Source: Actinomycetes bacterium (lineage in GTDB: Bacteria; Actinomycetota; Coriobacteriia; Anaerosomatales; Anaerosomataceae). From it: a stretch of DNA of 64,000 bases. The notes under the pieces are model-generated. The model did no database searches. It had not been told where the DNA came from and saw only the letters and a list, made by a program, of their open reading frames with translations. The translations under genes were made by a program, and so were the position numbers. Of this stretch, positions 1-64,000 are shown one piece after another (position 1 is the first letter of the stretch; each line of letters opens with the position of its first letter). The stretch covers positions 1-64,000 of the forward strand of contig JAJFTR010000036.1 in assembly GCA_021372825.1 (NCBI GenBank). The letters run 5' to 3'.

Positions 1-1
1 G

Positions 2-544
2 TCGCTCAACCCTACGCGGACGGGTTTCTTGCGCGTGCTCGAGCGTATGGGTGCCCACATCGAGGTGACGCCTGGTGAAGATACCTGCGGTGAGCCGACA
101 GGAGACGTCAGGGTGCTCTTCACTGATGGGCTGCGCGCAACGGACGTGGAGCCCGAAGAGGTGCCTGCGCTGATCGACGAGGTCCCTCTTCTTGCGGTGG
201 TGGCGACGCAGGCGACAGGGGTGTCGCGCTTCAGGAGAGTGGGGGAGCTGCGCGTCAAGGAGTCCAATCGTCTTCGCGCGATCGTCGAGGGTCTTGGAGC
301 GCTCGGCGCGCACGTGTGGGTCGAAGGCGATGACGTGCTCGTGTCTGGTCCGGGCGCGTTACACGCAGCATCGCTGGACTCTCTCGGCGACCACCGTCTC
401 GCGATGGCGTATGCGGTGGCGGCGCTGGTGGCCGAAGGGGGCGTGAGGATCGAGCGTATGGAAGCGATAGACGTGTCCTACCCGGGATTCGTGGGTGATC
501 TCATGCGCCTCATGGCGGATCACGAGGTCCACGGGGATGCGTGA
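2..544 (+). CDS. aroA: 3-phosphoshikimate 1-carboxyvinyltransferase, C-terminal part (EPSP synthase)
   Basis: The 5' end lies before the window. The frame is open from base 2 and ends with TGA at 542-544, leaving about 180 residues. EPSP synthase joins shikimate-3-phosphate and phosphoenolpyruvate in the chorismate pathway. Family landmarks are visible: SLNPTRTGFL at the cut edge, IDEVPLLAVVAT, then LRVKESNRL and GDHRLAMAYAVA, which match the conserved substrate-binding segments of the C-terminal half. The end YPGFVGDLMRLM is a normal EPSP synthase C-terminus. The next gene, cmk, starts 53 bases later, an aroA-cmk order common in bacteria. Identification is firm; only the N-terminal half is unseen. 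Confidence 0.95.
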   Translation, partial: SLNPTRTGFLRVLERMGAHIEVTPGEDTCGEPTGDVRVLFTDGLRATDVEPEEVPALIDEVPLLAVVATQATGVSRFRRVGELRVKESNRLRAIVEGLGALGAHVWVEGDDVLVSGPGALHAASLDSLGDHRLAMAYAVAALVAEGGVRIERMEAIDVSYPGFVGDLMRLMADHEVHGDA

Positions 545-555
545 GCGCGGGAGCA

Positions 556-564
556 TGCTAGAAT
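556..564 (+). promoter_or_regulatory. Candidate extended -10 promoter element before cmk
   Basis: TGC followed by TAGAAT forms an extended -10 element 34 bases before the cmk start codon, in the short aroA-cmk gap. No convincing -35 hexamer lies at the matching distance, which is usual for extended -10 promoters. It would give the cmk-plsC-ispH group its own start of transcription. This is a motif match only. Confidence 0.35.
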
Positions 565-597
565 CGAGTGCCCGTCCCGCGTACCAGGAGTGCATGC

Positions 598-1269
598 ATG
601 ATCGTGGCCATCGATGGACCCGCAGCGTCAGGTAAGTCCACCGTGGCGCGCCGCGTCGCTCAGCGTTTGGGTTTCCGCTACCTGGACACGGGCGCGATGT
701 ATCGCGCCATCGGCGTGGAGACTCTTCACCGTGGCGTGGCGCTCGACGACGTGGAGGGGATCATCGCCGTCGCAAGAAGTTGCCGCGTGACCTTCGATCA
801 CCTCCCCGGTGAGGCTGTGTATACCGCTGTACGCATAAACGGCCGGGACGTGACCGCTGACATCCGCACTCCGGAGGCCGACCTGGCGGTGAGCCCCGTT
901 TCGCAGATCGCCGAGGTGCGGGAGCTCATGGTGGCCGAGCAACGACGCCTTGCAAGTGAGGCGGACACTGTGGTCGAAGGCCGGGACATCGGCACGGTCG
1001 TCTTCCCGGATGCGCCGGTCAAGGTGTACCTCACCGCGACGGCGAGTGAGCGTGCGCGACGGCGGCTGGGGGACCGGGTGGCCGCGGGGCACGGATCGGA
1101 GATCGCCGCGGTGGCCGCCGACATCGAGCGCCGGGACCGGGCGGACGCTGAGCGCGAGGTGAGCCCTCTTCGTCCGGCGGAGGACGCTCTGGTCATTGAC
1201 ACCACTGAGATGTCTCCCGACGAGGTCGTGGACACTATCATCTCTCTGGTCCGGGCGGTCGAGCGCTGA
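598..1269 (+). CDS. cmk: Cytidylate kinase
   Basis: The product of 223 residues phosphorylates CMP and dCMP with ATP in the cytosol. The N-terminus MIVAIDGPAASGKST contains the P-loop GPAASGKST. The NMP-binding and lid parts follow (RYLDTGAMYRAIG, VVEGRDIGTVVFPDA, SERARRR), as expected for the bacterial Cmk family. The start at 598 is preferred because AGGAG at 586-590 sits seven bases upstream; a longer frame opens at GTG 568 but lacks a good ribosome site and adds ten unconserved residues. The stop codon overlaps the plsC start by one base, suggesting translational coupling. Confidence 0.96.
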   Translation: MIVAIDGPAASGKSTVARRVAQRLGFRYLDTGAMYRAIGVETLHRGVALDDVEGIIAVARSCRVTFDHLPGEAVYTAVRINGRDVTADIRTPEADLAVSPVSQIAEVRELMVAEQRRLASEADTVVEGRDIGTVVFPDAPVKVYLTATASERARRRLGDRVAAGHGSEIAAVAADIERRDRADAEREVSPLRPAEDALVIDTTEMSPDEVVDTIISLVRAVER

Positions 1270-1892
1270 TGTGGCTTGCCACGACACTTCGGGCTATCGC
1301 GACACCTCTGGTGCGCGTGCTCTTCCGCGTACGGGAGTACGGTCGAAAGAACGTGCCTGCGCGCGGGGGTGCGGTGCTTGCCGGTAACCATCGGTCGTAC
1401 ATGGACCCGGTGCTTCTTTGGTGCGTGTCCCCTCGCTTCGTGCACTTCATGGCGAAGCGCGAGCTCTTCGAGCGCGGTCTGGTGGCATGGGCGCTCCCGC
1501 GACTGTGGGCGTTCCCGGTCGAACGCGAGGGCGCCGACAGGGCCGCGCTTGCGCAAGCGGACGCATTCCTCAAGAAGGGTGAGCTGGTCGGCATCTTCCC
1601 TGAGGGAAGCCGACAGGACCGTGACGCGCTAGGGGAGGCGCACGGTGGGGCGGCTTTCGTGGCGCTGCGCGCCGGAGTGCCTATCGTTCCTGTCGCCTTC
1701 GTCGGTACCGAGAAGGTATGGCCTCGAGGGCAGGCGCTGCCGAAGTTCAGGCGTGTCACGATCGTGTATGGCGAGCCGATATGCCCGGAAGATTTCCCCG
1801 AGGGATCCCGCAAGGAGCGCGTCGCTCTACTCACCGAGAGGATCATGGAACGCATCTCTGAAGAGGTCGAACGTGCGAAGAAGGTGCACTGA
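1269..1892 (+). CDS. plsC: 1-acyl-sn-glycerol-3-phosphate acyltransferase (PlsC family)
   Basis: This 207-residue protein should acylate lysophosphatidate at the membrane to give phosphatidate. The acyltransferase motif I is NHRSYMDP (the NHx4D catalytic pair) near residues 40-47. Motif III is FPEGSR near residue 113, and a PIVPVAFVG stretch follows, as in PlsC. Its ATG overlaps the cmk stop codon by one base, and ispH follows three bases after its end, so it lies in an operon. Other steps of the same pathway (plsY, gpsA, plsX) are elsewhere in the window. Acyl-donor preference cannot be read from the sequence. Confidence 0.92.
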   Translation: MWLATTLRAIATPLVRVLFRVREYGRKNVPARGGAVLAGNHRSYMDPVLLWCVSPRFVHFMAKRELFERGLVAWALPRLWAFPVEREGADRAALAQADAFLKKGELVGIFPEGSRQDRDALGEAHGGAAFVALRAGVPIVPVAFVGTEKVWPRGQALPKFRRVTIVYGEPICPEDFPEGSRKERVALLTERIMERISEEVERAKKVH

Positions 1893-1895
1893 GCC

Positions 1896-2738
1896 ATGAA
1901 GGTCGTGGTGGCCGAGCACGCAGGTGTCTGTTATGGCGTGGAGCGAGCGTTGAAGCTCGCCCATGAAGCCGCGCGCTGTGGAGGCGAGGTGCACACCCTA
2001 GGTCCGCTCATCCACAATCCTCAAGCCGTGGCTGCGCTGGAGCGGAGCGGGGTCTCGGTCGCGGAGAGTGTCGATGACGTGAGCACAGGCACTCTCGTGA
2101 TCAGGACGCACGGTGTGGATCCGTCTGCGATCGAACACGCCGAAGAGCGGGGGCTTGAGGTGGTGGATGCCACATGTCCCTTTGTTTCCACCGCCCAGAG
2201 GCACGCCGCAAGGCTTTCCCGCGAAGGCTACACGGTCGTGATCGTCGGAGAGGCCGACCACCCTGAAGTGGAGGGAATAGTGGCACACGCCGGCGGACAC
2301 GCGGTGATCGTCGAGAGCGCACAAGACCTGCCCGGCACCCTCCCGTCACGAAGGGTGGGAGTCGTGGTGCAAACGACGCAATCTCCGTCCAGGCTCCAAG
2401 AGGTCACCGCGGCGCTGCTTCCGCGAGTGAACGAGCTTCGGGTGTTCAACACGATCTGTAGCGCCACCGCCCAGCGACAGAGAGCTGCCGATGAGCTTGC
2501 TCGGCGTGTGGACGTCATGGTGGTCGTCGGAGGACACAACTCGGGCAACACCACCCGGCTTGCCGAGATATGCCGTGCGGCGAACGAGCATGTGTACCAC
2601 GTCGAGACAGCGCAGGAGGTCCGGCCCGAGTGGTTCCGCGGCGTCGAGATCGTGGGCGTCACCGCGGGCGCCTCGACTCCTGATGCGCAGATAGCAGGGG
2701 TCATCTCGGCGATCGAGGCGATGGGCGCCGATGAGTGA
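1896..2738 (+). CDS. ispH: 4-hydroxy-3-methylbut-2-enyl diphosphate reductase
   Basis: IspH is the last enzyme of the MEP isoprenoid pathway and reduces HMBPP to IPP and DMAPP with a [4Fe-4S] cluster. The three cluster cysteines are visible at residues 12 (GVCYGV), 94 (DATCPFV) and 188 (NTICSAT). The TLGPLIHNP and VVQTTQ segments are also typical. At 280 residues it has the normal length. It starts three bases after plsC and its last eight bases overlap the next gene. It implies that this organism makes isoprenoids by the MEP route. Confidence 0.96.
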   Translation: MKVVVAEHAGVCYGVERALKLAHEAARCGGEVHTLGPLIHNPQAVAALERSGVSVAESVDDVSTGTLVIRTHGVDPSAIEHAEERGLEVVDATCPFVSTAQRHAARLSREGYTVVIVGEADHPEVEGIVAHAGGHAVIVESAQDLPGTLPSRRVGVVVQTTQSPSRLQEVTAALLPRVNELRVFNTICSATAQRQRAADELARRVDVMVVVGGHNSGNTTRLAEICRAANEHVYHVETAQEVRPEWFRGVEIVGVTAGASTPDAQIAGVISAIEAMGADE

Positions 2739-4026
2739 ACGCCGTTATGGCGACGCCGTCAGTGGCGGGGGCGTGGTGGCCGCCGTCGACGTCGGCAGCC
2801 CGGCTTACCGGGCAGGTATCCGGCCTGCCGACCGTGTGACGCATGTGGATGGCGAAGCTCTCCGCGATGTGCTCGACTGGCAGTGGTTCACTCAAAGCGA
2901 CGAGTTCACCGTCACCTTCCTACGCGATGGGCGTGCTCATGAGGTGGGAGTGCGGCGGGTACCAGGCAGCACCCTGGGCCTTCGGTTCGAAGGCGCTGTC
3001 TTCGATGAGGTCCGGCAGTGTGTGAACTCGTGCGCGTTTTGCTTCGTGGCGCAGCTGCCTCCGGGACTGAGACCGTCACTGTACGTGCGCGATGACGACT
3101 ACCGCCTGTCGTTCCTTTACGGTAACTTCATCACTCTCTCGAACCTCGAAGAGGCCGAGATCGACAGGATAGTCACCCAGCGATTGTCCCCTTTGTACGT
3201 CTCGCTCCACGCGGTCGATCCACAGGTGAGGCGGTCGTTGATCGCGTGCACTGTGGAGGACACGACGATGAGACGCATGTCGGTTCTGGCGGAGCATGGG
3301 ATCGAGATGCATGTGCAGGTAGTCGCGGTCCCGGGTGTGAATGATGGGCCGATCCTGCGAGAAACGCTGGAATGGGCGCAGAGTCTTGCGACGGTAAGGT
3401 CGGTCGGGGTGGTCCCTGCGGGGCACACGGCCTACGACCGGAGGTCACTTCGTTCGTATTCGAGCGAAGAGTCAGCAGCGCTCTTGGAGGACTTACGGCC
3501 ACTGCAGCAGCGCATGCGGGCGAACAGGGGGGTCACCTGGGTGTACGCAGCCGACGAGTTCTACCTGTCCGCCGGCCGAGAGGTACCGGCAGCGGAGTAC
3601 TACGACGACTTCGTGCAGTATGAGAACGGCATCGGGATGGTACGAGCGTTCATGGACGACCTCGACGCGATGGAGCCGGTGGCGGACGTCTTCGCAACGG
3701 TGGTCACAGGGACGCTCTTCGCGCCTGTCCTCGAGAGTCGCCTCCGGAGAGCTGGCCTTGAGAGGATCCGTGTGCTCGGCGTGCAAAACGCGCTGCTGGG
3801 CGGCAATGTCAGTGTCGCGGGTCTTCTCGGAGGGAAAGACCTCATCGAGGCCATACGCGACGACACCGGTCCGGGACCGTATCTGGTCCCGGGGGTAGTG
3901 GTAAACTCCGACGGGCTCTTGCTAGACGATGTCCCTGCCAGCGAATTGGAGCGCGGCGCGGGCAAACCGGTGATGATAGCGGGAACGACTGCGAGCGATC
4001 TTGTGGACGTTCTCAGACGTGTGTGA
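2731..4026 (+). CDS. DUF512-family radical SAM-like protein with N-terminal PDZ domain
   Basis: The product has 431 residues. Residues about 13-80 form a PDZ-like domain (VGSPAYRAGI, ADRVTHVDGE). A C-x3-C-x2-C cluster follows at C97, C101 and C104, then the DUF512 region, which is rich in glycine (LGVQNALLGGNVSVAGLL). The spacing matches the radical SAM iron-sulfur motif. Proteins of this build are conserved in Actinobacteria and Firmicutes and are often next to der, as here, but their role is not established to my knowledge. The start overlaps the end of ispH by eight bases. Confidence 0.85.
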   Translation: MSERRYGDAVSGGGVVAAVDVGSPAYRAGIRPADRVTHVDGEALRDVLDWQWFTQSDEFTVTFLRDGRAHEVGVRRVPGSTLGLRFEGAVFDEVRQCVNSCAFCFVAQLPPGLRPSLYVRDDDYRLSFLYGNFITLSNLEEAEIDRIVTQRLSPLYVSLHAVDPQVRRSLIACTVEDTTMRRMSVLAEHGIEMHVQVVAVPGVNDGPILRETLEWAQSLATVRSVGVVPAGHTAYDRRSLRSYSSEESAALLEDLRPLQQRMRANRGVTWVYAADEFYLSAGREVPAAEYYDDFVQYENGIGMVRAFMDDLDAMEPVADVFATVVTGTLFAPVLESRLRRAGLERIRVLGVQNALLGGNVSVAGLLGGKDLIEAIRDDTGPGPYLVPGVVVNSDGLLLDDVPASELERGAGKPVMIAGTTASDLVDVLRRV

Positions 4027-4039
4027 GAGGAAGTGCGGC

Positions 4040-5347
4040 ATGGCCATGCCGCTCGTGGCCGTCGTGGGACGACCTAATGTGGGCAAGTCGACGTTCGTCA
4101 ACCGCGTCGCTCAGCGGCAGGATGCGATTGTGCACGAGCAAAGCGGCGTCACGCGTGACAGGAGCTATCACCGAGCCGATTGGAACGGCGTGGAGTTCAT
4201 GCTCGTCGACACCGGCGGCATCGACGTGTCCACCGATGACGCCTTCGGTCCTTCGATCCGCGCGCAGGCTCAGATGGCCGCGCAGGAGGCGGATGTGACG
4301 GTGCTGATCACGGATAGCCGTACGGGAGTGACGCAGGGCGATGAGGACGTGGCAAGACTCCTGAAGCGCTCGAACAAGCCTGTCTTCCTTGTGGTGAACA
4401 AGATGGACGATCCCGCCTCGGAAGTCGCGATCCACGACTTCTGGCGTCTGGGTCTGGGACAGCCGTGGCCGGTCTCCTCGCTGCACGGGCATGGGACGGG
4501 CGACCTTCTTGACGCGCTGGTGGACGCTCTGCCGCCTTCGCAGCCTTCCGAGGAGCTTGATGCGGTCGATGTGGCGATCATCGGGCGGCCGAATGCAGGC
4601 AAGTCTTCGCTTTTCAACAAGATGCTCGGGGCCGAGCGCTCGATCGTCTCTGAGGTGGCCGGAACCACTCGCGACGCTTTGGACACGCTCATCGAGCGTG
4701 ACGGCAGACGATATAGGCTGGTGGACACTGCCGGATTGCGCCGGAAGTCCCAGATCGATGATAGCGTCGAATACTACAGCTTCGTGCGTGGGATGCGGGC
4801 CATCGACCGCGCGGATGTCGCACTACTGGTAGTGGATTCTCCGCTGGGCATCACGGACCAGGACCAGCGAGTCGCGCGCTTCGCCGAAGAGCGAGGATGC
4901 GCGCTGGTGGTGGTGCTCAACAAGTGGGATATCGTGGGCGGACCGCAAGCGAAGGCCGAAGTGGCCTCCGCGGTGCCGGATAAGCTCGGCTTCGTGGGGT
5001 ACGCGCCCGTGTTGCGAGTGAGCGCGCTCACCGGGTCGGGTGTGTCTCGCGTCTTCGAGACGATAGACCGTGTCGAGGCCGCACACTCACAACTCATCTC
5101 CACCGGCGCACTGAACCGGTTCCTCACAGGGCTACGTGCTGCGGGCCACACGATCTCGCGGGGCAACAAGCAACTGAGACTGAGCTACGTCACCCAGACG
5201 CGGACCGCGCCGCCACAGTTCACCTTCTTCGCCAACCATCCCGAGATGGTGGACGATTCCTTCGAGCGGTACCTTGAGAACCGATTGAGGGAATCGTTCG
5301 ATCTGGCAGGAACACCTATCCAGCTGCGTTTCAGAAAGAAGAGCTAG
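4040..5347 (+). CDS. der: Ribosome-associated GTPase Der (EngA)
   Basis: Der is a GTPase with two tandem G domains needed for 50S ribosome assembly. The first P-loop is GRPNVGKST near residue 9 and the second is GRPNAGKSS near residue 185. Each is followed by its DTxG switch (VDTGGID, VDTAGLR) and an NKxD motif (NKMD, NKWD). A C-terminal KH-like domain ends the 435-residue protein. The start at 4040 follows GAGGAAG at 4027-4033; the longer frame from 4001 would overlap the DUF512 gene. plsY begins one base after the stop codon. Confidence 0.97.
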   Translation: MAMPLVAVVGRPNVGKSTFVNRVAQRQDAIVHEQSGVTRDRSYHRADWNGVEFMLVDTGGIDVSTDDAFGPSIRAQAQMAAQEADVTVLITDSRTGVTQGDEDVARLLKRSNKPVFLVVNKMDDPASEVAIHDFWRLGLGQPWPVSSLHGHGTGDLLDALVDALPPSQPSEELDAVDVAIIGRPNAGKSSLFNKMLGAERSIVSEVAGTTRDALDTLIERDGRRYRLVDTAGLRRKSQIDDSVEYYSFVRGMRAIDRADVALLVVDSPLGITDQDQRVARFAEERGCALVVVLNKWDIVGGPQAKAEVASAVPDKLGFVGYAPVLRVSALTGSGVSRVFETIDRVEAAHSQLISTGALNRFLTGLRAAGHTISRGNKQLRLSYVTQTRTAPPQFTFFANHPEMVDDSFERYLENRLRESFDLAGTPIQLRFRKKS

Positions 5348-5348
5348 T

Positions 5349-5990
5349 ATGGCCGCGGCCCTTCGGGTCATAGGCGCGCTCATCGCCGCGTTTCTGTGTG
5401 GAAGCATTCCGTTCGCGGTGCTGGTGAGCCGCCTGTTCTTTCACACGGACATCCGCGAGCATGGTTCGGGCAACCCTGGCGCCACGAATACCGCGCGCAT
5501 CTTAGGGCCTGCCGCGGGAGTGGCCGTGTTCGTGTTGGACGCCGCGAAGGGGGCTGCGGGAGTCGCCATCGCCCGGCTCGTCGTCTTGGGGTGGACCGGT
5601 GACGCGCGCGATTGGGTACTCGTCGGGGCGGCACTGGCTGCGATGGCGGGCCACGCGTTCTCTCCCTTCATCGGTTTCCGAGGGGGGAAGGGTGTCGCCA
5701 CGGCTGCTGGTGCGGCAGTGGTGCTCATGCCCGTAGCATGCGGCGTCTCGCTGCTGACGTTCTTGGCGGTGCTCTGGGTAGGGCGTATGGTTTCGCTCGG
5801 CTCGGTGGTGATCGCGTGTGAATTGCCTGTGCTGATGGTGCTGCTGTATGGAGACAGAACGCCGATGGTGCTCTTCGGATTCGCCGCAGGCGCCTTCGTC
5901 TTGTGGCGGCATCATGACAACATCGGCCGCATCTTCGCAGGACAGGAAGCGACGATCAGCTTAGGATCCTGGAAGAGGGTGTCGTCGTGA
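5349..5990 (+). CDS. plsY: Acyl-phosphate:glycerol-3-phosphate acyltransferase
   Basis: PlsY is an integral membrane enzyme that moves an acyl chain from acyl-phosphate to glycerol-3-phosphate. The 213 residues contain several hydrophobic segments. Family motifs are GSIPFAVLVSR near the start, HGSGNPGATN (motif I) and FIGFRGGKGVATAAG (motif II). Its acyl-phosphate donor would come from PlsX or the FakA/DegV-like pair also encoded in this window. The last four bases overlap gpsA, which makes the glycerol-3-phosphate acceptor, so the two are likely coupled in translation and in function. Confidence 0.95.
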   Translation: MAAALRVIGALIAAFLCGSIPFAVLVSRLFFHTDIREHGSGNPGATNTARILGPAAGVAVFVLDAAKGAAGVAIARLVVLGWTGDARDWVLVGAALAAMAGHAFSPFIGFRGGKGVATAAGAAVVLMPVACGVSLLTFLAVLWVGRMVSLGSVVIACELPVLMVLLYGDRTPMVLFGFAAGAFVLWRHHDNIGRIFAGQEATISLGSWKRVSS

Positions 5991-7006
5991 CAGCGGTAGG
6001 AGTGGTCGGTGCGGGTTCGTGGGGTACGGCGGTCGCCCGGCTCCTGGGGACCAAGGGCTTCGACGTGCGGCTGTGGGCGAGGCGTTCAGAAGTCGCCACA
6101 GCCCTCAACACCACGAGGCACAATCCTGCGTACCTACGCGATGTGGAACTGCCGCCCGACGTCGTGGCCACAACGGACGTCTCCGAGGCTGTTGCCAGCG
6201 CTGATGCGGTTGTGGTGGCTACACCGTCTCAGGCGGTGCGCGACGCCGCATGCGCGATGGCGTCGGATCTTCCGCGTGCCACGCCGGTGATCTCGCTTGC
6301 AAAGGGGATCGAGCGCTCCACGGGACTGCGCATGACTCAGGTGCTGGAGAAGGTCCTCGGCAACCGCGGGAGGATTGCCGCGCTCTCGGGGCCCAATCAT
6401 GCCGAGGAAGTGAGCAAGGACGTGCCTTCGGCAACGGTGGTAGCCGCCTACGACGAGGCGGTCGGGATGATGTTCCAGGACCTGTTCGCGACTCCGTTCT
6501 TCCGTGTGTACACCAATCCTGATGTGGTGGGAGTGGAGCTTTGCGGTGCGTCGAAGAACGTCATCGCTGTCGCGGCTGGTATCACCGACGGTCTCGGCTA
6601 TGGCGACAACACCAAAGCGACCATCATGACACGCGGGCTGGCTGAGATGGCACGTCTAGGTACTCACTTGGGGGCGAATCCGCTCACGTTCATGGGGCTT
6701 GCAGGCGTCGGCGATCTGATCGCGACGTGCACATCGAAGCACAGCCGCAACCGGGGGCTGGGCGAGCACGTCGCGCGAGGCGGGACCATCGAGTCGTACG
6801 CGGCGGAGACCCACATGGTGGCGGAGGGCGCCTACTCGTGCGTGTCGGTGGATGAGCTTGCGCACTCGGCGGGAGTAGAGGTGCCTATCACCCACCTGGT
6901 TCGCGCGATACTCTACGGAGGAGCGCATGTGTCGGATGCATGCGAACTACTCATGGGACGAGCAGTGAAGGATGAGCTGCATGGGATGGGTCTGGTCGAC
7001 GACTAG
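5987..7006 (+). CDS. gpsA: Glycerol-3-phosphate dehydrogenase [NAD(P)+]
   Basis: GpsA reduces dihydroxyacetone phosphate to sn-glycerol-3-phosphate, the backbone for phospholipids. The N-terminal Rossmann motif is GAGSWGTAVA. Further signatures are ISLAKGIE, SGPNHAEEV and the GASKNVIAVAAGI block with the catalytic lysine of this family. The C-terminal domain contains GLAGVGDLIATC and SRNRGLG. Length (339) is normal. It starts with GTG overlapping the plsY stop codon in a GTGA junction. Confidence 0.96.
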   Translation: MTAVGVVGAGSWGTAVARLLGTKGFDVRLWARRSEVATALNTTRHNPAYLRDVELPPDVVATTDVSEAVASADAVVVATPSQAVRDAACAMASDLPRATPVISLAKGIERSTGLRMTQVLEKVLGNRGRIAALSGPNHAEEVSKDVPSATVVAAYDEAVGMMFQDLFATPFFRVYTNPDVVGVELCGASKNVIAVAAGITDGLGYGDNTKATIMTRGLAEMARLGTHLGANPLTFMGLAGVGDLIATCTSKHSRNRGLGEHVARGGTIESYAAETHMVAEGAYSCVSVDELAHSAGVEVPITHLVRAILYGGAHVSDACELLMGRAVKDELHGMGLVDD

Positions 7007-7015
7007 GGGGTGGCG

Positions 7016-7690
7016 ATGTCCGACCGGGTGTTGATGGCCCCGTCTGTACTCTCGGCAGATTTCACTCGCCTGCGCGAGGCGGTCGAGGTGGCCGAGAAGG
7101 CCGGCGCAGATCTCATTCATGTGGACGTGATGGACGGCCATTTCGTCCCCAACCTCACCGTGGGGCCCCCAGTGATCCAGGCGCTCAAGCGTGTCACCCA
7201 CGTGCCCCTGGATGTGCACCTCATGATCGACGATGCGGATTCCACCGTACAGTGGTACCTCGATGCGGGGGCCGATATCGTGACCGTCCATGTCGAGGCG
7301 TGCTATCACGTCCACCGTGTCGTTCAGGCGATCCACGCGGCGGGCCGCGCGGCGGGTGTCGCCCTCAACCCCGGAACCCCCCTCTCGGCCGTCGAAGCGA
7401 TACTCGGCGATGTGGATGTCGTGCTGGTGATGAGCGTGGACCCAGGCTTCGGCGGGCAGCGTTTCATCCCCGCATCGGCCGAGAGGATCCGTGCGGTCCG
7501 TGACATGTCCAATCGGCAGGGGCATCACGTGCGTATCGCGGTCGATGGAGGTATCGATGTAGCGACGGCGCCCCTCGTCGTCGCAGCGGGTGCTCGCGTG
7601 CTGGTGGCGGGCAGTGCGGTCTTCGGTGCGCAGGACCCGGGCGCGGCGCTTTCGGAGATTCGCGCAGCGGCCACGACCTCGGTCGTCTGA
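7016..7690 (+). CDS. rpe: Ribulose-phosphate 3-epimerase
   Basis: Rpe interconverts ribulose-5-phosphate and xylulose-5-phosphate in the pentose phosphate pathway. The sequence is a TIM barrel with PSVLSADF, HVDVMDGHFVPN, DVHLMI, VLVMSVDPGFGGQ and IAVDGGI, which carry the metal-binding His/Asp residues of the family. I choose ATG 7016, five bases after AGGGGG at 7005-7010; GTG 7010 in the same frame would add two residues. It supplies pentose phosphates just ahead of the riboflavin operon, which needs ribulose-5-phosphate, though an FMN riboswitch separates the two. Confidence 0.95.
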   Translation: MSDRVLMAPSVLSADFTRLREAVEVAEKAGADLIHVDVMDGHFVPNLTVGPPVIQALKRVTHVPLDVHLMIDDADSTVQWYLDAGADIVTVHVEACYHVHRVVQAIHAAGRAAGVALNPGTPLSAVEAILGDVDVVLVMSVDPGFGGQRFIPASAERIRAVRDMSNRQGHHVRIAVDGGIDVATAPLVVAAGARVLVAGSAVFGAQDPGAALSEIRAAATTSVV

Positions 7691-7723
7691 ACGCACGCGG
7701 AGTGTGGTATTCTACGGAGTGCT

Positions 7724-7840
7724 TTCTTCAGGGCGGGGTGAGATTCCCCACCGGCGGTGAGAGCCCGCGAACCCCTCCTTGGGGCCGAACCGGTGAGATC
7801 CCGGTGCCGACGGTACAGTCCGGACGGGAGAAGGAAGGTC
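7724..7840 (+). promoter_or_regulatory. FMN riboswitch (RFN element)
   Basis: The stretch carries the RFN core in order: AGGGCGGGGTGAGATTCC, then CCACCGGCGGTGAGAGCCC, then CCGGTGAGATCCCGGTGCC and GACGGTACAGTCCGG. These match the conserved segments of the FMN-sensing aptamer. It lies directly before ribD. The 3' part runs into AAGGAAGG (7831-7838), the probable ribosome site of ribD, and there is no terminator with a T-run. Control by hiding the ribosome site is therefore more likely than transcription attenuation. Confidence 0.95.
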
Positions 7841-7849
7841 TCGCAGAGC

Positions 7850-8992
7850 GTGAGTCTGTTCTCTGACGCCTCGTCGGCGATAGCCGATGAACATCTACGG
7901 CGGGCGTATGTGCTCGCCGAACGCGGCCGTGGCGCGACGAGCCCCAACCCGATGGTTGGGTGCGTGATCGTCCGCGACGGAGTGGTTGTGGGTGAGGGAT
8001 ACCACGAGGCCGCGGGTGCCCCCCATGCGGAGATACGTGCCTTGGAGGCCGCAGGTGAACGCGCACGCGGAGCGACCGCGTACGTCACCCTTGAGCCCTG
8101 CAACCACTACGGTCGCACTCCACCCTGCGTGCCCGCGCTCCTCAAGGCGGGTATCACTGAGGTCGTCATAGGGATGCGAGATCCGAACCCCGAGGTGACG
8201 GGCGACGGTGCGGGCGTCTTGTCCTCTGCGGGAGTCAAGGTGCGGTTCGCCGAGGACGACTCTGTGTTCAGGGCCCAGAACGAAGCATGGCTGATGCGGC
8301 TCGCTTCGGGTCGGCCATGGGTGACGATGAAGCAGGCCCTTTCGCTGGATGCCAAACCGACGCTCACCGTGGGACGCCGCGCGCATATCACCAGTGATGG
8401 CGGCACGACCGTCACGATGATGCTGCGCTCCCGTGCGACCGCCATTGCAGTGGGCGCGGCCACGGCTGCAGTCGATGATCCCGCTCTTACTGTCCGCGAC
8501 AGCGACGGCAACACCGTGGGCCGTCAACCCCTGAGAGTCGTGCTGGCAAGGACGTCGGTCCCGAGGCCCAGTCTCGGGATGCTCAACGACGGTCGTGGGC
8601 CTGTCGTCCTGGTCGTGTCCGACAGGGCCGATGAAAGGGCGCTGGACCTGGTGGCGGCGAGCGGCGCACAGGTGGTGCGGTATCCCTACACCGCAGGAAT
8701 CCAGGGGGCGCTTGCTGCTCTCGGTTCGCGCGGTGTCAACGATGTGCTCGTCGAGGCGGGGCCTGCTCTCGGCACCGCGCTGTATCGAGCCGAGTGTATC
8801 GACGAACTGGTACTGGTGACTGCGGGTGGAATGGCGGGAAACGCCGCGCCGCCCGCGTACTTGGGGCCTCCCGACGCCCATGGCGCCGATCTGGAACCGC
8901 GCTTCAGCGCGCGGGAGGCTCACGTGAGCGGTGAGGATGCGGTCACAGTGTGGCGTCCCAGGAGTGCTCACACCGAACCGGGAAGAGAGTGA
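7850..8992 (+). CDS. ribD: Bifunctional diaminohydroxyphosphoribosylaminopyrimidine deaminase / 5-amino-6-(5-phosphoribosylamino)uracil reductase
   Basis: RibD carries out the deamination and reduction steps of riboflavin synthesis. The N-terminal deaminase domain has the zinc motifs APHAEIRAL and PCNHYGRTPPC. The C-terminal reductase half begins around WVTMKQALSLDAK and ends with the VLVEAGPALGTALY segment. I place the start at GTG 7850, because the frame further upstream lies inside the riboswitch; the ribosome site AAGGAAGG is the riboswitch 3' end. That gives 380 residues. ribE starts nine bases after the stop. Confidence 0.94.
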   Translation: MSLFSDASSAIADEHLRRAYVLAERGRGATSPNPMVGCVIVRDGVVVGEGYHEAAGAPHAEIRALEAAGERARGATAYVTLEPCNHYGRTPPCVPALLKAGITEVVIGMRDPNPEVTGDGAGVLSSAGVKVRFAEDDSVFRAQNEAWLMRLASGRPWVTMKQALSLDAKPTLTVGRRAHITSDGGTTVTMMLRSRATAIAVGAATAAVDDPALTVRDSDGNTVGRQPLRVVLARTSVPRPSLGMLNDGRGPVVLVVSDRADERALDLVAASGAQVVRYPYTAGIQGALAALGSRGVNDVLVEAGPALGTALYRAECIDELVLVTAGGMAGNAAPPAYLGPPDAHGADLEPRFSAREAHVSGEDAVTVWRPRSAHTEPGRE

Positions 8993-9001
8993 GGGAAGAG
9001 C

Positions 9002-9673
9002 ATGTTCACCGGATTGATCGAGTGCGAGGGCATCATCACCCGTGCCGAGCGAGTGTCTGGAGGGATGCGGCTGGAGGTGTACGCGCCTGAGTTCGGCCGC
9101 GACATGGCCATCGGCGACTCGATCGCGGTGGACGGAGCCTGCCTGACGGTAGTGAAGTTCATTCGAGGCGCATTTCTGACCGACGTGAGCGGAGAGACTC
9201 TGGAGCGCACGACTCTCGGCGCGCTCACCCAGGGCTCGAAAGTCAACCTTGAACGTGCCCTGCGCCTTTCGGACCGTCTGGGAGGGCATCTGGTGAGTGG
9301 ACATGTGGATGCGGTGGGACGGCTCGAACTGCGGCAGCCTGCGGGCAAGTTCACCGTGTACCAGTTCCAGGCTCCGCGGGAAGTTATGGAGTACGTGGTC
9401 GAGAAGGGGTCCATCGCTGTGGATGGGATCTCGCTCACCGTTGCACGAGTGGGCGAGACGGGGTTCACGGCGGCGGTCATCCCTCAGACCGAATCCGTCA
9501 CCACCCTTAAAGGGAAGCCCATCGGGGCGCCAGTGAATCTTGAGGCGGACATACTCGCCAAGTACGTGAGACGTTTCGTCGGTCTGTACACAGGGGCGGA
9601 CGACGGGGTAGCGCGTGAGGGCAGGCGAGGTTTAGGGGAACTTCTCCGCGAACTTGCGGACGGTGGGCGATGA
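9002..9673 (+). CDS. ribE: Riboflavin synthase alpha chain
   Basis: This enzyme dismutates two 6,7-dimethyl-8-ribityllumazine molecules to riboflavin. It shows the classic start MFTGLIECEG and two homologous lumazine-binding domains: IAVDGACLTV in the first and IAVDGISLTV in the second. The linker HLVSGHVDAVG is also typical. At 223 residues it is near the family norm. The last four bases overlap ribBA (ATGA), indicating translational coupling in the riboflavin operon. Confidence 0.96.
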   Translation: MFTGLIECEGIITRAERVSGGMRLEVYAPEFGRDMAIGDSIAVDGACLTVVKFIRGAFLTDVSGETLERTTLGALTQGSKVNLERALRLSDRLGGHLVSGHVDAVGRLELRQPAGKFTVYQFQAPREVMEYVVEKGSIAVDGISLTVARVGETGFTAAVIPQTESVTTLKGKPIGAPVNLEADILAKYVRRFVGLYTGADDGVAREGRRGLGELLRELADGGR

Positions 9674-10893
9674 ACGCGTCGCGCGAACCCTTCGCGACCA
9701 TCGAGGAAGCCCTGGATGAGATCCGTGCGGGGAGGATGCTCATCGTCGTGGATGACGAGGGCCGCGAGAACGAGGGCGACTTCGTCATGGCAGCCGAGAA
9801 GGTGACTCCCGAGGCCATCAACTTCATGGCGACCAACGGTCGTGGCCTCATCTGTCTGCCTATGACGGGAGAGCGCCTCGACGAGCTCAAGATCCCTCCC
9901 ATGACAGCGGAGAACACGTCCGCACAGGGGACTGCCTTCCATGTGTCCATCGGCGCCAAGGGCAAGATCACCACAGGGATCTCTGCAGCGGACAGAGCGG
10001 CGACGGTTCTTGCAGCGATCGACTCGAAGACGGGCCCGGACGACATCTCGATGCCGGGTCACGTGTTCCCTCTTCGCGCGAAGGCCGGAGGCGTGCTCGA
10101 ACGAGCGGGCCACACGGAGGCGGCGGTGGACCTGGCGCGGCTCGCAGGTCTTTATCCAGCCGGCGTCATCTGCGAGATCATGAATCCTGACGGCACCATG
10201 GCACGCAGACCACAACTTGAAGAGGTAGCGCGCACATTCGGTCTTAAGATGGTCACCGTCGAAGACCTCATTCGCTACAGGCGTCGTACGGAGCGGTTGG
10301 TCGAGCGCGTGGCAACAGTGCGGCTGCCCACCAGGTTCGGTGAGTTTGTCGCGCATGGGTACACGTCGCTCGTCGACGGCTCAACGCACGTCGCTTTGGT
10401 GGCTGGAGATGTCAAGGGGGCCTCGGACGTCCTTGTGAGAGTGCATTCGGAGTGCCTGACTGGGGACGTGTTCCACTCGCTTAGATGCGACTGCGGCGCC
10501 CAACTGGAAGAAGCGATGAGGCGTGTCCAAGCGGAGGGTCGCGGCGTGGTGTTATATATCGTCGGGCACGAAGGCAGGGGGATCGGTCTGGAGAACAAGC
10601 TCAAGGCATACGCGCTACAGGAACAAGGCCAAGACACGGTGGAGGCCAACGCGTCCCTGGGGTTCCCCGCTGACCTTCGGGACTACGGCATCGGGGCACA
10701 GATACTGGTCGATCTGGGGCTCACGTCGATGCGGTTGATGACGAACAACCCGACCAAGATCGTAGGACTCGAGGGGTACGGCCTTCGGGTGACAGAGCAG
10801 GTGCCTCTGCAAGTAGGGTGCAATCCCGAAAACGTCGAGTATCTGAAGACGAAGAAGGAGAAGATGTCCCATCGGCTGGACGTGCCGGGATAG
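9670..10893 (+). CDS. ribBA: Bifunctional 3,4-dihydroxy-2-butanone-4-phosphate synthase / GTP cyclohydrolase II
   Basis: The protein feeds both branches of riboflavin synthesis. Residues about 10-205 are the DHBP synthase domain ([30 protein letters not shown]). Residues about 210-400 are GTP cyclohydrolase II, with the zinc cysteines in [17 protein letters not shown] and the GHEGRGIGL and MTNNPTK motifs. The usual arginine-rich YLRQEGRG is here YIVGHEGRG, a small deviation. It overlaps ribE by four bases and is followed after 22 bases by ribH. Confidence 0.95.
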
Positions 10894-10915
10894 GGACGGG
10901 GAGGAGACGGTGACA

Positions 10916-11377
10916 ATGGCGGTCTTCGAGGGCGACCTCATAGGGAGCGGGCTCAAGATCGGTATCGTGGTGAGCCGATTCAACGAGCTTCTGTCCACGC
11001 GGCTCCTGTCGGGCGCGCAAGACGCGCTCGGGCGCCATGGCGTGGCGTCCGAGGACGTCGATGTCGCGTGGGTGCCTGGTGCGTTCGAGGTACCGCTCGT
11101 GGCCAAGCGCATCGCGGGCAGCGGGCGTTACGATGCGGTGATCGCCTTAGGAGTGGTGATCCGGGGCGGTACGCCGCACTTCGAATACGTCGCGGCCGAG
11201 GTCTCCAAGGGAGTCGCGAAAGTGACGCTCGACACCGAGGTGCCAGTGATCTTCGGTGTCATCACGGCTGATACGATCGAACAGGCCGTTGAGCGAGCCG
11301 GGACCAAGTCGGGTAACAAAGGGTGGGACGCGGCGCTAGCCGCGATCGAGATGGCGAACCTCCTGAAAGCGGTGTGA
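10916..11377 (+). CDS. ribH: 6,7-dimethyl-8-ribityllumazine synthase
   Basis: RibH condenses the pyrimidine and butanone intermediates, the step before riboflavin synthase. Visible signatures are [40 protein letters not shown] and [10 protein letters not shown], and the C-terminal [18 protein letters not shown] 10916 is preferred over GTG 10910 because GGAGGAG at 10900-10906 is nine bases away from the ATG and too close to the GTG. At 153 residues it has normal length. It is the last gene of the riboflavin operon. Confidence 0.95.
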
Positions 11378-11410
11378 GTCTCGCGCACGCGAGTAGCTGT
11401 CAAGGAAAGC

Positions 11411-11449
11411 CGAAAGGCCCGGTCACGATGTGCGCGTCCGGGCCTTTCG
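11411..11449 (+). terminator. Rho-independent terminator of the riboflavin operon
   Basis: CGAAAGGCCCGG (11411-11422) is perfectly complementary to CCGGGCCTTTCG (11438-11449) around a 15-base loop. This 12-bp stem, with its own TTT at the 3' arm, lies 34 bases after ribH. No long T-run follows, so termination may be partial, but the position fits the end of the operon. Confidence 0.75.
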
Positions 11450-11744
11450 TTGGGCAGTCCAGCGGGTTCTCGCCACCCTGTGGTTGTCAACCATGGACGT
11501 CCGATCGTGTGTGTCCGCTTTCGAGCGGGCTCACACCATAGCACCCCCGGCGCCATGGGAACAAGCGGCGGTGTGTTCGATTCGACGAGCGGTCCCGTCG
11601 GCGTGTCCGGAGGTGGCGTGTTCATGCTGTACGGGACGCTGGTCTGGGCTAGGTCCGTGGCTTCCAGTGGCCCGTGCCTTGCTGTAGGCTTGTCGCCAAG
11701 ATCGAATAGGGCAGGCCAAGCGCGTGTGAGGAGCTGACGTACCC
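11450..11744. other. Intergenic stretch with no recognised feature
   Basis: About 295 bases between the ribH terminator and the next gene carry no convincing coding frame. The short open frames in it look like chance. It contains no tRNA, riboswitch or repeat that I can recognise. It presumably holds the promoter of the gene at 11745, but no clear -35/-10 pair stands out. Confidence 0.5.
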
Positions 11745-12479
11745 GTGGCGGCGAAGGGTGACACTGGTCGGGAGCGCCATGCGGTTCTCAACGTCTTCGG
11801 GCTCACCCTGCAGGTGAGCAACCCACGTCTGGCCGAGCTTCTCACCATGGATGCCCGGGAAGCTCTCGGTACCGACATGCGCGATCTGGTTGTGACGAGC
11901 GGCGCTCAGCGTCCACCGGCAGAGCAGGTCAGGGAGACGCTTACAGAGGTGGCCGAGGTCTTACCGGACGTTCGGGTCACGGTTCCCAGTCCTCATACTG
12001 AGCAGGCCGATACGACACGGCGCGACTTCAGAGCGCGCGCCGAAAGCTTGGGGGCAGCTCTGGGATTCCAGACGTGCGAAGACGGACTGTGGCGCTCTGC
12101 CTCGGGAATCGGTGTCATGACACGCACTGTCGAGCGGCCGATTTCCCTGGCGGCTGCGGCCCATTTCGTCAGCCGGATGGCTATGCTCCAGGCCGGGCGC
12201 GTCGACGCGGACACGACGTCGGTGCTCTTCATCGTGGAGGGTTCGGCCACCGTCGAGGTGTTCGAGGTGGCCATCCGCGAGCGACGTCTGCACCACGTGA
12301 TGCGCACGGTAGCGATCGACGACCTGGACGAGATGCGCGCTCTTGCGCGGGCAGGGGCGCTGAGTCACGAAGGCACCGTCGCTTTGCTCGCACCAGTGAC
12401 CGACATCGATGTCGGCCGGCTACTCTCGGTTCTGCGTGGCTGCCGTGCGGCGGACTCACAAGGGTCGGGGGTCTCGTAG
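11745..12479 (+). CDS. Hypothetical protein, unknown function
   Basis: I do not recognise this 244-residue protein. It begins with GTG 11745, eleven bases after GAGGAG at 11728-11733, and ends three bases before mnmA, so the two are probably cotranscribed. There is no signal peptide, membrane segment or familiar catalytic motif. The sequence looks like a folded soluble alpha/beta protein: alternating hydrophobic strands (SVLFIVEGSATVEVFEVAI) and charged helices. Only two cysteines are present, so a metal ribbon is unlikely. GC and codon use match the neighbours. A link with tRNA thiolation is suggested only by position. Confidence 0.75.
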   Translation: MAAKGDTGRERHAVLNVFGLTLQVSNPRLAELLTMDAREALGTDMRDLVVTSGAQRPPAEQVRETLTEVAEVLPDVRVTVPSPHTEQADTTRRDFRARAESLGAALGFQTCEDGLWRSASGIGVMTRTVERPISLAAAAHFVSRMAMLQAGRVDADTTSVLFIVEGSATVEVFEVAIRERRLHHVMRTVAIDDLDEMRALARAGALSHEGTVALLAPVTDIDVGRLLSVLRGCRAADSQGSGVS

Positions 12480-12482
12480 GGT

Positions 12483-13517
12483 ATGGCGAACCAGCGTGTG
12501 TGGGTCGCGATGAGCGGGGGCGTGGACAGCTCCGTGGCCGCCGCCTGGGCGTTGCGCGAGAGACGTGAGGTTCAGGGGGTGACCCTCGATCTGGGGCGTG
12601 GAGAACCGGACCGTTTGGCGATTGACTCCGCTGCGCGAGTGTGCGCGCGGCTCGGCATCCCTCATCGCGTGCTGGATGTGAGCCGGGAGTTCGACTCTTG
12701 TGTCGTTGACAAGACCGCCAAGAGATACGCCGAAGGTCACACGCCCAATCCTTGCGTGGAGTGCAACGCTCTGATCAAGTTCGGTCTGCTGGCGGACGCA
12801 GCTGCCGCCGAGGGCGCTGATATGGCTACGGGCCACTACGCCAGGATCATCGTCAGGGACGGGGGGCCATGGCTCGCGCGCTCCAAAGACCCCCACAAGG
12901 ACCAGTCGTACTTCTTGTATCGCGTGCCGTGCGAGCGCCTGGCGCACGTGATGTTCCCTTTGGGCGAGGTCACGAAGACAGACGTCCGGACGGAGGCGGC
13001 CTCTCTTGGTCTTGCGGAAATGCACACAAAGGAGAGCCAAGATGCGTGTTTCGTAGGCCCAGGCGGCTATCCTGAGCTGGTGGCCGCGCGCTACCCGCAA
13101 GGCTGCCGTCCGGGGCCCCTGATCACCAGCACGGGTGAGACGGTGGGGACACATCGCGGCATCTGTCGCTACACGGTCGGTCAAAGACGCCGCATAGGGA
13201 TCGCATCTTCCGACCCGTTGTACGTGATCGCACTCGACGGCGCGCATAATGCCGTGGTCGTGGGAGACAAGACGCAGCTGGAGGTGTCGCGGATCCGTGC
13301 GATCGACCCCGTATGGCACGCAGCGCCGGGAGTCCGCACGCTCTTCGTGAAGTGCAGGTATAACTCGCCACTCGTTCGCGCCCAGGTGACCTACGACGGA
13401 GAAGCGCTGGTCGCCGAAGTGGAGGAACCGCTCTTCGGCGTGGCGCCGGGACAATCGATTGTGTGCTATGACGCCGACACAGTCCTCGGCGGCGGCATCA
13501 TCGAGGAGGCCCTGTGA
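12483..13517 (+). CDS. mnmA: tRNA-specific 2-thiouridylase
   Basis: MnmA thiolates U34 of the tRNAs for Lys, Glu and Gln. The N-terminal PP-loop MSGGVDSSVA binds ATP. The nucleophile cysteine is C91 in TPNPCVECN and the second catalytic cysteine is C189 in ESQDACFV; both are present. The C-terminal beta-barrel region (YTVGQRRRIGIA) is complete, giving 344 residues. The last four bases overlap the next gene. The window also encodes tRNA-Glu and tRNA-Gln, but both have C at position 34, so they would not be substrates. Confidence 0.96.
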   Translation: MANQRVWVAMSGGVDSSVAAAWALRERREVQGVTLDLGRGEPDRLAIDSAARVCARLGIPHRVLDVSREFDSCVVDKTAKRYAEGHTPNPCVECNALIKFGLLADAAAAEGADMATGHYARIIVRDGGPWLARSKDPHKDQSYFLYRVPCERLAHVMFPLGEVTKTDVRTEAASLGLAEMHTKESQDACFVGPGGYPELVAARYPQGCRPGPLITSTGETVGTHRGICRYTVGQRRRIGIASSDPLYVIALDGAHNAVVVGDKTQLEVSRIRAIDPVWHAAPGVRTLFVKCRYNSPLVRAQVTYDGEALVAEVEEPLFGVAPGQSIVCYDADTVLGGGIIEEAL

Positions 13518-14329
13518 TAGACCTGCACATACACACCGCGCGATGCCGTCATGGGCTCGGCACAGTCGCCGAGTACGTGGATGCCGCTCGGGAGGTGGGA
13601 GCCACGACCATCGCGTTCACGGAGCACCTGCCCTTGCCTGACGCGCTACTGCGGGCGGATCCGGCCGCCATGGGGTACGCGATGCCCGCCTCGGAGCTCC
13701 CCGCGTACGTGGACGAGGTCCTTCGGGCTCGCGAGGCGGCTGGCAGCACTGGTGGCCCGGAAGTACTGCTCGGCATCGAGGTGGACCTTCATCCGGGAAA
13801 TGAAGACCACGTGCGTACTCTTGTGGACTCGTACCCGTTCGATCTCGTGCTGGGCAGTGTGCACTACATCGACGGCTGGGCCTTCGACGACCCCAGCCGC
13901 ACCGAGGGCTACACGGGCTGGGACATCGCGAAGCTGTGGGAGCGGTATTTCGACGACGTGGTGCGTGCAGCTTCTACAGGGCTCGCCGATGTGATCGCGC
14001 ACGCCGACCTCATCAAGAAGTTCGGCTACGTCCCACACGGCGATCTTCGGCCGTTTTACGCGGAAGCCGCCGAGGCGTTCGCCGCTGCCGGGTGCGTGGT
14101 CGAGGTCAACACGGCGGGCCTGCGCAAACCTTGTGCGGAGCTGTATCCGTCTGATGCGTTCCTGCGGGAGCTGCGCAAGGCTGGCGTGCGGGTCACGGTG
14201 GGGTCGGATGCTCATGCGCCGTGTGATGTGTGTACGGGGTACTCGCAAGCGGTTGACGCCCTCAGGCGTGCGGGTTACGAGAGCATCGTGGTGCTGCGCG
14301 AACACGCGGCTGTGGAGGTGCCCCTGTGA
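13514..14329 (+). CDS. PHP-domain phosphatase, histidinol-phosphatase-like
   Basis: The 271-residue protein is a PHP-fold metal hydrolase: DLHIHTARC near the start, FTEHLPL, GIEVDL, VLGSVHYIDG, IAHADLIKKFG and GSDAHAP supply the metal-binding His/Asp/Glu set. The order and length fit HisJ/HisK histidinol-phosphatase, which acts late in histidine synthesis. No other his gene is near, so the substrate is not certain. It overlaps mnmA by four bases at the start and the Nif3-like gene by four at the end. Confidence 0.8.
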   Translation: MIDLHIHTARCRHGLGTVAEYVDAAREVGATTIAFTEHLPLPDALLRADPAAMGYAMPASELPAYVDEVLRAREAAGSTGGPEVLLGIEVDLHPGNEDHVRTLVDSYPFDLVLGSVHYIDGWAFDDPSRTEGYTGWDIAKLWERYFDDVVRAASTGLADVIAHADLIKKFGYVPHGDLRPFYAEAAEAFAAAGCVVEVNTAGLRKPCAELYPSDAFLRELRKAGVRVTVGSDAHAPCDVCTGYSQAVDALRRAGYESIVVLREHAAVEVPL

Positions 14330-15426
14330 CTTCGACGGTGACCGATCTTGTCGTGATGCTCGACCACGACTTCCCGATGGCGTGGGCTGAGCCTTGGGAC
14401 CGGGTGGGGCTTCGAGTGGGTGACGGGCGAGCATCGGTGCACGGAGTGTTCGTGACTCTCGACCCCACCGAGGAGGCGGTCGAGAAGACCGCCGCTGCAG
14501 GCGCGAACGTCCTGCTTACGCATCACCCTCCGTTTCTGGAGGCGCTTGATGAGGTGACTGGATCAAGCACCGCGGGGCGGGTCGTACTCAGCGCGGCGAG
14601 GCGGGGTGTGGCCATCGTGGCGATGCACACCAACCTCGATCGAGCACCGGCGGGCGGTGACGCTTTGGCCGAAGGTCTCGGCCTGAGCGTGCTGAGGCCG
14701 CTTGAAAGAAGTCTACAAGAAGTGGACATCGTGACGGTGTACGTGCCCGTCGAGGCCGAGGCTGCTGTTCGCCAGGAGATGATCGCCGCAGGCGCGGGTC
14801 GCATCGGACAGTATGAGGGGTGCGCCTTCGTGGGTCAGGGCAGTGGAGGTTTTTCGGCCCTGGAGGGCGCATCGCCGCGCGTCGGCGAAGCTGACGGCGC
14901 CGAGGTGGCCGAGAAGCGCGTGGAGATGATCGCGCCTACGGGACGGGGACTAGCTGTCGTGGATGCTGCGCGGGCCGTCCACCCGTACGAGGAGCCGGTC
15001 ATCACCGTTGCGCGTGGAGGCCTGAGCCGTGGTGTGGCTCGTCTCGGCCGATTGTGCAGCACCACACCGACGAGCCTCGCCGGTCTTGCCAGCGCCGTCA
15101 GCGAGCGCTTGAGCACGCCAGTCCGGGTGTGGGGTGACGAGGGCACGCGCGTGAGAACGGTGGCGGTGGCCAACGGGTCGGGCACTTCGCTCATCGGCGC
15201 CGCGCGTGAAGCAGGGGCCGATGCGCTCGTCACGGGTGAGGTACGTTATCATGACGCTCTGGAAGCCCTGGGCTCGGGGCTTGCGATCGTCGAGGCAGGG
15301 CATGACGCGACCGAATGGCCTCTGGTGAGGGTGCTGGCTCGGGCAGCACGCAGGGCAGTGGGCGATGGCGCCGTCATAGAAGATGAAGTGCATCTGGCGT
15401 GGTGGAGCCGAGGAAAGGGCGAGTGA
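14326..15426 (+). CDS. Nif3-like dinuclear metal center protein
   Basis: The protein belongs to the Nif3/YbgI/YqfO family, sometimes labelled GTP cyclohydrolase I type 2. It has PWDRVGLRVG near residue 23, LLTHHPPF as a metal-binding motif, MHTNLDRAPAGGDALAEGL, and late VTGEVRYHDAL and VEAGHDATEW. At 366 residues it carries the inserted middle domain of the longer YqfO form. The metal ligands seem complete, but the physiological reaction is not firmly known. It starts with GTG overlapping the previous stop and leads into the zinc-ribbon gene five bases later, a pairing often seen in bacteria. Confidence 0.88.
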   Translation: MTSTVTDLVVMLDHDFPMAWAEPWDRVGLRVGDGRASVHGVFVTLDPTEEAVEKTAAAGANVLLTHHPPFLEALDEVTGSSTAGRVVLSAARRGVAIVAMHTNLDRAPAGGDALAEGLGLSVLRPLERSLQEVDIVTVYVPVEAEAAVRQEMIAAGAGRIGQYEGCAFVGQGSGGFSALEGASPRVGEADGAEVAEKRVEMIAPTGRGLAVVDAARAVHPYEEPVITVARGGLSRGVARLGRLCSTTPTSLAGLASAVSERLSTPVRVWGDEGTRVRTVAVANGSGTSLIGAAREAGADALVTGEVRYHDALEALGSGLAIVEAGHDATEWPLVRVLARAARRAVGDGAVIEDEVHLAWWSRGKGE

Positions 15427-15430
15427 GTGC

Positions 15431-16153
15431 ATGGACCAGGGCAGGGCACTTCTTGAGCTCTCCGAGAAGGATCTGGAGATCACGCGCTTGACCAAGCAGC
15501 TTGAGGATCTTCCGGAGAAGACTGCCATCCTCGAGCTGCGGCATAAGATGAAGGACATCGAAGGCGTCGCCCAGAAGGCTCGCGAGTTCGTGGCGGACGC
15601 TGAGCGCGAGGTGAAGCGAGCAGAAGACGAGGTGGCCAGTCTGCGCGCGAAGATGGATTCCGAACAGGTCAAGATCTCTTCAGGACAGGTCGTGAACGTC
15701 AAGGAGTTGCAGTCGATGTCGCGCGAGATCGATTCGCTGCGGCGCCAGGTGGACAAGAAGGAGAACGACGTCTTGAAGGCGATGGAGCGGCTGGAGGCGG
15801 GCAGGACCCAGGCGAACAAGATCGCTGAGACACTCGAGAAGGCCGCTGCAAGGGAGAAGAGACTCATCGAGGAGTATCGCGCACGCGGAGGCGAGCTCCA
15901 GTCCCACATCGATACTCTGCGGCGTGAGCGTGCGCTCTTGGCCGCGCAGCTCGACGAGGAGCTTCTGAGCCGCTACGAGAAGACCCGCGAGGCCAAGCAC
16001 GGGATCGGCGTGGGTGTCTTGAGCGGCGGCATGTGCTCTGCGTGTCGCATCGACCTGCCTGCGGGCAAGGTGCAGGCGCTCGAGGAGGGTGGACCTATCG
16101 GCGAGTGCCCTAATTGTCACCGTCTACTAGTGGTCAGAGGACGTCAGAGGTGA
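15431..16153 (+). CDS. Coiled-coil protein with C4-type zinc ribbon
   Basis: Residues 1 to about 190 of this 240-residue protein are almost entirely charged coiled coil. A zinc ribbon follows with CSACRIDL and CPNCHRLL, giving two CxxC pairs. This matches the bacterial zf-RING_7/CdsZ-type family, usually found after a Nif3-like gene as here; its molecular role is poorly defined. ATG 15431 is chosen because a longer frame from 15383 would run inside the Nif3-like gene. The stop codon overlaps the RNase H-like gene. Confidence 0.85.
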   Translation: MDQGRALLELSEKDLEITRLTKQLEDLPEKTAILELRHKMKDIEGVAQKAREFVADAEREVKRAEDEVASLRAKMDSEQVKISSGQVVNVKELQSMSREIDSLRRQVDKKENDVLKAMERLEAGRTQANKIAETLEKAAAREKRLIEEYRARGGELQSHIDTLRRERALLAAQLDEELLSRYEKTREAKHGIGVGVLSGGMCSACRIDLPAGKVQALEEGGPIGECPNCHRLLVVRGRQR

Positions 16154-16602
16154 AGGCCACCCTTCGGACTGACGGGGGTGCGCGAGGCAACCCTGGACCC
16201 GCGGGGATCGGCGTTCTTCTGGTGGATGAGAACGGGCGAGAGATTGCGGCGGGAGGGCGGTTCGTGGGGACCGCCACGAACAACGTCGCAGAGTACATGG
16301 CGCTCATCACAGGCTTGGAGGCAGCGCGGGCGGCAGGTGTGACGGATCTGACCGTCTGCTGTGACAGCGAGCTGGTGGTCAAGCAGATGAGAGGCGAGTA
16401 CCGCGTGCGGAACGAAGCCTTGAAGCCCCTCTTCGCACGCGCATGTGACGTGAGCCGCGGGTTCGACAGTGTGCGGTTCGTGCACGTGAGACGTGCCGAG
16501 AACCAGGTTGCCGACCGGCTCGCTAATCAGGCGATGGACGCGCGACACGATGTGGGCTATGGACTCGGCGAATGTGATGAGCCACCGTCCACACTCTTCT
16601 AA
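16150..16602 (+). CDS. RNase HI-like protein
   Basis: The 150-residue product has an RNase H fold with all four acidic catalytic positions visible: D in RTDGGARGNPG, E in NNVAEYMALI, D in CCDSELVVKQM and D in NQVADRLAN. It should cut RNA in RNA:DNA hybrids or act on related substrates. It starts at GTG 16150, overlapping the previous stop codon in a GTGA junction. The basic substrate-handling loop of E. coli RNase HI seems to be absent, as in many short Gram-positive and archaeal-like RNase HI proteins. The gene could be called rnhA, but type assignment is uncertain. Confidence 0.87.
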   Translation: MKATLRTDGGARGNPGPAGIGVLLVDENGREIAAGGRFVGTATNNVAEYMALITGLEAARAAGVTDLTVCCDSELVVKQMRGEYRVRNEALKPLFARACDVSRGFDSVRFVHVRRAENQVADRLANQAMDARHDVGYGLGECDEPPSTLF

Positions 16603-16612
16603 GGAGACGAGT

Positions 16613-16993
16613 ATGTACGAGTTGAGTGTCAAGGGCCATTTCGACGCGGCTCATGCGCTCGTAGGGTATCCGGGCGAATGTCGCAACCTGCATGGTCACA
16701 CCTGGGACGTCGAGGTCACAGTAGCGGCGAACGAGCTCGACGACATCGACATCGTCTATGACTTCAAGAGCCTCAAGGCCGATCTCGCACGTGTTCTTGA
16801 GCCATACGATCACGTGTTCATCAACGAAGTCGCGCCGTTCGATGCGCTGAGTCCTACAGCCGAGAACCTCGCCAGGGTGCTGTACGAATCGCTTGAGAGG
16901 AATATCACTCAGGCGACGTCTGCACGCGTGCATCTCAAAGAGGTCACTGTGTGGGAGTCTCCGGTCGCTCGCCTCACGTATCGTCCAGAATGA
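16613..16993 (+). CDS. queD: 6-carboxy-5,6,7,8-tetrahydropterin synthase
   Basis: QueD turns dihydroneopterin triphosphate into 6-carboxytetrahydropterin, an early step to queuosine in tRNA. In the 126-residue protein the zinc histidines are H14 (FDAAHAL) and H27/H29 (NLHGHTW), and the catalytic cysteine is C23. The C-terminal part has SPTAENLARVLY and the VTVWES motif with the substrate-binding Glu. AAGGAG at 16601-16606 precedes ATG 16613. No other queuosine genes are in the window. Confidence 0.93.
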   Translation: MYELSVKGHFDAAHALVGYPGECRNLHGHTWDVEVTVAANELDDIDIVYDFKSLKADLARVLEPYDHVFINEVAPFDALSPTAENLARVLYESLERNITQATSARVHLKEVTVWESPVARLTYRPE

Positions 16994-17036
16994 TGTGAGG
17001 CGTCACGGACTGCGCGAGTCTTCCCTGGAGACGAAG

Positions 17037-17393
17037 ATGTCCCGAGAAACCTCGCCTGCGTGGCCTGTACTCCGCGGCTTCCCGTTTCTTACCTTTGCGG
17101 TCTCAAACGATGTGGCTGCTTTCGCGACCCTTCACGTTCAAGACCCCGCCGGCAGCTACTGGTACGCCGCCTTTCGAGACTCGCTCGGTCCGACCTCTCG
17201 GGACGTTGCTTACGTTAAAGCATGGTCTTGCGTACCGCAAGGGGGTTCGTGGCGAAATGGGCGAAGTTACGCCGAACGGTTGTATATGCGCGCTGAGCGG
17301 TTGAATATGAGCGCCGTCCGGCCCTGTTATGGGCCGAAAGGTGGACACAAACACCCGGAGGCGTGGTTAGTGCCTACTTCGTGGGACGTGTAG
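17037..17393 (+). CDS. Possible orphan protein, unknown
   Basis: A frame of 118 codons starts with ATG 17037, six bases after GGAG at 17027-17030, and ends with TAG. The predicted protein is rich in Trp, Tyr and Arg (for example GSYWYAAFRD) and resembles no family I know. Third-position GC is visibly lower than in the neighbouring genes, and codons such as TTA and AAA appear. It includes a seven-residue near repeat (RLYMRAE then RLNMSAV). It may be a recently acquired or decayed gene, or the region may be noncoding. No other feature is seen between 16994 and 17460. Confidence 0.3.
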   Translation: MSRETSPAWPVLRGFPFLTFAVSNDVAAFATLHVQDPAGSYWYAAFRDSLGPTSRDVAYVKAWSCVPQGGSWRNGRSYAERLYMRAERLNMSAVRPCYGPKGGHKHPEAWLVPTSWDV

Positions 17394-17460
17394 GCTGTGC
17401 TACGCTTCGCAGGAAGTCGCGGACCGCGACGGTTGCATGGGAGCAAGAAGGTGTGAGGCC

Positions 17461-18129
17461 ATGCCGAGCGAGACCATCGAGGAGTACCTCGAGACGATCT
17501 ACAAATTGAGCGAGCGTGGTGACGTGCGTCCTGCCCGGATCGCCGAGACCCTTGGCGTTTCAGGCCCCACAGTGACGGCGACGCTCGGCCGCCTCGCGAA
17601 CGCGGGCTACGTCACACGGCCAGCGGGGGGAGTGGCACTCACCGAATCTGGGCTCCAGGCGGCCTTGAGTATCGTCCGGCGGCATCGGCTCGCAGAACGC
17701 CTGCTCGTAGATGTCCTGGGGATGCCCTGGGAGGACGTTCATGAGGAGGCATGCCGCCTGGAGCATGCGTTGTCTGACAACGTGCAGGTGGCGCTCGAGC
17801 GGTACTTGGACAATCCGGGGGTGTGCCCGCATGGGCATCCGATACCGGCGGCTGATGGTACCGTGGCGAGATCCGAGGGACTCCCGTTGTCCGGGTACGA
17901 TCCTGGCGCCGAGGTCGTGATCGTAAGGATCGATGACGAAGACGAGGAATTGCTCGGATATCTGTCTTCGCTGGACTTGTTCCCTGGCACCCATGTCGTG
18001 GTCGCCGACGTCGCGCCGTTTGATGGTCCGCTCACCGTTGAGGTCGATGGTGTGCGTCATGCGCTCGGCCGGGGAGTGGCGGACAAGATAATCGTCGCAG
18101 AGCCGGCCCGGAGCCGGGAAAGCGAGTAA
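17461..18129 (+). CDS. DtxR/MntR-family metal-dependent transcriptional regulator
   Basis: The 222-residue protein begins SETIEEYLETIYKLSE and has a winged helix-turn-helix (RIAETLGVSGPTVTATLGRL), as in DtxR, IdeR and MntR. A dimerisation/metal-binding part follows (VRRHRLAERLLV, EACRLEHALSD, CPHGHPIP). The C-terminal 75 residues form an SH3/FeoA-like domain. It should repress genes when iron or manganese is bound. ATG 17461 has AGAAGG nine bases upstream; ATG 17437 is a weaker alternative. No metal transporter is adjacent, so the target genes are unknown. Confidence 0.9.
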   Translation: MPSETIEEYLETIYKLSERGDVRPARIAETLGVSGPTVTATLGRLANAGYVTRPAGGVALTESGLQAALSIVRRHRLAERLLVDVLGMPWEDVHEEACRLEHALSDNVQVALERYLDNPGVCPHGHPIPAADGTVARSEGLPLSGYDPGAEVVIVRIDDEDEELLGYLSSLDLFPGTHVVVADVAPFDGPLTVEVDGVRHALGRGVADKIIVAEPARSRESE

Positions 18130-18207
18130 CACACGCCGCGCCGCTTCGGCCCAGCGGTCGCTCGCACAATGGGCCCGTCGTCTTGTGCGAAGGTGTCAGA
18201 GTCGTCT

Positions 18208-18235
18208 TGTATATCGAACATATGTTCGATATAGT
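18208..18235 (+). promoter_or_regulatory. SOS promoter with LexA box
   Basis: A perfect 22-bp palindrome spans 18211-18232 with core TCGAACATATGTTCGA. This matches the Gram-positive/actinobacterial LexA site (GAAC, four bases, GTTC). It sits inside a likely promoter: -35 TTGTAT (18208-18213), a 16-base spacer, and -10 TATAGT (18230-18235). LexA bound there would block RNA polymerase. The next genes are a DUF6504 gene and a DnaE polymerase, fitting damage-induced expression. Confidence 0.88.
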
Positions 18236-18242
18236 GGACCCA

Positions 18243-18283
18243 CCGGGCGTGGGTCCCCCTGAAGGCTCCTGATCCACGCCCGG
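18243..18283 (+). repeat. Inverted repeat in the SOS leader
   Basis: CCGGGCGTGG (18243-18252) and CCACGCCCGG (18274-18283) form a perfect 10-bp stem with a 21-base loop. The hairpin starts almost exactly where transcription from the LexA promoter should begin, and ends 23 bases before the start codon. No T-run follows, so it is not a normal terminator. It may stabilise or tune the mRNA. Confidence 0.6.
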
Positions 18284-18306
18284 CCCTTCCCGGAAAGAAG
18301 TCTCCC

Positions 18307-18726
18307 ATGGGCCGGAACCGCGCTATCAAAGAGTTCGATCCCGCACGTCAAAAGGGTCAGCCCCTCGACCTTTTCACCGGTAGGGAGTCCCGCCTCCCCG
18401 TTGTTCTCGAGCTTCTCAAGAGTCCCTGGATCGTGCGTGGTTCACAAGTAGCGAAAAGCTCCACGGCAAGTGCGGGGAAACGACGCGAAGAAGCAGTCGA
18501 GGTCGTCTGGGACGGTCGCAAGGCTTCGCCGGTGGAGTTCGTGTGGCACGATCGGCGATACCGTGTCGACGCACTTGTTCAAACCTGGACGGTCGAGCGG
18601 AGCTGGTGGGACCTGCGCCGCCACCAGAGTAGGCGGTGCTTCCGGGTACTCGCTAGAGGAGGCCTGTACGATCTTGCGTACGACCGCCTGGCGGATGTGT
18701 GGTTGCTCACCGGCATCGTGGACTGA
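18307..18726 (+). CDS. DUF6504-type protein of the SOS cassette, with clamp-like motif
   Basis: The 139-residue product has a C-terminal domain (SPVEFVWHDRRYRVD, WWDLRRHQSRRCFRV, LYDLAYDRLADVWLL) resembling DUF6504, a small actinobacterial domain often encoded next to translesion polymerase genes. Its function is unknown. The N-terminal third is basic and probably flexible. Residues 18-23 read QPLDLF, close to the sliding-clamp-binding consensus QL(S/D)LF. It is the first gene after the LexA box, with GGAAAGAAG six bases before ATG 18307, and dnaE starts five bases after its stop. This suggests a polymerase-recruitment or adaptor role, which is inference. Confidence 0.75.
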   Translation: MGRNRAIKEFDPARQKGQPLDLFTGRESRLPVVLELLKSPWIVRGSQVAKSSTASAGKRREEAVEVVWDGRKASPVEFVWHDRRYRVDALVQTWTVERSWWDLRRHQSRRCFRVLARGGLYDLAYDRLADVWLLTGIVD

Positions 18727-18731
18727 CACAC

Positions 18732-21700
18732 ATGAGCGGTTTCGTGCACCTTCATGTCCATTCTCGCTTCAGCTTCATGGATGGCGCAGCGGACCTCGAC
18801 GCCCTCATCGGCCGGGCGGTCGAGCTTGGGATGCCGGCGCTCGCCCTCACCGACCATCAGGGGCTTTACGGTGCGATCCGCTTCTATCAAAAGGCGCGTG
18901 CCGCCGGTCTGAGACCCATCCTCGGCGCGGAAGTCGTGGTCGAGACCGCTGCTGTCCTTGGCGAAGAAGGAGACCTTCCACCACGGGAGCGGCTGCGTTT
19001 GCCCGCATCGGTAGGATTCGGACGGGCGGCGGGGCGGGGATATCACCTTACACTTCTCGTCAAGGACATCACTGGCTATCGCAACTTGTGTGGCCTGCTC
19101 TCCCGCGCGCACATCCGTAGCGCCGATGAGCCCTCGGTCGTGAGTCTTGCGGATCTGGCACGTCACTCCGAGGGGATCATCGGACTTTCCGGTTGTCCAT
19201 GTGGCGAGGTCGGAGCGGCGGTTCTTTCGGGGCTTGCATGGCGTGCTTCCGAAGCGCTCCAGCGTCTAGCGCGCTGTTTTGCACCGGGCGACTTTTATGT
19301 GGAACTGATGAATCTCCTCACACCGGATTCTCCCCGATACGTGAGCGGCCTCGTCGCTCTGGCAGAGCGGCTCGCCTTGCCCGTCGTCGCCACCAACGAC
19401 GTCCACTATGTCGAGCGGCGCGACTTCAGGTTGCACGACGTCTTGTCGGCGGCGGGCGCAGGTACTGGGCTGCCAGGCCCCTACTCCCGTGAGAACGCCG
19501 AGCTGTGGCTCAAGCCTGCGGGTGAGATGCGCAAGCTCTTCGCGGATCTTCCACAGGCATGCGACGCGACACTCGAGATCGCGTCGCGCTGCGACCTCGA
19601 TCTCGGTCTTGGAGGGTTCCACTTCCCGAGCGTGACGGTCCCAAAGGGGGAGACTCCCTACTCGGTGCTCGCCAAGCGGGCGTGGCAGGGTTTGGAGCGA
19701 CGCTACCGCCCTCTTACTCCGGCAGCCGTCGCCCGGCTCCAGCACGAGCTGGCGGTGATACAAGAGCTCGGGTTCGCCGAGTACTTCTTGGTGGTCGAAG
19801 ACATCGTGGATTTTGCGAAGTCGCGCGGTATCCGTTGCTCAGGACGGGGGAGCGCCGGAGACAGTATCGTCACATATCTTCTCGGCATCACTGACGCCGA
19901 TCCGATCGCATACGACCTGCTCTTCGAACGCTTCTTGAACCCTGAGCGACGTCAGATGCCCGACATCGACGTGGACTTCGATTCGCGCCGCCGCGATGAG
20001 GTCATCGAGTACATCTACCAGCACTTCGGCAACGACCATGTCGCGATGGTGGCGACGGTGCAGACGATGACGGCACGGGGCGCCGTACGAACGGTGGCCC
20101 GTGCCTTCGGGCTTTCTCCTCATGAGGTGAACACGCTCTCGCGTCATCTTCCCTGGGTCAGCGCACACCGGCTGCGTGAGGTGCTCGACACCTACCCCGA
20201 GTGCGTGAACCACCCGCTCAAGGACCGAGAACGTTACGGACTTCTGACCGAGCTCGCGCAGGAGCTCTCGGGATGTCCGATGCACCTGGGCACACACCTG
20301 GGCGGCTTCATCATCACACGCGAGCCGATCGACACGTGGATGCCTCTTCAGTGGGCGGCCAAAGGCGTGGTCGTCTCGCAGTACGACAAGGACGATATCG
20401 AGGCGCTCGGTCTGGTCAAGATGGACATCCTGGGTCTTCGGATGCATTCGGCCATCAGCGACGCGGTCGAGCTCGCACGCGCGCGTGTGGGCGCAGGGGC
20501 GGTACCCGAACCGTTCGATCTCACGCCCGACGATCCGCGTGTGTACGAACGCATCGCATCTGCCGATACGGTGGGGATGTTCCAGCTGGAGAGCAGCGGC
20601 CAGCGCAACCTGGCGATGCGCCTTTTGCAGCGCGACTTCTCCGACATCATCGCGGCGATCTCGCTCTTCCGCCCTGGCCCGCTCGAGGCCGAGATGATCA
20701 CGCCGTTCATCCGCCGGCGGCACGGTATCGAGGCGGTGAGCGTGCCGCACCCCTCGATGGCCGCGGCGTTGCACGATAGCTACGGCGTCATCCTCTACCA
20801 GGAGCAAGTGCTCCGTGTCGCGCAAGCGGTGGCGGGCTTCACGCTTGCCGAGGCCGACTCGCTCCGTCGTGCGATGACGAAAGACAGGTCGCGTGAAGAG
20901 ATGGAGGCCATCCATGGCCGTTTCGTGGATCGCGCAGTCGCTCTCGGGGTATCTCGTGACGCCGCCGAGGAGACCTTCCGACAGCTCCAGGGGTTCGCGG
21001 CCTATGGTTTCTGCAAAGCCCACGCAGCCTGTTTCGCGGTGGTGAGTTACGCGAGCGCGTGGCTCAAGTGCTACTACCCGGCCGAGTTCACCGCAGCCGT
21101 CCTCAACAACGAACCGATGGGGTTTTACACTCCTCGGCTTGTCGTGAACGACGCGCGCCGACATGGGATCGGCATCTTGCCGCCCCACGTGAACACATCC
21201 AAAGGTGCGTACACTGTCGAAGACGAGGGACGTTCGATCCGTGTCGGCCTTCGTGATGTCCATGAGATGACACAGCGTCTAATAGCGGCCATCGAGCGCG
21301 AGCAGGCCGTGCGTCCCTTCCGTGATTTAGCGGACTTCTTGCGTCGCACGCGTGCCGAAGCTCCCGCGGCAGAGAGTCTCATCAGAGTCGGAGCGCTTGA
21401 TGGTCTGGGGTCCACAGACGCCGGGCGGCCACCGACACGTGATGAGATGCTGGCCCTGCTCCCCGAGATGAAGGCGGTCATCGCACGTGAGGGGGTCGTA
21501 GGCGATGACGTGCTCGTGCTCGCACCTGCGCGAGCAAAGGTCCCCGAAGACCCGGCGCATGTGTCGGGCTGGACGATTGCGCGGAGGCTCTCATCGGAGC
21601 TCGAGCTCATCGGTCTTTCACTCACCTGCCATCCGCTCGAGTTGGCGCGCACAGACCTCGAGCGCCGAGGTGTGACGTGGGCGAAAGACCTGGCGCACTG

Positions 21701-22082
21701 TGAGGACCGGACACGCGTGCGTGTGGCGGGTGTGCGGGAACGGGCACAGACTCCACGGACCCGCTCGGGAAAACGGACGTGCTTCCTCACACTTGAGGAC
21801 CCGACGGGACTGCTCGATGTGGTGGTCTTCGAGGACGTGCTCGCGCGGGCAGGGGAGACCATCGTCACGCACCGTGCCTACCTCATCGAGGGAGTGCTTC
21901 AGAACAACCACGAGCGTGGCATCGCCATCATCGCGGACCGGGTGGAACCCTACATCGTGCGCACCGCGTCCGGTACTCCCGTGCGCCTGCGCCGTGGCGT
22001 GCCGAGCGGTCCGATGGGACCCGCGATCGGCGGCCTGGGAGCGCCTGAGGAGGAATCATGGACCGCTGCCTACTCAGAGTGA
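18732..22082 (+). CDS. dnaE: DNA polymerase III alpha subunit, DnaE-type (SOS-linked)
   Basis: The 1116-residue protein is a C-family DNA polymerase. An N-terminal PHP domain starts with HLHVHS at residues 6-11. The catalytic palm has PDIDVDFD at 410-417, and GRGSAGDS lies just before it. Helix-hairpin-helix and OB-fold regions follow (an OB strand with TCFLTLEDPTGLLDVVVF near the C-terminus). ATG 18732 gives the standard N-terminus. Length is slightly below usual replicative DnaE1 and near DnaE2. Position behind a LexA box with a DUF6504 gene suggests an error-prone or repair role, but sequence motifs such as FQLESSGQ look more DnaE-like than DnaE2-like. Its end overlaps convergent dinB by 13 bases. 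Confidence 0.88.
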   Translation: MSGFVHLHVHSRFSFMDGAADLDALIGRAVELGMPALALTDHQGLYGAIRFYQKARAAGLRPILGAEVVVETAAVLGEEGDLPPRERLRLPASVGFGRAAGRGYHLTLLVKDITGYRNLCGLLSRAHIRSADEPSVVSLADLARHSEGIIGLSGCPCGEVGAAVLSGLAWRASEALQRLARCFAPGDFYVELMNLLTPDSPRYVSGLVALAERLALPVVATNDVHYVERRDFRLHDVLSAAGAGTGLPGPYSRENAELWLKPAGEMRKLFADLPQACDATLEIASRCDLDLGLGGFHFPSVTVPKGETPYSVLAKRAWQGLERRYRPLTPAAVARLQHELAVIQELGFAEYFLVVEDIVDFAKSRGIRCSGRGSAGDSIVTYLLGITDADPIAYDLLFERFLNPERRQMPDIDVDFDSRRRDEVIEYIYQHFGNDHVAMVATVQTMTARGAVRTVARAFGLSPHEVNTLSRHLPWVSAHRLREVLDTYPECVNHPLKDRERYGLLTELAQELSGCPMHLGTHLGGFIITREPIDTWMPLQWAAKGVVVSQYDKDDIEALGLVKMDILGLRMHSAISDAVELARARVGAGAVPEPFDLTPDDPRVYERIASADTVGMFQLESSGQRNLAMRLLQRDFSDIIAAISLFRPGPLEAEMITPFIRRRHGIEAVSVPHPSMAAALHDSYGVILYQEQVLRVAQAVAGFTLAEADSLRRAMTKDRSREEMEAIHGRFVDRAVALGVSRDAAEETFRQLQGFAAYGFCKAHAACFAVVSYASAWLKCYYPAEFTAAVLNNEPMGFYTPRLVVNDARRHGIGILPPHVNTSKGAYTVEDEGRSIRVGLRDVHEMTQRLIAAIEREQAVRPFRDLADFLRRTRAEAPAAESLIRVGALDGLGSTDAGRPPTRDEMLALLPEMKAVIAREGVVGDDVLVLAPARAKVPEDPAHVSGWTIARRLSSELELIGLSLTCHPLELARTDLERRGVTWAKDLAHCEDRTRVRVAGVRERAQTPRTRSGKRTCFLTLEDPTGLLDVVVFEDVLARAGETIVTHRAYLIEGVLQNNHERGIAIIADRVEPYIVRTASGTPVRLRRGVPSGPMGPAIGGLGAPEEESWTAAYSE

Positions 22083-23296
22083 GGGCCGGGGTCCTCTCGG
22101 CGATCCATCATCTCGGCACCGCGTTTGACCGCCCCGGCTCCGAATCGCGCGCGAACCGCGTCCACTCCCCGTGCGAGTGCTGCCCGTCGTGAACGGACGT
22201 CGTCATCTGGCCCGCAAGCCGAGAACAGATCGAGTTGGACGCCGGAATCAGCGAATCCGCTCGCCCCAAAACCGAGCAGTCGCAAGCCAGTGCCCGGCGA
22301 CCACGCGGAGCGCAGAAGCTCGAGGGCGACGGGGAACATCTCCTCATCAAGGTCGGTCGGCATCTCGACGGTCCGTCTGACAGTAGGCGTCGAGAAGTCC
22401 GCATAGCGCAACTTCACAGTGAACGTGCGCGCGACGAGGTCCTTCTTCCGAAGCCGCGCCGCTACCCTGGCCACGAGGGACCGCAGAGCGTCCTCGACCT
22501 CGCTCCTCTCGCGGACGTCGGTCGAGAAGGTGTGTTCGTGGGATATCGACTTCACACCCCTTTCCACAAGAACAGGCCGCGGATCGATCCCACGCGCTCT
22601 GTCGACGAGGTCCGGACCCCATGATCCGATCAGCCGAAAGGCCGTCGCATGGTCGAGCGTTGCCAGCTGTCCGATAGTGCGGATGTGTGACTGAGCGAGC
22701 CTCGCGGCTGTCGATGCGCCGATACCGGGTAGCGCACGGACGCCGAGCGGTGCGAGGAACTCACGCTCGCGCCCGGGTTCCACCACCGTGATCCCATGCG
22801 GTTTGTCGTGATCGGAAGCGATCTTCGCGACCGTCTTGGACGTCGCCACTCCGATCGAACACGAAAGGGAGAGTTCGTCCACCTCGCGTTGTATCGCCTC
22901 GGCCAGGGATACAGGGTGCGGTCCTGATGCGCCCGGTGTGACATCCAGATACGCCTCGTCTATAGAGGTCGGCTCCACATCGGGTGTATAGCGGGCGAGT
23001 ATCTCTCTTACGGCGCCGGAGAGTTCCGCGTACCGGCCGAAGCGGGGACTCACCCACACTGCCTGAGGACAGAGCCGTGCGGCCTGCGAGGAGGGCATGG
23101 CCGACCTCACTCCGAAAGCCCGCGCCTCGTAAGAGCACGTGGAAACGACACCTCGGGAAGCGCGATCTCCTCCCACGATCACGGGCCTGCCGCGCCACTC
23201 GGGATGGTCGAGCTGTTCGACCGAGGCGAAGAAGGCATCCATATCCACATGCAGGATGCCGCGGCCGGCCCAGGGTGTGTCCCATCCTTGTTGCAT
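22070..23296 (-). CDS. dinB: DNA polymerase IV (Y-family translesion polymerase)
   Basis: The 408-residue DinB copies damaged DNA. The palm carries HVDMDAFFASVEQ and SIDEAYLDV, which supply the catalytic acidic residues. A steric/anchor region follows (VVSTCSYEARAFGVRSAMP). The thumb contains LPGIGASTAARL, and a little-finger domain precedes QLDLF at residues about 354-358, a near-perfect beta-clamp binding motif. The frame runs convergent to dnaE and overlaps its end by 13 bases. No LexA box is visible in the 50 bases before its start, so SOS control is not shown. Confidence 0.95.
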   Translation of the reverse strand: MQQGWDTPWAGRGILHVDMDAFFASVEQLDHPEWRGRPVIVGGDRASRGVVSTCSYEARAFGVRSAMPSSQAARLCPQAVWVSPRFGRYAELSGAVREILARYTPDVEPTSIDEAYLDVTPGASGPHPVSLAEAIQREVDELSLSCSIGVATSKTVAKIASDHDKPHGITVVEPGREREFLAPLGVRALPGIGASTAARLAQSHIRTIGQLATLDHATAFRLIGSWGPDLVDRARGIDPRPVLVERGVKSISHEHTFSTDVRERSEVEDALRSLVARVAARLRKKDLVARTFTVKLRYADFSTPTVRRTVEMPTDLDEEMFPVALELLRSAWSPGTGLRLLGFGASGFADSGVQLDLFSACGPDDDVRSRRAALARGVDAVRARFGAGAVKRGAEMMDRREDPGPHSE

Positions 23297-23359
23297 GGGG
23301 TCAGTCTAACGCGAGCTGTCGGCACTCGGCAGTAGACTGTGCAAGAAGAGAGGAGTGCC

Positions 23360-24226
23360 GTGTTGATAGGAGCGCATGTCGGGGTGGCCGATGGGTACCC
23401 CGCCGCAGTGGACTACGCCGCCTCGGTGGGCTGCGAGGCGCTACAGATGTTCGTGAAGAACCCGCGTCAGTGGCGCGGCGCCGTGCCCGACGCCGCAGCC
23501 ACAACGCTGTTCGCTAGCGCACGCCGCACACGCGGAATCGGGTATGTGGTCACGCACACGGCATACTTGATCAATCTGGGCTCGGAGGACCCGACCTTGT
23601 GGGAGCGCTCGTGGAGGGCGCTCGCCGACGAGTTGTGGCGTGCGAGTCTGTACGGCGCAGATGCCACGGTCACACACATCGGAACGAATCGTGGAGGGGA
23701 CCTGCGCCGAGGGGCTGCGCGAGTCTCTGAAGCGATCGCGCGAGCGCTCGACGTGGCAGCGTCCCCCGTGCGCTTACTGCTGGAGAACACCGCCGGAGCA
23801 GGGACGACGTTCGGAAGCACGCCGGAGGAGATAGGCGCCGTACTGCGTGAAGCAGGGCCCCTTCACCGCGCGCGCCTCGGTGTATGCCTGGACACATGTC
23901 ACGCGCACGCGGCGGGGTACGATCTGTCGATCCCCTCGGGATGGGATGACCTGCTGGACGGGTTCGAGCGGCACGCCGACCCCGCGCGAATCGAAGTCGT
24001 TCATGCGAACGACTCGGTCTTCCCGTGCGGGAGCAGGCATGATCGCCACGCGTGGGTAGGGGAAGGCACCATCGGCCGCCAGGGATTCGCGAGGCTGTTC
24101 GCCGAGGACCGCCTTGCAGACGCTACCGTCATCGTGGAAATGCCCGGCGAGGTGCCCGAGAAGGACCTCGTGAACATCAGCGCGCTGAGGCAGCTGCGTG
24201 AAGCTTGCGGGGCACCCGGCTTCTGA
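23360..24226 (+). CDS. nfo: Endonuclease IV, AP endonuclease
   Basis: Nfo cuts DNA at abasic sites in base excision repair. The zinc ligands are visible in order: HTAYLINL, VTHIGT, LLENTAG, CLDTCHAHAAG, VVHANDS, DRHAWVGEG and VIVEMPG. The TIM-barrel length of 288 residues is normal. GTG 23360 follows AGGAG closely; TTG 23363 is an equally possible start. It runs divergently from dinB, 63 bases away. Its last 50 bases overlap the end of the convergent exonuclease gene. Confidence 0.93.
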   Translation: MLIGAHVGVADGYPAAVDYAASVGCEALQMFVKNPRQWRGAVPDAAATTLFASARRTRGIGYVVTHTAYLINLGSEDPTLWERSWRALADELWRASLYGADATVTHIGTNRGGDLRRGAARVSEAIARALDVAASPVRLLLENTAGAGTTFGSTPEEIGAVLREAGPLHRARLGVCLDTCHAHAAGYDLSIPSGWDDLLDGFERHADPARIEVVHANDSVFPCGSRHDRHAWVGEGTIGRQGFARLFAEDRLADATVIVEMPGEVPEKDLVNISALRQLREACGAPGF

Positions 24227-25871
24227 CCCGCACGTGGGCGAGCACCTGGTGCACGAGGTCTTCGGGTGCGCCCGTGAAGGGCACCTCAAGGGGCATGTGC
24301 TGGCGCCGGAACGTATCGACGATGAACAGCTCCTTCAAGTCCTCGTGTGACATATCGGAGGGGTCCTCAGCCATGCGTTCATCGGAATACACCCTTGTGG
24401 CAGCGCGTCGTAGTGCCACTTCGAAATCCCCTGCGGTCACGCTCTGGCGGTTCGACCGCAATGTCGAAGCAACCTTGCCGTGACGGATGAGATGGACGAC
24501 AACAGCGTCGTCGCGTGTCTCGATGATCGCCACCCCAGGCTCTGCTGTCGCATTCCGCACGACGCTCAAGCTCGACATCGTGCGGTCCAGTGCGCGCACC
24601 GCGTCGCGGTGTATGATCGCCTCTTCGTACTTGAGATCCATGGCCGCCTGCTCACGCAAGGTCTGCAGCGCTGCACGTAGACGGGCGCTGTCGTTGTCGA
24701 AAACCTCTAGAGCAGCCTGGACGCGGCGCCGATATTCCGCGGGAGTGATGGTTCCCAGACATGGGCTCGGACATGTGCCGTTCGTCCGATGTTCGCAGGG
24801 CGCAAGATTCGTTCCCGTGATGCGGCGTGCGCAGCGCCGCAACCCGAAACGCTCCTTCATCGCGGCTACAAGGGTTTCCGCGGCCCACACGTTGGTGAGC
24901 GGCCCTATGGCGATCCCTGTCTTGGGCCGCGTGGTCATGACAGTGAGAGACGGATAGGCTGACCTGTCATCGACACGCAGATACGCGATGGCGTGGCCCC
25001 GTTGGTGGTCCTTGTTGTACTTGGGATGGTATCGGGTGATCATTCGGCTCTCGGTGAGCATCGCATCGAGGTCCGATGCACACACGATGTGCTGGACACA
25101 GGCGGCCTCGGCGGCCGGATGTGGGTGCTCAAGCTCGCAAGGTCCGTAGAAGAACCCTCGGACCCGCATCCGGAGGTCCTTGGCTCGACCGATGTAGATG
25201 ACGCGCCCAGATGCATCCCTGAAGATGTACACACCGGGTGCGTCGGGCAGGTGAGTCGCAAGGACCAGTTTGCTGGCGAGCACGCCTTGTCTGGCAAGGC
25301 CGCAGAAGCGCGACGCGTCCTCGGCAGTCATCAGACCTCGTGTGTTGAGCTCGGGCAGCATCCTCTGGAGTATCTGGGCAGTCGCCAGGGCATCGGCGGG
25401 TGCGCGATGATTGGGAACAGCATCCACACCGTAATAAGAGGCGAGCACGCGCAGATTGTGACGGTCCAGCTCGGGGTGGAGCCGACGGGCAAGAGCGAGA
25501 GTGTCGAGCACAGGACGAGGAAAAGGGACACCCCACGCGCGCTCTGCCTCGAAGTCGAGGAAACCCATGTCGAAGCGATGGTTGTGAGCGACAAGGACCG
25601 CCCTGCCGGTGAAATCACGGAAATCCTTGATGACGTGCTCGATCGGGGGCGCGTCAGCAACCATTTCATCATCGATACCGGTAAGGTCACGTATGGAATG
25701 CGGGATCGGCTCGGGGGGCCTTACCAGGGTCTGGAAGACGTCTTCGATGGCACCCGCACGGACCAGGACAGCGCCGATCTCGATGATGCCGCTGCTTCCG
25801 GGGCGGCACCCTGTCGTCTCTATGTCGACGGCGACGAACTCGCCATCTGTGAGCGAAGTGGGACCGAGCAT
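24177..25871 (-). CDS. DEDDh exonuclease / GIY-YIG (UvrC-like) fusion nuclease
   Basis: The 564-residue protein starts with a DnaQ/PolC-like exonuclease domain: AVDIETTG with D16 and E18, AHNHRFDMGFLDFE, and NHRAPADALA, the full DEDDh set. Around residues 225-330 a GIY-YIG domain follows (PGVYIFRD, GRVIYIGRAKDLRMRVRGFF). A UVR-like motif (MDLKYEEAIIHRD) comes next. The terminal RNase H part of UvrC is not apparent. This architecture is known in Actinobacteria (DEDD exonuclease proteins with UvrC/Cho-like domains). ATG at 25871 has GAAGGA just upstream; a frame 33 codons longer is less likely. A role in nucleotide excision repair is inferred. Confidence 0.88.
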   Translation of the reverse strand: MLGPTSLTDGEFVAVDIETTGCRPGSSGIIEIGAVLVRAGAIEDVFQTLVRPPEPIPHSIRDLTGIDDEMVADAPPIEHVIKDFRDFTGRAVLVAHNHRFDMGFLDFEAERAWGVPFPRPVLDTLALARRLHPELDRHNLRVLASYYGVDAVPNHRAPADALATAQILQRMLPELNTRGLMTAEDASRFCGLARQGVLASKLVLATHLPDAPGVYIFRDASGRVIYIGRAKDLRMRVRGFFYGPCELEHPHPAAEAACVQHIVCASDLDAMLTESRMITRYHPKYNKDHQRGHAIAYLRVDDRSAYPSLTVMTTRPKTGIAIGPLTNVWAAETLVAAMKERFGLRRCARRITGTNLAPCEHRTNGTCPSPCLGTITPAEYRRRVQAALEVFDNDSARLRAALQTLREQAAMDLKYEEAIIHRDAVRALDRTMSSLSVVRNATAEPGVAIIETRDDAVVVHLIRHGKVASTLRSNRQSVTAGDFEVALRRAATRVYSDERMAEDPSDMSHEDLKELFIVDTFRRQHMPLEVPFTGAPEDLVHQVLAHVRVRSRVPRKLHAAASAR

Positions 25872-25941
25872 CGTCCTTCGTCTCGCACGTGTGATAACAC
25901 GCACAATACTAGCACTGTGCCGGCTGTTCGGGGGATGTGTG

Positions 25942-25970
25942 TTGTATGTCACGGAATGCGACCGTAGCAT
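25942..25970 (+). promoter_or_regulatory. Candidate promoter of the acidic four-cysteine gene
   Basis: TTGTAT (25942-25947), a 17-base spacer and TAGCAT (25965-25970) form a plausible primary-sigma promoter. Transcription would begin near 25977, 49 bases before the ATG at 26026. The prediction is from motif and spacing only. Confidence 0.5.
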
Positions 25971-26025
25971 AGTCGATAACGGTACGAGTCACCGCATGAG
26001 CCGGTGGACGTCTTGGAGGACACAC

Positions 26026-27087
26026 ATGAGCTTCATCGTCGTAGGACGTTCGACAACCGATGATTCCTGGGGGTTGCTCGGGGCACAAGCGTACGACACC
26101 CAACAGGCGGCCGCACGCGGTATACAGTCGCTTGCTGGCACGGGCGCCATCGATGTGGAAGGCTTCGATGTGTTCATCATGGACACATCGACTGCGGTGC
26201 CCGTGGTCGTCGTAGGCCTTCCTGCAGGGAGATCCGAGCAGGCTTCACCGGCACGAAGCAGCGTTTCGCAAGGCGCGACCCTCGCGGAAGAGCCGACGTT
26301 TCTCGAATCGGTGGGCGAGGCGGAGCCTGTCGGCCAAGAGTGGACGCCGACGGCTGCGCGGGACATCCTTGGCGAACAAAGCGAGCTCGCGGATGCTGCT
26401 GAGGCCCTTGACCAAGAGGCGACTCCGGACCTGGCGTCCATCCTGAAGCGGGCGGCCGAGGCCTTGGAGGAGCAGGGCATCGCCGCGCCCGAGTCCGTGA
26501 CAGCATCGGCCACTCCCGAAGTGAACGGTGACGATATAGGTGTCGTCATCGAGGCCCTCAACACGAGCGGCGTGCAAGAACCGACAGACGACGTGGCAGC
26601 CGCTGACGGGGACGCCTCTACGCGAGACGACGGCCTCGCGTGGCCGTGGGTGAACGTGGAGGCAGTCAGCACGGAGGCCGAGGAGCGCGACGAGACGGTT
26701 GCGATGGATGAACCAATCCAGACCGATGACGGGTATGTGAGCATCCTCGCCGAGGATTCGCTGATCCTCACATCGCCCGCTGTGGGTGATGAGCCGTTCG
26801 AGCCTCGCCCTGTGATCATGGGTGACTACGAAGAGCTGGCGGCCAGCGCAACAGCGTCTTCCGAGAACCCACCGGTCGCCGAAGAACCTGCTGAAGACGC
26901 CTTCTCGGGCACGGTGTCGGCGGTGGACCTGCCCTCGGCCGATGCGCTCACGGGCGTGTACGAACCCTCCGGCGAACTGGAACTCAGCCGGTACACATGC
27001 AACGATTGCGTGTACGCGAACACCTGTCCCAAGGTCGGGCAGAGCTCCCCGGAGGAGTGCGGCGCCTTTCAATGGAAAGCCACCTGA
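26026..27087 (+). CDS. Acidic, low-complexity protein with C-terminal four-cysteine motif
   Basis: I do not recognise this 353-residue protein. Residues 1-65 look folded (SFIVVGRSTTDDSWGLLG, VFIMDTSTAVPVVVVGL). Residues about 70-320 are rich in Glu, Asp, Ala, Ser and Pro with no clear domain, so are probably disordered. The last 30 residues hold CNDCVYANTC and a final EECGAF, a C-x2-C-x6-C-x10-C pattern that could bind zinc or an iron-sulfur cluster. GGAGGA at 26015-26020 precedes ATG 26026. A longer frame upstream lies antisense to the exonuclease gene and is rejected. Function unknown. Confidence 0.8.
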   Translation: MSFIVVGRSTTDDSWGLLGAQAYDTQQAAARGIQSLAGTGAIDVEGFDVFIMDTSTAVPVVVVGLPAGRSEQASPARSSVSQGATLAEEPTFLESVGEAEPVGQEWTPTAARDILGEQSELADAAEALDQEATPDLASILKRAAEALEEQGIAAPESVTASATPEVNGDDIGVVIEALNTSGVQEPTDDVAAADGDASTRDDGLAWPWVNVEAVSTEAEERDETVAMDEPIQTDDGYVSILAEDSLILTSPAVGDEPFEPRPVIMGDYEELAASATASSENPPVAEEPAEDAFSGTVSAVDLPSADALTGVYEPSGELELSRYTCNDCVYANTCPKVGQSSPEECGAFQWKAT

Positions 27088-27110
27088 CCACAAAATCTTG
27101 GTGGCATCGC

Positions 27111-27142
27111 AAACCCGCCTACAGTATATTGTAGACGGGTTT
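27111..27142 (+). terminator. Inverted repeat, likely terminator, possibly an operator
   Basis: AAACCCGCCTACA (27111-27123) pairs with TGTAGACGGGTTT (27130-27142), with one mismatch and a six-base loop. It lies 24 bases after the acidic gene and the 3' arm runs into TTTGTTGC, so it resembles an intrinsic terminator. The inner part (CTACAGTATATTGTAG) is also nearly symmetric and contains TATATT, which could be a -10 for the following gene with TGGCAT 17 bases upstream. Both readings are possible. Confidence 0.55.
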
Positions 27143-27167
27143 GTTGCACTCTTGAGAGGGAAGAGGC

Positions 27168-29135
27168 ATGCCGGTGGAACGTCGCGACTTCCCGTTCACT
27201 GCTATCGTAGGGCAGGACACACTGAAGCAGGCGTTGCTCTTGAACGCCGTCGATCCGCGTGTCGGTGGCGTGCTCATACGCGGTGAGAAGGGGACAGCGA
27301 AATCGACTGCGGTTCGAGCACTTGCGCGTGTCGTTCCACCGATCGAGGTCGTCGACGGCTGCCGATACGGGTGTGATCCAAGCGGTACTGCGAACCGGTG
27401 CGAGGACTGCGAATGTGCGAGACGGACGGGCCCGCTGCCGCAAACCCGACGTCGTCCGCGTCTGGTAGATCTTCCGGTCTCGGCCACCGAAGACAGAGTC
27501 GTCGGCACACTCGACCTGGAACATGCCCTCAAGAAGGGCGAGCGACGCTTCGAGCCAGGCCTTCTCGCCGATGCCAACCGTGGCATCCTGTACGTGGACG
27601 AGGTGAATCTCCTCGAAGACCACATCGTAGACGCGCTCCTGGATGTGGCGGCAAGCGGCGTGAACATCGTCGAGAGGGAGGGCGTACGCTTCTCGCATCC
27701 CGCGCGGTTCATCCTTGTCGGCACGATGAATCCCGAGGAGGGTGAGCTACGGCCGCAGCTCTTGGACCGTTTCGGACTGTGTGTGGACGTACAGGGTCTT
27801 GACGATCCGGGCGAGCGGGTGGAAGTGCTACGCCGCCGCCGGGCTTTTGAAGACGATCCCGAGGGTTTTGCACGAGAGTGGCGCGACGCTGAGCGCGAGT
27901 TGGAGGTACGTCTTGCTCAGGCCCAGCGCCGAGTAGACGACCTAGAGCTTGACGACGACCTCTTGTTCTTGATCGCCTCGGTATGCTCGGCTTTGGGAGT
28001 GGATGGCCACAGAGCCGACCTCGTGATGGCAAGGGCTGCAGTCGCGCATGCTCTGCTGCGGGGGGAGTGCGAAGTCACGAGTGCAGACGTGCGCGCCGTG
28101 GCGCCGATGGTGCTCGCCCACCGGATGAAGAAGAAGCCTTTCGATGACGAACGGCACGACGGTGACAGGCTGGCAAGCGCACTTGCGGCGGCTGGCATGG
28201 CCGACCCGCAGGGTGAAGCTGCTGTCCCCACGCCGGTCTCCGGAGACGTGGTCGACGACATCCAAAGTGTCTTGCGGTTGACGGTCGATCAAAGTACAGC
28301 AGTCGAGTCCGTCGAGGAGGTCAGTGCACGCCTTACGACCGACATGGATCGATTGCGCCGCTCATACGGTGGCAAGCGTCATGTGACGACTTCCGGTGAC
28401 AGGAGCGGCAGATACGTGAGCTCGGAGCCTTTGCGTCCGGGGATGGCCCCGGACATCGCATTCGATGCCACGATGAGAGCCGCGGCTCCCATGCAAGCCG
28501 GGCGGGAGGGCGACCTGGCGATCAAACTCGACACAGCGGACCTCCAGAACAAAGTGCGACAGCGTCGCGTTGGGGCATCGATCGTGTTCTGCGTGGACGC
28601 GAGCGGGTCGATGGGGGCTATCAACAGGATGGAAGCGGCCAAGGCGGCCGTGCTTGAGCTTCTCGTCGATGCGTATCAGCGTCGTGACCGAGTGGGACTT
28701 GTCGCGTTCCGAGGGGAAAGCGCCGAGCTTCTTCTTTCGCCGACAACGAGCGTGGAGCTCGCGCAACTCAAGCTTCGAAGCCTTCCGACAGGCGGAGCAA
28801 CGCCCCTCGCGCATGGTCTGGTGCGGTCTTTGGAAGTCCTTGAGTCCGAGACACGGCGCAACGACGAGGTCATCCCGTGGCTCGTCTTGGTCACAGACGG
28901 CCGTGCAAACGTCGGCATCAACGGCGGGCTGGGCTCCGAGGACGCGAAGAGTGCCGCTGCGCGAGTGAGGGCCGGTAACATCAACACTATCGTGATCGAC
29001 ACGACGGCGTTGCCAGGAGGCGGGACCGCGGCTCGGGAGATCGCGCGCGAAGCAGGAGCAGAGTATGTGCGTCTCGCCGGACTCGATGGCAAGGGCCTGG
29101 TAGGCGTCGTGCGCAAGCACGTCCGTTCTGCCTAG
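27168..29135 (+). CDS. ChlI-ChlD type chelatase: AAA+ ATPase fused to VWA domain
   Basis: The 655-residue protein unites both motor subunits of a magnesium- or cobalt-chelatase. Residues about 8-330 are AAA+: Walker A GEKGTAKST, a cysteine-bearing insert (DGCRYGCDPSG, CEDCECARR) as in ChlI-type proteins, Walker B GILYVDEVNLL and GTMNPEEGELRPQLLDRFGL. A low-complexity linker follows. The C-terminal VWA domain starts at IVFCVDASGSMGA, with the MIDAS residues DxSxS intact. The catalytic ChlH/CobN subunit is not in the window, so the metal is unknown. Such fusions often serve cobalamin synthesis. GGGAAGAGG precedes ATG 27168. Confidence 0.88.
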   Translation: MPVERRDFPFTAIVGQDTLKQALLLNAVDPRVGGVLIRGEKGTAKSTAVRALARVVPPIEVVDGCRYGCDPSGTANRCEDCECARRTGPLPQTRRRPRLVDLPVSATEDRVVGTLDLEHALKKGERRFEPGLLADANRGILYVDEVNLLEDHIVDALLDVAASGVNIVEREGVRFSHPARFILVGTMNPEEGELRPQLLDRFGLCVDVQGLDDPGERVEVLRRRRAFEDDPEGFAREWRDAERELEVRLAQAQRRVDDLELDDDLLFLIASVCSALGVDGHRADLVMARAAVAHALLRGECEVTSADVRAVAPMVLAHRMKKKPFDDERHDGDRLASALAAAGMADPQGEAAVPTPVSGDVVDDIQSVLRLTVDQSTAVESVEEVSARLTTDMDRLRRSYGGKRHVTTSGDRSGRYVSSEPLRPGMAPDIAFDATMRAAAPMQAGREGDLAIKLDTADLQNKVRQRRVGASIVFCVDASGSMGAINRMEAAKAAVLELLVDAYQRRDRVGLVAFRGESAELLLSPTTSVELAQLKLRSLPTGGATPLAHGLVRSLEVLESETRRNDEVIPWLVLVTDGRANVGINGGLGSEDAKSAAARVRAGNINTIVIDTTALPGGGTAAREIAREAGAEYVRLAGLDGKGLVGVVRKHVRSA

Positions 29136-29140
29136 AGGGC

Positions 29141-29480
29141 GGGAGTGGGCCTGTAAGCCGGATTCTGTCGTGGGCGACCATTTATCTGGGACCACCGTCA
29201 CCGATGGCCTCGTGCGGGCAAACCCGAGCGACGGCCGGGCCAGCCTTGACCGCTCCTATTGGCCCTTGCTCCAGGTGGGGTTTGCCAAGCCGCCATGTTG
29301 CCATGGCGCTGGTGCGCTCTTACCGCACCGTTTCAGCTTTTCTCTCGCGTGAGCGAGGGAGTCTTCTTTTCTGTGGCACTTTCCGTCGGCTCGCGCCGCC
29401 CTGCCGTTAGCAGGCACCTTGCCCTGTGGAGTCCGGACTTTCCTCACGCATCGCTGCGCGCGGCCGCCTGGCCCACTCCC
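29141..29480 (-). ncRNA. rnpB: RNase P RNA (bacterial type A)
   Basis: Read on the minus strand, the RNA starts GGGAGTGGGCC and ends GGCCCACTCCC, giving an 11-bp perfect P1 helix. Near the 5' end is GAGGAAAGTCCGGACTCC, the universally conserved segment; near the 3' end is ACAGAATCCGGCTTACAG, the other hallmark. Length of about 340 bases suits the ancestral A type. It lies after glnS on the same strand and its 3' end almost touches the end of the convergent chelatase gene. A few bases at either end are uncertain. Confidence 0.96.
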
Positions 29481-29485
29481 ACGAC

Positions 29486-29491
29486 ATTCTA
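29486..29491 (-). promoter_or_regulatory. -10 element of rnpB
   Basis: TAGAAT on the minus strand ends six bases before the predicted 5' base of the RNase P RNA at 29480, exactly where a -10 hexamer should be. A convincing -35 was not found. It separates rnpB transcription from glnS, whose stop lies at 29526. Confidence 0.5.
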
Positions 29492-29525
29492 GCAGGTTGA
29501 AGGAGTTCACGCTCCGCCTGTGGAC

Positions 29526-31214
29526 TCACGCCGTCTTCGCGCGCAGCTTCGCCCACGTGTCCTTGAGTGTGAGTGTGCGGTTGAAGACCGGCATGGTAGG
29601 TGTCGAGTCGGGATCTGCGCAGAAGTACCCTAGTCGCTCGAACTGGACTGTCTGCCCCACGACTGGTTGAGCCAACGAGGGTTCGACGACGCACGTGCGC
29701 AGCACGGTCTCGGACCGCGGATTGACATCTTCGAGGATGTCACGCCCGCCAGTGCCGGGGTAGGGGCTTGCGAACAGGTGGTCGTACAGGCGGACTTCCG
29801 CAGGAACCGCGTGCGGAGCCGAAAGCCAATGCAACGTGGCACGCGGGCGTCGTCCGTCGGGGGCGCTGCCGCCCTTCGTCGCGGGGTCGTACGTGCACCG
29901 CAGCTCGACAACATCCCCGTGCGCGTTCTTCACCACCTGGCGGGCAGTGATGAAGTACGCCGAGCGCAAGCGGACCTCGCGTCCAGGCGCAAGACGGTAG
30001 AACTTCTCCGGCGGGTCTTCCATGAAGTCGTCTCGCTCGATCAGCAGCTCTCGGGAGAAGGGGACCGCCCTGGTGCCCGCGTCGGGTTCTTCGGGGTTGT
30101 TGGGCACGTCGACGTACTCTACGGCTCCCTCACGGTAGTTCTCTATCACGACTCTGATCGGATCGAGGACTCCGAACCGCCGCGGTGCCGTGCGGTTCAG
30201 CGTGTCTCTCACGGCGTGCTCGAGCATCTCGATTTCCACCACGCTGTCTGCCCGAGCGACGCCGATCATCGCCGCGAAGTCCCGTACGCCCTGGGCGGGG
30301 AACCCTCGACGCCGGATTCCCGAGATCGTAGGCATCCGTGGATCGTCCCAGCCGCGGACGAGCCCTTCTTTGACGAGCCTCAGCAGCACGCGCTTCGATA
30401 GGACCGTGTGGGTCAGGTTGAGCCGTGCGAACTCGTACTGACGGGGGACGGATGGCACGGGCAGATTCGTCAAGAACCAGTCGTACAGTGGCCGGTGGTC
30501 CTGGAACTCGAGCGTGCAGATCGAGTGGGTGATACCTTCGATCGCATCGGACTGTCCGTGGGCGAAATCGTACGAGGGATAGATGCACCACGCATCGCCT
30601 GTCCGTGGGTGGGTGGAGTGCAGTATCCGGTACATGACCGGGTCGCGAAGATTGATGTTGCCCGAAGACATGTCGATCTTGGCGCGCAGCACGCGGTAAC
30701 CGTCTGGGAAGTCCCCTGCGCGCATGCGCTCGAACAGGTCGAGGTTCTCTTCGGTGGAACGGTCCCGCCAGGGGCTGTTGCGCCCCGGCTCCGTGAGAGT
30801 GCCTCGGTATTCGCGGATCTCCTCTGCGGACAGATCGTCGACGTACGCCTTGCCGTGCTTGATGAGATAGACCGCCCAGTCATAGAGCTGCTCGAAGTAG
30901 TCCGACGTGTAGTAGGTCTTGTCGCCCCAGTCGAAGCCGAGCCATGCGATATCGGCCTGGATCGCATCGATGTACTCCTGCTCCTCTTTGCTGGGATTCG
31001 TGTCATCGAACCGCAGATGGCACGTTCCACCGAACTCGGCGGCGATCCCGAAGTTGAGGCAGATGGACTTCGCGTGTCCGATGTGCAGGTAACCGTTAGG
31101 TTCAGGCGGGAAACGGGTCACGACCTCGCGCACACGACCGCTCGCAAGGTCGGAGGCGACGATGTCGCGCAGAAAATCGCTTCGTGAAGAGGGTGGTGTG
31201 CTGTTCTTGTCCAT
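29526..31214 (-). CDS. glnS: Glutaminyl-tRNA synthetase
   Basis: GlnRS charges tRNA-Gln directly with glutamine. The class I signature [16 protein letters not shown] places HIGH at residues 44-47, and the KMSKS equivalent is VLSKR. GlnRS-specific stretches are [32 protein letters not shown] and the C-terminal anticodon-binding beta barrels, complete to residue 562. ATG at 31214 gives the normal N-terminus; a 13-codon extension is less likely. It follows gltX, tRNA-Gln and tRNA-Glu on the same strand. GlnRS is uncommon in Actinobacteria, where the GatCAB route prevails, so transfer from another lineage is possible. Confidence 0.95.
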
Positions 31215-31281
31215 GGTCGCCGAGGATAGCACAACAGCGCTGCGCGGTCCCACTGTCGCCTCAGCATCCCGAAGAACACGA

Positions 31282-31304
31282 CACCCCTGTCTTCGACAGG
31301 GGTG
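31282..31304 (-). terminator. Terminator after the tRNA pair
   Basis: CACCCCTGTC and GACAGGGGTG form a perfect 10-bp stem with a three-base loop, 13 bases past the tRNA-Glu 3' end in the direction of transcription. On the minus strand the hairpin is followed by TCGTGTTCTTCGG, which is only moderately T-rich. It separates the tRNA operon from glnS. Confidence 0.7.
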
Positions 31305-31316
31305 CGGATGTTTGCT

Positions 31317-31392
31317 TGGTAGCCCGTACGGGATTCGAACCCGTGATCTCCGCCTTGAGAGGGCGGTGTCCTAACCGCTAGACGAACGGGCC
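31317..31392 (-). tRNA. tRNA-Glu (anticodon CTC)
   Basis: The minus strand folds as a full cloverleaf of 76 bases including an encoded CCA. The acceptor stem is GGCCCGT/ACGGGCT. The anticodon stem CCGCC/GGCGG encloses loop CTCTCAA, with anticodon CTC reading GAG. The T-arm has GGTTCGAATCC. The discriminator base is A. It lies four bases after tRNA-Gln, so the two are cotranscribed. Confidence 0.97.
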
Positions 31393-31396
31393 TTGC

Positions 31397-31472
31397 TGGC
31401 TGGGGTACTAGGGCTCGAACCTAGACTCTTCGGAACCAGAATCCGACGTGTTGCCAGTTACACCATACCCCA
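31397..31472 (-). tRNA. tRNA-Gln (anticodon CTG)
   Basis: A 76-base cloverleaf with encoded CCA is on the minus strand. The acceptor stem is TGGGGTA/TACCCCA, the anticodon stem TCGGA/TCCGA with loop TTCTGGT gives anticodon CTG reading CAG, and the T-arm has GGTTCGAGCC. The discriminator is G, as expected for tRNA-Gln. It is the first tRNA after a strong promoter and lies between gltX and glnS. Confidence 0.97.
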
Positions 31473-31504
31473 GTACCTGACGAGTGCCCAAGGGGCGACT
31501 CGGT

Positions 31505-31533
31505 ATGCTACCTGCGGTTCCTATGCATGTCAA
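31505..31533 (-). promoter_or_regulatory. Strong promoter of the tRNA-Gln/tRNA-Glu operon
   Basis: On the minus strand, TTGACA (31533-31528) is followed by a 17-base spacer and TAGCAT (31510-31505). This is a near-consensus primary-sigma promoter. Transcription would start near 31498, about 26 bases before tRNA-Gln. It lies just beyond the gltX stop codon, so the tRNAs are expressed independently of gltX. Confidence 0.8.
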
Positions 31534-31535
31534 CC

Positions 31536-33047
31536 TTACCTGGCATAGGGCTCAGAAGCCGCATCTGCTGGGTTACGGTCGCTGTCGAGCGCCTCCAGAG
31601 CAGCACGGATCCGCTCGGCCGTCCGGTCTTGCCCCAGGAGCTCCAGCGACTCGAACAGTGGCAGACTCACGACAGATCCTGTGACGGCCACGCGCACCGC
31701 CTGGAACACGATCTTCGGCTTGACGGCCAGACGCTCCGCGAGCCCTCGCAAGCACGTCTCGATCTCCTGCGAACGCCACACCTCCAAAGAGGTGAGGGCC
31801 GCCTGCGCCGCACGAAGAGCCGAGCGGGCATCGCCACTGAGCAAAGCCTTGCTGACAGATGAGGGCTCGAGTTCGATCGTGTCCCTGAAGAGGAACTCCA
31901 CGAGTGCGGGGGCATCGCACAGACGCTTTACCCTCTCGGCCACGCGCGGTGCAAGGGTGTGGTACCAGTCCGGTCGCGTGGCGTAATCGTCGATGGTGGT
32001 GAGTCCCGCATCCTGAAGCCAGGGCATCATGTGTTGTGCAAAGTCAGATGGGGACATCTCGCGAAGGTATGTGCCGTTGATCCAATCCAGCTTCTCTACG
32101 TCGAAGATCGCGGGATTGCGGGACACGCGTTCAAGCGAGAAGTGCTCCTTCAGGACCTCGCGTGAGAAGATCGTCGTCTCACCGTCGAGCGACCAACCCA
32201 GGAGCGCCAGGTAGTTCACGAGCGCCTCTGGGAGATACCCCTGTTCCCGGTACGCCTCGACAGAGGTAGCGCCGTGACGCTTGGAGAGCCTCTTCCCATC
32301 GGGCCCCCAGATCATCGAGAGATGTGCGAACGTGGGAATGGGTTCGCCGAGAGCCTCGTAGATGAGGATCTGCTTGGGAGTGTTCGAGAGGTGGTCGTCA
32401 CCGCGTATGACATGCGAGATTCGCATGGTCGCATCATCGATCGTGACGGCGAAGTTGTAGGTGGGCGTCGAGTCAGTTCGCACGAGGACGAGGTCGTCGA
32501 CTTGTGATGATTGGAACACGACCTCGCCGCGTACAGCATCGTTGAACACGATGTCCCCGCGGTCGAGAGGTACCTTCAGCCGCCACACATGCGGTTCCCC
32601 GCGAGCGATGCGTTGGTGAGCCTCATCGGGGTCGAGCGTGCGACAGGTCCGGTCATAGCCCGCAAAACCTCCGCGCTCGCGGGCGGTCGTGCGCTTCGCT
32701 TCGAGGACCTCCGGCGTGCAGAAGCACGGGTAGGCGGCTCCCGCTCTCTTGAGGCGATCGAGGGCTTCGACGTACGTCTGCGTGCGCTGAGTCTGAAAGT
32801 ACGGCCCGTAGGGGCCTCCGACGCCGGGTCCCTCGTCAAAATCAAGGCCGAGCCACTCCATTGCGCGGATGATCGCGTCGGTGTTCTCCCGAGTAGAGCG
32901 CTCGGGGTCTGTGTCTTCGATCCTCAGGACGAACGTACCTCCCTGATGACGAGCGAATGCCCAGTTGTAGATCGCGGTACGAGCTCCCCCGATATGAAGG
33001 TGGCCTGTCGGGCTTGGGGCGAAACGGACACGTGGCGATGGCGGCAC
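31536..33047 (-). CDS. gltX: Glutamyl-tRNA synthetase
   Basis: GltX charges tRNA-Glu with glutamate. The 503-residue protein has FAPSPTGHLHIGGARTA with the HIGH-type motif, VLRIEDTDPERS, YNFAVTIDD, HVIRGDDHLSNTPKQ and GPDGKRLSKRHGA with the KMSKS equivalent. The helical anticodon-binding domain follows. GTG 33047 is preceded by GAGAGGAG at a spacing of five. It lies upstream of tRNA-Gln, tRNA-Glu and glnS on the same strand. Whether it also charges tRNA-Gln cannot be told, but the presence of GlnRS makes that unnecessary. Confidence 0.96.
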   Translation of the reverse strand: MPPSPRVRFAPSPTGHLHIGGARTAIYNWAFARHQGGTFVLRIEDTDPERSTRENTDAIIRAMEWLGLDFDEGPGVGGPYGPYFQTQRTQTYVEALDRLKRAGAAYPCFCTPEVLEAKRTTARERGGFAGYDRTCRTLDPDEAHQRIARGEPHVWRLKVPLDRGDIVFNDAVRGEVVFQSSQVDDLVLVRTDSTPTYNFAVTIDDATMRISHVIRGDDHLSNTPKQILIYEALGEPIPTFAHLSMIWGPDGKRLSKRHGATSVEAYREQGYLPEALVNYLALLGWSLDGETTIFSREVLKEHFSLERVSRNPAIFDVEKLDWINGTYLREMSPSDFAQHMMPWLQDAGLTTIDDYATRPDWYHTLAPRVAERVKRLCDAPALVEFLFRDTIELEPSSVSKALLSGDARSALRAAQAALTSLEVWRSQEIETCLRGLAERLAVKPKIVFQAVRVAVTGSVVSLPLFESLELLGQDRTAERIRAALEALDSDRNPADAASEPYAR

Positions 33048-33068
33048 GGTACTCCTCTCGGAAATGTC

Positions 33069-33509
33069 TCACACAGCGTTGCTCTCGGCCCGAGCGGCGA
33101 TCTCACATGCATCGGACCGGCGCAGAAGGTACCACGTGACTCCGATGGCCACGATTAACACGGCCAGTGCGCATGCCTTGAGAAGAACGTACATCGGCTC
33201 GCCTGTGGTCTCGAAGATGACAAGCTTGCGCACGACCGCGACCAAGCCGGCCTCCATCACGGTCGTGATCACATTGCGGCGGCTCATGTAGGCCACCGCG
33301 ATGTTGAAAAGCTCGATCACGACGAACACGACAAGGACCGAGTCGAGAACGCGCAGGATGGTCTCAGGGGTGAGATACCCCTTGCCGCTCACTGCCGCAT
33401 ACAGTTCGACGACCAGATCGACGGCTCCCAAGACAGCGATGACCACCAAGAGTGACGCGATGACCCGCTCTAACCAGTCCACGGCCTTGTGGAGGACCTT
33501 TCCGAACAC
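33069..33509 (-). CDS. PsiE-family membrane protein
   Basis: The 146-residue protein has four predicted membrane helices (for example ASLLVVIAVLGAVDLVVEL, SVLVVFVVIELFNIAVAYM, LKACALAVLIVAIGVTWYL). The arrangement, including a basic loop after the second helix (SRRNVITTVMEAGLVAVVRKL), matches the phosphate-starvation-inducible PsiE family. Its biochemical role is unknown. It starts with GTG 33509, six bases after GGAGGT. It runs toward gltX with a 21-base gap and could be cotranscribed with it. No phosphate-regulator site was recognised. Confidence 0.75.
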   Translation of the reverse strand: MFGKVLHKAVDWLERVIASLLVVIAVLGAVDLVVELYAAVSGKGYLTPETILRVLDSVLVVFVVIELFNIAVAYMSRRNVITTVMEAGLVAVVRKLVIFETTGEPMYVLLKACALAVLIVAIGVTWYLLRRSDACEIAARAESNAV

Positions 33510-33585
33510 GGCGCCACCTCCCGACGAATCGACAGGCTCATGATACCAGGTGCGTGGAGCACCACACGCCGGGGAGTGCGTGCCC

Positions 33586-33614
33586 TTGTTGAAGGCGCAT
33601 GTGAGTGCTACAGT
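33586..33614 (+). promoter_or_regulatory. Promoter of metK
   Basis: TTGTTG (33586-33591), a 17-base spacer and TACAGT (33609-33614), with TGC just before the -10, make a plausible promoter with an extended -10. The start of transcription would be near 33621, right where the SAM riboswitch begins. Confidence 0.6.
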
Positions 33615-33622
33615 CCGATGGA

Positions 33623-33756
33623 CTCATCATGAGGCAGCGACGGTGACATGTCGCTGCAGAGGGCGTAGGGACCGCACCCGACGATGCCCCGGCAACCGAA
33701 GTCGAAAGTGATTCACGGTGCCACATTGCGGCAGGCTCACGGGCCTGGAAGATGAG
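33623..33756 (+). promoter_or_regulatory. SAM-I riboswitch with an extra hairpin
   Basis: P1 is CTCATC (33623-33628) with GATGAG (33751-33756). Further SAM-I signatures are ATGAG after P1, then GGGACCGCACCCGACGATG, CCCCGGCAACC, CGGTGCCACATTGCGG and P4 (CAGGC...GCCTG). These match the S-box aptamer. An extra perfect 8-bp hairpin (33634-33641 with 33650-33657) sits between the 5' P1/J1-2 region and P2, which I do not recall from the normal SAM-I consensus. It precedes metK, a classical target, so SAM should repress SAM synthetase. Confidence 0.88.
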
Positions 33757-33777
33757 GGAATACCGGCTCTTGCCGCG

Positions 33778-33806
33778 AGTCCCTTGTCTTGAGCGGGCGA
33801 GGGACT
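33778..33806 (+). terminator. Expression-platform terminator of the SAM riboswitch
   Basis: AGTCCCT (33778-33784) and AGGGACT (33800-33806) pair and are followed by TGTTGTTCC. The 5' arm can alternatively pair with AGGGA at 33755-33759, which begins in the riboswitch P1 3' strand. SAM binding, by locking P1, would thus favour the terminator and shut off metK. Confidence 0.6.
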
Positions 33807-33861
33807 TGTTGTTCCTCAGGAACAGAAGCGAGCGAACGCTCGCGCGGATGAAGGAGACGGT

Positions 33862-35109
33862 ATGGCTCGGGACTACGTGTTCACCTCGGAGTCGGTCACA
33901 GAAGGCCATCCTGACAAGATGTGCGACCAGGTCTCGGACGCTGTCCTCGACGCGATAGTGAAGCGCGAAGGCGAGTTGGAGGACCAGGGCTACACGACAC
34001 CGGGCGGCTCGAAGGCGTCGCGCGACTACGTCCGTGTCGCGTGTGAGACGCTCATGACGACGGGGCTCGTGGTTGTCGCAGGCGAGATGCGGACGCATGC
34101 GTACGTGGATATCCCTGCCATTGTGAGGCAGACCATCAAGGATATCGGATACACGCGGGCGAAGTTCGGGTTCGATCACGAGACCTGCGGTGTATTGACC
34201 GCCATCCACGAGCAGAGCCCAGACATCGCGATGGGTGTCGATCAAGCACTCGAGGTCAAGCGCGGGGATTCCGATCCGCTCGATCTCATCGGCGCTGGTG
34301 ACCAGGGCATGATGTTCGGGTACGCGTGCAACGAGACGAGACAGCTCATGCCGATGCCGATCCATCTGGCTCATCGCTTGGCAGAACGGCTTGCGGCGGT
34401 GCGAAAGGAAGGCGGCCCCCTCGGCTACTTGCGTCCCGATGGCAAGACAGAGGTGACCGTCCGATACGTTCAGGGCATGCCTGCGGCTGTGGAGAAGGTG
34501 GTGATCTCGTCCCAGCATGCGGACGGGGTCGACATCGAGAGCCTCATGCGGCCTGACATCATCGAGCACGTCATCGAGCCCGTACTCGACCTTGAAGACA
34601 TCGAGTGGGACGACGCGGAAGTGTATGTGAATCCGACTGGCCGGTTCGCTCTTGGAGGCCCTATGGCGGATACCGGCCTCACAGGCAGAAAGATCATCGT
34701 CGACACGTATGGGGGAATGGGCCGTCACGGCGGGGGAGCTTTCTCCGGCAAGGACTGCACCAAGGTGGACCGTTCCGCGGCATATGCCGCACGCTGGGTG
34801 GCCAAGAACGTCGTCGCTGCGGGTCTTGCCGATCGCTGCGAGCTTGAGCTCGCTTACGCCATCGGCGTGGCGCACCCCTTGTCCATCACGGTCGATACCT
34901 TCGGCACCGAGAAGGTGGATGTCGCCAAGATCGAGCGCGCCATCGGCGAGGTGTTCGATCTCAGGCCCGGCGCCATCATCCGAGACCTCGACCTTCGGCG
35001 ACCCATCTATCGCAAGACCGCCGCGTACGGTCATTTCGGCCGAGAAGACGGCGACTTCACGTGGGAGCGCACCGATCGGAAAGACGCGCTCCTCGCCGCA
35101 ATCGAGTAG
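33862..35109 (+). CDS. metK: S-adenosylmethionine synthetase
   Basis: MetK makes SAM from methionine and ATP in the cytosol. The 415 residues show [16 protein letters not shown] at the start, [12 protein letters not shown] (the hexapeptide-like ATP motif), [19 protein letters not shown] and the C-terminal [17 protein letters not shown]. All are typical. GAAGGAG at 33850-33856 precedes ATG 33862. It is preceded by a SAM-I riboswitch and followed by a terminator, so it is probably a single-gene unit. Confidence 0.97.
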
Positions 35110-35126
35110 CACGTCGAGGCGAAAGG

Positions 35127-35158
35127 AAGGCCATCGGCACGACCGTGTCGGTGGCCTT
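35127..35158 (+). terminator. Terminator after metK
   Basis: A 13-bp stem pairs 35127-35139 (AAGGCCATCGGCA) with 35146-35158 (TGTCGGTGGCCTT), with two G-U pairs and a six-base loop. The 3' arm ends CCTT and runs into CTGTAT. It starts 17 bases after the metK stop and ends 44 bases before priA. Confidence 0.75.
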
Positions 35159-35202
35159 CTGTATCCTGGTGCCGGTAGCCGTCCAAGGAGTCAGTCTCGG
35201 TC

Positions 35203-37437
35203 GTGACCGTTGCTCGCGTCATCGTCGATGTGAAGACCAGGGCTCTTGCAAAGCCGCTGGACTACGCGATCCCTACCGTGTTGGAGTCGCGTGTCCGCGT
35301 CGGCGTACCCGTCCTTGTCCCGCTCGGTGCGCGGCGAGTGGTCGGCTACGTCGTGGATACGGCAGCGGTGAGCGACCAGGCGGCTCTGCGCGAGCTTGAA
35401 GACGTCCTCGATGAGAGCCTCTTCGACGAGGCGGGCCGGGACCTTGCGCTATGGATCGCCCAGGAGTATGCGGCTCATCCCATCGATGCGCTGCGCTTGG
35501 TGATGCCTCCTGGCTCGGCACCTTCTCTGGTGCGTGTCAGCGCGCAAGGCGGCAGCACGTGGGCCCTGCGCAAGCCGACTGTCAAGGCGCTTGAGGACAG
35601 GGTCGTCGAGGTGATCGAGGCCGGCTATACGCCGCCCGGGCATGCTCGACTGCAGCGGTCAGTCCTCGATGCGCTTCGCGCGGGGCCCGTGCTCATGTCG
35701 GAGCTCAGAGCGGAACTCGGGCCCGTGAGTGCGGCGGTCAAGGCTTTGCAAGCACGTGGCGTCGTGCGTGTCACTTCGCGACGGCACTGGAGGGGTCTCA
35801 AGAGCGGTCCTGCTGGCGCGAGCGGAGTGCGTCACGAACTCACCCCCGCACAGGACAGAGCCCTCTTAAGGATACGCACTGTGGCTGCAGGCAGTGTGGT
35901 CGTGCTTGACGGCGTCACCGGGTCTGGCAAGACCGAGGTCTATCTTCGTGCGATAGAAGAGGTGCTCGACGCAGGTGGCAGTGCGCTCGTGCTCGTTCCA
36001 GAGATCTCGCTCACACCACAGACGGTCGGCCGGTTCAGGGCGCGGTTCGGCGATCAGGTAGCGGTGCTTCACAGTCGTCTTTCGGACGGCGAGAGGCGCG
36101 ACCAGTGGGACCTCGCCGCTTGTGGCCGAGCCAGGGTGGTCGTAGGGGCTCGTTCTGCACTGTTCGCCCGCATACCGGGTCTCCGGCTCATCGTGATCGA
36201 CGAGGAGCACGAGTCATCGTACAAGCAAGGTTCGGCGCCGCGGTACCACGCACGCGACGTCGCCTGTCATGTGGCGGCGACGCGCGGAGTCACTCTCGTG
36301 CTTGGCTCGGCGACACCGAGTCTGGAGACCCGGGAGCGTGTTCTCACGGGCGAATGGTCGCATGTGCCGCTTCCAGCACGTGTCACAGCGGCGCCACCCC
36401 CAGTGGTAGAGGTCGTGGACATGGGCGAGGAGTTCAAGGGCGGGAATCGCTCGATGTTCTCGGAGGCGCTCTCTTGCGCGCTCGATGCGGTACAGGATCA
36501 TGCTCGCAAAGCCGTGTTGTTCTTGAACCGCCGCGGGTTCGCGTCGTTCCTGCTCTGTCGTGAGTGCGGGTTCGTTCCGGAGTGTCCATCATGCTCCGTT
36601 TCCCTCACGTACCATGAGCAGGGGAGTGTCCTACGATGCCACCACTGCGGTCACCAGGAGCCGGCTCCTCGAGAATGCCCCCGCTGTTCGAGTCCCTATC
36701 TCCGCAGGTTCGGGGCGGGAACCCAGCGCGTGGAGGCGGAACTGGCGTCCCGTTGGCCGGGCTTGCCGGTCGTGCGCATGGACGCCGACACGACCTCGGG
36801 CAAGGGCGGGCACGAGCGCGCTCTGATGGCTTTTGAGGCTCTCACGAGCGGTGTCCTGCTCGGTACACAGATGATCGCAAAGGGTCTGGACTACCCCGAC
36901 ATAGACCTTGTGGGAGTGATGAATGCCGATACGACCATGCATATACCGGATTTCAGAGCCACCGAACGGACCTTTCAGATGCTGGAGCAGGTCGCCGGGC
37001 GCGCAGGCCGCGGCGACGTTCAGGGGCGGGTCATCATACAGACGTACTGGCCGGATCATCCTGCCGTCGTGGCCGTGGCTGCACGCGATCCCGGCCTGCT
37101 GTATCGTACGGAGCGCGAATCGCGTCTCGAACTTGGATACCCGCCGTTCAAGCGCCTCGCGAACATCGTCCTTTCGGGTCCCGACGCGCAAGGGGTTCGC
37201 GCCGCGTCTGCACGGCTTGCGACGGTTCTGCAGGAACAGATCCCGAGCGACTGGGACGTGCGGGGTCCCGCCGATGCGCCTCTGTCGCGCATCAAGAACG
37301 TGTATCGCAGGCATGTGCTCGTCCGCGCGCCGACGGGGGCTCCCATCGGGATCTTGCTGGGAGATGTTCTCGCGAGCTTCACGGCGGGGCAAGGAGTCTC
37401 GGTCGCCCCGGACGTCGACCCGTTCGACCTGCTCTGA
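35203..37437 (+). CDS. priA: Primosomal protein N', replication restart helicase PriA
   Basis: PriA reloads the replisome at stalled forks. The 744-residue protein has an N-terminal DNA-binding domain, then the helicase core with Walker A GVTGSGKTE, DEEH box (IDEEHESSYK), GSATPS and QVAGRAGR (motif VI). Paired cysteines in CRECG, CPSC, CHHCG and CPRC bind zinc within the helicase. GTG 35203 is twelve bases from AAGGAG, somewhat far, but the N-terminus TVARVIVDVKTRAL is correct. It leads the priA-def-fmt-rsmB group. Confidence 0.95.
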   Translation: MTVARVIVDVKTRALAKPLDYAIPTVLESRVRVGVPVLVPLGARRVVGYVVDTAAVSDQAALRELEDVLDESLFDEAGRDLALWIAQEYAAHPIDALRLVMPPGSAPSLVRVSAQGGSTWALRKPTVKALEDRVVEVIEAGYTPPGHARLQRSVLDALRAGPVLMSELRAELGPVSAAVKALQARGVVRVTSRRHWRGLKSGPAGASGVRHELTPAQDRALLRIRTVAAGSVVVLDGVTGSGKTEVYLRAIEEVLDAGGSALVLVPEISLTPQTVGRFRARFGDQVAVLHSRLSDGERRDQWDLAACGRARVVVGARSALFARIPGLRLIVIDEEHESSYKQGSAPRYHARDVACHVAATRGVTLVLGSATPSLETRERVLTGEWSHVPLPARVTAAPPPVVEVVDMGEEFKGGNRSMFSEALSCALDAVQDHARKAVLFLNRRGFASFLLCRECGFVPECPSCSVSLTYHEQGSVLRCHHCGHQEPAPRECPRCSSPYLRRFGAGTQRVEAELASRWPGLPVVRMDADTTSGKGGHERALMAFEALTSGVLLGTQMIAKGLDYPDIDLVGVMNADTTMHIPDFRATERTFQMLEQVAGRAGRGDVQGRVIIQTYWPDHPAVVAVAARDPGLLYRTERESRLELGYPPFKRLANIVLSGPDAQGVRAASARLATVLQEQIPSDWDVRGPADAPLSRIKNVYRRHVLVRAPTGAPIGILLGDVLASFTAGQGVSVAPDVDPFDLL

Positions 37438-37505
37438 CGAGCACGGTGTATCATACGTCGGCAAGCGACTTGCTTCATCACGTGCATATGTGTGAGAAGG
37501 GAACC

Positions 37506-37991
37506 ATGGAGATACTGATCCACCCGAATCCAGTACTCAAGGACACAGCCGTCCCCGTCGACCCGGCACATGACCCGGATCTGCGCGGTCTGGTGAAGCG
37601 CATGGCCGAAGCTATGTACGCTCACGACGGAGTGGGCCTTGCTGCGCCTCAGGTGGGCATTCAGAAGCGAGTGATCGTTTTCGACGTCGATGATGCGTTG
37701 TACGCGGTGTGCAATCCTGTCATCACCGAACGGTCGGCGCAGACTGTCGTCGATGACGAGGGATGCCTGTCGGTCCCGGGTATCACCGTGCCCGTGGAGC
37801 GGAGTGTCTCGATCGTGTGCGAGGGCCTGTCGGTCGACGGGAAGCGAGTGGTGCTGGAAGCGTCGGACTTGATGGCACGGGTCATCCAACACGAATCGGA
37901 CCATCTGGACGGTGTCCTCATCCTCGATCGCTTGTCGCCAGAAGACCGTAAGGTGGCGATCCGAGCATACAACGAGGCGCTGTCCGCGTGA
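37506..37991 (+). CDS. def: Peptide deformylase
   Basis: Def removes the formyl group from new proteins at the ribosome. The three motifs are DGVGLAAPQVG, EGCLSVP with metal ligand C87, and QHESDH with H129 and H133 as ligands and E130 as catalyst. ATG 37506 follows AGAAGGG and gives 161 residues, the standard size; an upstream extension of 20 codons is not conserved in look. It is followed after 22 bases by fmt, the enzyme that adds the formyl group, a common pairing. Confidence 0.96.
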   Translation: MEILIHPNPVLKDTAVPVDPAHDPDLRGLVKRMAEAMYAHDGVGLAAPQVGIQKRVIVFDVDDALYAVCNPVITERSAQTVVDDEGCLSVPGITVPVERSVSIVCEGLSVDGKRVVLEASDLMARVIQHESDHLDGVLILDRLSPEDRKVAIRAYNEALSA

Positions 37992-38013
37992 TCTTGGCTC
38001 AAGGGGGGCTCAG

Positions 38014-38934
38014 ATGCGGGTAGTGTTCATGGGCACGCCACGCTTTGCAGTCCCTGTCCTGGAACGCTTGCTGGAGGTTCACGAGGTCCTCGCTGTATAC
38101 ACCAGGCCAGACGCCGTGTCGCGTCGCGGCAGCAGCCTCGTCCCGCCTCCTGTCAAGGAGTGTGCCGCATCACACGGCGTTCGCGTGGTCCAACCTGAGC
38201 GCGTGTCGGATCCTCAGGTGGTCTCTCAGATGAGGGCGCTCGAAGCTGATGTGATCTGCGTGGCTGCGTACGGCGCCATTCTCCCGCGCGACCTCCTCGC
38301 GGTGCCGCGCTTCGGGTGCGTGAACGTCCACGCCTCGCTTCTGCCGCGTTACCGCGGAGCCGCACCAGTGCAGCGTGCGATATTGACTGGCGAAACAGTC
38401 ACAGGTGTCACGATCATGCGTATGGAAGAGGGTTTGGACACGGGACCTTACGCGCTACAGGTACGGGTAGAGATGGACGAGCTCTATGCCGAGGAGCTCA
38501 CGCAGCGTCTCTCGCTGGCAGGAGCCGACGCCTTGCTCACCGTCTTGGAGCGCATAGAAGCGGGCACTGTGACGTGGCGCCCCCAGGACGAATCGAAGGC
38601 GACCTACGCGCCCAAAGTGACCCGTGCGGACGTGGCGCTCGACCCTCGGGACACCGTGACGGTCGCCCTTCGTAAAGTGAGGGCATCCACTCCGAGTGCT
38701 TCAGTCGCTGTGGTGGTGGGCGATATGAGCGTTGTCGTACTCCATGCGTCTACCGTGGCGCTCGCCCTTGAGCCGGGGATGGCGACACTTACTTCTTCTG
38801 GTATCGCACTTGGAATGGCCGACGGGGTGCTGCTCATCGATCAGCTGCGGCCTGCTGGTCGCAACGCCATGAGCGGTGACGCATTCGCCCGCGGTCGGCG
38901 GATACAAGGTGTCGTGCCATGGCGACGGGGGTAG
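38014..38934 (+). CDS. fmt: Methionyl-tRNA formyltransferase
   Basis: Fmt formylates initiator Met-tRNA using 10-formyl-tetrahydrofolate. The protein starts MRVVFMGTPRFAVPVL and has NVHASLLPRYRGAAPVQ with the catalytic His and Asn region, followed by GVTIMRMEEGLDTGP and a C-terminal OB-fold domain to 306 residues. AAGGGGGG at 38001-38008 precedes ATG 38014. Its last 16 bases overlap the rsmB start, so the two are probably coupled. Confidence 0.95.
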   Translation: MRVVFMGTPRFAVPVLERLLEVHEVLAVYTRPDAVSRRGSSLVPPPVKECAASHGVRVVQPERVSDPQVVSQMRALEADVICVAAYGAILPRDLLAVPRFGCVNVHASLLPRYRGAAPVQRAILTGETVTGVTIMRMEEGLDTGPYALQVRVEMDELYAEELTQRLSLAGADALLTVLERIEAGTVTWRPQDESKATYAPKVTRADVALDPRDTVTVALRKVRASTPSASVAVVVGDMSVVVLHASTVALALEPGMATLTSSGIALGMADGVLLIDQLRPAGRNAMSGDAFARGRRIQGVVPWRRG

Positions 38935-40286
38935 GCCTCTCTCCGGCACGCCGAGCAGCGCTGCGCGCCCTCGCGTCGGCGCGCTCGCGCGACGCATACA
39001 TCCTCCCCGTCGTTCTGCGGGAGTGTGACCGTGCTCGACTCACTGGGCCTGAGCGTGCGCTCTCGGTCAGGCTCGCTTTGGGCGTCATCGAGACTCAAGG
39101 TGTATTGGACGACGCGATCGATGCGCATGCGCGCTCTCGGATCGAGCCTCGGGTACGCGACGCACTCCGGGTCGCCACGTATGAGATGCTCTACATGCGG
39201 ACGCCGGGTCGGGCCGCGGTTCACCAAGGCGTCGAGGCGGCAAAGGCTGCTCGGCCACAAGCAGGCGCCTTGGCGAATGCGATCCTGCGGAGAATAGCGG
39301 AAGATGCTGAGTCGTTCCCTTGGGGGGACCCTGCGCACGACATCGACGCGGCCGCAAGACTCGCAGGGTATCCCGTCTGGATGGTCCGGCTCGTGTCCTC
39401 CAGCCTCGGCCCTGCGGCCACGGCGGAGTTCCTTGCCTCGGCCCGGACGCCCGCGCCGCTTTACCTTAGGGTAAACCCCTTGAAGACAACGACCCGCCTC
39501 GCAGCGGAACTCCTGGCGTCTGAGGGCGTCGCGGCTCGTCCGGCGCCGCCCGACGAGGCATCCCTCATCGTCGATGACGAGCGTGCCGTCGTGGCCTCCC
39601 GGGCGCTCGCCGAGGGCGCCGTCATCGTCATGGATGCCGCGGCCCAAGTGGCTCCGCTCGCCGTCGGCCCGCAGCCTGCGGGTCGGATCGTAGAAATAGG
39701 CGCAGGCAGGGGCGCTAAGACCGCCGCTTTACAGTGGCTGTCCGTGTCAGCGGGCGGCACGGCAGCGATCACCGCCGTCGATGTTCACGCGTACAGGACT
39801 GAGCTTCTTACGCACAGGATGCGCGACTTGGGAGTGGAGGGAGTCGACGCGGTCACCGCAGATGTGCGCATATCGGCCGACGACGTCGCTATGCCGAGAA
39901 GCGCAGATGCGGTGCTTGTCGATGCGCCATGCAGCGGTATCGGCACGCTGCGGCGACATCAGGAGATAGTGTGGCGGGTCTCACCGGAGGATATCGCTCG
40001 CCTTGGCCGCCTGCAGTCGGACATGCTTGCGGCCTCCGCACGTCTTGTCCGGCCCGGAGGGGTTGTGGTGTACTCTACGTGCAGTGTCACTCGCGCCGAG
40101 AACGCAGACGTCGTGTACGGGTTCCTCGGAAGCGAAGGTGGCGCGGACTTCGCGCTTGAGAACATCGCAAGTGTTGTGCCGCGTGAGTGGGCGCGCTTCA
40201 TCACGCAAGAGGGGTTCTTCCAGTCCTGGCCGACGCCCGGAGGTCCCGATGGCCACTTCGTTGCGCGCTTGCGGAGACGTGCCTGA
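38919..40286 (+). CDS. rsmB: 16S rRNA (cytosine-967-C5)-methyltransferase
   Basis: RsmB methylates C967 of 16S rRNA. Residues about 1-140 are a NusB-like RNA-binding domain (VHQGVEAAKAARPQAGALAN). The Rossmann methyltransferase part has EIGAGRGAKTAA, VDAPCSGIGTLRRH with the PCS motif, and VVYSTCSV with the catalytic cysteine. The usual glycine-rich motif I (AAPGGKT in many homologues) is GAGRGAKT here, a mild change. It is the fourth gene of the priA group; glpX begins 34 bases later. Confidence 0.93.
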   Translation: MATGVGLSPARRAALRALASARSRDAYILPVVLRECDRARLTGPERALSVRLALGVIETQGVLDDAIDAHARSRIEPRVRDALRVATYEMLYMRTPGRAAVHQGVEAAKAARPQAGALANAILRRIAEDAESFPWGDPAHDIDAAARLAGYPVWMVRLVSSSLGPAATAEFLASARTPAPLYLRVNPLKTTTRLAAELLASEGVAARPAPPDEASLIVDDERAVVASRALAEGAVIVMDAAAQVAPLAVGPQPAGRIVEIGAGRGAKTAALQWLSVSAGGTAAITAVDVHAYRTELLTHRMRDLGVEGVDAVTADVRISADDVAMPRSADAVLVDAPCSGIGTLRRHQEIVWRVSPEDIARLGRLQSDMLAASARLVRPGGVVVYSTCSVTRAENADVVYGFLGSEGGADFALENIASVVPREWARFITQEGFFQSWPTPGGPDGHFVARLRRRA

Positions 40287-40320
40287 TTCGAAGTCCTGAC
40301 TTAGGGAGTGGGGAGACATC

Positions 40321-41286
40321 ATGCGTAGCACGCGTATCGTCGAGATGCTCGAGGTCACAGAGGCGGCGGCGCTCGCGGCCGGGCGCTGGATGGGAAAGGG
40401 CGACAAGCACGCTGCGGATGACGCAGCGGTGCAGGGTATGCGCAAGGCGTTCGAAGAGGTGGACATCTCCGGGACCGTGGTGATCGGCGAGGGAGAGCGC
40501 GACGAGGCTCCTATGCTGTACATCGGCGAGAAGGTCGGCCGCGGAGGCGAGGAGATCGACATTGCCGTCGACCCGTTGGAGGGTACGAATCTCACCGCTG
40601 CTGGGCAGCCCAACAGCCTAGCCGTCCTCGCGTTCGGTCCCAAAGGCACCCTGCTGCACGCGCCTGACACATATATGAACAAGGTCGCTGTCGGACCGGC
40701 AGCTGCGGATGTCGTGCACATCGACGCGACTCCCACGGAGAACGTTCGCGCGGTAGCCAAGGCCCTGGACCGGGACGTCGAGGACCTTGTCGTGTGCATC
40801 TTGGATCGCGACCGCCACAAAGACCTGATCGCTGAGGTACGCGCCGCGGGGGCTCGCATCCGCCTCATCAGCGACGGTGACGTGTTCGGCGCCGTGGCCA
40901 CTGCCATCGAAGGCACGGGTATCCACCTGTATCTAGGGATCGGCGCCGCTCCTGAGGGTGTGCTGGCCTGCGCGGCCATGAAGTGTATCGGCGGCTGCTT
41001 CATGGGACGGTTCGCATGGCGCAGCCCTGAGGAGAAGGCGCGCGCGGTGGATATGGGGACGTGCAACATCGATGGCGTGCTCACGATGGATTGTCTCGTC
41101 AACACCGATGAGACCGCCTTCATCGCAACCGGCGTGACCGATGGCGAGATGCTCAAGGGTGTGAGGTACTTCGGCCAAGGCGCCCGGACGCACTCGGTGG
41201 CTATGGATAGCAAGACCCGCACGGTCCGCTTCATCGAGACGGTGTACCGTACGGGCGCCGAGAAGTTCTGGGTTCGTATGGACTGA
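40321..41286 (+). CDS. glpX: Fructose-1,6-bisphosphatase, class II
   Basis: GlpX hydrolyses fructose-1,6-bisphosphate in gluconeogenesis. Signatures are AADDAAVQGMR, VVIGEGERDEAPMLYIGE, VDPLEGTNLTA (the lithium-sensitive phosphatase type motif with metal-binding Asp/Glu) and the GIGAAPEGVLAA-like segment GIGAAPEGVLACAAMKC. At 321 residues it has normal length. The preceding GGGAGTGGGGAG provides a ribosome site. It ends two bases from the end of the convergent FmdB-type gene. Confidence 0.95.
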   Translation: MRSTRIVEMLEVTEAAALAAGRWMGKGDKHAADDAAVQGMRKAFEEVDISGTVVIGEGERDEAPMLYIGEKVGRGGEEIDIAVDPLEGTNLTAAGQPNSLAVLAFGPKGTLLHAPDTYMNKVAVGPAAADVVHIDATPTENVRAVAKALDRDVEDLVVCILDRDRHKDLIAEVRAAGARIRLISDGDVFGAVATAIEGTGIHLYLGIGAAPEGVLACAAMKCIGGCFMGRFAWRSPEEKARAVDMGTCNIDGVLTMDCLVNTDETAFIATGVTDGEMLKGVRYFGQGARTHSVAMDSKTRTVRFIETVYRTGAEKFWVRMD

Positions 41287-41288
41287 CG

Positions 41289-41564
41289 CTAGTCTGCTGC
41301 AGGACAGTTTTCGCAGGCCGACGAGGTTTCACCCCCGCAGGATGCGTCCGAACTGGTCGAGGCGGCTTGCGTCTCGCTCGCAGGCGATCGGCGATAGTCG
41401 GTGTTATGGAACCCGCTACCCTTGAACACGATGCCGACGGGCGAGAAGACCCGCTTGGCAGATGCGCCGCATACCGGGCACGCCTGTGATGACGTGTCTG
41501 CGATGTTCCGTGTCACTTCGAAATGCTCACTGCACGCCGGGCATCGATACTCGTAGACAGGCAT
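41289..41564 (-). CDS. FmdB-family zinc-ribbon protein
   Basis: The 91-residue protein starts MPVYEYRCPACSEHFEV and has a second pair CPVC, the typical FmdB zinc ribbon. FKGSGFHNTDYR is the usual continuation. The tail is rich in Ser, Thr and Cys. The family is widespread and of unknown function, probably regulatory or nucleic-acid related. GGAGGGA lies before the ATG at 41564; the much longer frame upstream has no ribosome site and is rejected. Confidence 0.9.
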   Translation of the reverse strand: MPVYEYRCPACSEHFEVTRNIADTSSQACPVCGASAKRVFSPVGIVFKGSGFHNTDYRRSPASETQAASTSSDASCGGETSSACENCPAAD

Positions 41565-41646
41565 CGGAGTCCCTCCTGGATGGATCAAGGTCGTTGTGGC
41601 CACGAAAGATACAACGTGAGGCCGCCGAGGGGCAAGACATAGGACT

Positions 41647-41662
41647 TGGTATACTGTTCCCA
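41647..41662 (+). promoter_or_regulatory. Extended -10 promoter, probably leaderless transcript
   Basis: TGG followed by TATACT (41650-41655) is an extended -10 element. The expected start of transcription, six to seven bases further, falls on or next to the ATG at 41662. There is no ribosome binding site before this ATG. The mRNA is therefore likely leaderless, a common arrangement in Actinobacteria. Confidence 0.55.
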
Positions 41663-42759
41663 TGAGAAGCCGTCCACGTCGCGCACCGCTAGTACCGCGG
41701 TGGTTGATCATCGTCGCCGTTCTCGGCGTGCTTGTCGTCGTGGCAGGTATCGTCGCTGCGGCGGTGGGCATGGACGGACACCAAGTCGCCGTGCCTTCGG
41801 TTGCGGGTATGACCGAACCTCAGGCGATCACGACGCTGCAAGGGGCCGGTCTGGTGATGGTCGATGGCGGCACTCGTTTCTCGGTGAGCGCCCCAGAGGG
41901 TACGGTCGTTTCGCAGGACCCCCCAGCGGGCAGCCTGCTTCCTCGCGGAGGCAAGGTCACAGTCGTCTTCTCGGCGGGTGCGGAGACGTTCCCGATGCCT
42001 GACGTGATCGGCATGGACGCTTCCGAGGCCGTTCGTGACCTTGAGAGTCGCGGACTCGTGGTCACGACTGAGACTGTGGCGTCGCAGCTCGCGTCTGGGA
42101 CGGTCATTGGATCGTATCCTTCTCCTGGCGTGGAGGTACGCCGTGGGACGGACGTGAGACTGTCGGTGGCCGGGAGGTCTCTCGCCTCAGACATCCTTAC
42201 ACCTTACGCACTCGATGGACTCGTAGTGGTGATCGACCCTGTTCCGCGAGACTCATCCCCAGACGTGACCGCAGAGGTCTCTCGCCGCGTGCGGGCCTTG
42301 CTGGAAGCCTCGGGCGCAAGAGTCGTGGTAACGAGGATCAGCTCGACTGCCGCGACCACCCCGGGCGATCGTGTGACTCGGGCAACCGAGACTACGGGTG
42401 TGACCTGCGCGATCGTTCTGGACGTGCGGCAGTCTGCTGGCGGGGGGATCGAGGTGCGCGGCTCGTCCACCGTCGATTCCGCGCACCAGGCAATGTCCGT
42501 CGGCTTCACGAGTGCGGTGGTGCAGGCCCTCAGATCGGCTGGTCTGGATGTCAGGACAGCCGATGGAGCGGCGGAGGCGGTCCTGTCCGCGCTCAAGAAG
42601 CCAGGTTGCACGATCGTCCTGGGCAGCATGAACGACCCTGAGGATAGTGCTCACTTCTCGGACCCTGAGTGGACTGACAATGTCGCACAGGCGGTGTACC
42701 GAGCTGTCGGTGCCACTTTCGCCGCGGGAGCTCAAGAAGGTTCCGATGGCGGCAGATAG
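41662..42759 (+). CDS. Membrane-anchored PASTA protein with degenerate amidase-like domain
   Basis: A basic N-terminus and a helix at residues 14-36 anchor this 365-residue protein outside the membrane. Two PASTA domains follow, about 42-107 (VPSVAGMTEPQAI) and 110-172 (MPDVIGMDASEAV), which in other proteins bind peptidoglycan. Residues about 180-355 resemble N-acetylmuramoyl-L-alanine amidase (Amidase_3): VVVIDP, a GARVVVTR strand, R-x-x-R-A motif and a closing NDPEDSAHF. The zinc-binding GHGG after VIDP is PVPRD, and the later SIHAN-like site is LDVRQ. Both zinc histidines therefore seem lost, suggesting a pseudoenzyme. The end overlaps the EnvC-like gene by 14 bases. Confidence 0.8.
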   Translation: MRSRPRRAPLVPRWLIIVAVLGVLVVVAGIVAAAVGMDGHQVAVPSVAGMTEPQAITTLQGAGLVMVDGGTRFSVSAPEGTVVSQDPPAGSLLPRGGKVTVVFSAGAETFPMPDVIGMDASEAVRDLESRGLVVTTETVASQLASGTVIGSYPSPGVEVRRGTDVRLSVAGRSLASDILTPYALDGLVVVIDPVPRDSSPDVTAEVSRRVRALLEASGARVVVTRISSTAATTPGDRVTRATETTGVTCAIVLDVRQSAGGGIEVRGSSTVDSAHQAMSVGFTSAVVQALRSAGLDVRTADGAAEAVLSALKKPGCTIVLGSMNDPEDSAHFSDPEWTDNVAQAVYRAVGATFAAGAQEGSDGGR

Positions 42760-43771
42760 AAGTCGGCGACTCATACGAGCTGTTACCGCCGTCGTGATGG
42801 CGGTCTCGGTCCTCACGCCTGCGGTCGCTCTTGGCGGCAAGTCGGAGGTCGACGTGTTAAGGGACAAGCTTGCCGGCCTTCGCAAGGAAGCCCAACGCGC
42901 CGGCGATGCGTACTCGAAGGCGTATTGGAAGCTCGACAAGACCAACCTCGAACTCGCGCAGACGAACAAGGAGCTCAGAATCACCGAGGAACGCCTCGCC
43001 AAAGCGTCTGCGAGACTCTCATCTCACGCTGCCGAGATCTACCGCCAGGGGGAGATCGATTACCTTGCGCTGCTTCTTACCAGCGAGACCCTCGATGACA
43101 TGCTCATGCGGCTGGAATATGCACAGAGGATGGGCGCCCGAGACGCCGAAGTCGTAGGCGAAGTGGAGGCGCTTCAGGCCGAACTCCTCGCCAAGAAGGC
43201 GAAGATGGAGGAGTTGCGGACGCGACAACGTGATGAAGCCGCGGCTCTGAAGAAGAAAGCCGCTCAGCTGGACAAGAAGCTCAAATCTGTCCAGTCGGAA
43301 TACGAGGCGGCCCAGAAGAAGTACGCGGCAGCGGTCGCCAGGGTGACCGGGGGGTCGTCAAGACGATATCCGGCTGGACCCAATGGCATGGTCTTTCCCG
43401 TACAGGGACCGTGCTATTACACGGACACGTGGGGGGCAGCGCGATCCGGAGGGCGCACTCACAAGGGCACTGACATCATGGCGCGCTCGGGTACACCGTG
43501 CGTGGCGGTGCTCTCGGGCACTGTCCGCGCAAGATCCAACCGCTTAGGCGGGAATACGATCTGGCTCACCGCGGACAACGGCTGGGAATTCTACTACGCA
43601 CATCTGAGCTCCTATGTGAGGACGTCAGGAAGGGTTCAGGCGGGCGAAGTCATCGGAAAGGTCGGGAGCACCGGGAACGCGAGTGCAAGTGCACCGCATC
43701 TGCATTTTGAGATCCACCCCAACGGTGGCGCTGCGGTGAACCCCTATCCCTATCTCAAGCAGATGGAGTAG
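42746..43771 (+). CDS. EnvC-like protein: coiled coil plus M23 (LytM) peptidase domain
   Basis: The 341-residue protein has a Sec signal peptide (positively charged start, hydrophobic core, TPAVALG cleavage region near residue 28). Residues about 30-205 form a long coiled coil, as in EnvC/NlpD-type division hydrolase activators. The C-terminal M23 domain keeps its zinc residues: HKGTDIMA and HLHFEIHPN, so it may be an active endopeptidase. AGAAGG lies five bases before ATG 42746. It overlaps the PASTA gene by 14 bases, so the two proteins are probably made together and act on the cell wall. Confidence 0.9.
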   Translation: MAADRSRRLIRAVTAVVMAVSVLTPAVALGGKSEVDVLRDKLAGLRKEAQRAGDAYSKAYWKLDKTNLELAQTNKELRITEERLAKASARLSSHAAEIYRQGEIDYLALLLTSETLDDMLMRLEYAQRMGARDAEVVGEVEALQAELLAKKAKMEELRTRQRDEAAALKKKAAQLDKKLKSVQSEYEAAQKKYAAAVARVTGGSSRRYPAGPNGMVFPVQGPCYYTDTWGAARSGGRTHKGTDIMARSGTPCVAVLSGTVRARSNRLGGNTIWLTADNGWEFYYAHLSSYVRTSGRVQAGEVIGKVGSTGNASASAPHLHFEIHPNGGAAVNPYPYLKQME

Positions 43772-43788
43772 AATGGTCTTGTCAAGAA

Positions 43789-43883
43789 ACCGTATCGGGA
43801 GCTGCGTGCGCGGCTGAGAGGCGGCCTCGTTGAGAGGCTGCGACCGAATGAGCGGTCCGGTAATGCGGATCGGCAACAGCGGT
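43789..43883 (+). promoter_or_regulatory. TPP riboswitch
   Basis: The thi-box pattern is present: CGGGAGC, then GGCTGAGAG, GACCG with a TGA nearby, CCGGTAATGCGGATCGG and a closing CGGT that pairs with ACCG at 43789-43792. It lies before a thiamine transporter gene and a thiamine pyrophosphokinase gene, fitting TPP sensing. Downstream hairpins (GGCGCC at 43885 and 43897; CCGAGA/TCTCGG at 43929) have no T-run, and the second lies near the AAGGAGGAG ribosome site. Translational control is therefore the likelier mode. Confidence 0.88.
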
Positions 43884-43959
43884 AGGCGCCTGAAGGGGCG
43901 CCGATCAGTCCCACGCTCTTCCACACGCCGAGACTCTCGGCGCCAAGGAGGAGAGCGTC

Positions 43960-44523
43960 ATGGCGATGTCGTCCGAACGCACCAAGACCCTTGTTGAAAT
44001 CGCTCTTGTCATTGCACTCGCCGCAGTGCTGAACACGCTCAAAGTGTGGCGGATGCCGCAGGGCGGGACGGTATCCCTTGTGATGCTGCCGATCTTCGTC
44101 ATCGCCCTACGGCGTGGTCCGTTGGTGGGCATCGTCACCGGAGCGCTCTACGGAGTCATCGATTTCTTCGTCGACCCCTATCCACCAGTGCACTGGGCCC
44201 AGTATCTTCTGGACTACCCCGTGGCGTACGCCGCGTGTGGACTTGCAGGTGTCTTCCAGCCTCTGTGGCGGCGCTTCGCGCGGGAACCGCGAGTGGCGCT
44301 TGCGGGAGTGGCCAGCGGAGTGGTGCTCGGATCCCTCGCTCGTTACGCGGCACACGTGATTTCGGGGGTCATCTTCTTCGCCGAGTACGCAGAAGGTCCT
44401 GTGCTCGCGTATTCGCTTGCGTACAATGTGTACGTGCCGATATCGGCAGCGGCGTGCCTGGCGGCGGCTCTGGTGATCTTGCCGACTCTCGAAAGAGCGG
44501 GGAGGGGCGCCCCTACCGCGTGA
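43960..44523 (+). CDS. thiT: Thiamine transporter ThiT (ECF S component)
   Basis: ThiT binds thiamine and works with the shared ECF transporter module. The 187-residue protein is mostly membrane helices. Family motifs are LKVWRMPQGGTVSL near residue 30 and PPVHWAQYLLDYPVAY, the thiamine-binding loop. AAGGAGGAG at 43945-43953 is six bases before ATG 43960. A TPP riboswitch precedes it. The stop overlaps thiN by four bases. The ECF A and T subunits are not in this window. Confidence 0.94.
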   Translation: MAMSSERTKTLVEIALVIALAAVLNTLKVWRMPQGGTVSLVMLPIFVIALRRGPLVGIVTGALYGVIDFFVDPYPPVHWAQYLLDYPVAYAACGLAGVFQPLWRRFAREPRVALAGVASGVVLGSLARYAAHVISGVIFFAEYAEGPVLAYSLAYNVYVPISAAACLAAALVILPTLERAGRGAPTA

Positions 44524-45170
44524 ACATCGAGACCCTGATAGTAGGCGCTGCGCCTGTGGATGGAGCCGAACGCTTCTACAGGGAGATCGTGACATGCGCA
44601 CAGCGTGTCATCGCCTGTGACGCCGCCGCGGAATGGTGCCTGTCTCTTGGACGGCGTCCCGATGCGGTGGTAGGTGATTTCGATTCCGCCGTCCCGGGGG
44701 CGACATCACGGCTCGAGGCAGCGGGTATCCCCGTGATCGTCTACCCCGAGGACAAAGACGCGAGTGACCTTGACCTTGCGGTAGGATACGCGCGCTCCAC
44801 CGGGGCGACGATGGTCTGCTTCACGGCGGCATTCAGCAGTCGTCTGGACCACACGCTGGCAGCGCTGGGCTCTCTCGAAAGAGCGTTCGACCTTATGCCT
44901 TGGGTCGCAGAGCCTGGCTTCACAGCATGGCTCCTGACAGACCAAGGACGTCGCAGCGTGACTGTCTCGGCACCGGCCGGAACGACAGTGTCACTGCTCG
45001 CGTTCAGGCCGACACATGGCGTGACGCTCACGGGGATGAAGTACCCTCTGCGAGGCGCTTCGCTCGGTGTACTCTCGTCACTGGGAATCAGCAATGTGAT
45101 GGTCGATGAGCGGGCATCAGTGTCGATCACCAACGGCACGCTCTTGGTGATAGTGTCCCGCGATGCGTAG
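44520..45170 (+). CDS. thiN: Thiamine pyrophosphokinase
   Basis: ThiN converts thiamine to the active TPP. The 216-residue protein has ACDAAAEWCLSLG, VVGDFDSAVPG and DKDASDLDLAVGYA, the conserved catalytic block of TPK, followed by the C-terminal beta domain that binds the vitamin. It starts at GTG 44520 in a GTGA overlap with thiT. Together the pair forms a salvage unit, imported thiamine then pyrophosphorylation, under one TPP riboswitch. Confidence 0.93.
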   Translation: MNIETLIVGAAPVDGAERFYREIVTCAQRVIACDAAAEWCLSLGRRPDAVVGDFDSAVPGATSRLEAAGIPVIVYPEDKDASDLDLAVGYARSTGATMVCFTAAFSSRLDHTLAALGSLERAFDLMPWVAEPGFTAWLLTDQGRRSVTVSAPAGTTVSLLAFRPTHGVTLTGMKYPLRGASLGVLSSLGISNVMVDERASVSITNGTLLVIVSRDA

Positions 45171-45252
45171 GACCGTGGTTTGAGTCCTCGAGTCTGCGTG
45201 CCGATAAGCTGCGTATGAGCGCCGCTCAGGCAGGTCGTCTGTGAGGAGTGTC

Positions 45253-47046
45253 GTGCGCACTATGTCGTCAGCGTCTAGTAGCGGTATCCAATCGACCGCC
45301 ATCGCGGTCGCCTTGTCTGCCGTTGCAGCCGTAGCGGCCGTGCTGGCGGCGGCCTTGCATCCGACGGCGCCATCTGTGTTGGCGGCCAGCGTGATGCTGC
45401 TCGTGGTCCTGAAGTTTGTCTGGCTCTCGCATCGGTCTAGCGCGGAGGACGTTCATGCGCCGCAAACAACCGAGGCGGAGACACTGTCTGCCGATAACGC
45501 CGACGTTGCGGAGCTCGACGGTTCGCGTCGTCGGGAGCGGGCCCCTTCCCGTGTCCCGGCGACCCTTGAGGCCGACGTCATGCTCAGAGCTCTCATGGAC
45601 GCGTTCGTCGCTGACTACTCTCCCGTGGCAGCTCACTTGTGGCTGGAGGATCCTGGCTCCGGTACTCTGCGTGTGGTGGCAACAGTAGGACCCATGAGTC
45701 CACCGCCTCGACCTGTACCGTTGGATGATCCTTGTCTGGGCGCGGCAGTGCGTGACGGGCGAGCCACCCTGTCTCCGATTGCGCGACTTCAGATCAAGGG
45801 CGCTGAAAACGTCGTGTGGCGGTTCTCGGTCCCACTGTCAGCCGGACAGGCCCGGGGAGTGATGGCTGTCGATCTCGCGTGTACCCACGACCCTGATGCA
45901 TCAGAACTGCAAGCCGTCTCGTCGGCATTCTGCGGACCCGTTGCGGGCACGCTCGCGCTTCACGTGGCAAGGACCGAGACCGAGATGGCCACGACACTCA
46001 TCGAGGTCGCGCGTGACCTGAGCCGGCTGTTGGACCCCGAGCAGGTGTTGTCCACGGCCCTCGACCGCGCGATGGCCGTCTCAGGCGCTGTGAGAGGCAG
46101 TGTGATGCTCGTCGACCCGACATCGGGCAAACTGGGCATCGTGGTTTCCCGAGGAGTGCCCTCCGAAGTAGTGGAACAGACGGCTCTGTCCGCAGGCGAG
46201 GGCATCGCGGGATGGGTTCTCGCAACTGGCCAGCCGTTGTTGATAGAGGACCTTCCGTCGCGGACTCGGGCGGTGCGTCGCCACGCGGTGCGGTCGGCCG
46301 TCTCGGTCCCGATCTGTGACGGAGACGAGGTCCTTGGCGTGCTGAACGTTGGAAGCCGGGATTTTCCGGCAAGGTTCACCGATTCGCACCTGAAGGGACT
46401 CGAGATCCTCGGAAGGCAGACCGCCGTGGCCTTGCGTAACGCGCGCGCTGTCTCGTCCTCGAGAGAGCTCTACTTTGACACGCTCCAAGCGCTTGCCGCC
46501 GCCCTGGAGACGAAGGACCCGTATGCGCGCGGCGGCACAGAGCGTGTCTTGGACTATGCGACGGCTGCTGGCGAGGCGTTCGGTCTGGAACCCGAGCACC
46601 TTGAGGCGCTGCGTATTGCAGCGCTGTTGCACGATATCGGGATGGACATGAACGTCGTGGGGGCTCGACCTGGTGGCAGACCTCTGTCCACGGTCGAACG
46701 TGGTCTCATCAAGCTCCATCCGCAGATAGCGGCAGAGATCCTTCAGGAGATTCCCGCCTTGAGAGACGTGGCGCCCATCGTGTACCACCATCATGAGTGG
46801 TACGACGGTCATGGGTACCTCGGGGGGATCGCCGGCGAGTCGATACCTCTAGGTGCGCGGATCCTCGCTGTCGTCGATGCTTATGTCGCCATGACCAGTG
46901 ACCGGCCGTATCGAGCCGCGATGACTCCCTCCCGGGCGCTCGCAGAACTCCGGGACAAGGCGGGCACTCAGTTCGACCCCGCAGTCGTCGATGTCTTCGA
47001 GGGAGTGGTGGGCTCTGACAAGGATCTCCATCCGGACGTGCGGTGA
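45253..47046 (+). CDS. Membrane protein with GAF domains and a variant HD-GYP domain
   Basis: The protein of about 597 residues has two membrane helices within the first 60, then a GAF-like region (about 95-230) and a second GAF (about 240-390, SVPICDGDEVLGVLNV). The C-terminal HD-GYP domain has LLHDIGM, HHHEWYDGHGY and ILAVVDAYVAMTSDRPYR. HD-GYP proteins hydrolyse cyclic di-GMP. Here the usual GHSERV is GGTERV, HDIGK is HDIGM and GYP is GYL, so activity may be changed. GTG 45253 follows AGGAG at 45244-45248; GTG 45241 and ATG 45262 are alternatives. It appears monocistronic. Confidence 0.85.
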   Translation: MRTMSSASSSGIQSTAIAVALSAVAAVAAVLAAALHPTAPSVLAASVMLLVVLKFVWLSHRSSAEDVHAPQTTEAETLSADNADVAELDGSRRRERAPSRVPATLEADVMLRALMDAFVADYSPVAAHLWLEDPGSGTLRVVATVGPMSPPPRPVPLDDPCLGAAVRDGRATLSPIARLQIKGAENVVWRFSVPLSAGQARGVMAVDLACTHDPDASELQAVSSAFCGPVAGTLALHVARTETEMATTLIEVARDLSRLLDPEQVLSTALDRAMAVSGAVRGSVMLVDPTSGKLGIVVSRGVPSEVVEQTALSAGEGIAGWVLATGQPLLIEDLPSRTRAVRRHAVRSAVSVPICDGDEVLGVLNVGSRDFPARFTDSHLKGLEILGRQTAVALRNARAVSSSRELYFDTLQALAAALETKDPYARGGTERVLDYATAAGEAFGLEPEHLEALRIAALLHDIGMDMNVVGARPGGRPLSTVERGLIKLHPQIAAEILQEIPALRDVAPIVYHHHEWYDGHGYLGGIAGESIPLGARILAVVDAYVAMTSDRPYRAAMTPSRALAELRDKAGTQFDPAVVDVFEGVVGSDKDLHPDVR

Positions 47047-47082
47047 TCAGACCCACGGATCAAAGACAAAGAAGCACTCCGG

Positions 47083-47271
47083 CTATGCGCGCGTGACCTT
47101 GCCCGCCTTGAGGCACTTAGTGCACACGTTGGCCTTCTTCACGGTGCCGTCCACCATGATCGAGACGCGCTGGATGTTGGGATAGACGGTCCGGTTCGTC
47201 ACGCGATGGGAGTGGCTGACGTTACGGCCTGCGGATGGGTGCTTGCCGCAGACACTACACACTTGAGACAT
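47083..47271 (-). CDS. rpmB: 50S ribosomal protein L28
   Basis: The 62-residue protein is L28 of the large ribosomal subunit. It starts MSQVCSVCGKHPSAG and continues with GRNVSHSHRVTNRTVYPN and KKANVCTKCLKAG. The two CxxC pairs mark the zinc-binding (C+) form. It lies convergent to the HD-GYP gene and divergent from the Asp23 gene, an arrangement common in Gram-positives, where rpmB faces asp23 and the DAK-type gene. Confidence 0.96.
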   Translation of the reverse strand: MSQVCSVCGKHPSAGRNVSHSHRVTNRTVYPNIQRVSIMVDGTVKKANVCTKCLKAGKVTRA

Positions 47272-47424
47272 GATGGGACTCCGTCCTTTATCCTTGCCCA
47301 GGCCCTACGGGCTGCTACTTATCAGCGTGAAACCGGCTGATGATATCACGCGGTCTTTTCGCGGGGCAACACACCTCACGGCACGAGACGGCGCTCGGCC
47401 GTGCGACGCACATCCGCTGTCGGC

Positions 47425-47430
47425 TATACT
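47425..47430 (+). promoter_or_regulatory. Candidate -10 element of the Asp23/fakA operon
   Basis: TATACT lies in the rpmB-asp23 divergent region, 101 bases before the preferred start codon at 47531. Transcription would begin near 47437. The -35 region is not clear, so the call rests on one hexamer. The rest of the gap 47272-47530 holds no other feature I recognise. Confidence 0.35.
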
Positions 47431-47530
47431 ACCGTATCGGCCAATGAGACGAATGGCGTCTCGCGAGCCCGATAGAGTAATAGCACTGTCCGGAGTGGCA
47501 CATTCGCTGGCCAAGGAGGGCCTGACTGTC

Positions 47531-47878
47531 GTGGATGCGATCCCAGGTACGATCACCATCGCCAACGATGTCCTTGCGGACATCGCTGGGTTCGTGGCAC
47601 TCGAGTGCTACGGCGTCGTTGGAATGGCGAGCCCGTCGTTGAGGGACGGCGTCGCGCAGCTGCTCTCGCGGGACAAGCTTCGCAAAGGCGTGGTCATCAC
47701 GAATATCGACGACTCTCTGGTCCGAGTCGATCTGTACATCGTCGTCGAGCACGGAACGAACCTCACCGAGGTCTCACGGAATCTGGTTGACCGGGTCAAG
47801 TACGCGCTGACCCACGACGCTGACGTGTCCGTCGCTGACGTGGAGGTACATGTCCAGGGTATCAAGGTGCGCAAATGA
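47531..47878 (+). CDS. Asp23/Gls24-family protein
   Basis: The 115-residue protein has the Asp23 pattern: GTITIANDVLADIAGFVA, ECYGVVGMASPSLRDG, VDLYIVVEHGTNL and VHVQGIKV at the end. Asp23 proteins are linked with the cell envelope and alkaline stress. I choose GTG 47531, with AAGGAGG eleven bases upstream, because it begins the conserved domain; ATG 47453 or 47444 would add 26-29 residues without a ribosome site. Its stop overlaps the fakA-like gene by four bases, a usual neighbour. Confidence 0.85.
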   Translation: MDAIPGTITIANDVLADIAGFVALECYGVVGMASPSLRDGVAQLLSRDKLRKGVVITNIDDSLVRVDLYIVVEHGTNLTEVSRNLVDRVKYALTHDADVSVADVEVHVQGIKVRK

Positions 47879-49506
47879 CGCAGCGGAATCTGACAGACAA
47901 CCTCGGAGCAGCAGCTGTTTCTCTCATCTCGTCCGCCGCCGACGCGCTCAAAGAACGCAAGGAAGAGATCAACCGCTTGAACGTGTTCCCTGTGCCCGAC
48001 GGAGACACAGGTACGAACATGAGTCTCACGATGGACGCCGTGATGACCGATCTTGCGGCGCTCGATGGCGACGTGCCTCTATCCGAGGTGTGCCGTGCTG
48101 TCGCCCACGGTTCTCTCATGGGCGCACGTGGGAACTCGGGCGTCATCCTGAGCCAGATCCTTCGTGGCCTGTGCGAGGTCGTGGGTGCGGCGTCTTCTGT
48201 ATCCTCCCAGCTCGTGGTGGACGCGTTGAAGAGATCGGTGACTGTGGCCTTTCAGGCTGTGCGGAAGCCGGTAGAGGGAACGATGCTGACCGTGTTGCGT
48301 GACAGCGCCGAGGCGGCGGCGGAGGCGGCGGAATCAGGCGCGAGCACGGACGCGGTACTGGACGCCGTTGTAAAGGCTGCGTTCGAGTCAGTGAAACGGA
48401 CGCCTGAGCTCTTGCCCGTCTTGAAGGAGCATGGCGTGGTCGACGCGGGTGGATTCGGCCTCGCAGTCCTCTTCGAGGGGTTCGTTGCAGGACTCGACGG
48501 TCACGTATTCTCAAAGCGTGAGATCGCCCTAGCGACCGGTGAGCTCACCGTCAGCCCGGTAGATGACTGGGATGATCAGGAGTACCTGTACTGCACGGAG
48601 TTCCTCCTCCACGACGCCGACGTGGACAAGACTGTCCTCGAGGACTGGGTGTCTGCGCATGGAGGATCGGAATTGGTGGTGGGGGACCGCGAGACCTACA
48701 AGATCCACGTGCACACCAACAGCCCCGGTGAGGTCCTCAGCTGGGCTACGTCATTGGGTCACGTGTCTGAAGTGCATATCAACAACATGCGCCGCCAGAC
48801 GGAGGCGAGGACCCGCCAACTCCAAGAGGAGACTGCTCCCTCCAGTCCGGTCAAGCCGGTCGGATTCGTTGCAGTGGCGGCGGGTGACGGGCTCGCGGAG
48901 ATCCTCACATCACTCGGCGCTGACATCGTCGTGAGCGGCGGTCAAACAATGAATCCCTCGACCGCAGAGCTCTACGAGGCTGCCCAGGCTGTCCATGCCG
49001 AGCGCGTGATCATCTTGCCGAACAACCACAACATCATCATGGCGGCTCAGCAAGTAGTGGGCCTGTCCGACAAGCCGGTCGCCGTTGTTCCAACGCGATC
49101 GGTGCCGGAAGGCTTTGCAGCGCTTCTCGCCTACGATCCATCAGTTGATTTCGAGACCGCGGTCGGCCTCATGACCAATGCAGCTGGACTGGTCCGTACA
49201 GGCGAAGTGACGATCGCGGTCAGAGACGCCAAGGGTAAGATAGGCACCATCAAAGCGGGACAGGTCATAGGTATCGCCGATGATGAGATCGAAGCAGTCG
49301 GTGACAACGTGGCCGACGTCACGCTTGAGCTCATCGGATTGCTCGCCGATGGCGCAGAAACGCTGACGTTGCTCGCCGGGCTCGACCTTGATGACGACGC
49401 TTTCCAAGAAATCGTCCGCAGCGCGGAGGAGGCTTATCCTGACCTCGAGGTCGAGGCTCACCGTGGCGGACAGCCGCTCTATCCTGTGATACTGGCATTG
49501 GAGTGA
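47875..49506 (+). CDS. DAK2-type kinase, FakA-like
   Basis: The 543-residue protein starts with a DhaL/DAK2 domain: NVFPVPDGDTGTNMSLTM supplies the metal- and ATP-binding Asp residues, and HGSLMGARGNSGVILSQILRG follows. A middle domain and a DegV-like C-terminal domain (VVSGGQTMNPST, LPNNHNIIMAA) complete the FakA layout. In Firmicutes FakA phosphorylates fatty acids bound to FakB (DegV). A DegV gene follows directly here, so a fatty-acid kinase producing acyl-phosphate for PlsY is likely. The start overlaps the Asp23 gene by four bases. Confidence 0.9.
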   Translation: MTQRNLTDNLGAAAVSLISSAADALKERKEEINRLNVFPVPDGDTGTNMSLTMDAVMTDLAALDGDVPLSEVCRAVAHGSLMGARGNSGVILSQILRGLCEVVGAASSVSSQLVVDALKRSVTVAFQAVRKPVEGTMLTVLRDSAEAAAEAAESGASTDAVLDAVVKAAFESVKRTPELLPVLKEHGVVDAGGFGLAVLFEGFVAGLDGHVFSKREIALATGELTVSPVDDWDDQEYLYCTEFLLHDADVDKTVLEDWVSAHGGSELVVGDRETYKIHVHTNSPGEVLSWATSLGHVSEVHINNMRRQTEARTRQLQEETAPSSPVKPVGFVAVAAGDGLAEILTSLGADIVVSGGQTMNPSTAELYEAAQAVHAERVIILPNNHNIIMAAQQVVGLSDKPVAVVPTRSVPEGFAALLAYDPSVDFETAVGLMTNAAGLVRTGEVTIAVRDAKGKIGTIKAGQVIGIADDEIEAVGDNVADVTLELIGLLADGAETLTLLAGLDLDDDAFQEIVRSAEEAYPDLEVEAHRGGQPLYPVILALE

Positions 49507-49541
49507 CCGTGCAGTCGGGCGGGGAGAAAGGGGCGCGGACC

Positions 49542-50393
49542 ATGAAAAGGGTCGGCATCGTGTGCGATAGCACGTGTGATCTTGGTCCGGACTGGCTGGC
49601 GGAACACGACGTGGTGATGGTGCCCCTGAAGGTCTTGTTCGGCGAAGCCACGTATCTGGATTGGATCGATCTTTCCCCAGAGGACTTCTACGATAAGCTG
49701 GAATCGTCGCCCACGCTCTCGAAGACGTCTCAACCATCTCCAGCGGAGTTCTCCGCCGTGTACGAGACGCTCGCGTCGAACGGTTGCGAGGGGATCGTGT
49801 CCATCCACCTGAGCGCACAGCTGTCCGGGACGTGTGAATCAGCGCATCTAGCGGCTGCGACTTCGCGCATTCCTGTCGTGGTCATCGACACCAAGCTCGT
49901 CAGTGCGGCGGAAGCTCTGGTCGTCGAGGCCGCGATCAAAGCCCGGGACGCGGGTGGCGACCTGGACACGGTGACACAGGCGTGCAATCGCGTCGTGGAC
50001 AGCACAAGATTGTTGTTCGCGTTGGACACTCTCGAGTACCTCGTCAAGGGCGGCCGCGCAGGAAAGGCACAGGGTCTTGCCGCGAGCATGCTCAACATCA
50101 AGCCGGTCCTTACGTTCAACTCCGAAGGCATCATCGAGCCTTTCAAGAACATGAAAGGAACGAAGAAGGCCATCCAGGGAATAGCGGAGCAGGTCGCGAA
50201 GGACTCCGCTAGTCAGCCAGTGCGTCTTGTGCTGCTGCACTCACTCGCCCCAGAGCTCTTGGACGAGATGAAGGCAGCGCTGGAGAACGCCAAGGCACGG
50301 TACATCCTCGACGGGGTATGTGTGGTCGGGGCAGTGATCGGCACCTATGCGGGACGCGGCGCGATCGGCGTCGCCTATCATCCTGAGGAGTAG
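49542..50393 (+). CDS. DegV-family fatty-acid-binding protein, FakB-like
   Basis: The 283-residue DegV protein has VGIVCDSTCDLGPDW at its start, KTSQPSPAEFSAVYETL, SAQLSGTCESA, LEYLVKGGRAGKAQG and a C-terminal IGTYAGRGAIGVAY motif. DegV/FakB proteins hold a fatty acid so that FakA can phosphorylate its carboxyl group. The gene follows the fakA-like gene by 35 bases, and GGGGAGAAAGGGG precedes ATG 49542. Chain-length preference cannot be inferred. Confidence 0.92.
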   Translation: MKRVGIVCDSTCDLGPDWLAEHDVVMVPLKVLFGEATYLDWIDLSPEDFYDKLESSPTLSKTSQPSPAEFSAVYETLASNGCEGIVSIHLSAQLSGTCESAHLAAATSRIPVVVIDTKLVSAAEALVVEAAIKARDAGGDLDTVTQACNRVVDSTRLLFALDTLEYLVKGGRAGKAQGLAASMLNIKPVLTFNSEGIIEPFKNMKGTKKAIQGIAEQVAKDSASQPVRLVLLHSLAPELLDEMKAALENAKARYILDGVCVVGAVIGTYAGRGAIGVAYHPEE

Positions 50394-50400
50394 GCGCGGC

Positions 50401-52518
50401 GTGACAGTTCCTGCACTGGATGTCCGCTCGGTCGACCCCGCACTTCGCAACGCGTGGGACCTCCCGGTCGGAAGCGCTCGGCATGTGGACTCCCGGCGCA
50501 TCGAGGCTCTTGCGAGACTCGGCATATCCACGATCGGCGACCTGCTGCGACATTACCCGTTCCGCTATCTCGACTTGACCGCGACGATGCCGATTCGCGA
50601 CGTTCCGCTCGGGTCCGAGGCGACCGTTGTGGGACATGTGCGCGACATCCGCCTCAAGAAACCTCGGCCGCGACTGTCGATCGTCGAGATAGCGATCGCC
50701 GATGACAGTGGCGTTGTCGTAGGGGTGTGGTTCAATCAGCCCTACATGGCTAAGCGCTTCTCGGTGGATGACAGGATCGCGATGGCCGGGCGCATGGAGA
50801 TGGACTTCGGACTCCGCCAAATGAGGAGCCCGTTCGTCGAGCGGATGGATGCCGCGGAGACGCCCGAGGAGCTCGGCCGTGTGCTTCCCGTGTACCGAGC
50901 GACTGAAGGGCTTTCCACCAACTGGTTGCGTCGCCTCATTGCGGACGCCCTGCTCGACTTTGGCGCGGTACCCGACCCGATACCCTCCGCAATCCGAGTG
51001 AGAAGGGGACTGGCGCCGTATTGGTGGGCGGTTGGCGCGATCCATTTCCCGCGTCAGCTGCGAGACGTCGATGAGGCGCGCAGGCGCCTGGCCTACGAGG
51101 AGCACTTGTTGTTGCAGACAGCAGTGGCGGTCCGTCGCCATCGTATCGTCGATCTTCAACCCGGATACGCCCATTGCGCTACTGGCACGCACGTCGCCGC
51201 GCTGCGTGCATCACTGCCGTTCACTTTGACTGCCGACCAGAGCACTGCCATCAGCGAGGTACTGGCGGACATGCAGGCGCCCTCTCCCATGAACCGGATG
51301 GTCCTCGGGGACGTCGGGACCGGGAAGACCGTCGTCGCGGCATTCGCTCTTGCGCTCACTGCCGATTCGGGGACCCAGGCAGCGATGATGGCGCCGACCG
51401 AGGTGCTTGCGCACCAGTATGCGACGAGCATGGGCCCCCTGCTCGACGCCGCAGGAGTGACGTGGGCCCTGCTCACAGGATCGACGTCGCAGCAGCGACG
51501 GCGAGAGATCCTAAAGAAAGTGTCGTCCGGGGAGATCTCGGTGCTCCTCGGGACCCACGCGTTGATACAACAAGACGTGTCGTTCAAGCGTCTCACGTTG
51601 GCCGTCGTGGATGAACAGCATCGCTTCGGTGTGCAACAACGTCTCCGGTTGCGATCGAAGGGCCCCGCGGTGGACCTGCTGGTGATGACCGCCACACCGA
51701 TACCAAGGAGTCTTGCGCTCACGCACTATGGCGACCTGGACACTTCCTTCCTGCGTACACGGCCGGCGAACCGGCCACCGGACCACGTGCGTACTGTGAT
51801 CGTCCCTCATGCACGCAGGGCTGAAGCCTACGAGACCGTCCGGAACGCGGTGCGCCAGGGGAGGCAGGCCTATGTCGTCTGTGCACTCGTGGAAGAGGGT
51901 GATTCGCCTGAGGCGCGCGCAGCGAACCGCGAGGCTGAACGGCTCCAGTCGCGTGTCTTCCCCGACCTCAGAGTCGGCCTTCTCACCGGGAAGATGCGTC
52001 CTGGCGACAAGCAACGGGTGATGGCGCTTTTCCGTGAGGGAGCGATCGACGTGTTGGTAGCGACGACGGTCATCGAGGTCGGGATCGACGTCCCCAACGC
52101 GACCGTGATGATCGTTGAGAACGGCGAGCGCTATGGCCTCGCACAGCTGCATCAGTTGCGAGGAAGGATCGGCCGCGGAGAGCATCCTGGCCTGTTCCTT
52201 GTGTTCGCCGACCCCAAGACAGATGAGGGGCGACAGCGTATGGAGGCGATCGCACGTACCGACGACGGGTTCGCACTTGCCGAAGAAGACTTACGTCTGC
52301 GCGGTGAAGGCGAGATCCTGGGCAGCCGTCAGAGTGGTTTGCCGCAGCTCCATATCGCTTCTCTTGTCGATGATGAGGACCTTCTGTTGGCGGCCCGTGC
52401 TGATGCAAGAGAGCTGGTCTCGGTGGACCCCGATCTCGTGTGCGCGCAGAACGCCCCTCTGGGGCACGAGGTGCGCGCAATCCTGGCCGACACTGGATCG
52501 GCGGTATCAAGCGGATGA
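50401..52518 (+). CDS. recG: ATP-dependent DNA helicase RecG
   Basis: RecG reverses stalled forks and processes recombination intermediates. The 705-residue protein has an N-terminal wedge/OB domain (GISTIGDLLRHYPFRYLD). The helicase core shows GDVGTGKTVVAA, MAPTEVLAHQY, DEQHRFGVQQR, TATPIPRSL and the QLRGRIGRG motif. GTG 50401 has GAGGAG about eight bases upstream, and the longer frame overlaps the DegV gene. The stop overlaps the rsmD start. The recG-rsmD-coaD order is a conserved Gram-positive arrangement. Confidence 0.96.
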   Translation: MTVPALDVRSVDPALRNAWDLPVGSARHVDSRRIEALARLGISTIGDLLRHYPFRYLDLTATMPIRDVPLGSEATVVGHVRDIRLKKPRPRLSIVEIAIADDSGVVVGVWFNQPYMAKRFSVDDRIAMAGRMEMDFGLRQMRSPFVERMDAAETPEELGRVLPVYRATEGLSTNWLRRLIADALLDFGAVPDPIPSAIRVRRGLAPYWWAVGAIHFPRQLRDVDEARRRLAYEEHLLLQTAVAVRRHRIVDLQPGYAHCATGTHVAALRASLPFTLTADQSTAISEVLADMQAPSPMNRMVLGDVGTGKTVVAAFALALTADSGTQAAMMAPTEVLAHQYATSMGPLLDAAGVTWALLTGSTSQQRRREILKKVSSGEISVLLGTHALIQQDVSFKRLTLAVVDEQHRFGVQQRLRLRSKGPAVDLLVMTATPIPRSLALTHYGDLDTSFLRTRPANRPPDHVRTVIVPHARRAEAYETVRNAVRQGRQAYVVCALVEEGDSPEARAANREAERLQSRVFPDLRVGLLTGKMRPGDKQRVMALFREGAIDVLVATTVIEVGIDVPNATVMIVENGERYGLAQLHQLRGRIGRGEHPGLFLVFADPKTDEGRQRMEAIARTDDGFALAEEDLRLRGEGEILGSRQSGLPQLHIASLVDDEDLLLAARADARELVSVDPDLVCAQNAPLGHEVRAILADTGSAVSSG

Positions 52519-53090
52519 GGATCATCGCGGGCCGATTCCGTGGCCGACGGCTCTCAGGCCCCGCCGGGTCGACGACGCGGCCAACTGCCGACAGGGTCCG
52601 AGAGGCGGTGTTCTCCACGATCGAGTCGAGGTTCGGTCCGATGGATGGAGCTGCGGTGCTGGACGCATTCGCCGGAAGCGGCGCCATGGGTCTGGAAGCC
52701 TTGTCGCGGGGAGCGGCGCATGTGACGTTCTGGGACACAGACCATCGAGCCCTGCACGCGATCCGCACGAGCATCGCGGATCTCGGCGTCAAGGAACAGT
52801 GCACAGTGGCCAGGGTCGATGCGCTTTCGCCCGGCGTTGCACGCAGAGCTCCCGAACGTTTGTCGTTGCTCTTTGTCGACCCGCCTTATAGAATCGTTCC
52901 GGCGCAGGTCAGTAAGCTGCTCGAAAGCCTGGCGGAGAGTGGTGCGCTGCTCGAGGACGCGATCGTGGTCTACGAGCACGCCTCATCCACGCAAGCGCAG
53001 TGGCCTCGTGGGTTCGCACCGATAGGCGAGAAGCGTTACGGGGACACCAGCGTCTCGTACGCCGTGTGGAACAGGGAGTCCCGATCGTGA
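52515..53090 (+). CDS. rsmD: 16S rRNA (guanine-966-N2)-methyltransferase
   Basis: RsmD methylates G966 of 16S rRNA. The 191-residue protein begins MRIIAGRFRGRRL, then TRPTADRVREAVFS, FAGSGAMGLEALSRGA (SAM motif I) and the catalytic FVDPPY. These are characteristic. ATG 52515 overlaps the recG stop codon and its own stop overlaps the coaD start by four bases. Confidence 0.95.
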   Translation: MRIIAGRFRGRRLSGPAGSTTRPTADRVREAVFSTIESRFGPMDGAAVLDAFAGSGAMGLEALSRGAAHVTFWDTDHRALHAIRTSIADLGVKEQCTVARVDALSPGVARRAPERLSLLFVDPPYRIVPAQVSKLLESLAESGALLEDAIVVYEHASSTQAQWPRGFAPIGEKRYGDTSVSYAVWNRESRS

Positions 53091-53578
53091 AACGTGCGCT
53101 ATGCCCCGGTACGTTCGACCCGGTGACCGCCGGACACCTCGACATCATCGAACGGGCATCGAGTCTCTTCGATGAAGTGATCGTCGGAGTGGCTCTCAGC
53201 GCCGACAAGGGCGGAGGCCCACTCTTCAGTGTCGAGGAGCGTTGTGCGTTCATCCGCGACGCGACCGCACATGTTCCGCATGTGACCGTGCGTCCTTTTG
53301 ATACACTGCTTGTAGACTTCGCACAGGAGATGGACGCTCGCGTCATCATCAAGGGTCTGCGCGCGGTCACGGACTTTGAACGTGAGTTTCAGATGGCTCA
53401 GTTGAACTACAGGCTCGACCAGAACATAGAAACGATCTTCATCATGTCGATCCCGGAGTACGCATACCTGAGCTCATCAGCCGTCAAGGAGATCGCCCGC
53501 CACGGAGGAGACGTGCGCGGGCTTGTGCCAGACGCAGTATGTGAGGCCTTGGCCACACGGTTGAAGCAGTCCCGATAG
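53087..53578 (+). CDS. coaD: Phosphopantetheine adenylyltransferase
   Basis: CoaD makes dephospho-CoA from 4'-phosphopantetheine and ATP. The 163-residue protein has CPGTFDPVTAGHLDII with the catalytic T/HxGH motif, IIKGLRAVTDFEREFQMA and EYAYLSSSAVKEIA. It starts with GTG 53087 in a GTGA overlap with rsmD; a longer frame in the same phase lies within rsmD. Its product is the CoA precursor, relevant to the acyl-carrier and acetyl-CoA genes downstream. Confidence 0.96.
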   Translation: MKRALCPGTFDPVTAGHLDIIERASSLFDEVIVGVALSADKGGGPLFSVEERCAFIRDATAHVPHVTVRPFDTLLVDFAQEMDARVIIKGLRAVTDFEREFQMAQLNYRLDQNIETIFIMSIPEYAYLSSSAVKEIARHGGDVRGLVPDAVCEALATRLKQSR

Positions 53579-53589
53579 GGAGGGTACAC

Positions 53590-54048
53590 ATGGACATCAT
53601 GGCGCTCATCGACCGCATCGAGGAACTCGTCGATGCAGGCCGCAACGTGCCGTTCTCATCCAACAAGATGGTCGATCCCGACAAGATCTACGAGATCATC
53701 GATGAGATCAGAGCCAATTTCCCTGATGAGCTCAAACAGGCGCGATGGATCGTGAAAGAGCGTCAGGAGATGCTCGAGGAGGCCGAGAAGGAAGCCAACC
53801 GCATTCTCGAGGAGGCACGCGACCGCGCGGCGGCCATCGCCAGTGAGCAGGAGATCGTACGACTCGCGGAACAGCAAGCTGCTGAGATCCTTGACACTGC
53901 TCGCGCCAAGGAGCGTGAGATCCGTCTCGGCGCGGAGGACTACGCCGATGAGATGCTGGCGAATCTCGAGGTCAATCTTGGTAAGCTCCTGACTTCGGTC
54001 CAGCGCGGCCGTGATCGTCTCCAAGGCAAGGTCGGGCAGCGTGCATGA
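53590..54048 (+). CDS. Coiled-coil protein, DivIVA/ATPase-b-like, unknown
   Basis: The 152-residue protein is strongly helical and charged from about residue 45 to 125, with heptad-like Glu/Arg/Ala repeats (EEAEKEANRILEEARDRA). The start MDIMALIDRIEELVDAG is hydrophobic-acidic. The look is similar to small DivIVA-like or ATP synthase b-like proteins found near coaD in Actinobacteria. No catalytic motif is visible. GGGAGGG lies five bases before ATG 53590. The end overlaps the DUF177 gene. Confidence 0.75.
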   Translation: MDIMALIDRIEELVDAGRNVPFSSNKMVDPDKIYEIIDEIRANFPDELKQARWIVKERQEMLEEAEKEANRILEEARDRAAAIASEQEIVRLAEQQAAEILDTARAKEREIRLGAEDYADEMLANLEVNLGKLLTSVQRGRDRLQGKVGQRA

Positions 54049-54592
54049 GAGTGCTCCACGCGACTTGCGCATCGACGTGTCGGAGATCTTGGAGGATCTT
54101 GCAGGCTCCCTCGACGTCGATGTGGACATCGCCCTCGATCCGATAGTCGTCGGCAGCGAGATGTTCGCACCCGACGGCCTGGCTCACGTGGAGCTCTCGC
54201 TCACGTATGCCGGAACGGCCATCATCGCCCAAGGAGCCGTAGCCGTGGACGTGCGCGCTGTCTGCGTACGGTGCCTGCGCGAGTTCATCTTGCCGATCTC
54301 CGCGGATGTCGAAGGTTTCTATGTCCGCGAGGGAAGCGAAACAGAACTGCCGGAAGACCAGGAGTACGAATTCATCCAAGGCGAGTCTGTGGATCTCTTG
54401 CCGGCGGTGCGCGCCGCCCTCGCGCTCGACCTTCCGTTCGCACCCTTGCACGACCCCGCGTGCAAGGGCATGTGTCCTCGGTGTGGCAAGGATCTCTCCG
54501 GGGGGCCGTGCGACTGTGAACCGGAACCTACGGACTCACCTTTTGCGAAGCTCAAGGAGCTTTTCCCTGAGACGGACGATCACACCCGCTGA
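54041..54592 (+). CDS. DUF177 (YceD-family) protein
   Basis: The 183-residue protein contains AVCVRCLREFILPI, the DUF177 core, and a later CPRCGKDLSGGPCDC zinc-binding-like motif. YceD proteins are encoded directly before rpmF in most bacteria and have been linked to rRNA maturation. The next gene here is rpmF, supporting the call. GTG 54041 overlaps the previous stop region; a frame ten codons longer is possible but has no ribosome site. Confidence 0.88.
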   Translation: MHESAPRDLRIDVSEILEDLAGSLDVDVDIALDPIVVGSEMFAPDGLAHVELSLTYAGTAIIAQGAVAVDVRAVCVRCLREFILPISADVEGFYVREGSETELPEDQEYEFIQGESVDLLPAVRAALALDLPFAPLHDPACKGMCPRCGKDLSGGPCDCEPEPTDSPFAKLKELFPETDDHTR

Positions 54593-54705
54593 GTTGTCGA
54601 CGACGGCGGGCCGTATGCTAATATGTGCCGTTGCGCCGCTCGATGGGCGCACTGGATGGTAGGACTCGTCGCAGTGACGCGACGCTCGAAGGGAGACACC
54701 TGAAG

Positions 54706-54882
54706 ATGCCCGTTCCTAAGAGGAAGACCGGCCGACACGTGACCAACTCGCGCCGATCGTCGCATAAGCTCGAAGCCCCGGCACGGTCGCTCTGCCCGCA
54801 GTGTCATCAACCGAAGCTCCCGCATCGAGTGTGTCCGTCGTGTGGCTATTACGACGGCAAAGAGATCATCGAGACCGACTAG
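54706..54882 (+). CDS. rpmF: 50S ribosomal protein L32
   Basis: The 58-residue protein starts MPVPKRKTGRHVTNSRRS and has SLCPQCHQPKLPHRVCPSCGYY, the four-cysteine zinc site of L32. GGGAG at 54691-54695 precedes ATG 54706. rpmF is usually followed by plsX and the fab genes; here two other genes intervene before plsX. Confidence 0.97.
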   Translation: MPVPKRKTGRHVTNSRRSSHKLEAPARSLCPQCHQPKLPHRVCPSCGYYDGKEIIETD

Positions 54883-54934
54883 TCCTGCCGGCGCCTGGAG
54901 CGAGGCGCCGCGTCGCGTCTAGGGGAGGTCACGC

Positions 54935-57031
54935 GTGCTCGAAGGGTTCTTCTCTCCCCGCTCCATCGTCGTCGTCGGCGTCTCTCGCGATGAGACCGGC
55001 GTCGGACACGCGGTCTTCGACAACATCATCCGAGGCGGGTTCACCGGGGCGACATATCCGGTCAATCCTCACGCCGAGGCGATACACGGTCATCGCTGTT
55101 ACCCCTCAGTGGAGGCTGTACCCGAGGTCGCGGACCTCGCCATCATCGCGGTTCCCGCACAGATGGTCCCAGCCGCGCTCGATGAGTGCGCCTCGCGTGG
55201 GACCCGGAGCGCCATCATCGTCTCGGCCGGCTTCAAAGAGACAGGCCCGGCAGGCGCCTCACTCGAACGCGAGGTCGTTGCTATCGCACGGGCCAAGGGG
55301 ATTCGAATACTCGGTCCCAACTGTCTAGGACTCGTCAGTGCCGAGGCATCCTTGAACGCCTCCTTTGCTCCTGTGTTCCCGGAACCCGGAAACGTCGCTT
55401 TCATGTCCCAGTCCGGCGCGCTCGGTACGGCGGTGCTCGACTGGGCCGCGGGCGCGGGAGTGGGACTGTCGCATTTCGTCTCGTTGGGAAACAAGGCTGA
55501 CATCACCGAGGTCGACCTTGTGCGCGCATGGGAGCGTGATCCGCGCGTCGCAGTGGTGATCGCCTACCTGGAGACCATATCGCAGGGACGCGATTTCGTC
55601 GAAGCAGTGCGGTCGCTCACCAAGACCAAGCCATTCATCGCGCTCAAAGCAGGGGGGTCCGACGCAGGCGCAAGAGCGGTCTCGTCGCACACAGGCAGCC
55701 TTGCGGGATCGGAGGCCGCCTACAATGCTGCCTTTCGTGCGTGCGGCGCCATCAGAGTCCACAGCGTTCAGGAGCTGTTCGACCTTTCCGCCGCCTTCTC
55801 CCACCAGCCGCTTCCCGCCCGGCCCGGATTGGGCATCCTCACGAACGCAGGCGGACCTGGGGTACTCGCGACCGACGCTGCCGAAGCTTCTGGCGTGCCG
55901 ATAGCGTCCCTTGACGCAGACACCGTCCGTGAGCTGCAACGCGTGCTACCCCCTGCGGCTGCCATCTACAATCCTGTTGATGTCTTGGGTGATGCGTCGC
56001 CACAGCGATATGAAGCGGCTGCCCGTGCACTGGCACGTGACGGCAACGTCGGCAGCGTCCTTGCGATACTCACGCCGCAGGCCATGACGGATGCAGCCGG
56101 AATGGCCGAGGCGTTGTGCGATGCAGTCGAGGGAACCGACGTGACCGTCGCCGCAAGCTTCATGGGCGGCCCTTCGGTCGCCACCGGGGTCAGAGCACTG
56201 CGCTCGAGAGGAATCCCCCAGTACGAGTTCCCCGAGCGCGCGGTCGAAGCCTTGGCTGCGATGGACCGGTACCGTACGTTGAAAGACAGCGAGCCCGACA
56301 TTCTCGAAGGCGTCACCTCGGACCGCGTCGTGGTATGTCGTGCGATCGATCATGCCCAATCAGCAGGACGCACGTTCATCACGGAGGAATCAGCCTCTAA
56401 GATCGCCGCAGCCTATGGGATCGCGGTACCTCAAGGTGGACTCGCGAGGGATCTGGCGAGTGCCCGAGCGATAGCTGCCCGCGTCGGGTATCCAGTGGTG
56501 CTCAAGATCGCGAGCCCTGACATACTGCATAAGTCTGATATCGGTGGCATCGCAGTAGACATCTTGGACGAGGCGTCGCTCGCGCGTGCGTACGAACAGA
56601 TCATGGCCCGCGTGAGGACGCGGATGCCCGACGCGCGTGTGTGGGGGCTCACCGTGCAACACCAGGTTCCCAAAGGACGCGAGGTGATCGTGGGGGTGAA
56701 CCGCGACCCGCAGTTCGGACCCTTGCTGATGTTCGGGCTCGGCGGCATCTACGTCGAGGTGCTGCAAGACGTGACCTTCAGGCTTTGCCCAGTCACAAGG
56801 AGCGAAGCACAGCATATGGTGAGCGAGATACGGAGCTTTGGCCTCCTGCGGGGCACGAGGGGGCAAGCGCCTGCGGACACAGATGCGATAGCGGACGTTA
56901 TCTGGCGCGTTTCGGCACTCGTGATGGATTTCCCCGAGATCACCGAACTGGACATCAATCCGCTGATCGTCGCAGACAGGGGCGCCGGTGCGATCGCTGC
57001 CGACGTCCGCATCGGAATCGGAGGTTCCTGA
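54935..57031 (+). CDS. Acetyl-CoA synthetase, ADP-forming (fused alpha-beta)
   Basis: The 698-residue enzyme interconverts acyl-CoA, ADP and phosphate with acid, CoA and ATP. The alpha part starts with a CoA-binding Rossmann domain (SPRSIVVVGVSRDE, GPNCLGLV) and has the phosphorylated histidine in SSHTGSLAGSEAAY. The beta part is an ATP-grasp domain with ILHKSDIGGI, LLMFGLGGIYVEVLQDV and ELDINPLIV. This type makes ATP from acetyl-CoA in archaea and anaerobes. GTG 54935 follows AGGGGAGG. The gene is followed after two bases by a BioD/DRTGG protein. Confidence 0.93.
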   Translation: MLEGFFSPRSIVVVGVSRDETGVGHAVFDNIIRGGFTGATYPVNPHAEAIHGHRCYPSVEAVPEVADLAIIAVPAQMVPAALDECASRGTRSAIIVSAGFKETGPAGASLEREVVAIARAKGIRILGPNCLGLVSAEASLNASFAPVFPEPGNVAFMSQSGALGTAVLDWAAGAGVGLSHFVSLGNKADITEVDLVRAWERDPRVAVVIAYLETISQGRDFVEAVRSLTKTKPFIALKAGGSDAGARAVSSHTGSLAGSEAAYNAAFRACGAIRVHSVQELFDLSAAFSHQPLPARPGLGILTNAGGPGVLATDAAEASGVPIASLDADTVRELQRVLPPAAAIYNPVDVLGDASPQRYEAAARALARDGNVGSVLAILTPQAMTDAAGMAEALCDAVEGTDVTVAASFMGGPSVATGVRALRSRGIPQYEFPERAVEALAAMDRYRTLKDSEPDILEGVTSDRVVVCRAIDHAQSAGRTFITEESASKIAAAYGIAVPQGGLARDLASARAIAARVGYPVVLKIASPDILHKSDIGGIAVDILDEASLARAYEQIMARVRTRMPDARVWGLTVQHQVPKGREVIVGVNRDPQFGPLLMFGLGGIYVEVLQDVTFRLCPVTRSEAQHMVSEIRSFGLLRGTRGQAPADTDAIADVIWRVSALVMDFPEITELDINPLIVADRGAGAIAADVRIGIGGS

Positions 57032-57033
57032 AG

Positions 57034-58101
57034 ATGCATCCCATCCTCATCGCGTCCACGGCGCCGTACTCGGGGAAGAGCGGACTCGCGCTCTCTGTTG
57101 CGGGGGCACTCAGCGACAGAGGCATAGACGCTGGCTACTTCAAGCCCTACGGCGCGATGCCCGTGACTGTGGACGGCGTACTCACCGACCAAGACGCTGC
57201 GTACATCAACCGAATGCTGCGTGTGCCCGCGCCGCTCGAGGCGGTGTGCCCAGTCGTTCGCACCGAGGCACTGATACAAGACGTCCTTTCGCACAAAGAG
57301 GGTGACCTGATCGGCGTGGTGCGCAATGCCTACGCCGCGTGCGCCAAGGGCCGTGAGGCGATGGTCGTGGAAGGGCCTAGCGACCTTGAGCAGGCGTCCG
57401 CCGTAGGGCTGTCAGTCGCCGACGTCGCCTCCCTGCTCGACGCCCATGTGCTGCTCGTTCATCGGCCTTCTTCCACTCCTGACCTGCCGGATCCCGTGAT
57501 CTGTGAGGTACGACACCTGGCTGGTCGTTTGGCGGGCGTCGTGCTCAATTGGGTGCAGGAGTCGCAGTGGGAGTTCACCACCTCGCGAGTCGTCCCGTTC
57601 CTTGAGTCACGCGGCATCCGAGTGTTCGGGACGATCCCGGCCGACGCGGCGCTGTCCTCCGTGTCTGTGCAGGAGATCGTTGACGCCCTGGGCGGCACCG
57701 TGCTCTGCGCGGATGACCAGTTGCAGGAACCTGTCGAGGCCTTCATGGTGGGCGCCATGGGGCAAGACAAGGCCTTGCGGTTCTTCCGCCGCAAGGCGCG
57801 CAAAGCGGTCATCACGGGAGGAGACCGCGCAGATGTGCAGCTCGCCGCTCTAGAGACCAATACCCGCGCCCTCATCCTCACGGGCAACATGCCGCCTTCT
57901 TCGTTGGTGCTCGCACGGGCCGAGGAGATGGGTGTTCCGATGGTGCTGGTCGACACCGACACCCTCACGGCTGTCGAGAAGATGGAGGCACTCATGGGAC
58001 ATACTCGTCTTCACGATGCGGGGAAGGCTGCTAGAATACGCCAGATGTTCGAGTCCGCAGTGAACGTCGATGATCTGATCGCCTGCATGAGACATGAGTG
58101 A
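57034..58101 (+). CDS. Phosphotransacetylase-like regulatory protein: BioD-like ATPase plus DRTGG domain
   Basis: The 355-residue protein begins with a dethiobiotin-synthetase-like P-loop domain (ASTAPYSGKSGLALSVA), continues with VVEGPSDLEQ, and has a DRTGG-like C-terminal part (VGAMGQDKALRFFRRK, VITGGDRADVQLAAL). Such domains form the N-terminal half of long Pta proteins, but the catalytic phosphotransacetylase domain is absent. Stand-alone copies (COG0857-type) occur next to ADP-forming acetyl-CoA synthetase in archaea, as here. A regulatory role sensing nucleotide state is inferred. GGAGG is nine bases before ATG 57034. Confidence 0.82.
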   Translation: MHPILIASTAPYSGKSGLALSVAGALSDRGIDAGYFKPYGAMPVTVDGVLTDQDAAYINRMLRVPAPLEAVCPVVRTEALIQDVLSHKEGDLIGVVRNAYAACAKGREAMVVEGPSDLEQASAVGLSVADVASLLDAHVLLVHRPSSTPDLPDPVICEVRHLAGRLAGVVLNWVQESQWEFTTSRVVPFLESRGIRVFGTIPADAALSSVSVQEIVDALGGTVLCADDQLQEPVEAFMVGAMGQDKALRFFRRKARKAVITGGDRADVQLAALETNTRALILTGNMPPSSLVLARAEEMGVPMVLVDTDTLTAVEKMEALMGHTRLHDAGKAARIRQMFESAVNVDDLIACMRHE

Positions 58102-58123
58102 TACCGCGCTACGAGGAGGCCCT

Positions 58124-59125
58124 GTGGTCCACGACCGCGTGACTGTGGCTGTCGATGTGATGGGAGGGGATCGCGCGCCTGGAGTCGTTCTTGATGGCGT
58201 AGACGCCGCCCTTGCGGCCGACGACGGTCTGTGGGTGGTGATCACCGGTCCGGACGACGTGGTCTCGCCGTTCGCGGCCACTCGCGAGCGCGTCCGGGCC
58301 CACGCAACCACCCAGGTGATCGACATGGGGGAACACCCCGCCACGGCGGTCCGTTCGAAGAAGGACTCGTCCATCGTCGTAGGCTGTCGTCTCGTGAAGG
58401 ATGGAGAAGCTGACGCGTTCTTCTCGGCGGGTAGCACCGGGGCTTGCATGGCCGCAGCCACTCTCATGATGGGCCGTATCAAGGGCATCGCGCGTCCCGC
58501 TATCGCCACCGTCATCCCTTCTCCTCAGAAGCCGTGCATCCTTCTTGACATCGGCGCGAACGCTGACTGTAAGCCCGAGTATTTGGTCCAGTTCGCGCAC
58601 ATGGGTGCAGCGTTCTCGGAATCGGTCCTTGGCGTGGCGCAGCCGACCGTGGGACTTCTTAACATCGGCACAGAACCTACCAAGGGTTCCCGACTTGCTG
58701 TAGAAGCGCACGCGCTCATGGCTCGGCAGCTCTCACAGTTCGCGGGCAACGTCGAGGGTCGGGATGTCGCGAACGGCACGGTGGACGTGATCGTGACCGA
58801 CGGGTTCACGGGCAATGTGACGCTCAAGGTACTCGAGGGACTGGCCACCGTCCTGTTCCGTGAGATCAAACGGACGATCACCTCATCACGTGTGAGAACC
58901 ATCGCTGGGGCGATGCTCAAGGGCTCGCTGGAACAACTAAGGGGCGCGATGGACGCCGAGACGTACGGCGGAGCGCCACTATTGGGAGTCGATGGGGTAT
59001 GCATCATCGGTCATGGGTCGACGAGTCACCGAGGGGTGGCAGCCGGGATCGATGTCGCTGCGCGCGCGGTACGCAGCGACCTGAACGACAAGATCGCTCT
59101 CGCGATCAAGGCCCATCACGACTGA
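58124..59125 (+). CDS. plsX: Phosphate acyltransferase PlsX
   Basis: PlsX turns acyl-ACP into acyl-phosphate, the donor for PlsY. The 333-residue protein has VAVDVMGGDRAP, FFSAGSTGACMAAA, DIGANADCKPEYLVQFA, LNIGTEPTKGS and VTDGFTGNV, all characteristic. GTG 58124 is preceded by AGGAGG; ATG 58094 in the same frame has no ribosome site and overlaps the previous gene. It starts the plsX-fabH-fabK-fabD-fabG-acpP cluster. Confidence 0.95.
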   Translation: MVHDRVTVAVDVMGGDRAPGVVLDGVDAALAADDGLWVVITGPDDVVSPFAATRERVRAHATTQVIDMGEHPATAVRSKKDSSIVVGCRLVKDGEADAFFSAGSTGACMAAATLMMGRIKGIARPAIATVIPSPQKPCILLDIGANADCKPEYLVQFAHMGAAFSESVLGVAQPTVGLLNIGTEPTKGSRLAVEAHALMARQLSQFAGNVEGRDVANGTVDVIVTDGFTGNVTLKVLEGLATVLFREIKRTITSSRVRTIAGAMLKGSLEQLRGAMDAETYGGAPLLGVDGVCIIGHGSTSHRGVAAGIDVAARAVRSDLNDKIALAIKAHHD

Positions 59126-59133
59126 ACGCCGAA

Positions 59134-59159
59134 TGTGCGGTGTGCTTTCCCACCGCACA
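59134..59159 (+). repeat. Hairpin between plsX and fabH
   Basis: TGTGCGGTG (59134-59142) and CACCGCACA (59151-59159) form a perfect 9-bp stem with an eight-base loop, nine bases after the plsX stop. There is no T-run. TACACT at 59169-59174 after it could be a -10 for fabH, but no -35 is evident. It may be an attenuator or mRNA-processing site within the lipid cluster. Confidence 0.55.
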
Positions 59160-59212
59160 CTGAACGAGTACACTACTCCGACACACCCTGAACCGAGGAG
59201 AAACCCCTTCGC

Positions 59213-60202
59213 GTGACGCATGCGGCTATCACAGGTATTGGTGCCTATCTTCCCGAGCGACGCCTCACCAACGCCGACCTCGAGAGGCTCGTCGACACGA
59301 CAGACGAGTGGATCACGACGCGTACCGGTATCCGCGAACGGAGGCTGGCAGCCGAGGGCGAAGCCACCTCGGACCTCGCGGCACGCGCGGGGCTGGCCGC
59401 GCTTGGCGACGCGAGCCTGAAACCGGCGGACATCGACCTTGTCATCGTGGGCACTTCGAGTCCTGACAAGATCTTCCCATCGACGGCGTGTCTTGCCGCC
59501 GCCAAGATGGGAGCCTCGTGTGCGGCCGTCGACACGATGGCCGCGTGTTCGAGCTTTGTTTATGCGCTTCACTCGGCCACCTGCGCTATCGAAAGCGGCC
59601 GAGCGAAGCGGGTGCTGGCCATCGGGGCTGATGCACTCACGCGTCATGTGGACTTCACCGACCGGGCGACGTGCGTCTTGTTCGGTGATGGGGCAGGGGC
59701 TGTGGTTCTTGAGGAGTCGTCCGAGCCGGGTGTCCTCGGTATCGACCTCGGCGCCGATGGAACACGCCCCGATATCCTTGAAATCCCCGTCGGCGGTTCT
59801 GCCGCGCCTGCGACATGCGAACGCATCGAACAAGGACTGCACTATGTGAAGATGAACGGCCAGGAGGTCTTCAAGTTCGCCGTACGTGTGATCCCTCAGA
59901 CGACGCGAAAGGCGCTACTGGCCTCGCATAACGACGTCGATGACCTGAAGTGGCTCATCCCGCACCAAGCCAATCAGCGCATCCTTGACACCGTCGCTGA
60001 CAGGCTGGGCCTTCCCCACGACCGTGTCTACTCGGGAATCTCCACCACTGGCAACACGTCTGCCGCGTCGATTCCTCTTGCGGTAAACGACCTGTATACT
60101 TGCGGACGACTCATGTACGGCGATCTGCTCGCGCTGGTTGGTTTCGGCGCGGGTCTGACCTGGGGCGCCGCCATCGTTCGTTGGACGAAGGAGGTCCGGT
60201 AG
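59213..60202 (+). CDS. fabH: 3-oxoacyl-ACP synthase III (KAS III)
   Basis: FabH condenses acetyl-CoA with malonyl-ACP to start fatty acid chains. The catalytic triad is visible: C112 in DTMAACSSF, His in IPHQANQRI, and Asn in TTGNTSAAS. The start ITGIGAYLPERRLTN and the DEWITTRTGIRERR block are typical. It begins with GTG 59213 after a GAGGAG. fabK follows immediately at its stop codon. Confidence 0.96.
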   Translation: MTHAAITGIGAYLPERRLTNADLERLVDTTDEWITTRTGIRERRLAAEGEATSDLAARAGLAALGDASLKPADIDLVIVGTSSPDKIFPSTACLAAAKMGASCAAVDTMAACSSFVYALHSATCAIESGRAKRVLAIGADALTRHVDFTDRATCVLFGDGAGAVVLEESSEPGVLGIDLGADGTRPDILEIPVGGSAAPATCERIEQGLHYVKMNGQEVFKFAVRVIPQTTRKALLASHNDVDDLKWLIPHQANQRILDTVADRLGLPHDRVYSGISTTGNTSAASIPLAVNDLYTCGRLMYGDLLALVGFGAGLTWGAAIVRWTKEVR

Positions 60203-61153
60203 ATGGCCCTGCACACACGGCTCACACGACTACTCGGCATCGAGCACCCCATCATCCAGGGCGGTATGGCATGGACGGCGACAGCCGAACTCGCGGCTGC
60301 GGTGAGTAACGCGGGCGCAATCGGCATCATCGGCGCCGGCCACATGCCGACCGATCTGCTGCGAGAGCAGATCCGTCTGGCCAAGACACTCACGGACAAG
60401 CCTTTCGGCGTGAACCTCATGCTCTTGACGCCGCACATCGATGACATCGTGCAGATGGTCCTCGATGAGCATGTGCCAATGGTCACGACCGGTGCGGGCA
60501 ACCCCGGCAAGTACATGGCCTCACTCAAGACCGCCGGCATCAAAGTCCTCCCCATCACGCCATCTGTCGCTCTCGCCCAGCGCATGGAATCGATCGGCGC
60601 AGACGCGATCATCGGAGAGGGCATGGAGGCTGGTGGACACATCGGCGAGCTCACCACGATGGTCCTTGTGCCACAGTTGGTCGACGCGGTAGAGATTCCA
60701 GTGGTTGCAGCCGGAGGAATCGCCGACGGTCGAGGAGTCGCCGCCGCTTTCGCGCTAGGCGCCGAAGGTGTGCAGCTCGGCACACGGTTCATTTCTGCCA
60801 CCGAGTGCACCGTCCACCCCGCTGTCAAGGAGCGGGTCCTGAAGGCCAAGGACCGTGATACGGTCGTCACCGGCCGGTCCACTGGACATCCGGTGCGGGT
60901 GCTCAAGAACAAGCTCGCTCGTCAGATCATGGAGCTCGATCGTGAAAACAGGCCCGAGGAGATCGAGGAGCTTGGGACGGGGAAACTCGCACTCGCGATG
61001 CGCCAGGGCGACGTCGATATGGGAAGTCTCATGGCGGGCCAGAGCGCCGCTATGGTGTGCAAGATCGAGCCCGCTGCCGACATCGTCCATGAACTAGTGC
61101 ATGATGCCGAGGCGATCATGCGGTCCTTGCACGAGAAGGCGACCGGAGAGTAG
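60203..61153 (+). CDS. fabK: Enoyl-ACP reductase II, FMN-dependent
   Basis: FabK is the flavin-dependent enoyl reductase that completes each elongation round, replacing FabI. The 316-residue TIM-barrel protein shows HPIIQGGMAWTATAELA, FGVNLMLLTP, GEGMEAGGHIGE, VVAAGGIADGRGVAAA, GVQLGTRFISATEC and a closing AGQSAAMV, as in known FabK. Neighbours are fabH and fabD, confirming the pathway. It suggests insensitivity to FabI-directed inhibitors such as triclosan, as a family trait. Confidence 0.95.
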   Translation: MALHTRLTRLLGIEHPIIQGGMAWTATAELAAAVSNAGAIGIIGAGHMPTDLLREQIRLAKTLTDKPFGVNLMLLTPHIDDIVQMVLDEHVPMVTTGAGNPGKYMASLKTAGIKVLPITPSVALAQRMESIGADAIIGEGMEAGGHIGELTTMVLVPQLVDAVEIPVVAAGGIADGRGVAAAFALGAEGVQLGTRFISATECTVHPAVKERVLKAKDRDTVVTGRSTGHPVRVLKNKLARQIMELDRENRPEEIEELGTGKLALAMRQGDVDMGSLMAGQSAAMVCKIEPAADIVHELVHDAEAIMRSLHEKATGE

Positions 61154-61156
61154 ACC

Positions 61157-62074
61157 ATGCGGCGCCATGCTCTCGTCTTCCCCGGTCAGGGGTCACAGCG
61201 AATCGGCATGCTCGAGCGCCTGCCCGCGATTGAGTCGTTTGAACGCCTGGTGGACGCCGCGGAGGCGCTCTCGGGACTTCCGCTCGCTCGGATCGCCACC
61301 GAGGGTCCAGCCGACCGGCTAGCAGACACGCGAGTCGCTCAGCCGCTCCTCTACTTGTGCGATTGGGCGTGGGGCGTGACCCTACTCTCAGAAGGAGCAG
61401 AACCTGCAGCGCTTGCAGGTCACAGCCTGGGGGAGTATGCAGCCCTTGCCGTAGGCGGCGTCGTCTCCCCAGAAGCAGGTCTCGAACTGGTGATCGAGAG
61501 GTCACGTCTGATGTCAGCCGCGGCCACCGAGAAGCCCGGCGGGATGGCTGCCGTGCTCGGCATGGAAAGGGCTATGGCGCTCGACTTGTTGAGCAGCCTC
61601 GACGGTGTGTGGGTGGCCAACGACAACAGCCCCGGCCAGATCGTGATCTCCGGTACCCACCAAGGGATCGAGGCGGCCACATCTGCCCTGATGTCGGCTG
61701 GCGCCCGGAAGGTCGTTCCTCTGCAGGTGAGCGGTGGCTTCCACTCTCCTTTGATGTCTGCGGCTCAAGACAGCTTCGCGCAGATCCTTCGGGACGCTGA
61801 CATGCGACCCTCAGCGTACCCGTTGTACCAGAACACCGATCCAGCCCCCGCCACCTCGCCGGACGTGATCCGAAAGCGCCTCATCGATCAACTCGTAAGA
61901 CCTGTCCGATGGACCGAGACGATGGAAGCGCTCGTTTCCGATGGAGTCGAGGTCCTCGTCGAGTGTGGACCGGGCGCGGTGCTCTGCGGGCTTGCCAGGC
62001 GCTTCGACGGACTGGAATCGGTCGACGTCGAGGACGGCGGGATCTCTTCTGTGATGGGGGTGTTGCGCTCATGA
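61157..62074 (+). CDS. fabD: Malonyl-CoA:ACP transacylase
   Basis: FabD loads malonyl groups onto ACP. The 305-residue protein has [11 protein letters not shown] at the start, the nucleophile S90 in [11 protein letters not shown], and the [11 protein letters not shown] motif with the catalytic His. [13 protein letters not shown] segment near the end is typical. It starts three bases after fabK and overlaps fabG by four bases. Confidence 0.96.
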
Positions 62075-62826
62075 GCGGCGTCGAAGGACTCGTGGCCCTG
62101 GTGACCGGCGCGAACGGTGGCATAGGGGGAGCGATTGCAAGCACACTCGGATGTCGCGGCGCGACCGTGGCATTCGGCGTGCGCCGAGACGCCTCGTCCG
62201 CCCGACGTGTGATCGAGGAGCTCACGAAAGAGGGCCACCGTGGTGACCACGACATCTTCACTGCAGACGTGTCCGATCCTGGCGAGGCGACCCAGCTCGT
62301 GGAGAGTGTCGTCGCACGGTACGGGCGACTCGACGTCGTGGTGAACAACGCGGGCATAACACGCGACGGTCTCCTTGTGAGGATGTCCGACGAAGACTGG
62401 GAAGCGGTCATCGATACCAACCTGACAGGTGCATTCAACGTCATGCGCGCCGCAGCGCGTCCGATGATGAAGCAGCGCTCGGGGTCGATCGTGAACGTCT
62501 CGTCGGTAGTGGGGCTTGTCGGCAACGCAGGCCAAGCGAACTACGCCGCGGCCAAGGCTGGGCTGATCGGACTCACGAAGTCGGTCGGTCGCGAGCTCGC
62601 CTCGCGCAACGTGCGCGTCAACGCGGTAGCGCCAGGATTCATCGAGACGTCGATGACCGCGGCGCTACCGCAGAGCGCGCGCGAGGCCGCCTTGGGAACC
62701 ATAGCAATGAGGAGGTTCGGCTCGCCACAAGACGTGGCTGTCGCGGTGGCGTTTCTCGCCTCGCCGGATTCGGCGTACATCACCGGGCAGGTACTGGTGG
62801 TAGACGGTGGCATGACGTTTGCCTGA
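62071..62826 (+). CDS. fabG: 3-oxoacyl-ACP reductase
   Basis: FabG reduces 3-oxoacyl-ACP with NADPH. The 251-residue short-chain dehydrogenase has the TGANGGIG cofactor loop at 12-19, NNAG, and the catalytic set N117, S144/145, Y158 and K162 ([16 protein letters not shown]). The C-terminus [13 protein letters not shown] is usual. ATG 62071 overlaps the fabD stop; acpP starts 51 bases after its end. Confidence 0.96.
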
Positions 62827-62877
62827 TCGCGGATACGCGTTGATACGTGACGTGGCAGGGGAGAGGAGGTGTATCAC

Positions 62878-63117
62878 ATGGACAACGACGAGGTCTTTGA
62901 CAAGGTCAAGGAAGTCATCATCGACCAACTGAACGTCGAGGAAGACGACGTGACCCCCGAAGCTTCGTTCATCGACGACCTTGGTGCCGACTCGCTTGAC
63001 ATCGTCGAGCTCGTCATGGCGCTCGAGGAATCCTTCGGCATCTCCATCCCTGACGAGGAAGCTGAAGGCATCAAGACAGTGTCCGACGCAGTGGACTACA
63101 TCGTCGCTCACGTCTAG
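62878..63117 (+). CDS. acpP: Acyl carrier protein
   Basis: This 79-residue acidic protein carries growing acyl chains on phosphopantetheine attached to S39 in [10 protein letters not shown]. The four-helix ACP pattern is intact. ATG 62878 has AGGAGGT at a spacing of seven; GTG 62869 overlaps that site and is rejected. The strong ribosome site fits an abundant protein. It follows fabG, as in most bacterial fab clusters. Confidence 0.97.
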
Positions 63118-63141
63118 AGATGCTCGTCGTTTCGATTCTTC

Positions 63142-63173
63142 GCCCGGCCGGTCCCGCACCGGACCGGCCGGGC
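63142..63173 (+). terminator. Strong GC hairpin after acpP
   Basis: GCCCGGCCGGTCC (63142-63154) pairs perfectly with GGACCGGCCGGGC (63161-63173), a 13-bp stem with a six-base loop, 24 bases after acpP. There is no T-run, so it may end or slow transcription or protect the acpP mRNA from degradation, making acpP more abundant than the next gene. Confidence 0.6.
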
Positions 63174-63200
63174 GGGACAACAACTCCACGGAGGACCTCA

Positions 63201-64000
63201 GTGGACATGCCCAAACTCACTATCGGTAGCCGGAGCGCTGATCTGCCGATCATGCAAGGCGGGATGGCGGTACGCATCTCTATGGGGCCTCTCGCCGCCG
63301 CTGTCGCCAACGAGGGCGGCATCGGACTGGTGGCTGGATCCGGGCTCGGGGCCGCCGAGTTCCGGCGGGAAGTCCGCTGGGCCAGAGAACGCACCGACGG
63401 GGTTCTTGGCGTGAATGTCATGGTCGCGGTACGCAAGTTCAAAGACCTGGTCTTGACGGCGATAGACGAAGGCGTCGATCTCGTGGTCGCAGGCGCGGGC
63501 TTCTCACGCGACGTCTTCGCCTGGTGCAAGGAAGCCGGCGTAGAATGCGTGCCTGTCGTCGGAAGCGCGCGTGTCGCTCGACTTGCCGAACGCTTCGGCG
63601 CGTCCGCGGTCGTCGTGGAGGGATACGAAGCAGGCGGTCACCTTGGCACGGATCGGCCGATGATGGAGCTTCTCCCCGAGATCGTAGAGGCCGTCGACAT
63701 CCCCGTGATCGCAGCGGGAGGTGTCGTCACGGGTGGTGACATCAAACGTGCTCTGGATGCGGGCGCATCCGGTGTGCAGATGGGCACTCGCTTTGCCGCC
63801 ACAGTGGAATCGTCCGCGCCCGATGCCTTCAAGCAGAAGTACGTGGACGCTGCCGATGCCGACGTGGTGATCACCACAAGCCCCGTGGGATTACCAGGAC
63901 GAGCGATCCGTAACGCACTGACCGATCGTCTCGCGGCGGGTGACTATCCACCGATCGAGAGATGCGTCGCGTGTCTGAAGGACTGTGGGAAGACCTACTG
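63201..64000 (+). CDS. FabK/nitronate monooxygenase-like flavoprotein (partial at 3' end)
   Basis: The frame starts at GTG 63201, six bases after GGAGG, and stays open to the window end (266 codons). It resembles the FabK/2-nitropropane dioxygenase TIM barrel: PIMQGGMAVRIS, GLVAGSGLGAAEF, GVNVMVAV, EGYEAGGHLGTDRP, VIAAGGVVTGGDIKRAL and GVQMGTRFAAT. Near the cut end a cysteine cluster appears, CVACLKDCGKTYC, which the first FabK here lacks. It may be a second enoyl reductase or a nitronate monooxygenase. Its place after acpP, where fabF often sits, favours a lipid role, but this is uncertain. Confidence 0.85.
   Translation, partial: MDMPKLTIGSRSADLPIMQGGMAVRISMGPLAAAVANEGGIGLVAGSGLGAAEFRREVRWARERTDGVLGVNVMVAVRKFKDLVLTAIDEGVDLVVAGAGFSRDVFAWCKEAGVECVPVVGSARVARLAERFGASAVVVEGYEAGGHLGTDRPMMELLPEIVEAVDIPVIAAGGVVTGGDIKRALDAGASGVQMGTRFAATVESSAPDAFKQKYVDAADADVVITTSPVGLPGRAIRNALTDRLAAGDYPPIERCVACLKDCGKTY

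Follow-up and report, generated by a model that had tools for sequence, protein, structure and literature searches.

We examined a 64-kb window (the whole stretch of DNA analysed) from a genome of the order Anaerosomatales. At positions 18307..18726 on the forward strand it encodes a small DUF6504 protein of 139 residues, identified by its match to PF20114 and by an aligned start codon. The gene for its partner, the polymerase DnaE2 (18732..22082, forward strand), begins 5 nt past the stop codon of the small gene. An SOS (LexA) box, TCGAACATATGTTCGA (18214..18229, no strand assigned), lies 77 bp upstream of the small gene's start codon; it is a perfect match to the actinobacterial box and the only one in the window. 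Convergent with the pair is dinB (22070..23296, reverse strand), the genome's single Y-family gene. The wider order NIF3, RNase HI, 6-pyruvoyl-tetrahydropterin-synthase-like, DtxR, ImuB-C (the name justified below for the DUF6504 protein), DnaE2, convergent DinB, endonuclease IV, exonuclease-UvrC-like (14326-25970) is widely kept in Anaerosomatales.

The ImuB-C protein is present in 60 of 248 genomes of the class Coriobacteriia, every one of them within Anaerosomatales, and ImuB-C followed by DnaE2 is the layout throughout the loci of this order where the contig is long enough. Its start codon aligns in all orthologues with the N-terminus on the contig, and the N-terminal tail is therefore real coding sequence. 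Of 57 orthologous ImuB-C genes, 56 have an SOS box with at most two mismatches upstream, compared with 22 of 285 control windows; none with fewer than two mismatches was found upstream of DinB in 36 orthologues. ImuB-C and DnaE2 thus make up the damage-induced unit, in agreement with the original prediction of a damage-induced small protein encoded together with a polymerase.

That prediction had also placed a DinB with the clamp motif QLDLF about four kilobases from the DUF6504 gene, and the motif lies there, at residues 354-358 (22223-22237), about 3.9 kb away. The motif is followed by a tail resembling the N-terminus of RecA (RecA-NT), RRAALARGVDAVRARFGAGAVKRGAE (22112-22189), which matches a profile of RecA N-termini with a score of 23.0 and is conserved in Anaerosomatales; in nearly all loci of the order the convergent DinB carries a clamp motif, and it has the RecA-NT tail too. 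In the window's genome RecA is the sole RecA-family match and DinB the sole Y-family gene. All 14 Anaerosomatales genomes tested contain exactly one Y-family gene and no ImuB; in the loci this gene is DinB.

The DUF6504 domain and known mutasomes

The conserved C-terminal domain foreseen for the small protein comprises residues 59-137 (18481..18717, forward strand), which match PF20114 with an E-value of 1e-8 and 35.8 bits (curated cut-off 24.2). An HHalign comparison of residues 59-139 of the family with the C-terminal domain of ImuB proteins encoded in DnaE2-linked loci of proteobacterial plasmids gave 92% probability (E 5.5e-7, 77 columns). PF20114 matches the C-terminus of one such plasmid ImuB, and the record of another is titled DUF6504 family protein. 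Together these matches identify DUF6504, by sequence comparison, as ImuB-C, the domain at the C-terminus of ImuB that Aravind et al., 2013 defined (PMC3765255); ImuB-C is the name of the family in the literature. AlphaFold2 modelled the domain with a pLDDT of about 95 over residues 61-90 and placed seven strands, mostly at high confidence, in residues 62-138. A fold search with the model against the PDB gave nothing with an E-value up to 0.001 and a sequence search of the PDB gave no relative, so the domain is all-beta without a close PDB relative. The inactive Y-family polymerase core of ImuB is absent from the 139-residue protein.

Standalone ImuB-C paired with DnaE2 has already been published for Actinobacteria (PMC6511836; PMC12926913). 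The window locus conforms genetically to this DnaE2-[ImuB-C] mutasome, with a standalone ImuB-C, a second, DnaE2-type polymerase and no ImuA or ImuB, and it resembles the published systems in domain, neighbouring polymerase, SOS context, lack of ImuA or ImuB, and phylum. In mycobacteria the DnaE2 mutasome is recruited to the clamp through ImuB, and mutation of the ImuB clamp motif abolishes mutasome function (PMC10421592). That motif is QLPLW; in M. smegmatis ImuB it occupies residues 352-356, followed by a RecA-NT at 360-387 and ImuB-C at 422-525 (PMC11791113). The likeness to our protein lies in a clamp motif followed by ImuB-C and in the proposed link between DnaE2 and the clamp (PMC11791113; PMC10421592); the tailed ImuB-C differs in having no Y-family polymerase core, and a RecA-NT in it is unsupported by profile comparison.

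The original prediction knew of no description of such an adaptor. The domain (PMC3765255), its pairing with DnaE2 (PMC6511836; PMC12926913) and clamp recruitment via ImuB (PMC10421592) are all published, and what survives of the statement concerns the tail. In the papers on standalone ImuB-C that we consulted, the main text says nothing of a clamp-like tail at the N-terminus or of a tail-linked loss of the DnaE2 motif, and a clamp-motif tail on standalone ImuB-C with a matching loss in DnaE2 appears to be undescribed.

The N-terminal tail and its clamp-like motif

AlphaFold2 gave low confidence for residues 1-25, which are thus predicted to be disordered, as expected of the flexible N-terminus proposed earlier, and a helix of modest confidence at residues 26-37. 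In the orthologue alignment the first conserved island is GRNRAIKEF (residues 2-10; 18310..18336, forward strand), with I7 invariant and G2, N4 and K8/R8 nearly so; a similar EIHRYP occurs in Rubrobacterales. Further along is a helix-PW segment, RLPVVLELLKSPWIVRGS (residues 29-46; 18391..18444, forward strand), in which W41 is invariant and P40, L36, L37, R44 and S46 are kept in at least 90% of orthologues. This segment is found wherever the tail occurs, and its conservation equals or exceeds that of the clamp-like motif.

The clamp-like motif itself, QPLDLF, is encoded at 18358..18375 (forward strand) and occupies residues 18-23, as originally read; it was recognized by its conservation, a matrix scan and its counterpart in Rubrobacterales. 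The original comparison with QL(S/D)LF holds for the LF positions; the Q lies one residue further upstream, and the pentapeptide in register is PLDLF. Across 56 Anaerosomatales orthologues, the alignment of dnaE-linked homologues that had been proposed as a check, the motif is conserved. L22 is present in 56/56 and position 23 is F in 50 and L in 6, so the hydrophobic positions 4 and 5 of a clamp motif are filled; position 21 is acidic in 53/56 (47 D, 6 E), position 20 is mostly L, M, I or V, and G17 is kept in 54/56. Q18 is present in only 35/56, and at clamp-motif position 1 the 56 orthologues have P, S, T or A in place of Gln. The register Q-x-hydrophobic-[S/D]-L-F is that of E. coli delta (69-QAMSLF-74), which has been seen in the clamp pocket (PMC2705854); delta is an unrelated protein, and its motif is internal to a folded clamp loader subunit.

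The composition-based chance of Qx[LMIV][DS]LF within the 25 tail positions is about 3.5e-5, and of a looser form 2.7e-4. Taken as a sequence match in one protein, the motif is weak evidence, because SLDLF in the neighbouring DtxR scores equally. This SLDLF, in the FeoA domain of the DtxR-like regulator (17968-17982), is a chance string that is not conserved, and it warns against calling motifs from single sequences. We built a position matrix from the clamp motifs of the DinB proteins in these loci and scanned it over 2,787 five-column blocks from eight gene alignments. Over motif positions 2-5 the ImuB-C tail block ranked first of the 2,787 with 11.3 bits (the DinB motif itself scored 10.8); with position 1 added it ranked third. 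The unconserved DtxR string dropped out of the scan. By HHalign the tail matched the DinB C-terminus only modestly above null, with 4 of 91 null windows scoring as high, and its match to the clamp-to-RecA-NT region of ImuB was not above null.

Loss of the DnaE2 clamp motif and spread of the tail

The genome has two DnaE genes. DnaE1 carries QVSMF between its HhH and OB domains; in the alignment with this DnaE1, DnaE2 has GDDVLVLAP at the corresponding site (21501..21527, forward strand). The pattern Q-hydrophobic-x-hydrophobic-x-hydrophobic was found at this site in 0 of 50 Anaerosomatales DnaE2. Among the 41 DnaE2 beside tail-less ImuB-C for which the region is complete, counted by hand, 30 have the strict clamp motif and 10 more have near variants (for example QTALDL and QLTLAD), or 40/41 by the loose count. 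The sole exception is locus L161, where a tail-less ImuB-C adjoins a DnaE2 with the clamp-motif region deleted, and DinB lies on the opposite strand; in the DnaE2 tree L161 falls into none of the main groups. The motifs QLPLx and QLPLxL have been described for some actinobacterial DnaE2, and PLPLF, which has no Q, and xLPLF are clamp motifs of proteobacterial DnaE2 (PMC3919608). The actinobacterial motifs represent the function that the tail would replace, and QLxLxL strings occur in DnaE2 beside tail-less ImuB-C; they differ from the tail in sitting in the polymerase, not in its small partner, and they are absent from Anaerosomatales DnaE2.

Most standalone ImuB-C proteins examined in other Actinomycetota begin within a few residues of the domain and have no tail. 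A homologous tail is found in Rubrobacterales, with EEPLF or EPLW at the motif site and then the same helix-W-RAS segment (20 segments, extracted by a pattern that itself required L followed by F, W, L, Y or M); the PLW form resembles the QLPLW of mycobacterial ImuB (PMC11791113). In one further family (f27) the tail motif is DPVLF. The DnaE2 of Rubrobacterales has a conserved QPEIPL-like string at the clamp-motif site, which may be either degenerate or functional. All tail-bearing loci fall in one clade of the DnaE2 tree (support 0.98). Gain of the tail and loss of the DnaE2 motif therefore count as one evolutionary event and not as a replicated association.

Searches for Y-family genes found none in seven genomes, one of family f27 (G250) and six of Rubrobacteraceae (G286, G368, G465, G258, G272 and G298), most of which are more than 94% complete. 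A tailed ImuB-C lies beside DnaE2 in G250, G286, G368 and G465 (loci L125, L138, L145 and L327), and one is also present in G298. We considered a clean complementarity between the tail and a Y-family polymerase; it fails, since Anaerosomatales have the tail plus a DinB with both clamp and RecA-NT motifs.

A candidate clamp tether for DnaE2

Among the sources of damage-induced mutation in bacteria, DnaE2 is a major one. To our knowledge, how it gets to the replication fork has been established only in species that contain ImuB. From the sequence comparisons above, we think that the ImuB-C protein is probably a subunit of a DnaE2 mutasome whose tail tethers DnaE2 to the DnaN clamp. DNA damage would cause LexA to release the ImuB-C-DnaE2 operon; the ImuB-C beta domain would bind DnaE2, as suggested by models in the literature that place ImuB-C on the PHP domain; and the disordered tail would place Leu20, Leu22 and Phe23 in the hydrophobic pocket of DnaN, in the register of delta QAMSLF. 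The tail would thereby tether a DnaE2 that has no clamp motif of its own and so take on the role that the ImuB clamp motif has in mycobacteria. The original proposal of an adaptor that brings DnaE to the clamp thus gains partial support from the conserved motif, the predicted flexibility of the tail, the SOS box and the loss of the motif from DnaE2 (DnaE1 keeping its QVSMF).

A DnaE2 without a clamp motif, together with a conserved motif in the ImuB-C tail, suggests a transfer of the hook from DnaE2 to the small protein. Whether clamp binding passed from DnaE2 (or ImuB) to the 139-residue ImuB-C, so that the SOS-induced mutasome consists of two proteins and, in Rubrobacteraceae and one more lineage, occurs in genomes that have no Y-family protein, we rate as an even call. 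Several observations count against the tether: the canonical Q is absent from position 1, with the upstream Q18 in 35/56 only, the tail-bearing loci form one clade, and Rubrobacterales DnaE2 retain the QPEIPL-like string. The DinB of Anaerosomatales, with its own clamp motif, could tether DnaE2 instead. If the tail of ImuB-C is the tether, it would explain how DnaE2 functions where a genome lacks ImuA and ImuB and, in some cases, every Y-family polymerase, and it would give standalone ImuB-C its first concrete role. The clamp motif would then have shifted between subunits of one complex, and recruitment in such a two-protein system could be dissected with one or two substitutions.

The main rival to clamp tethering, which we consider unlikely, is a single surface, made up of the LF/LW and the helix-PW segment, that docks on DnaE2 (or DinB), the likeness to a clamp motif being convergence on a hydrophobic plug. 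Clamp binding leaves unexplained the helix-PW segment, with its strong conservation and its presence with every tail, and the N-terminal arms of UmuD' and YqjX do insert into their polymerases (PMC12926913). However, position by position the tail motif tolerates the residues that the clamp motif of DinB tolerates (L/M, D/E, L, F/L), LF is exchanged for LW in a way that recalls the QLPLW of ImuB, and the partner DnaE2 in Anaerosomatales is without a clamp motif.

We regard it as quite improbable that residues 29-46 are RecA-NT-like and bind RecA as the RecA-NT of ImuB binds ImuA', the protein being the C-terminal half of ImuB without the polymerase core. The clamp motif, the helix and strand, and ImuB-C follow one another as they do in M. 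smegmatis ImuB, and the spacing V33-x3-L37-x4-I42 is that of its V374-L378-V383; against this, the score in the profile comparison with RecA N-termini was 7.2, which is lower than the null mean, 9.0 (the DinB tail gave 23.0), and the helix-end glycine is missing, with PW conserved there instead. A RecA-NT reading of the longer stretch 24-52 was attractive by its spacing and found no support from the profile comparison. A chance origin of the motif, within a tail that either drifts or is conserved on other grounds, is very unlikely: LDLF strings do arise nearby, as in DtxR, and the Q is not conserved, but L22 is invariant and position 23 is F or L within a predicted disordered tail, and LF/LW is kept in another class whereas the DtxR string is unconserved.

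On the Rubrobacter marinus plasmid NZ_CP045122.1 (L164, 2546-7398), lexA is divergent from a tailed ImuB-C, annotated as a hypothetical protein, and DnaE2, and this lexA/tailed ImuB-C/DnaE2 module may be mobile.

Follow-up and report, generated by a model that had tools for sequence, protein, structure and literature searches.

The leader of metK in the window (the whole 64,000-nt stretch of DNA analysed) contains an S-box (SAM-I) aptamer, 33623-33756 on the + strand, whose P1 ends 105 nt upstream of the gene and which carries an additional hairpin between J1/2 and P2a. Comparison of related sequences establishes this insert helix, its position, and its distribution among the loci read, which includes nearly every locus read in the class Coriobacteriia. 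We regard the element, with good confidence, as a metK-leader SAM-I riboswitch of clade-specific form; its insert would be a structural accessory that leaves ligand and logic unchanged. This kind of switch is well known, and the element is a variant of it, not a novel type.

SAM-I Aptamer Upstream of metK

The features of the leader are listed in Table 1. In the free fold of the aptamer, P1 encloses four hairpin arms, namely the extra hairpin (33634-33657), P2, P3, and P4. The four-helix core P1-P4 of SAM-I is found in this fold, in the pairing of alignment A1, and by RNAalifold, and the L2 × J3/4 pseudoknot is present, 100% paired and covarying in A1. This alignment comprises 54 distinct sequences, 52 from the order and two from named class members (L005 and L007). 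Dropped beforehand were L138 (a weak second place in one genome that is no riboswitch and is not counted below), three duplicates within the set (L102, L108, and L124), and L112, which is identical to L004 and is represented by it. Over the whole A1 structure, pairing reaches 98.2% and double changes number 197, with 0/500 shuffles as good. The stability of the whole aptamer fold in the window is only moderately special compared with shuffles (z -1.68, 11/200 as good); the case rests on the relatives.

Table 1. Features of the metK leader in the window
Feature	Position	Strand	Basis and remarks
Extended -10 promoter-like TGnTAnnnT	33606-33614	+	Sequence; conserved upstream of A1 loci
P1 5' strand CTCATC	33623-33628	+	Pairs with 33751-33756 (GATGAG); A1 columns 3-8/151-156, 99.7% paired
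J1/2 ATGAG with G11, A12 (pocket bases) and G13 (T. tengcongensis numbering)	33629-33633	+	G11, A12, and G13 columns invariant, 54/54
Inserted hairpin: 8 outer Watson-Crick pairs and 1 G-U, 6-nt loop 33643-33648	33634-33657	+	Folding, covariation
Linker AGA from inserted hairpin to P2a	33658-33660	+	3 nt in 52/54 and 20/22; 4 nt in the other four
P2a 5' strand GGGC	33661-33664	+	Pairs with 33686-33689; 99.5% paired, covarying
Kink-turn 5' side GTA	33665-33667	+	U replaces the leading G of the usual tandem G.A
P2b hairpin GGG-ACCGCA-CCC; loop 33672-33676 is the pseudoknot 5' half	33668-33679	+	A1 covariation
P2a 3' strand GCCC and C33690 (possible partner of G33633)	33686-33690	+	C invariant, 54/54 and 22/22
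P3 with SAM pocket GGCAACC...GGTGCC	33691-33722	+	A1 helices; invariant columns
J3/4 pseudoknot strand TGCGG	33727-33731	+	Pairs with 33672-33676 (CCGCA); 100% paired; 3/5 pairs changed on both sides
P4 hairpin	33732-33747	+	99.3% paired
P1 3' strand with its flank, AAGATGAGGGA; can pair instead with terminator 5' arm (putative antiterminator)	33749-33759	+	11-bp duplex with 33780-33790
Terminator-like hairpin with stem from AGTCCCTTGTC, followed by T-rich TTGTTGTT	33778-33813	+	-21.3 kcal/mol
metK, methionine adenosyltransferase (SAM synthetase)	33862-35109	+	TIGR01034, 542.6 bits (cut-off 309.4)

The pocket bases of the T. tengcongensis aptamer are listed in the accessible part of PMC3764141, which describes recognition of the methionine moiety of SAM by G11 together with C44 and G58, and zipping of G11-A12 to P3. 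Mapped by eye, the columns that match the pocket positions G11, A12, G43, C44, A45, C47, U57, and G58 are invariant in 54/54 sequences. The pocket bases are thus intact, and the aptamer is predicted to bind SAM. The P1 pair A6-U88 lies near the SAM sulfonium. Its bases are listed as highly conserved in the accessible part of PMC3764141. The pair is G-C in 17/22 rows of alignment A4 (columns 6/211; class members outside the order) and in 2/54 rows of A1.

The kink-turn is retained with one substitution. In T. tengcongensis numbering, the A20 and G35-A36 positions are kept, and the window has U at the G19 position. Because the first tandem G is replaced by U, a U-A Watson-Crick pair may take the place of the sheared G.A pair. 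At this first tandem-G position (within A1 columns 49-51), U occurs in the window and nine relatives and C in one (11/54).

RF00162 is the best family for the aptamer, with 36.9 bits (E 8.4e-07 for 501 bases) against a gathering score of 44.4, and the Rfam scan of the window run at the gathering threshold did not report the aptamer. The insert is the likely cause of this score below the curated cut-off, and likewise the likely reason that the reference model underscores these metK riboswitches in general. The RF00162 alignment begins at 33652 and uses the 3' arm of the inserted hairpin as the 5' strand of P1. We hold this placement to be wrong because 33623-33628 pairs perfectly with 33751-33756; the true P1 strand starts 29 bases further upstream. 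In the relatives sample (the window's own genome and 60 others of the same family or order, searched with RF00162 at E up to 1), the score exceeded the cut-off in 13/61 genomes. A separate cmscan of 20 loci reported RF00162 in all 20, over the cut-off in nine, without a match to any other SAM family. The element belongs to SAM-I by its structure, pocket, and target, as read from sequence, at a score under the curated cut-off. The hallmarks of SAM-I to which the preliminary description had pointed were all found: the J1/2 GAG, the kink-turn (with its one substitution), GGCAACC...GGTGCC, the L2 × J3/4 pseudoknot, and metK downstream. The outer ends of P1 coincide with the bounds stated in that description.

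Structure and Covariation of the Insert

The stem of the insert starts immediately 3' of G13 of J1/2 in all 76 aligned rows (54/54 in A1 and 22/22 in A4), and the linker to P2a measures 3 nt in 72 of them. A4 comprises 22 class members, 21 from genomes of the same class but another order and, in addition, L005; L213, which lacks the insert, and L007, which is identical to L200, were left out. The two alignments overlap in L005, present in both, and in L007 of A1, whose sequence is that of L200 in A4.

In A1, 97.8% of the 324 cells of the insert helix are paired, with 67 double changes, and 0/500 shuffles, which ignore kinship, were as good on either measure. When the partners were slid by 1-3 columns, 20.7 to 51.1% remained paired. 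In A4, the helix is paired in 90.2% of 132 cells with 31 double changes (0/500 shuffles as good on either, again ignoring kinship), and slid partners pair in 25.0 to 55.3%. Double changes affect five pairs in each alignment; this count of pairs, a weaker measure, was reached by 3/500 shuffles of A1 and by 119/500 of A4. RNAalifold predicts the insert unaided on both MAFFT alignments. Shuffling of the 24-mer of the window gave an outer stem as long in 1/20000 cases and a fold as stable in 0/2000. A chance hairpin is rejected by these shuffles together with the covariation in A1 and A4.

A perfect 8-bp hairpin directly after ATGAG had been described beforehand, and its eight outer Watson-Crick pairs are indeed present, with compensatory changes in the relatives. 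The location that was ascribed to it, near the kink-turn and pseudoknot side of the aptamer, is incorrect: the hairpin leaves the base of P2a beside J1/2, and the kink-turn and pseudoknot lie at the other end of P2. It had also been considered that a covariance model might read the hairpin as a normal P2 or as part of a known subclass. RF00162 places P2 downstream of the insert, so the identification of the insert with P2 is rejected, and neither SAM-IV nor SAM-I/IV was reported as the best of the clan.

Another conceivable arrangement has the hairpin between P1 and J1/2, with the downstream AGAG (33658-33661) as the functional J1/2. The window does contain this AGAG string after the hairpin as well as the GAG before it, but relative to P2a the register of the downstream copy is short by one base (A1, by eye), and the upstream G11-A12-G13 is invariant. 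Moreover, the second base of the downstream copy is not G in 20/22 other class members, with linkers such as ATA and ACA; L210 and L211 have AGTT. We consider this arrangement very improbable and reject it on the linker sequences of the class members.

Folding gives insert stems of 6 to 10 pairs in A1, and a GNRA tetraloop closes the stem in 26/54 sequences. A much longer insert arm was observed in two genomes of one genus (L195, 201-360; L212, 1001-1192). The variable stem length, the presence of GNRA loops in 26/54 only, and these long inserts argue against a fixed docking contact, and the candidate of a fixed GNRA docking helix was rejected. The insert pairs at A1 columns 14-40 and 15-39 are nearly invariant (53/54 and 52/54), and the distal pairs vary. 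This pattern fits a helix that is needed or tolerated at the junction and has a free tip.

Distribution of the Insert

RF00162 matches were obtained in 55 of the 61 genomes of the relatives sample and in none of the other six. Collecting homologues with the insert, as the preliminary description had proposed, yielded the hairpin directly after the J1/2 GAG in 55/55 riboswitch loci of the order and in 21/22 loci read elsewhere in the class Coriobacteriia, a class total of 76/77. This recurrence across the order and other lineages of the class lay beyond the reach of that description. All 55 loci of the order have metK downstream, 89-166 nt from the aptamer end (L098 aside, with 73 nt and a misplaced aptamer end), as do 21/22 of the class loci outside the order. 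The named carriers outside the order are members of Atopobiaceae and Coriobacteriaceae (L005 and L007), and HGW-Actinobacteria-7 (L004) is an insert-bearing member of the order. It is from the named members that the class is taken to be Coriobacteriia.

A covariance model built with the insert included (R1) gave one match in the window's own genome, with 138.7 bits, the next scoring 12.4 bits. R1 matched 91/296 class genomes, 61/69 in the order and 30/227 outside it; the 197/227 genomes outside the order without a match are to be read in light of search filters that lose some weak matches. Of the 30 matching genomes outside the order, 21 were read (22 places), and 20 of them carry the insert. 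In G295 (29.8 bits), the insert is absent, and no metK was found in the ~1 kb downstream that was examined. The insert-bearing places read outside the order score at least 77 bits, and the nine unread genomes score 90 to 98. At E 0.01, R1 found nothing in 205/296 class genomes. Families f19 and f22 are absent from the matches listed, so metK control may be lost or replaced there.

In the phylum sample, R1 matched 166/396 genomes, six of them in the class. The best 24 of the 160 matching genomes outside the class (one locus each, 50 to 64 bits) showed no insert, with GAG running straight into P2a in 24/24; L172 and L175, for which the R1 alignment drew in extra upstream bases, were read by eye as canonical. 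A pattern for an insert of 22-51 nt matched 8/396 phylum genomes, namely the six class genomes and two outside the class whose aptamers are canonical with a chance upstream TCnnGAG. Among the named metK leaders outside the class, the insert was absent in the 34 parsed, which have the canonical 26-29 nt. The parse covered 40/80 named loci: these 34, three class loci with the insert (L004, whose row was mis-registered, L005, and L007), and three that were mis-parsed (L006, L022, and L074), of which L022 and L074 were read as canonical by eye. Since the insert is present in nearly all class loci read and absent from the non-class loci read, it looks like a trait of the class Coriobacteriia that was probably gained once.

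Comparison with Related SAM Riboswitches

Relative to SAM-I (RF00162), the window form has the same P1, J1/2, P2a/kink-turn/P2b, P3, P4, L2 × J3/4 pseudoknot, pocket bases, metK target, and terminator platform. It differs in the covarying hairpin and short linker added between J1/2 and P2a. With the SAM-IV riboswitch (RF00634), it shares a homologous SAM pocket, and with SAM-I/IV (RF01725) a homologous core.

These families belong to the same Rfam clan, and SAM-IV is known from Mycobacterium, an actinobacterium, according to the accessible part of PMC6890682; assignment of the element to SAM-IV or SAM-I/IV instead of SAM-I is nevertheless extremely improbable. The cmscan gave RF00162 in 20/20 loci with no other SAM family, and P4, the kink-turn, and the L2 × J3/4 pseudoknot are all present. 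As SAM-IV is described in that part of PMC6890682, it has a P5 after P1 and a second pseudoknot (PK-2) with the P3 loop and has no P4, whereas the window element has its extra helix on the 5' side and retains P4. A crude test for a P5 found no consistent hairpin after P1, with 17/54 loci, the window included, beating 90% of 50 shuffles. In an equally crude test for the second pseudoknot, pairing of the P3 loop with the 3' region was hardly above shuffles (mean longest run 3.98 vs 3.65, 48 loci). On these two comparisons, a SAM-IV-like P5 and second pseudoknot were rejected. A short hairpin does often follow P1 in the loci of the order (for example, 33764-33775 in the window), and it beats 90% of shuffles in those 17/54 only. 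The SAM-I/IV variant has no internal loop in P2 (accessible part of PMC2864571) and no split P2 (accessible part of PMC6890682), whereas the P2 of the window is split by the kink-turn; this variant was rejected on that feature.

Junction Geometry

In the Rfam structure, the first pair of P2a is G13-C75 (A1 columns), that is, G13 with the C before GGCAACC, and both bases are invariant in 54/54 and 22/22 sequences. The remaining four P2a pairs follow the insert and the linker. The insert would thus either separate the first P2a pair from the second or, if the first pair is open, lie in the central junction. Because G13 and the C are invariant, no covariation is possible, and the sequences fit both junction forms. 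The insert may, as the preliminary description suggested, change the central junction from four-way to five-way.

We lean slightly toward a three-way junction inside P2a, in which G13 (33633) would pair with C33690 as in canonical SAM-I and the central junction would stay four-way. The pair is given by the Rfam structure line, its two bases are the invariant ones, and the rest of P2a consists of exactly the other four pairs. However, this same invariance offers no covariation test of G13-C33690, a single pair flanked by two helices may fail to form, and thermodynamic folds leave G13-C33690 unpaired. The three-way junction is compatible with our overall explanation of the element.

Putative Promoter, Terminator, and Proposed Switching

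The motif TGnTAnnnT is found at most 45 nt upstream in 45/51 A1 loci, 13-18 nt before the aligned start. From this spacing, transcription should begin just before P1, and the start is expected near 33621 in the window.

The counts for the expression platform refer to 54 loci, with L098 excluded (aptamer end misplaced) and loci with identical aptamers kept. Downstream of the aptamer, 52/54 loci have a hairpin of less than -14 kcal/mol that is followed by a T-rich tail, compared with 1-7/54 in five shuffled sets, and at a looser threshold of -8 kcal/mol a terminator-like hairpin is found in 54/54. In 48/54 loci, the P1 3' strand has its best partner in a stretch that overlaps the terminator 5' arm; shuffles gave 3-7/54 under a slightly different overlap rule. 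In the window, the antiterminator duplex (33749-33759/33780-33790) has 11 bp and -15.8 kcal/mol, with 2/100 shuffles as good. Across the loci, this duplex was matched by at most 5/100 shuffles in 34/54 and by more in 20/54.

Since an antiterminator involving the P1 3' strand is a possible competitor of the terminator, high SAM most likely turns metK off. Switching off by termination is standard for SAM-I. We propose that SAM binds the canonical P1/P3 pocket and stabilizes P1, which would keep the P1 3' strand from pairing with the terminator 5' arm. The terminator would then form, and metK, encoding SAM synthetase, would be off. At low SAM, the antiterminator would form instead, and metK would be read.

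Possible Role of the Inserted Helix

The insert grows out right after G11-A12-G13, and 3 (rarely 4) nt connect it with the remainder of P2a. In our proposal, it would act as an accessory helix that keeps its base and its spacing at the junction but is free in sequence, length, and loop. Most likely, it helps to order the P1-P2 strand, through folding or positioning of J1/2, and leaves ligand and logic unchanged. We infer this accessory role, like the off direction of the switch, from the sequences; it is the likeliest reading of the insert, and neutral inheritance is a serious rival.

According to that rival, an ancestor within the class acquired a stem-loop at a site where insertions are tolerated, and the stem-loop was passed on to the descendants with no regulatory role. 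Many riboswitches tolerate long, non-conserved stem-loop insertions at specific sites with the core undisturbed, as stated in the accessible part of Barrick and Breaker (2007, PMC2258182), and the sequence, length, and loop of the insert do vary freely. However, its pairing is maintained by many compensatory changes, the linker stays at 3 nt in 52/54 and 20/22 sequences, its two basal pairs hardly vary in A1 (53/54 and 52/54), and the insert is present in 76/77 class loci read (55 in the order, 22 outside). We regard neutral inheritance as possible but rather doubtful. A stronger form of the accessory reading can be put forward tentatively, at somewhat less than even chance: the insert may define a structural subclass of SAM-I, fixed in this clade, whose added helix beside the SAM-contacting J1/2 remodels the central junction, as a five-way junction or as a three-way junction in P2a, and tunes folding or affinity. 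This would be a peripheral solution unlike those of SAM-IV and SAM-I/IV.

No published report of a helix at the J1/2-P2a site was found in a search of mainly open-access literature without supplements. Stem-loop insertions are common in riboswitches according to the accessible part of PMC2258182, and the surprise is therefore moderate. The significance of the insert lies in its site: the J1/2-P2a strand accepts a helix two bases from a SAM-contacting G, and the helix is kept at all 55 loci read in one order. Aptamers with and without the insert form a natural pair for testing how peripheral helices tune SAM-I folding.

Other Elements in the Window

Three further features were observed in the window. 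An FMN riboswitch is located at 7720-7839 (+, 112.7 bits). RNase P RNA class A occupies 29138-29479 on the - strand (290.6 bits), and on the opposite strand an ORF of 655 aa has its end at 29135. The divergent gene adjoining the metK leader (33069-33509, -) is weakly similar to PsiE (phosphate-starvation-inducible), with 32.9 bits, below the cut-off of 138.
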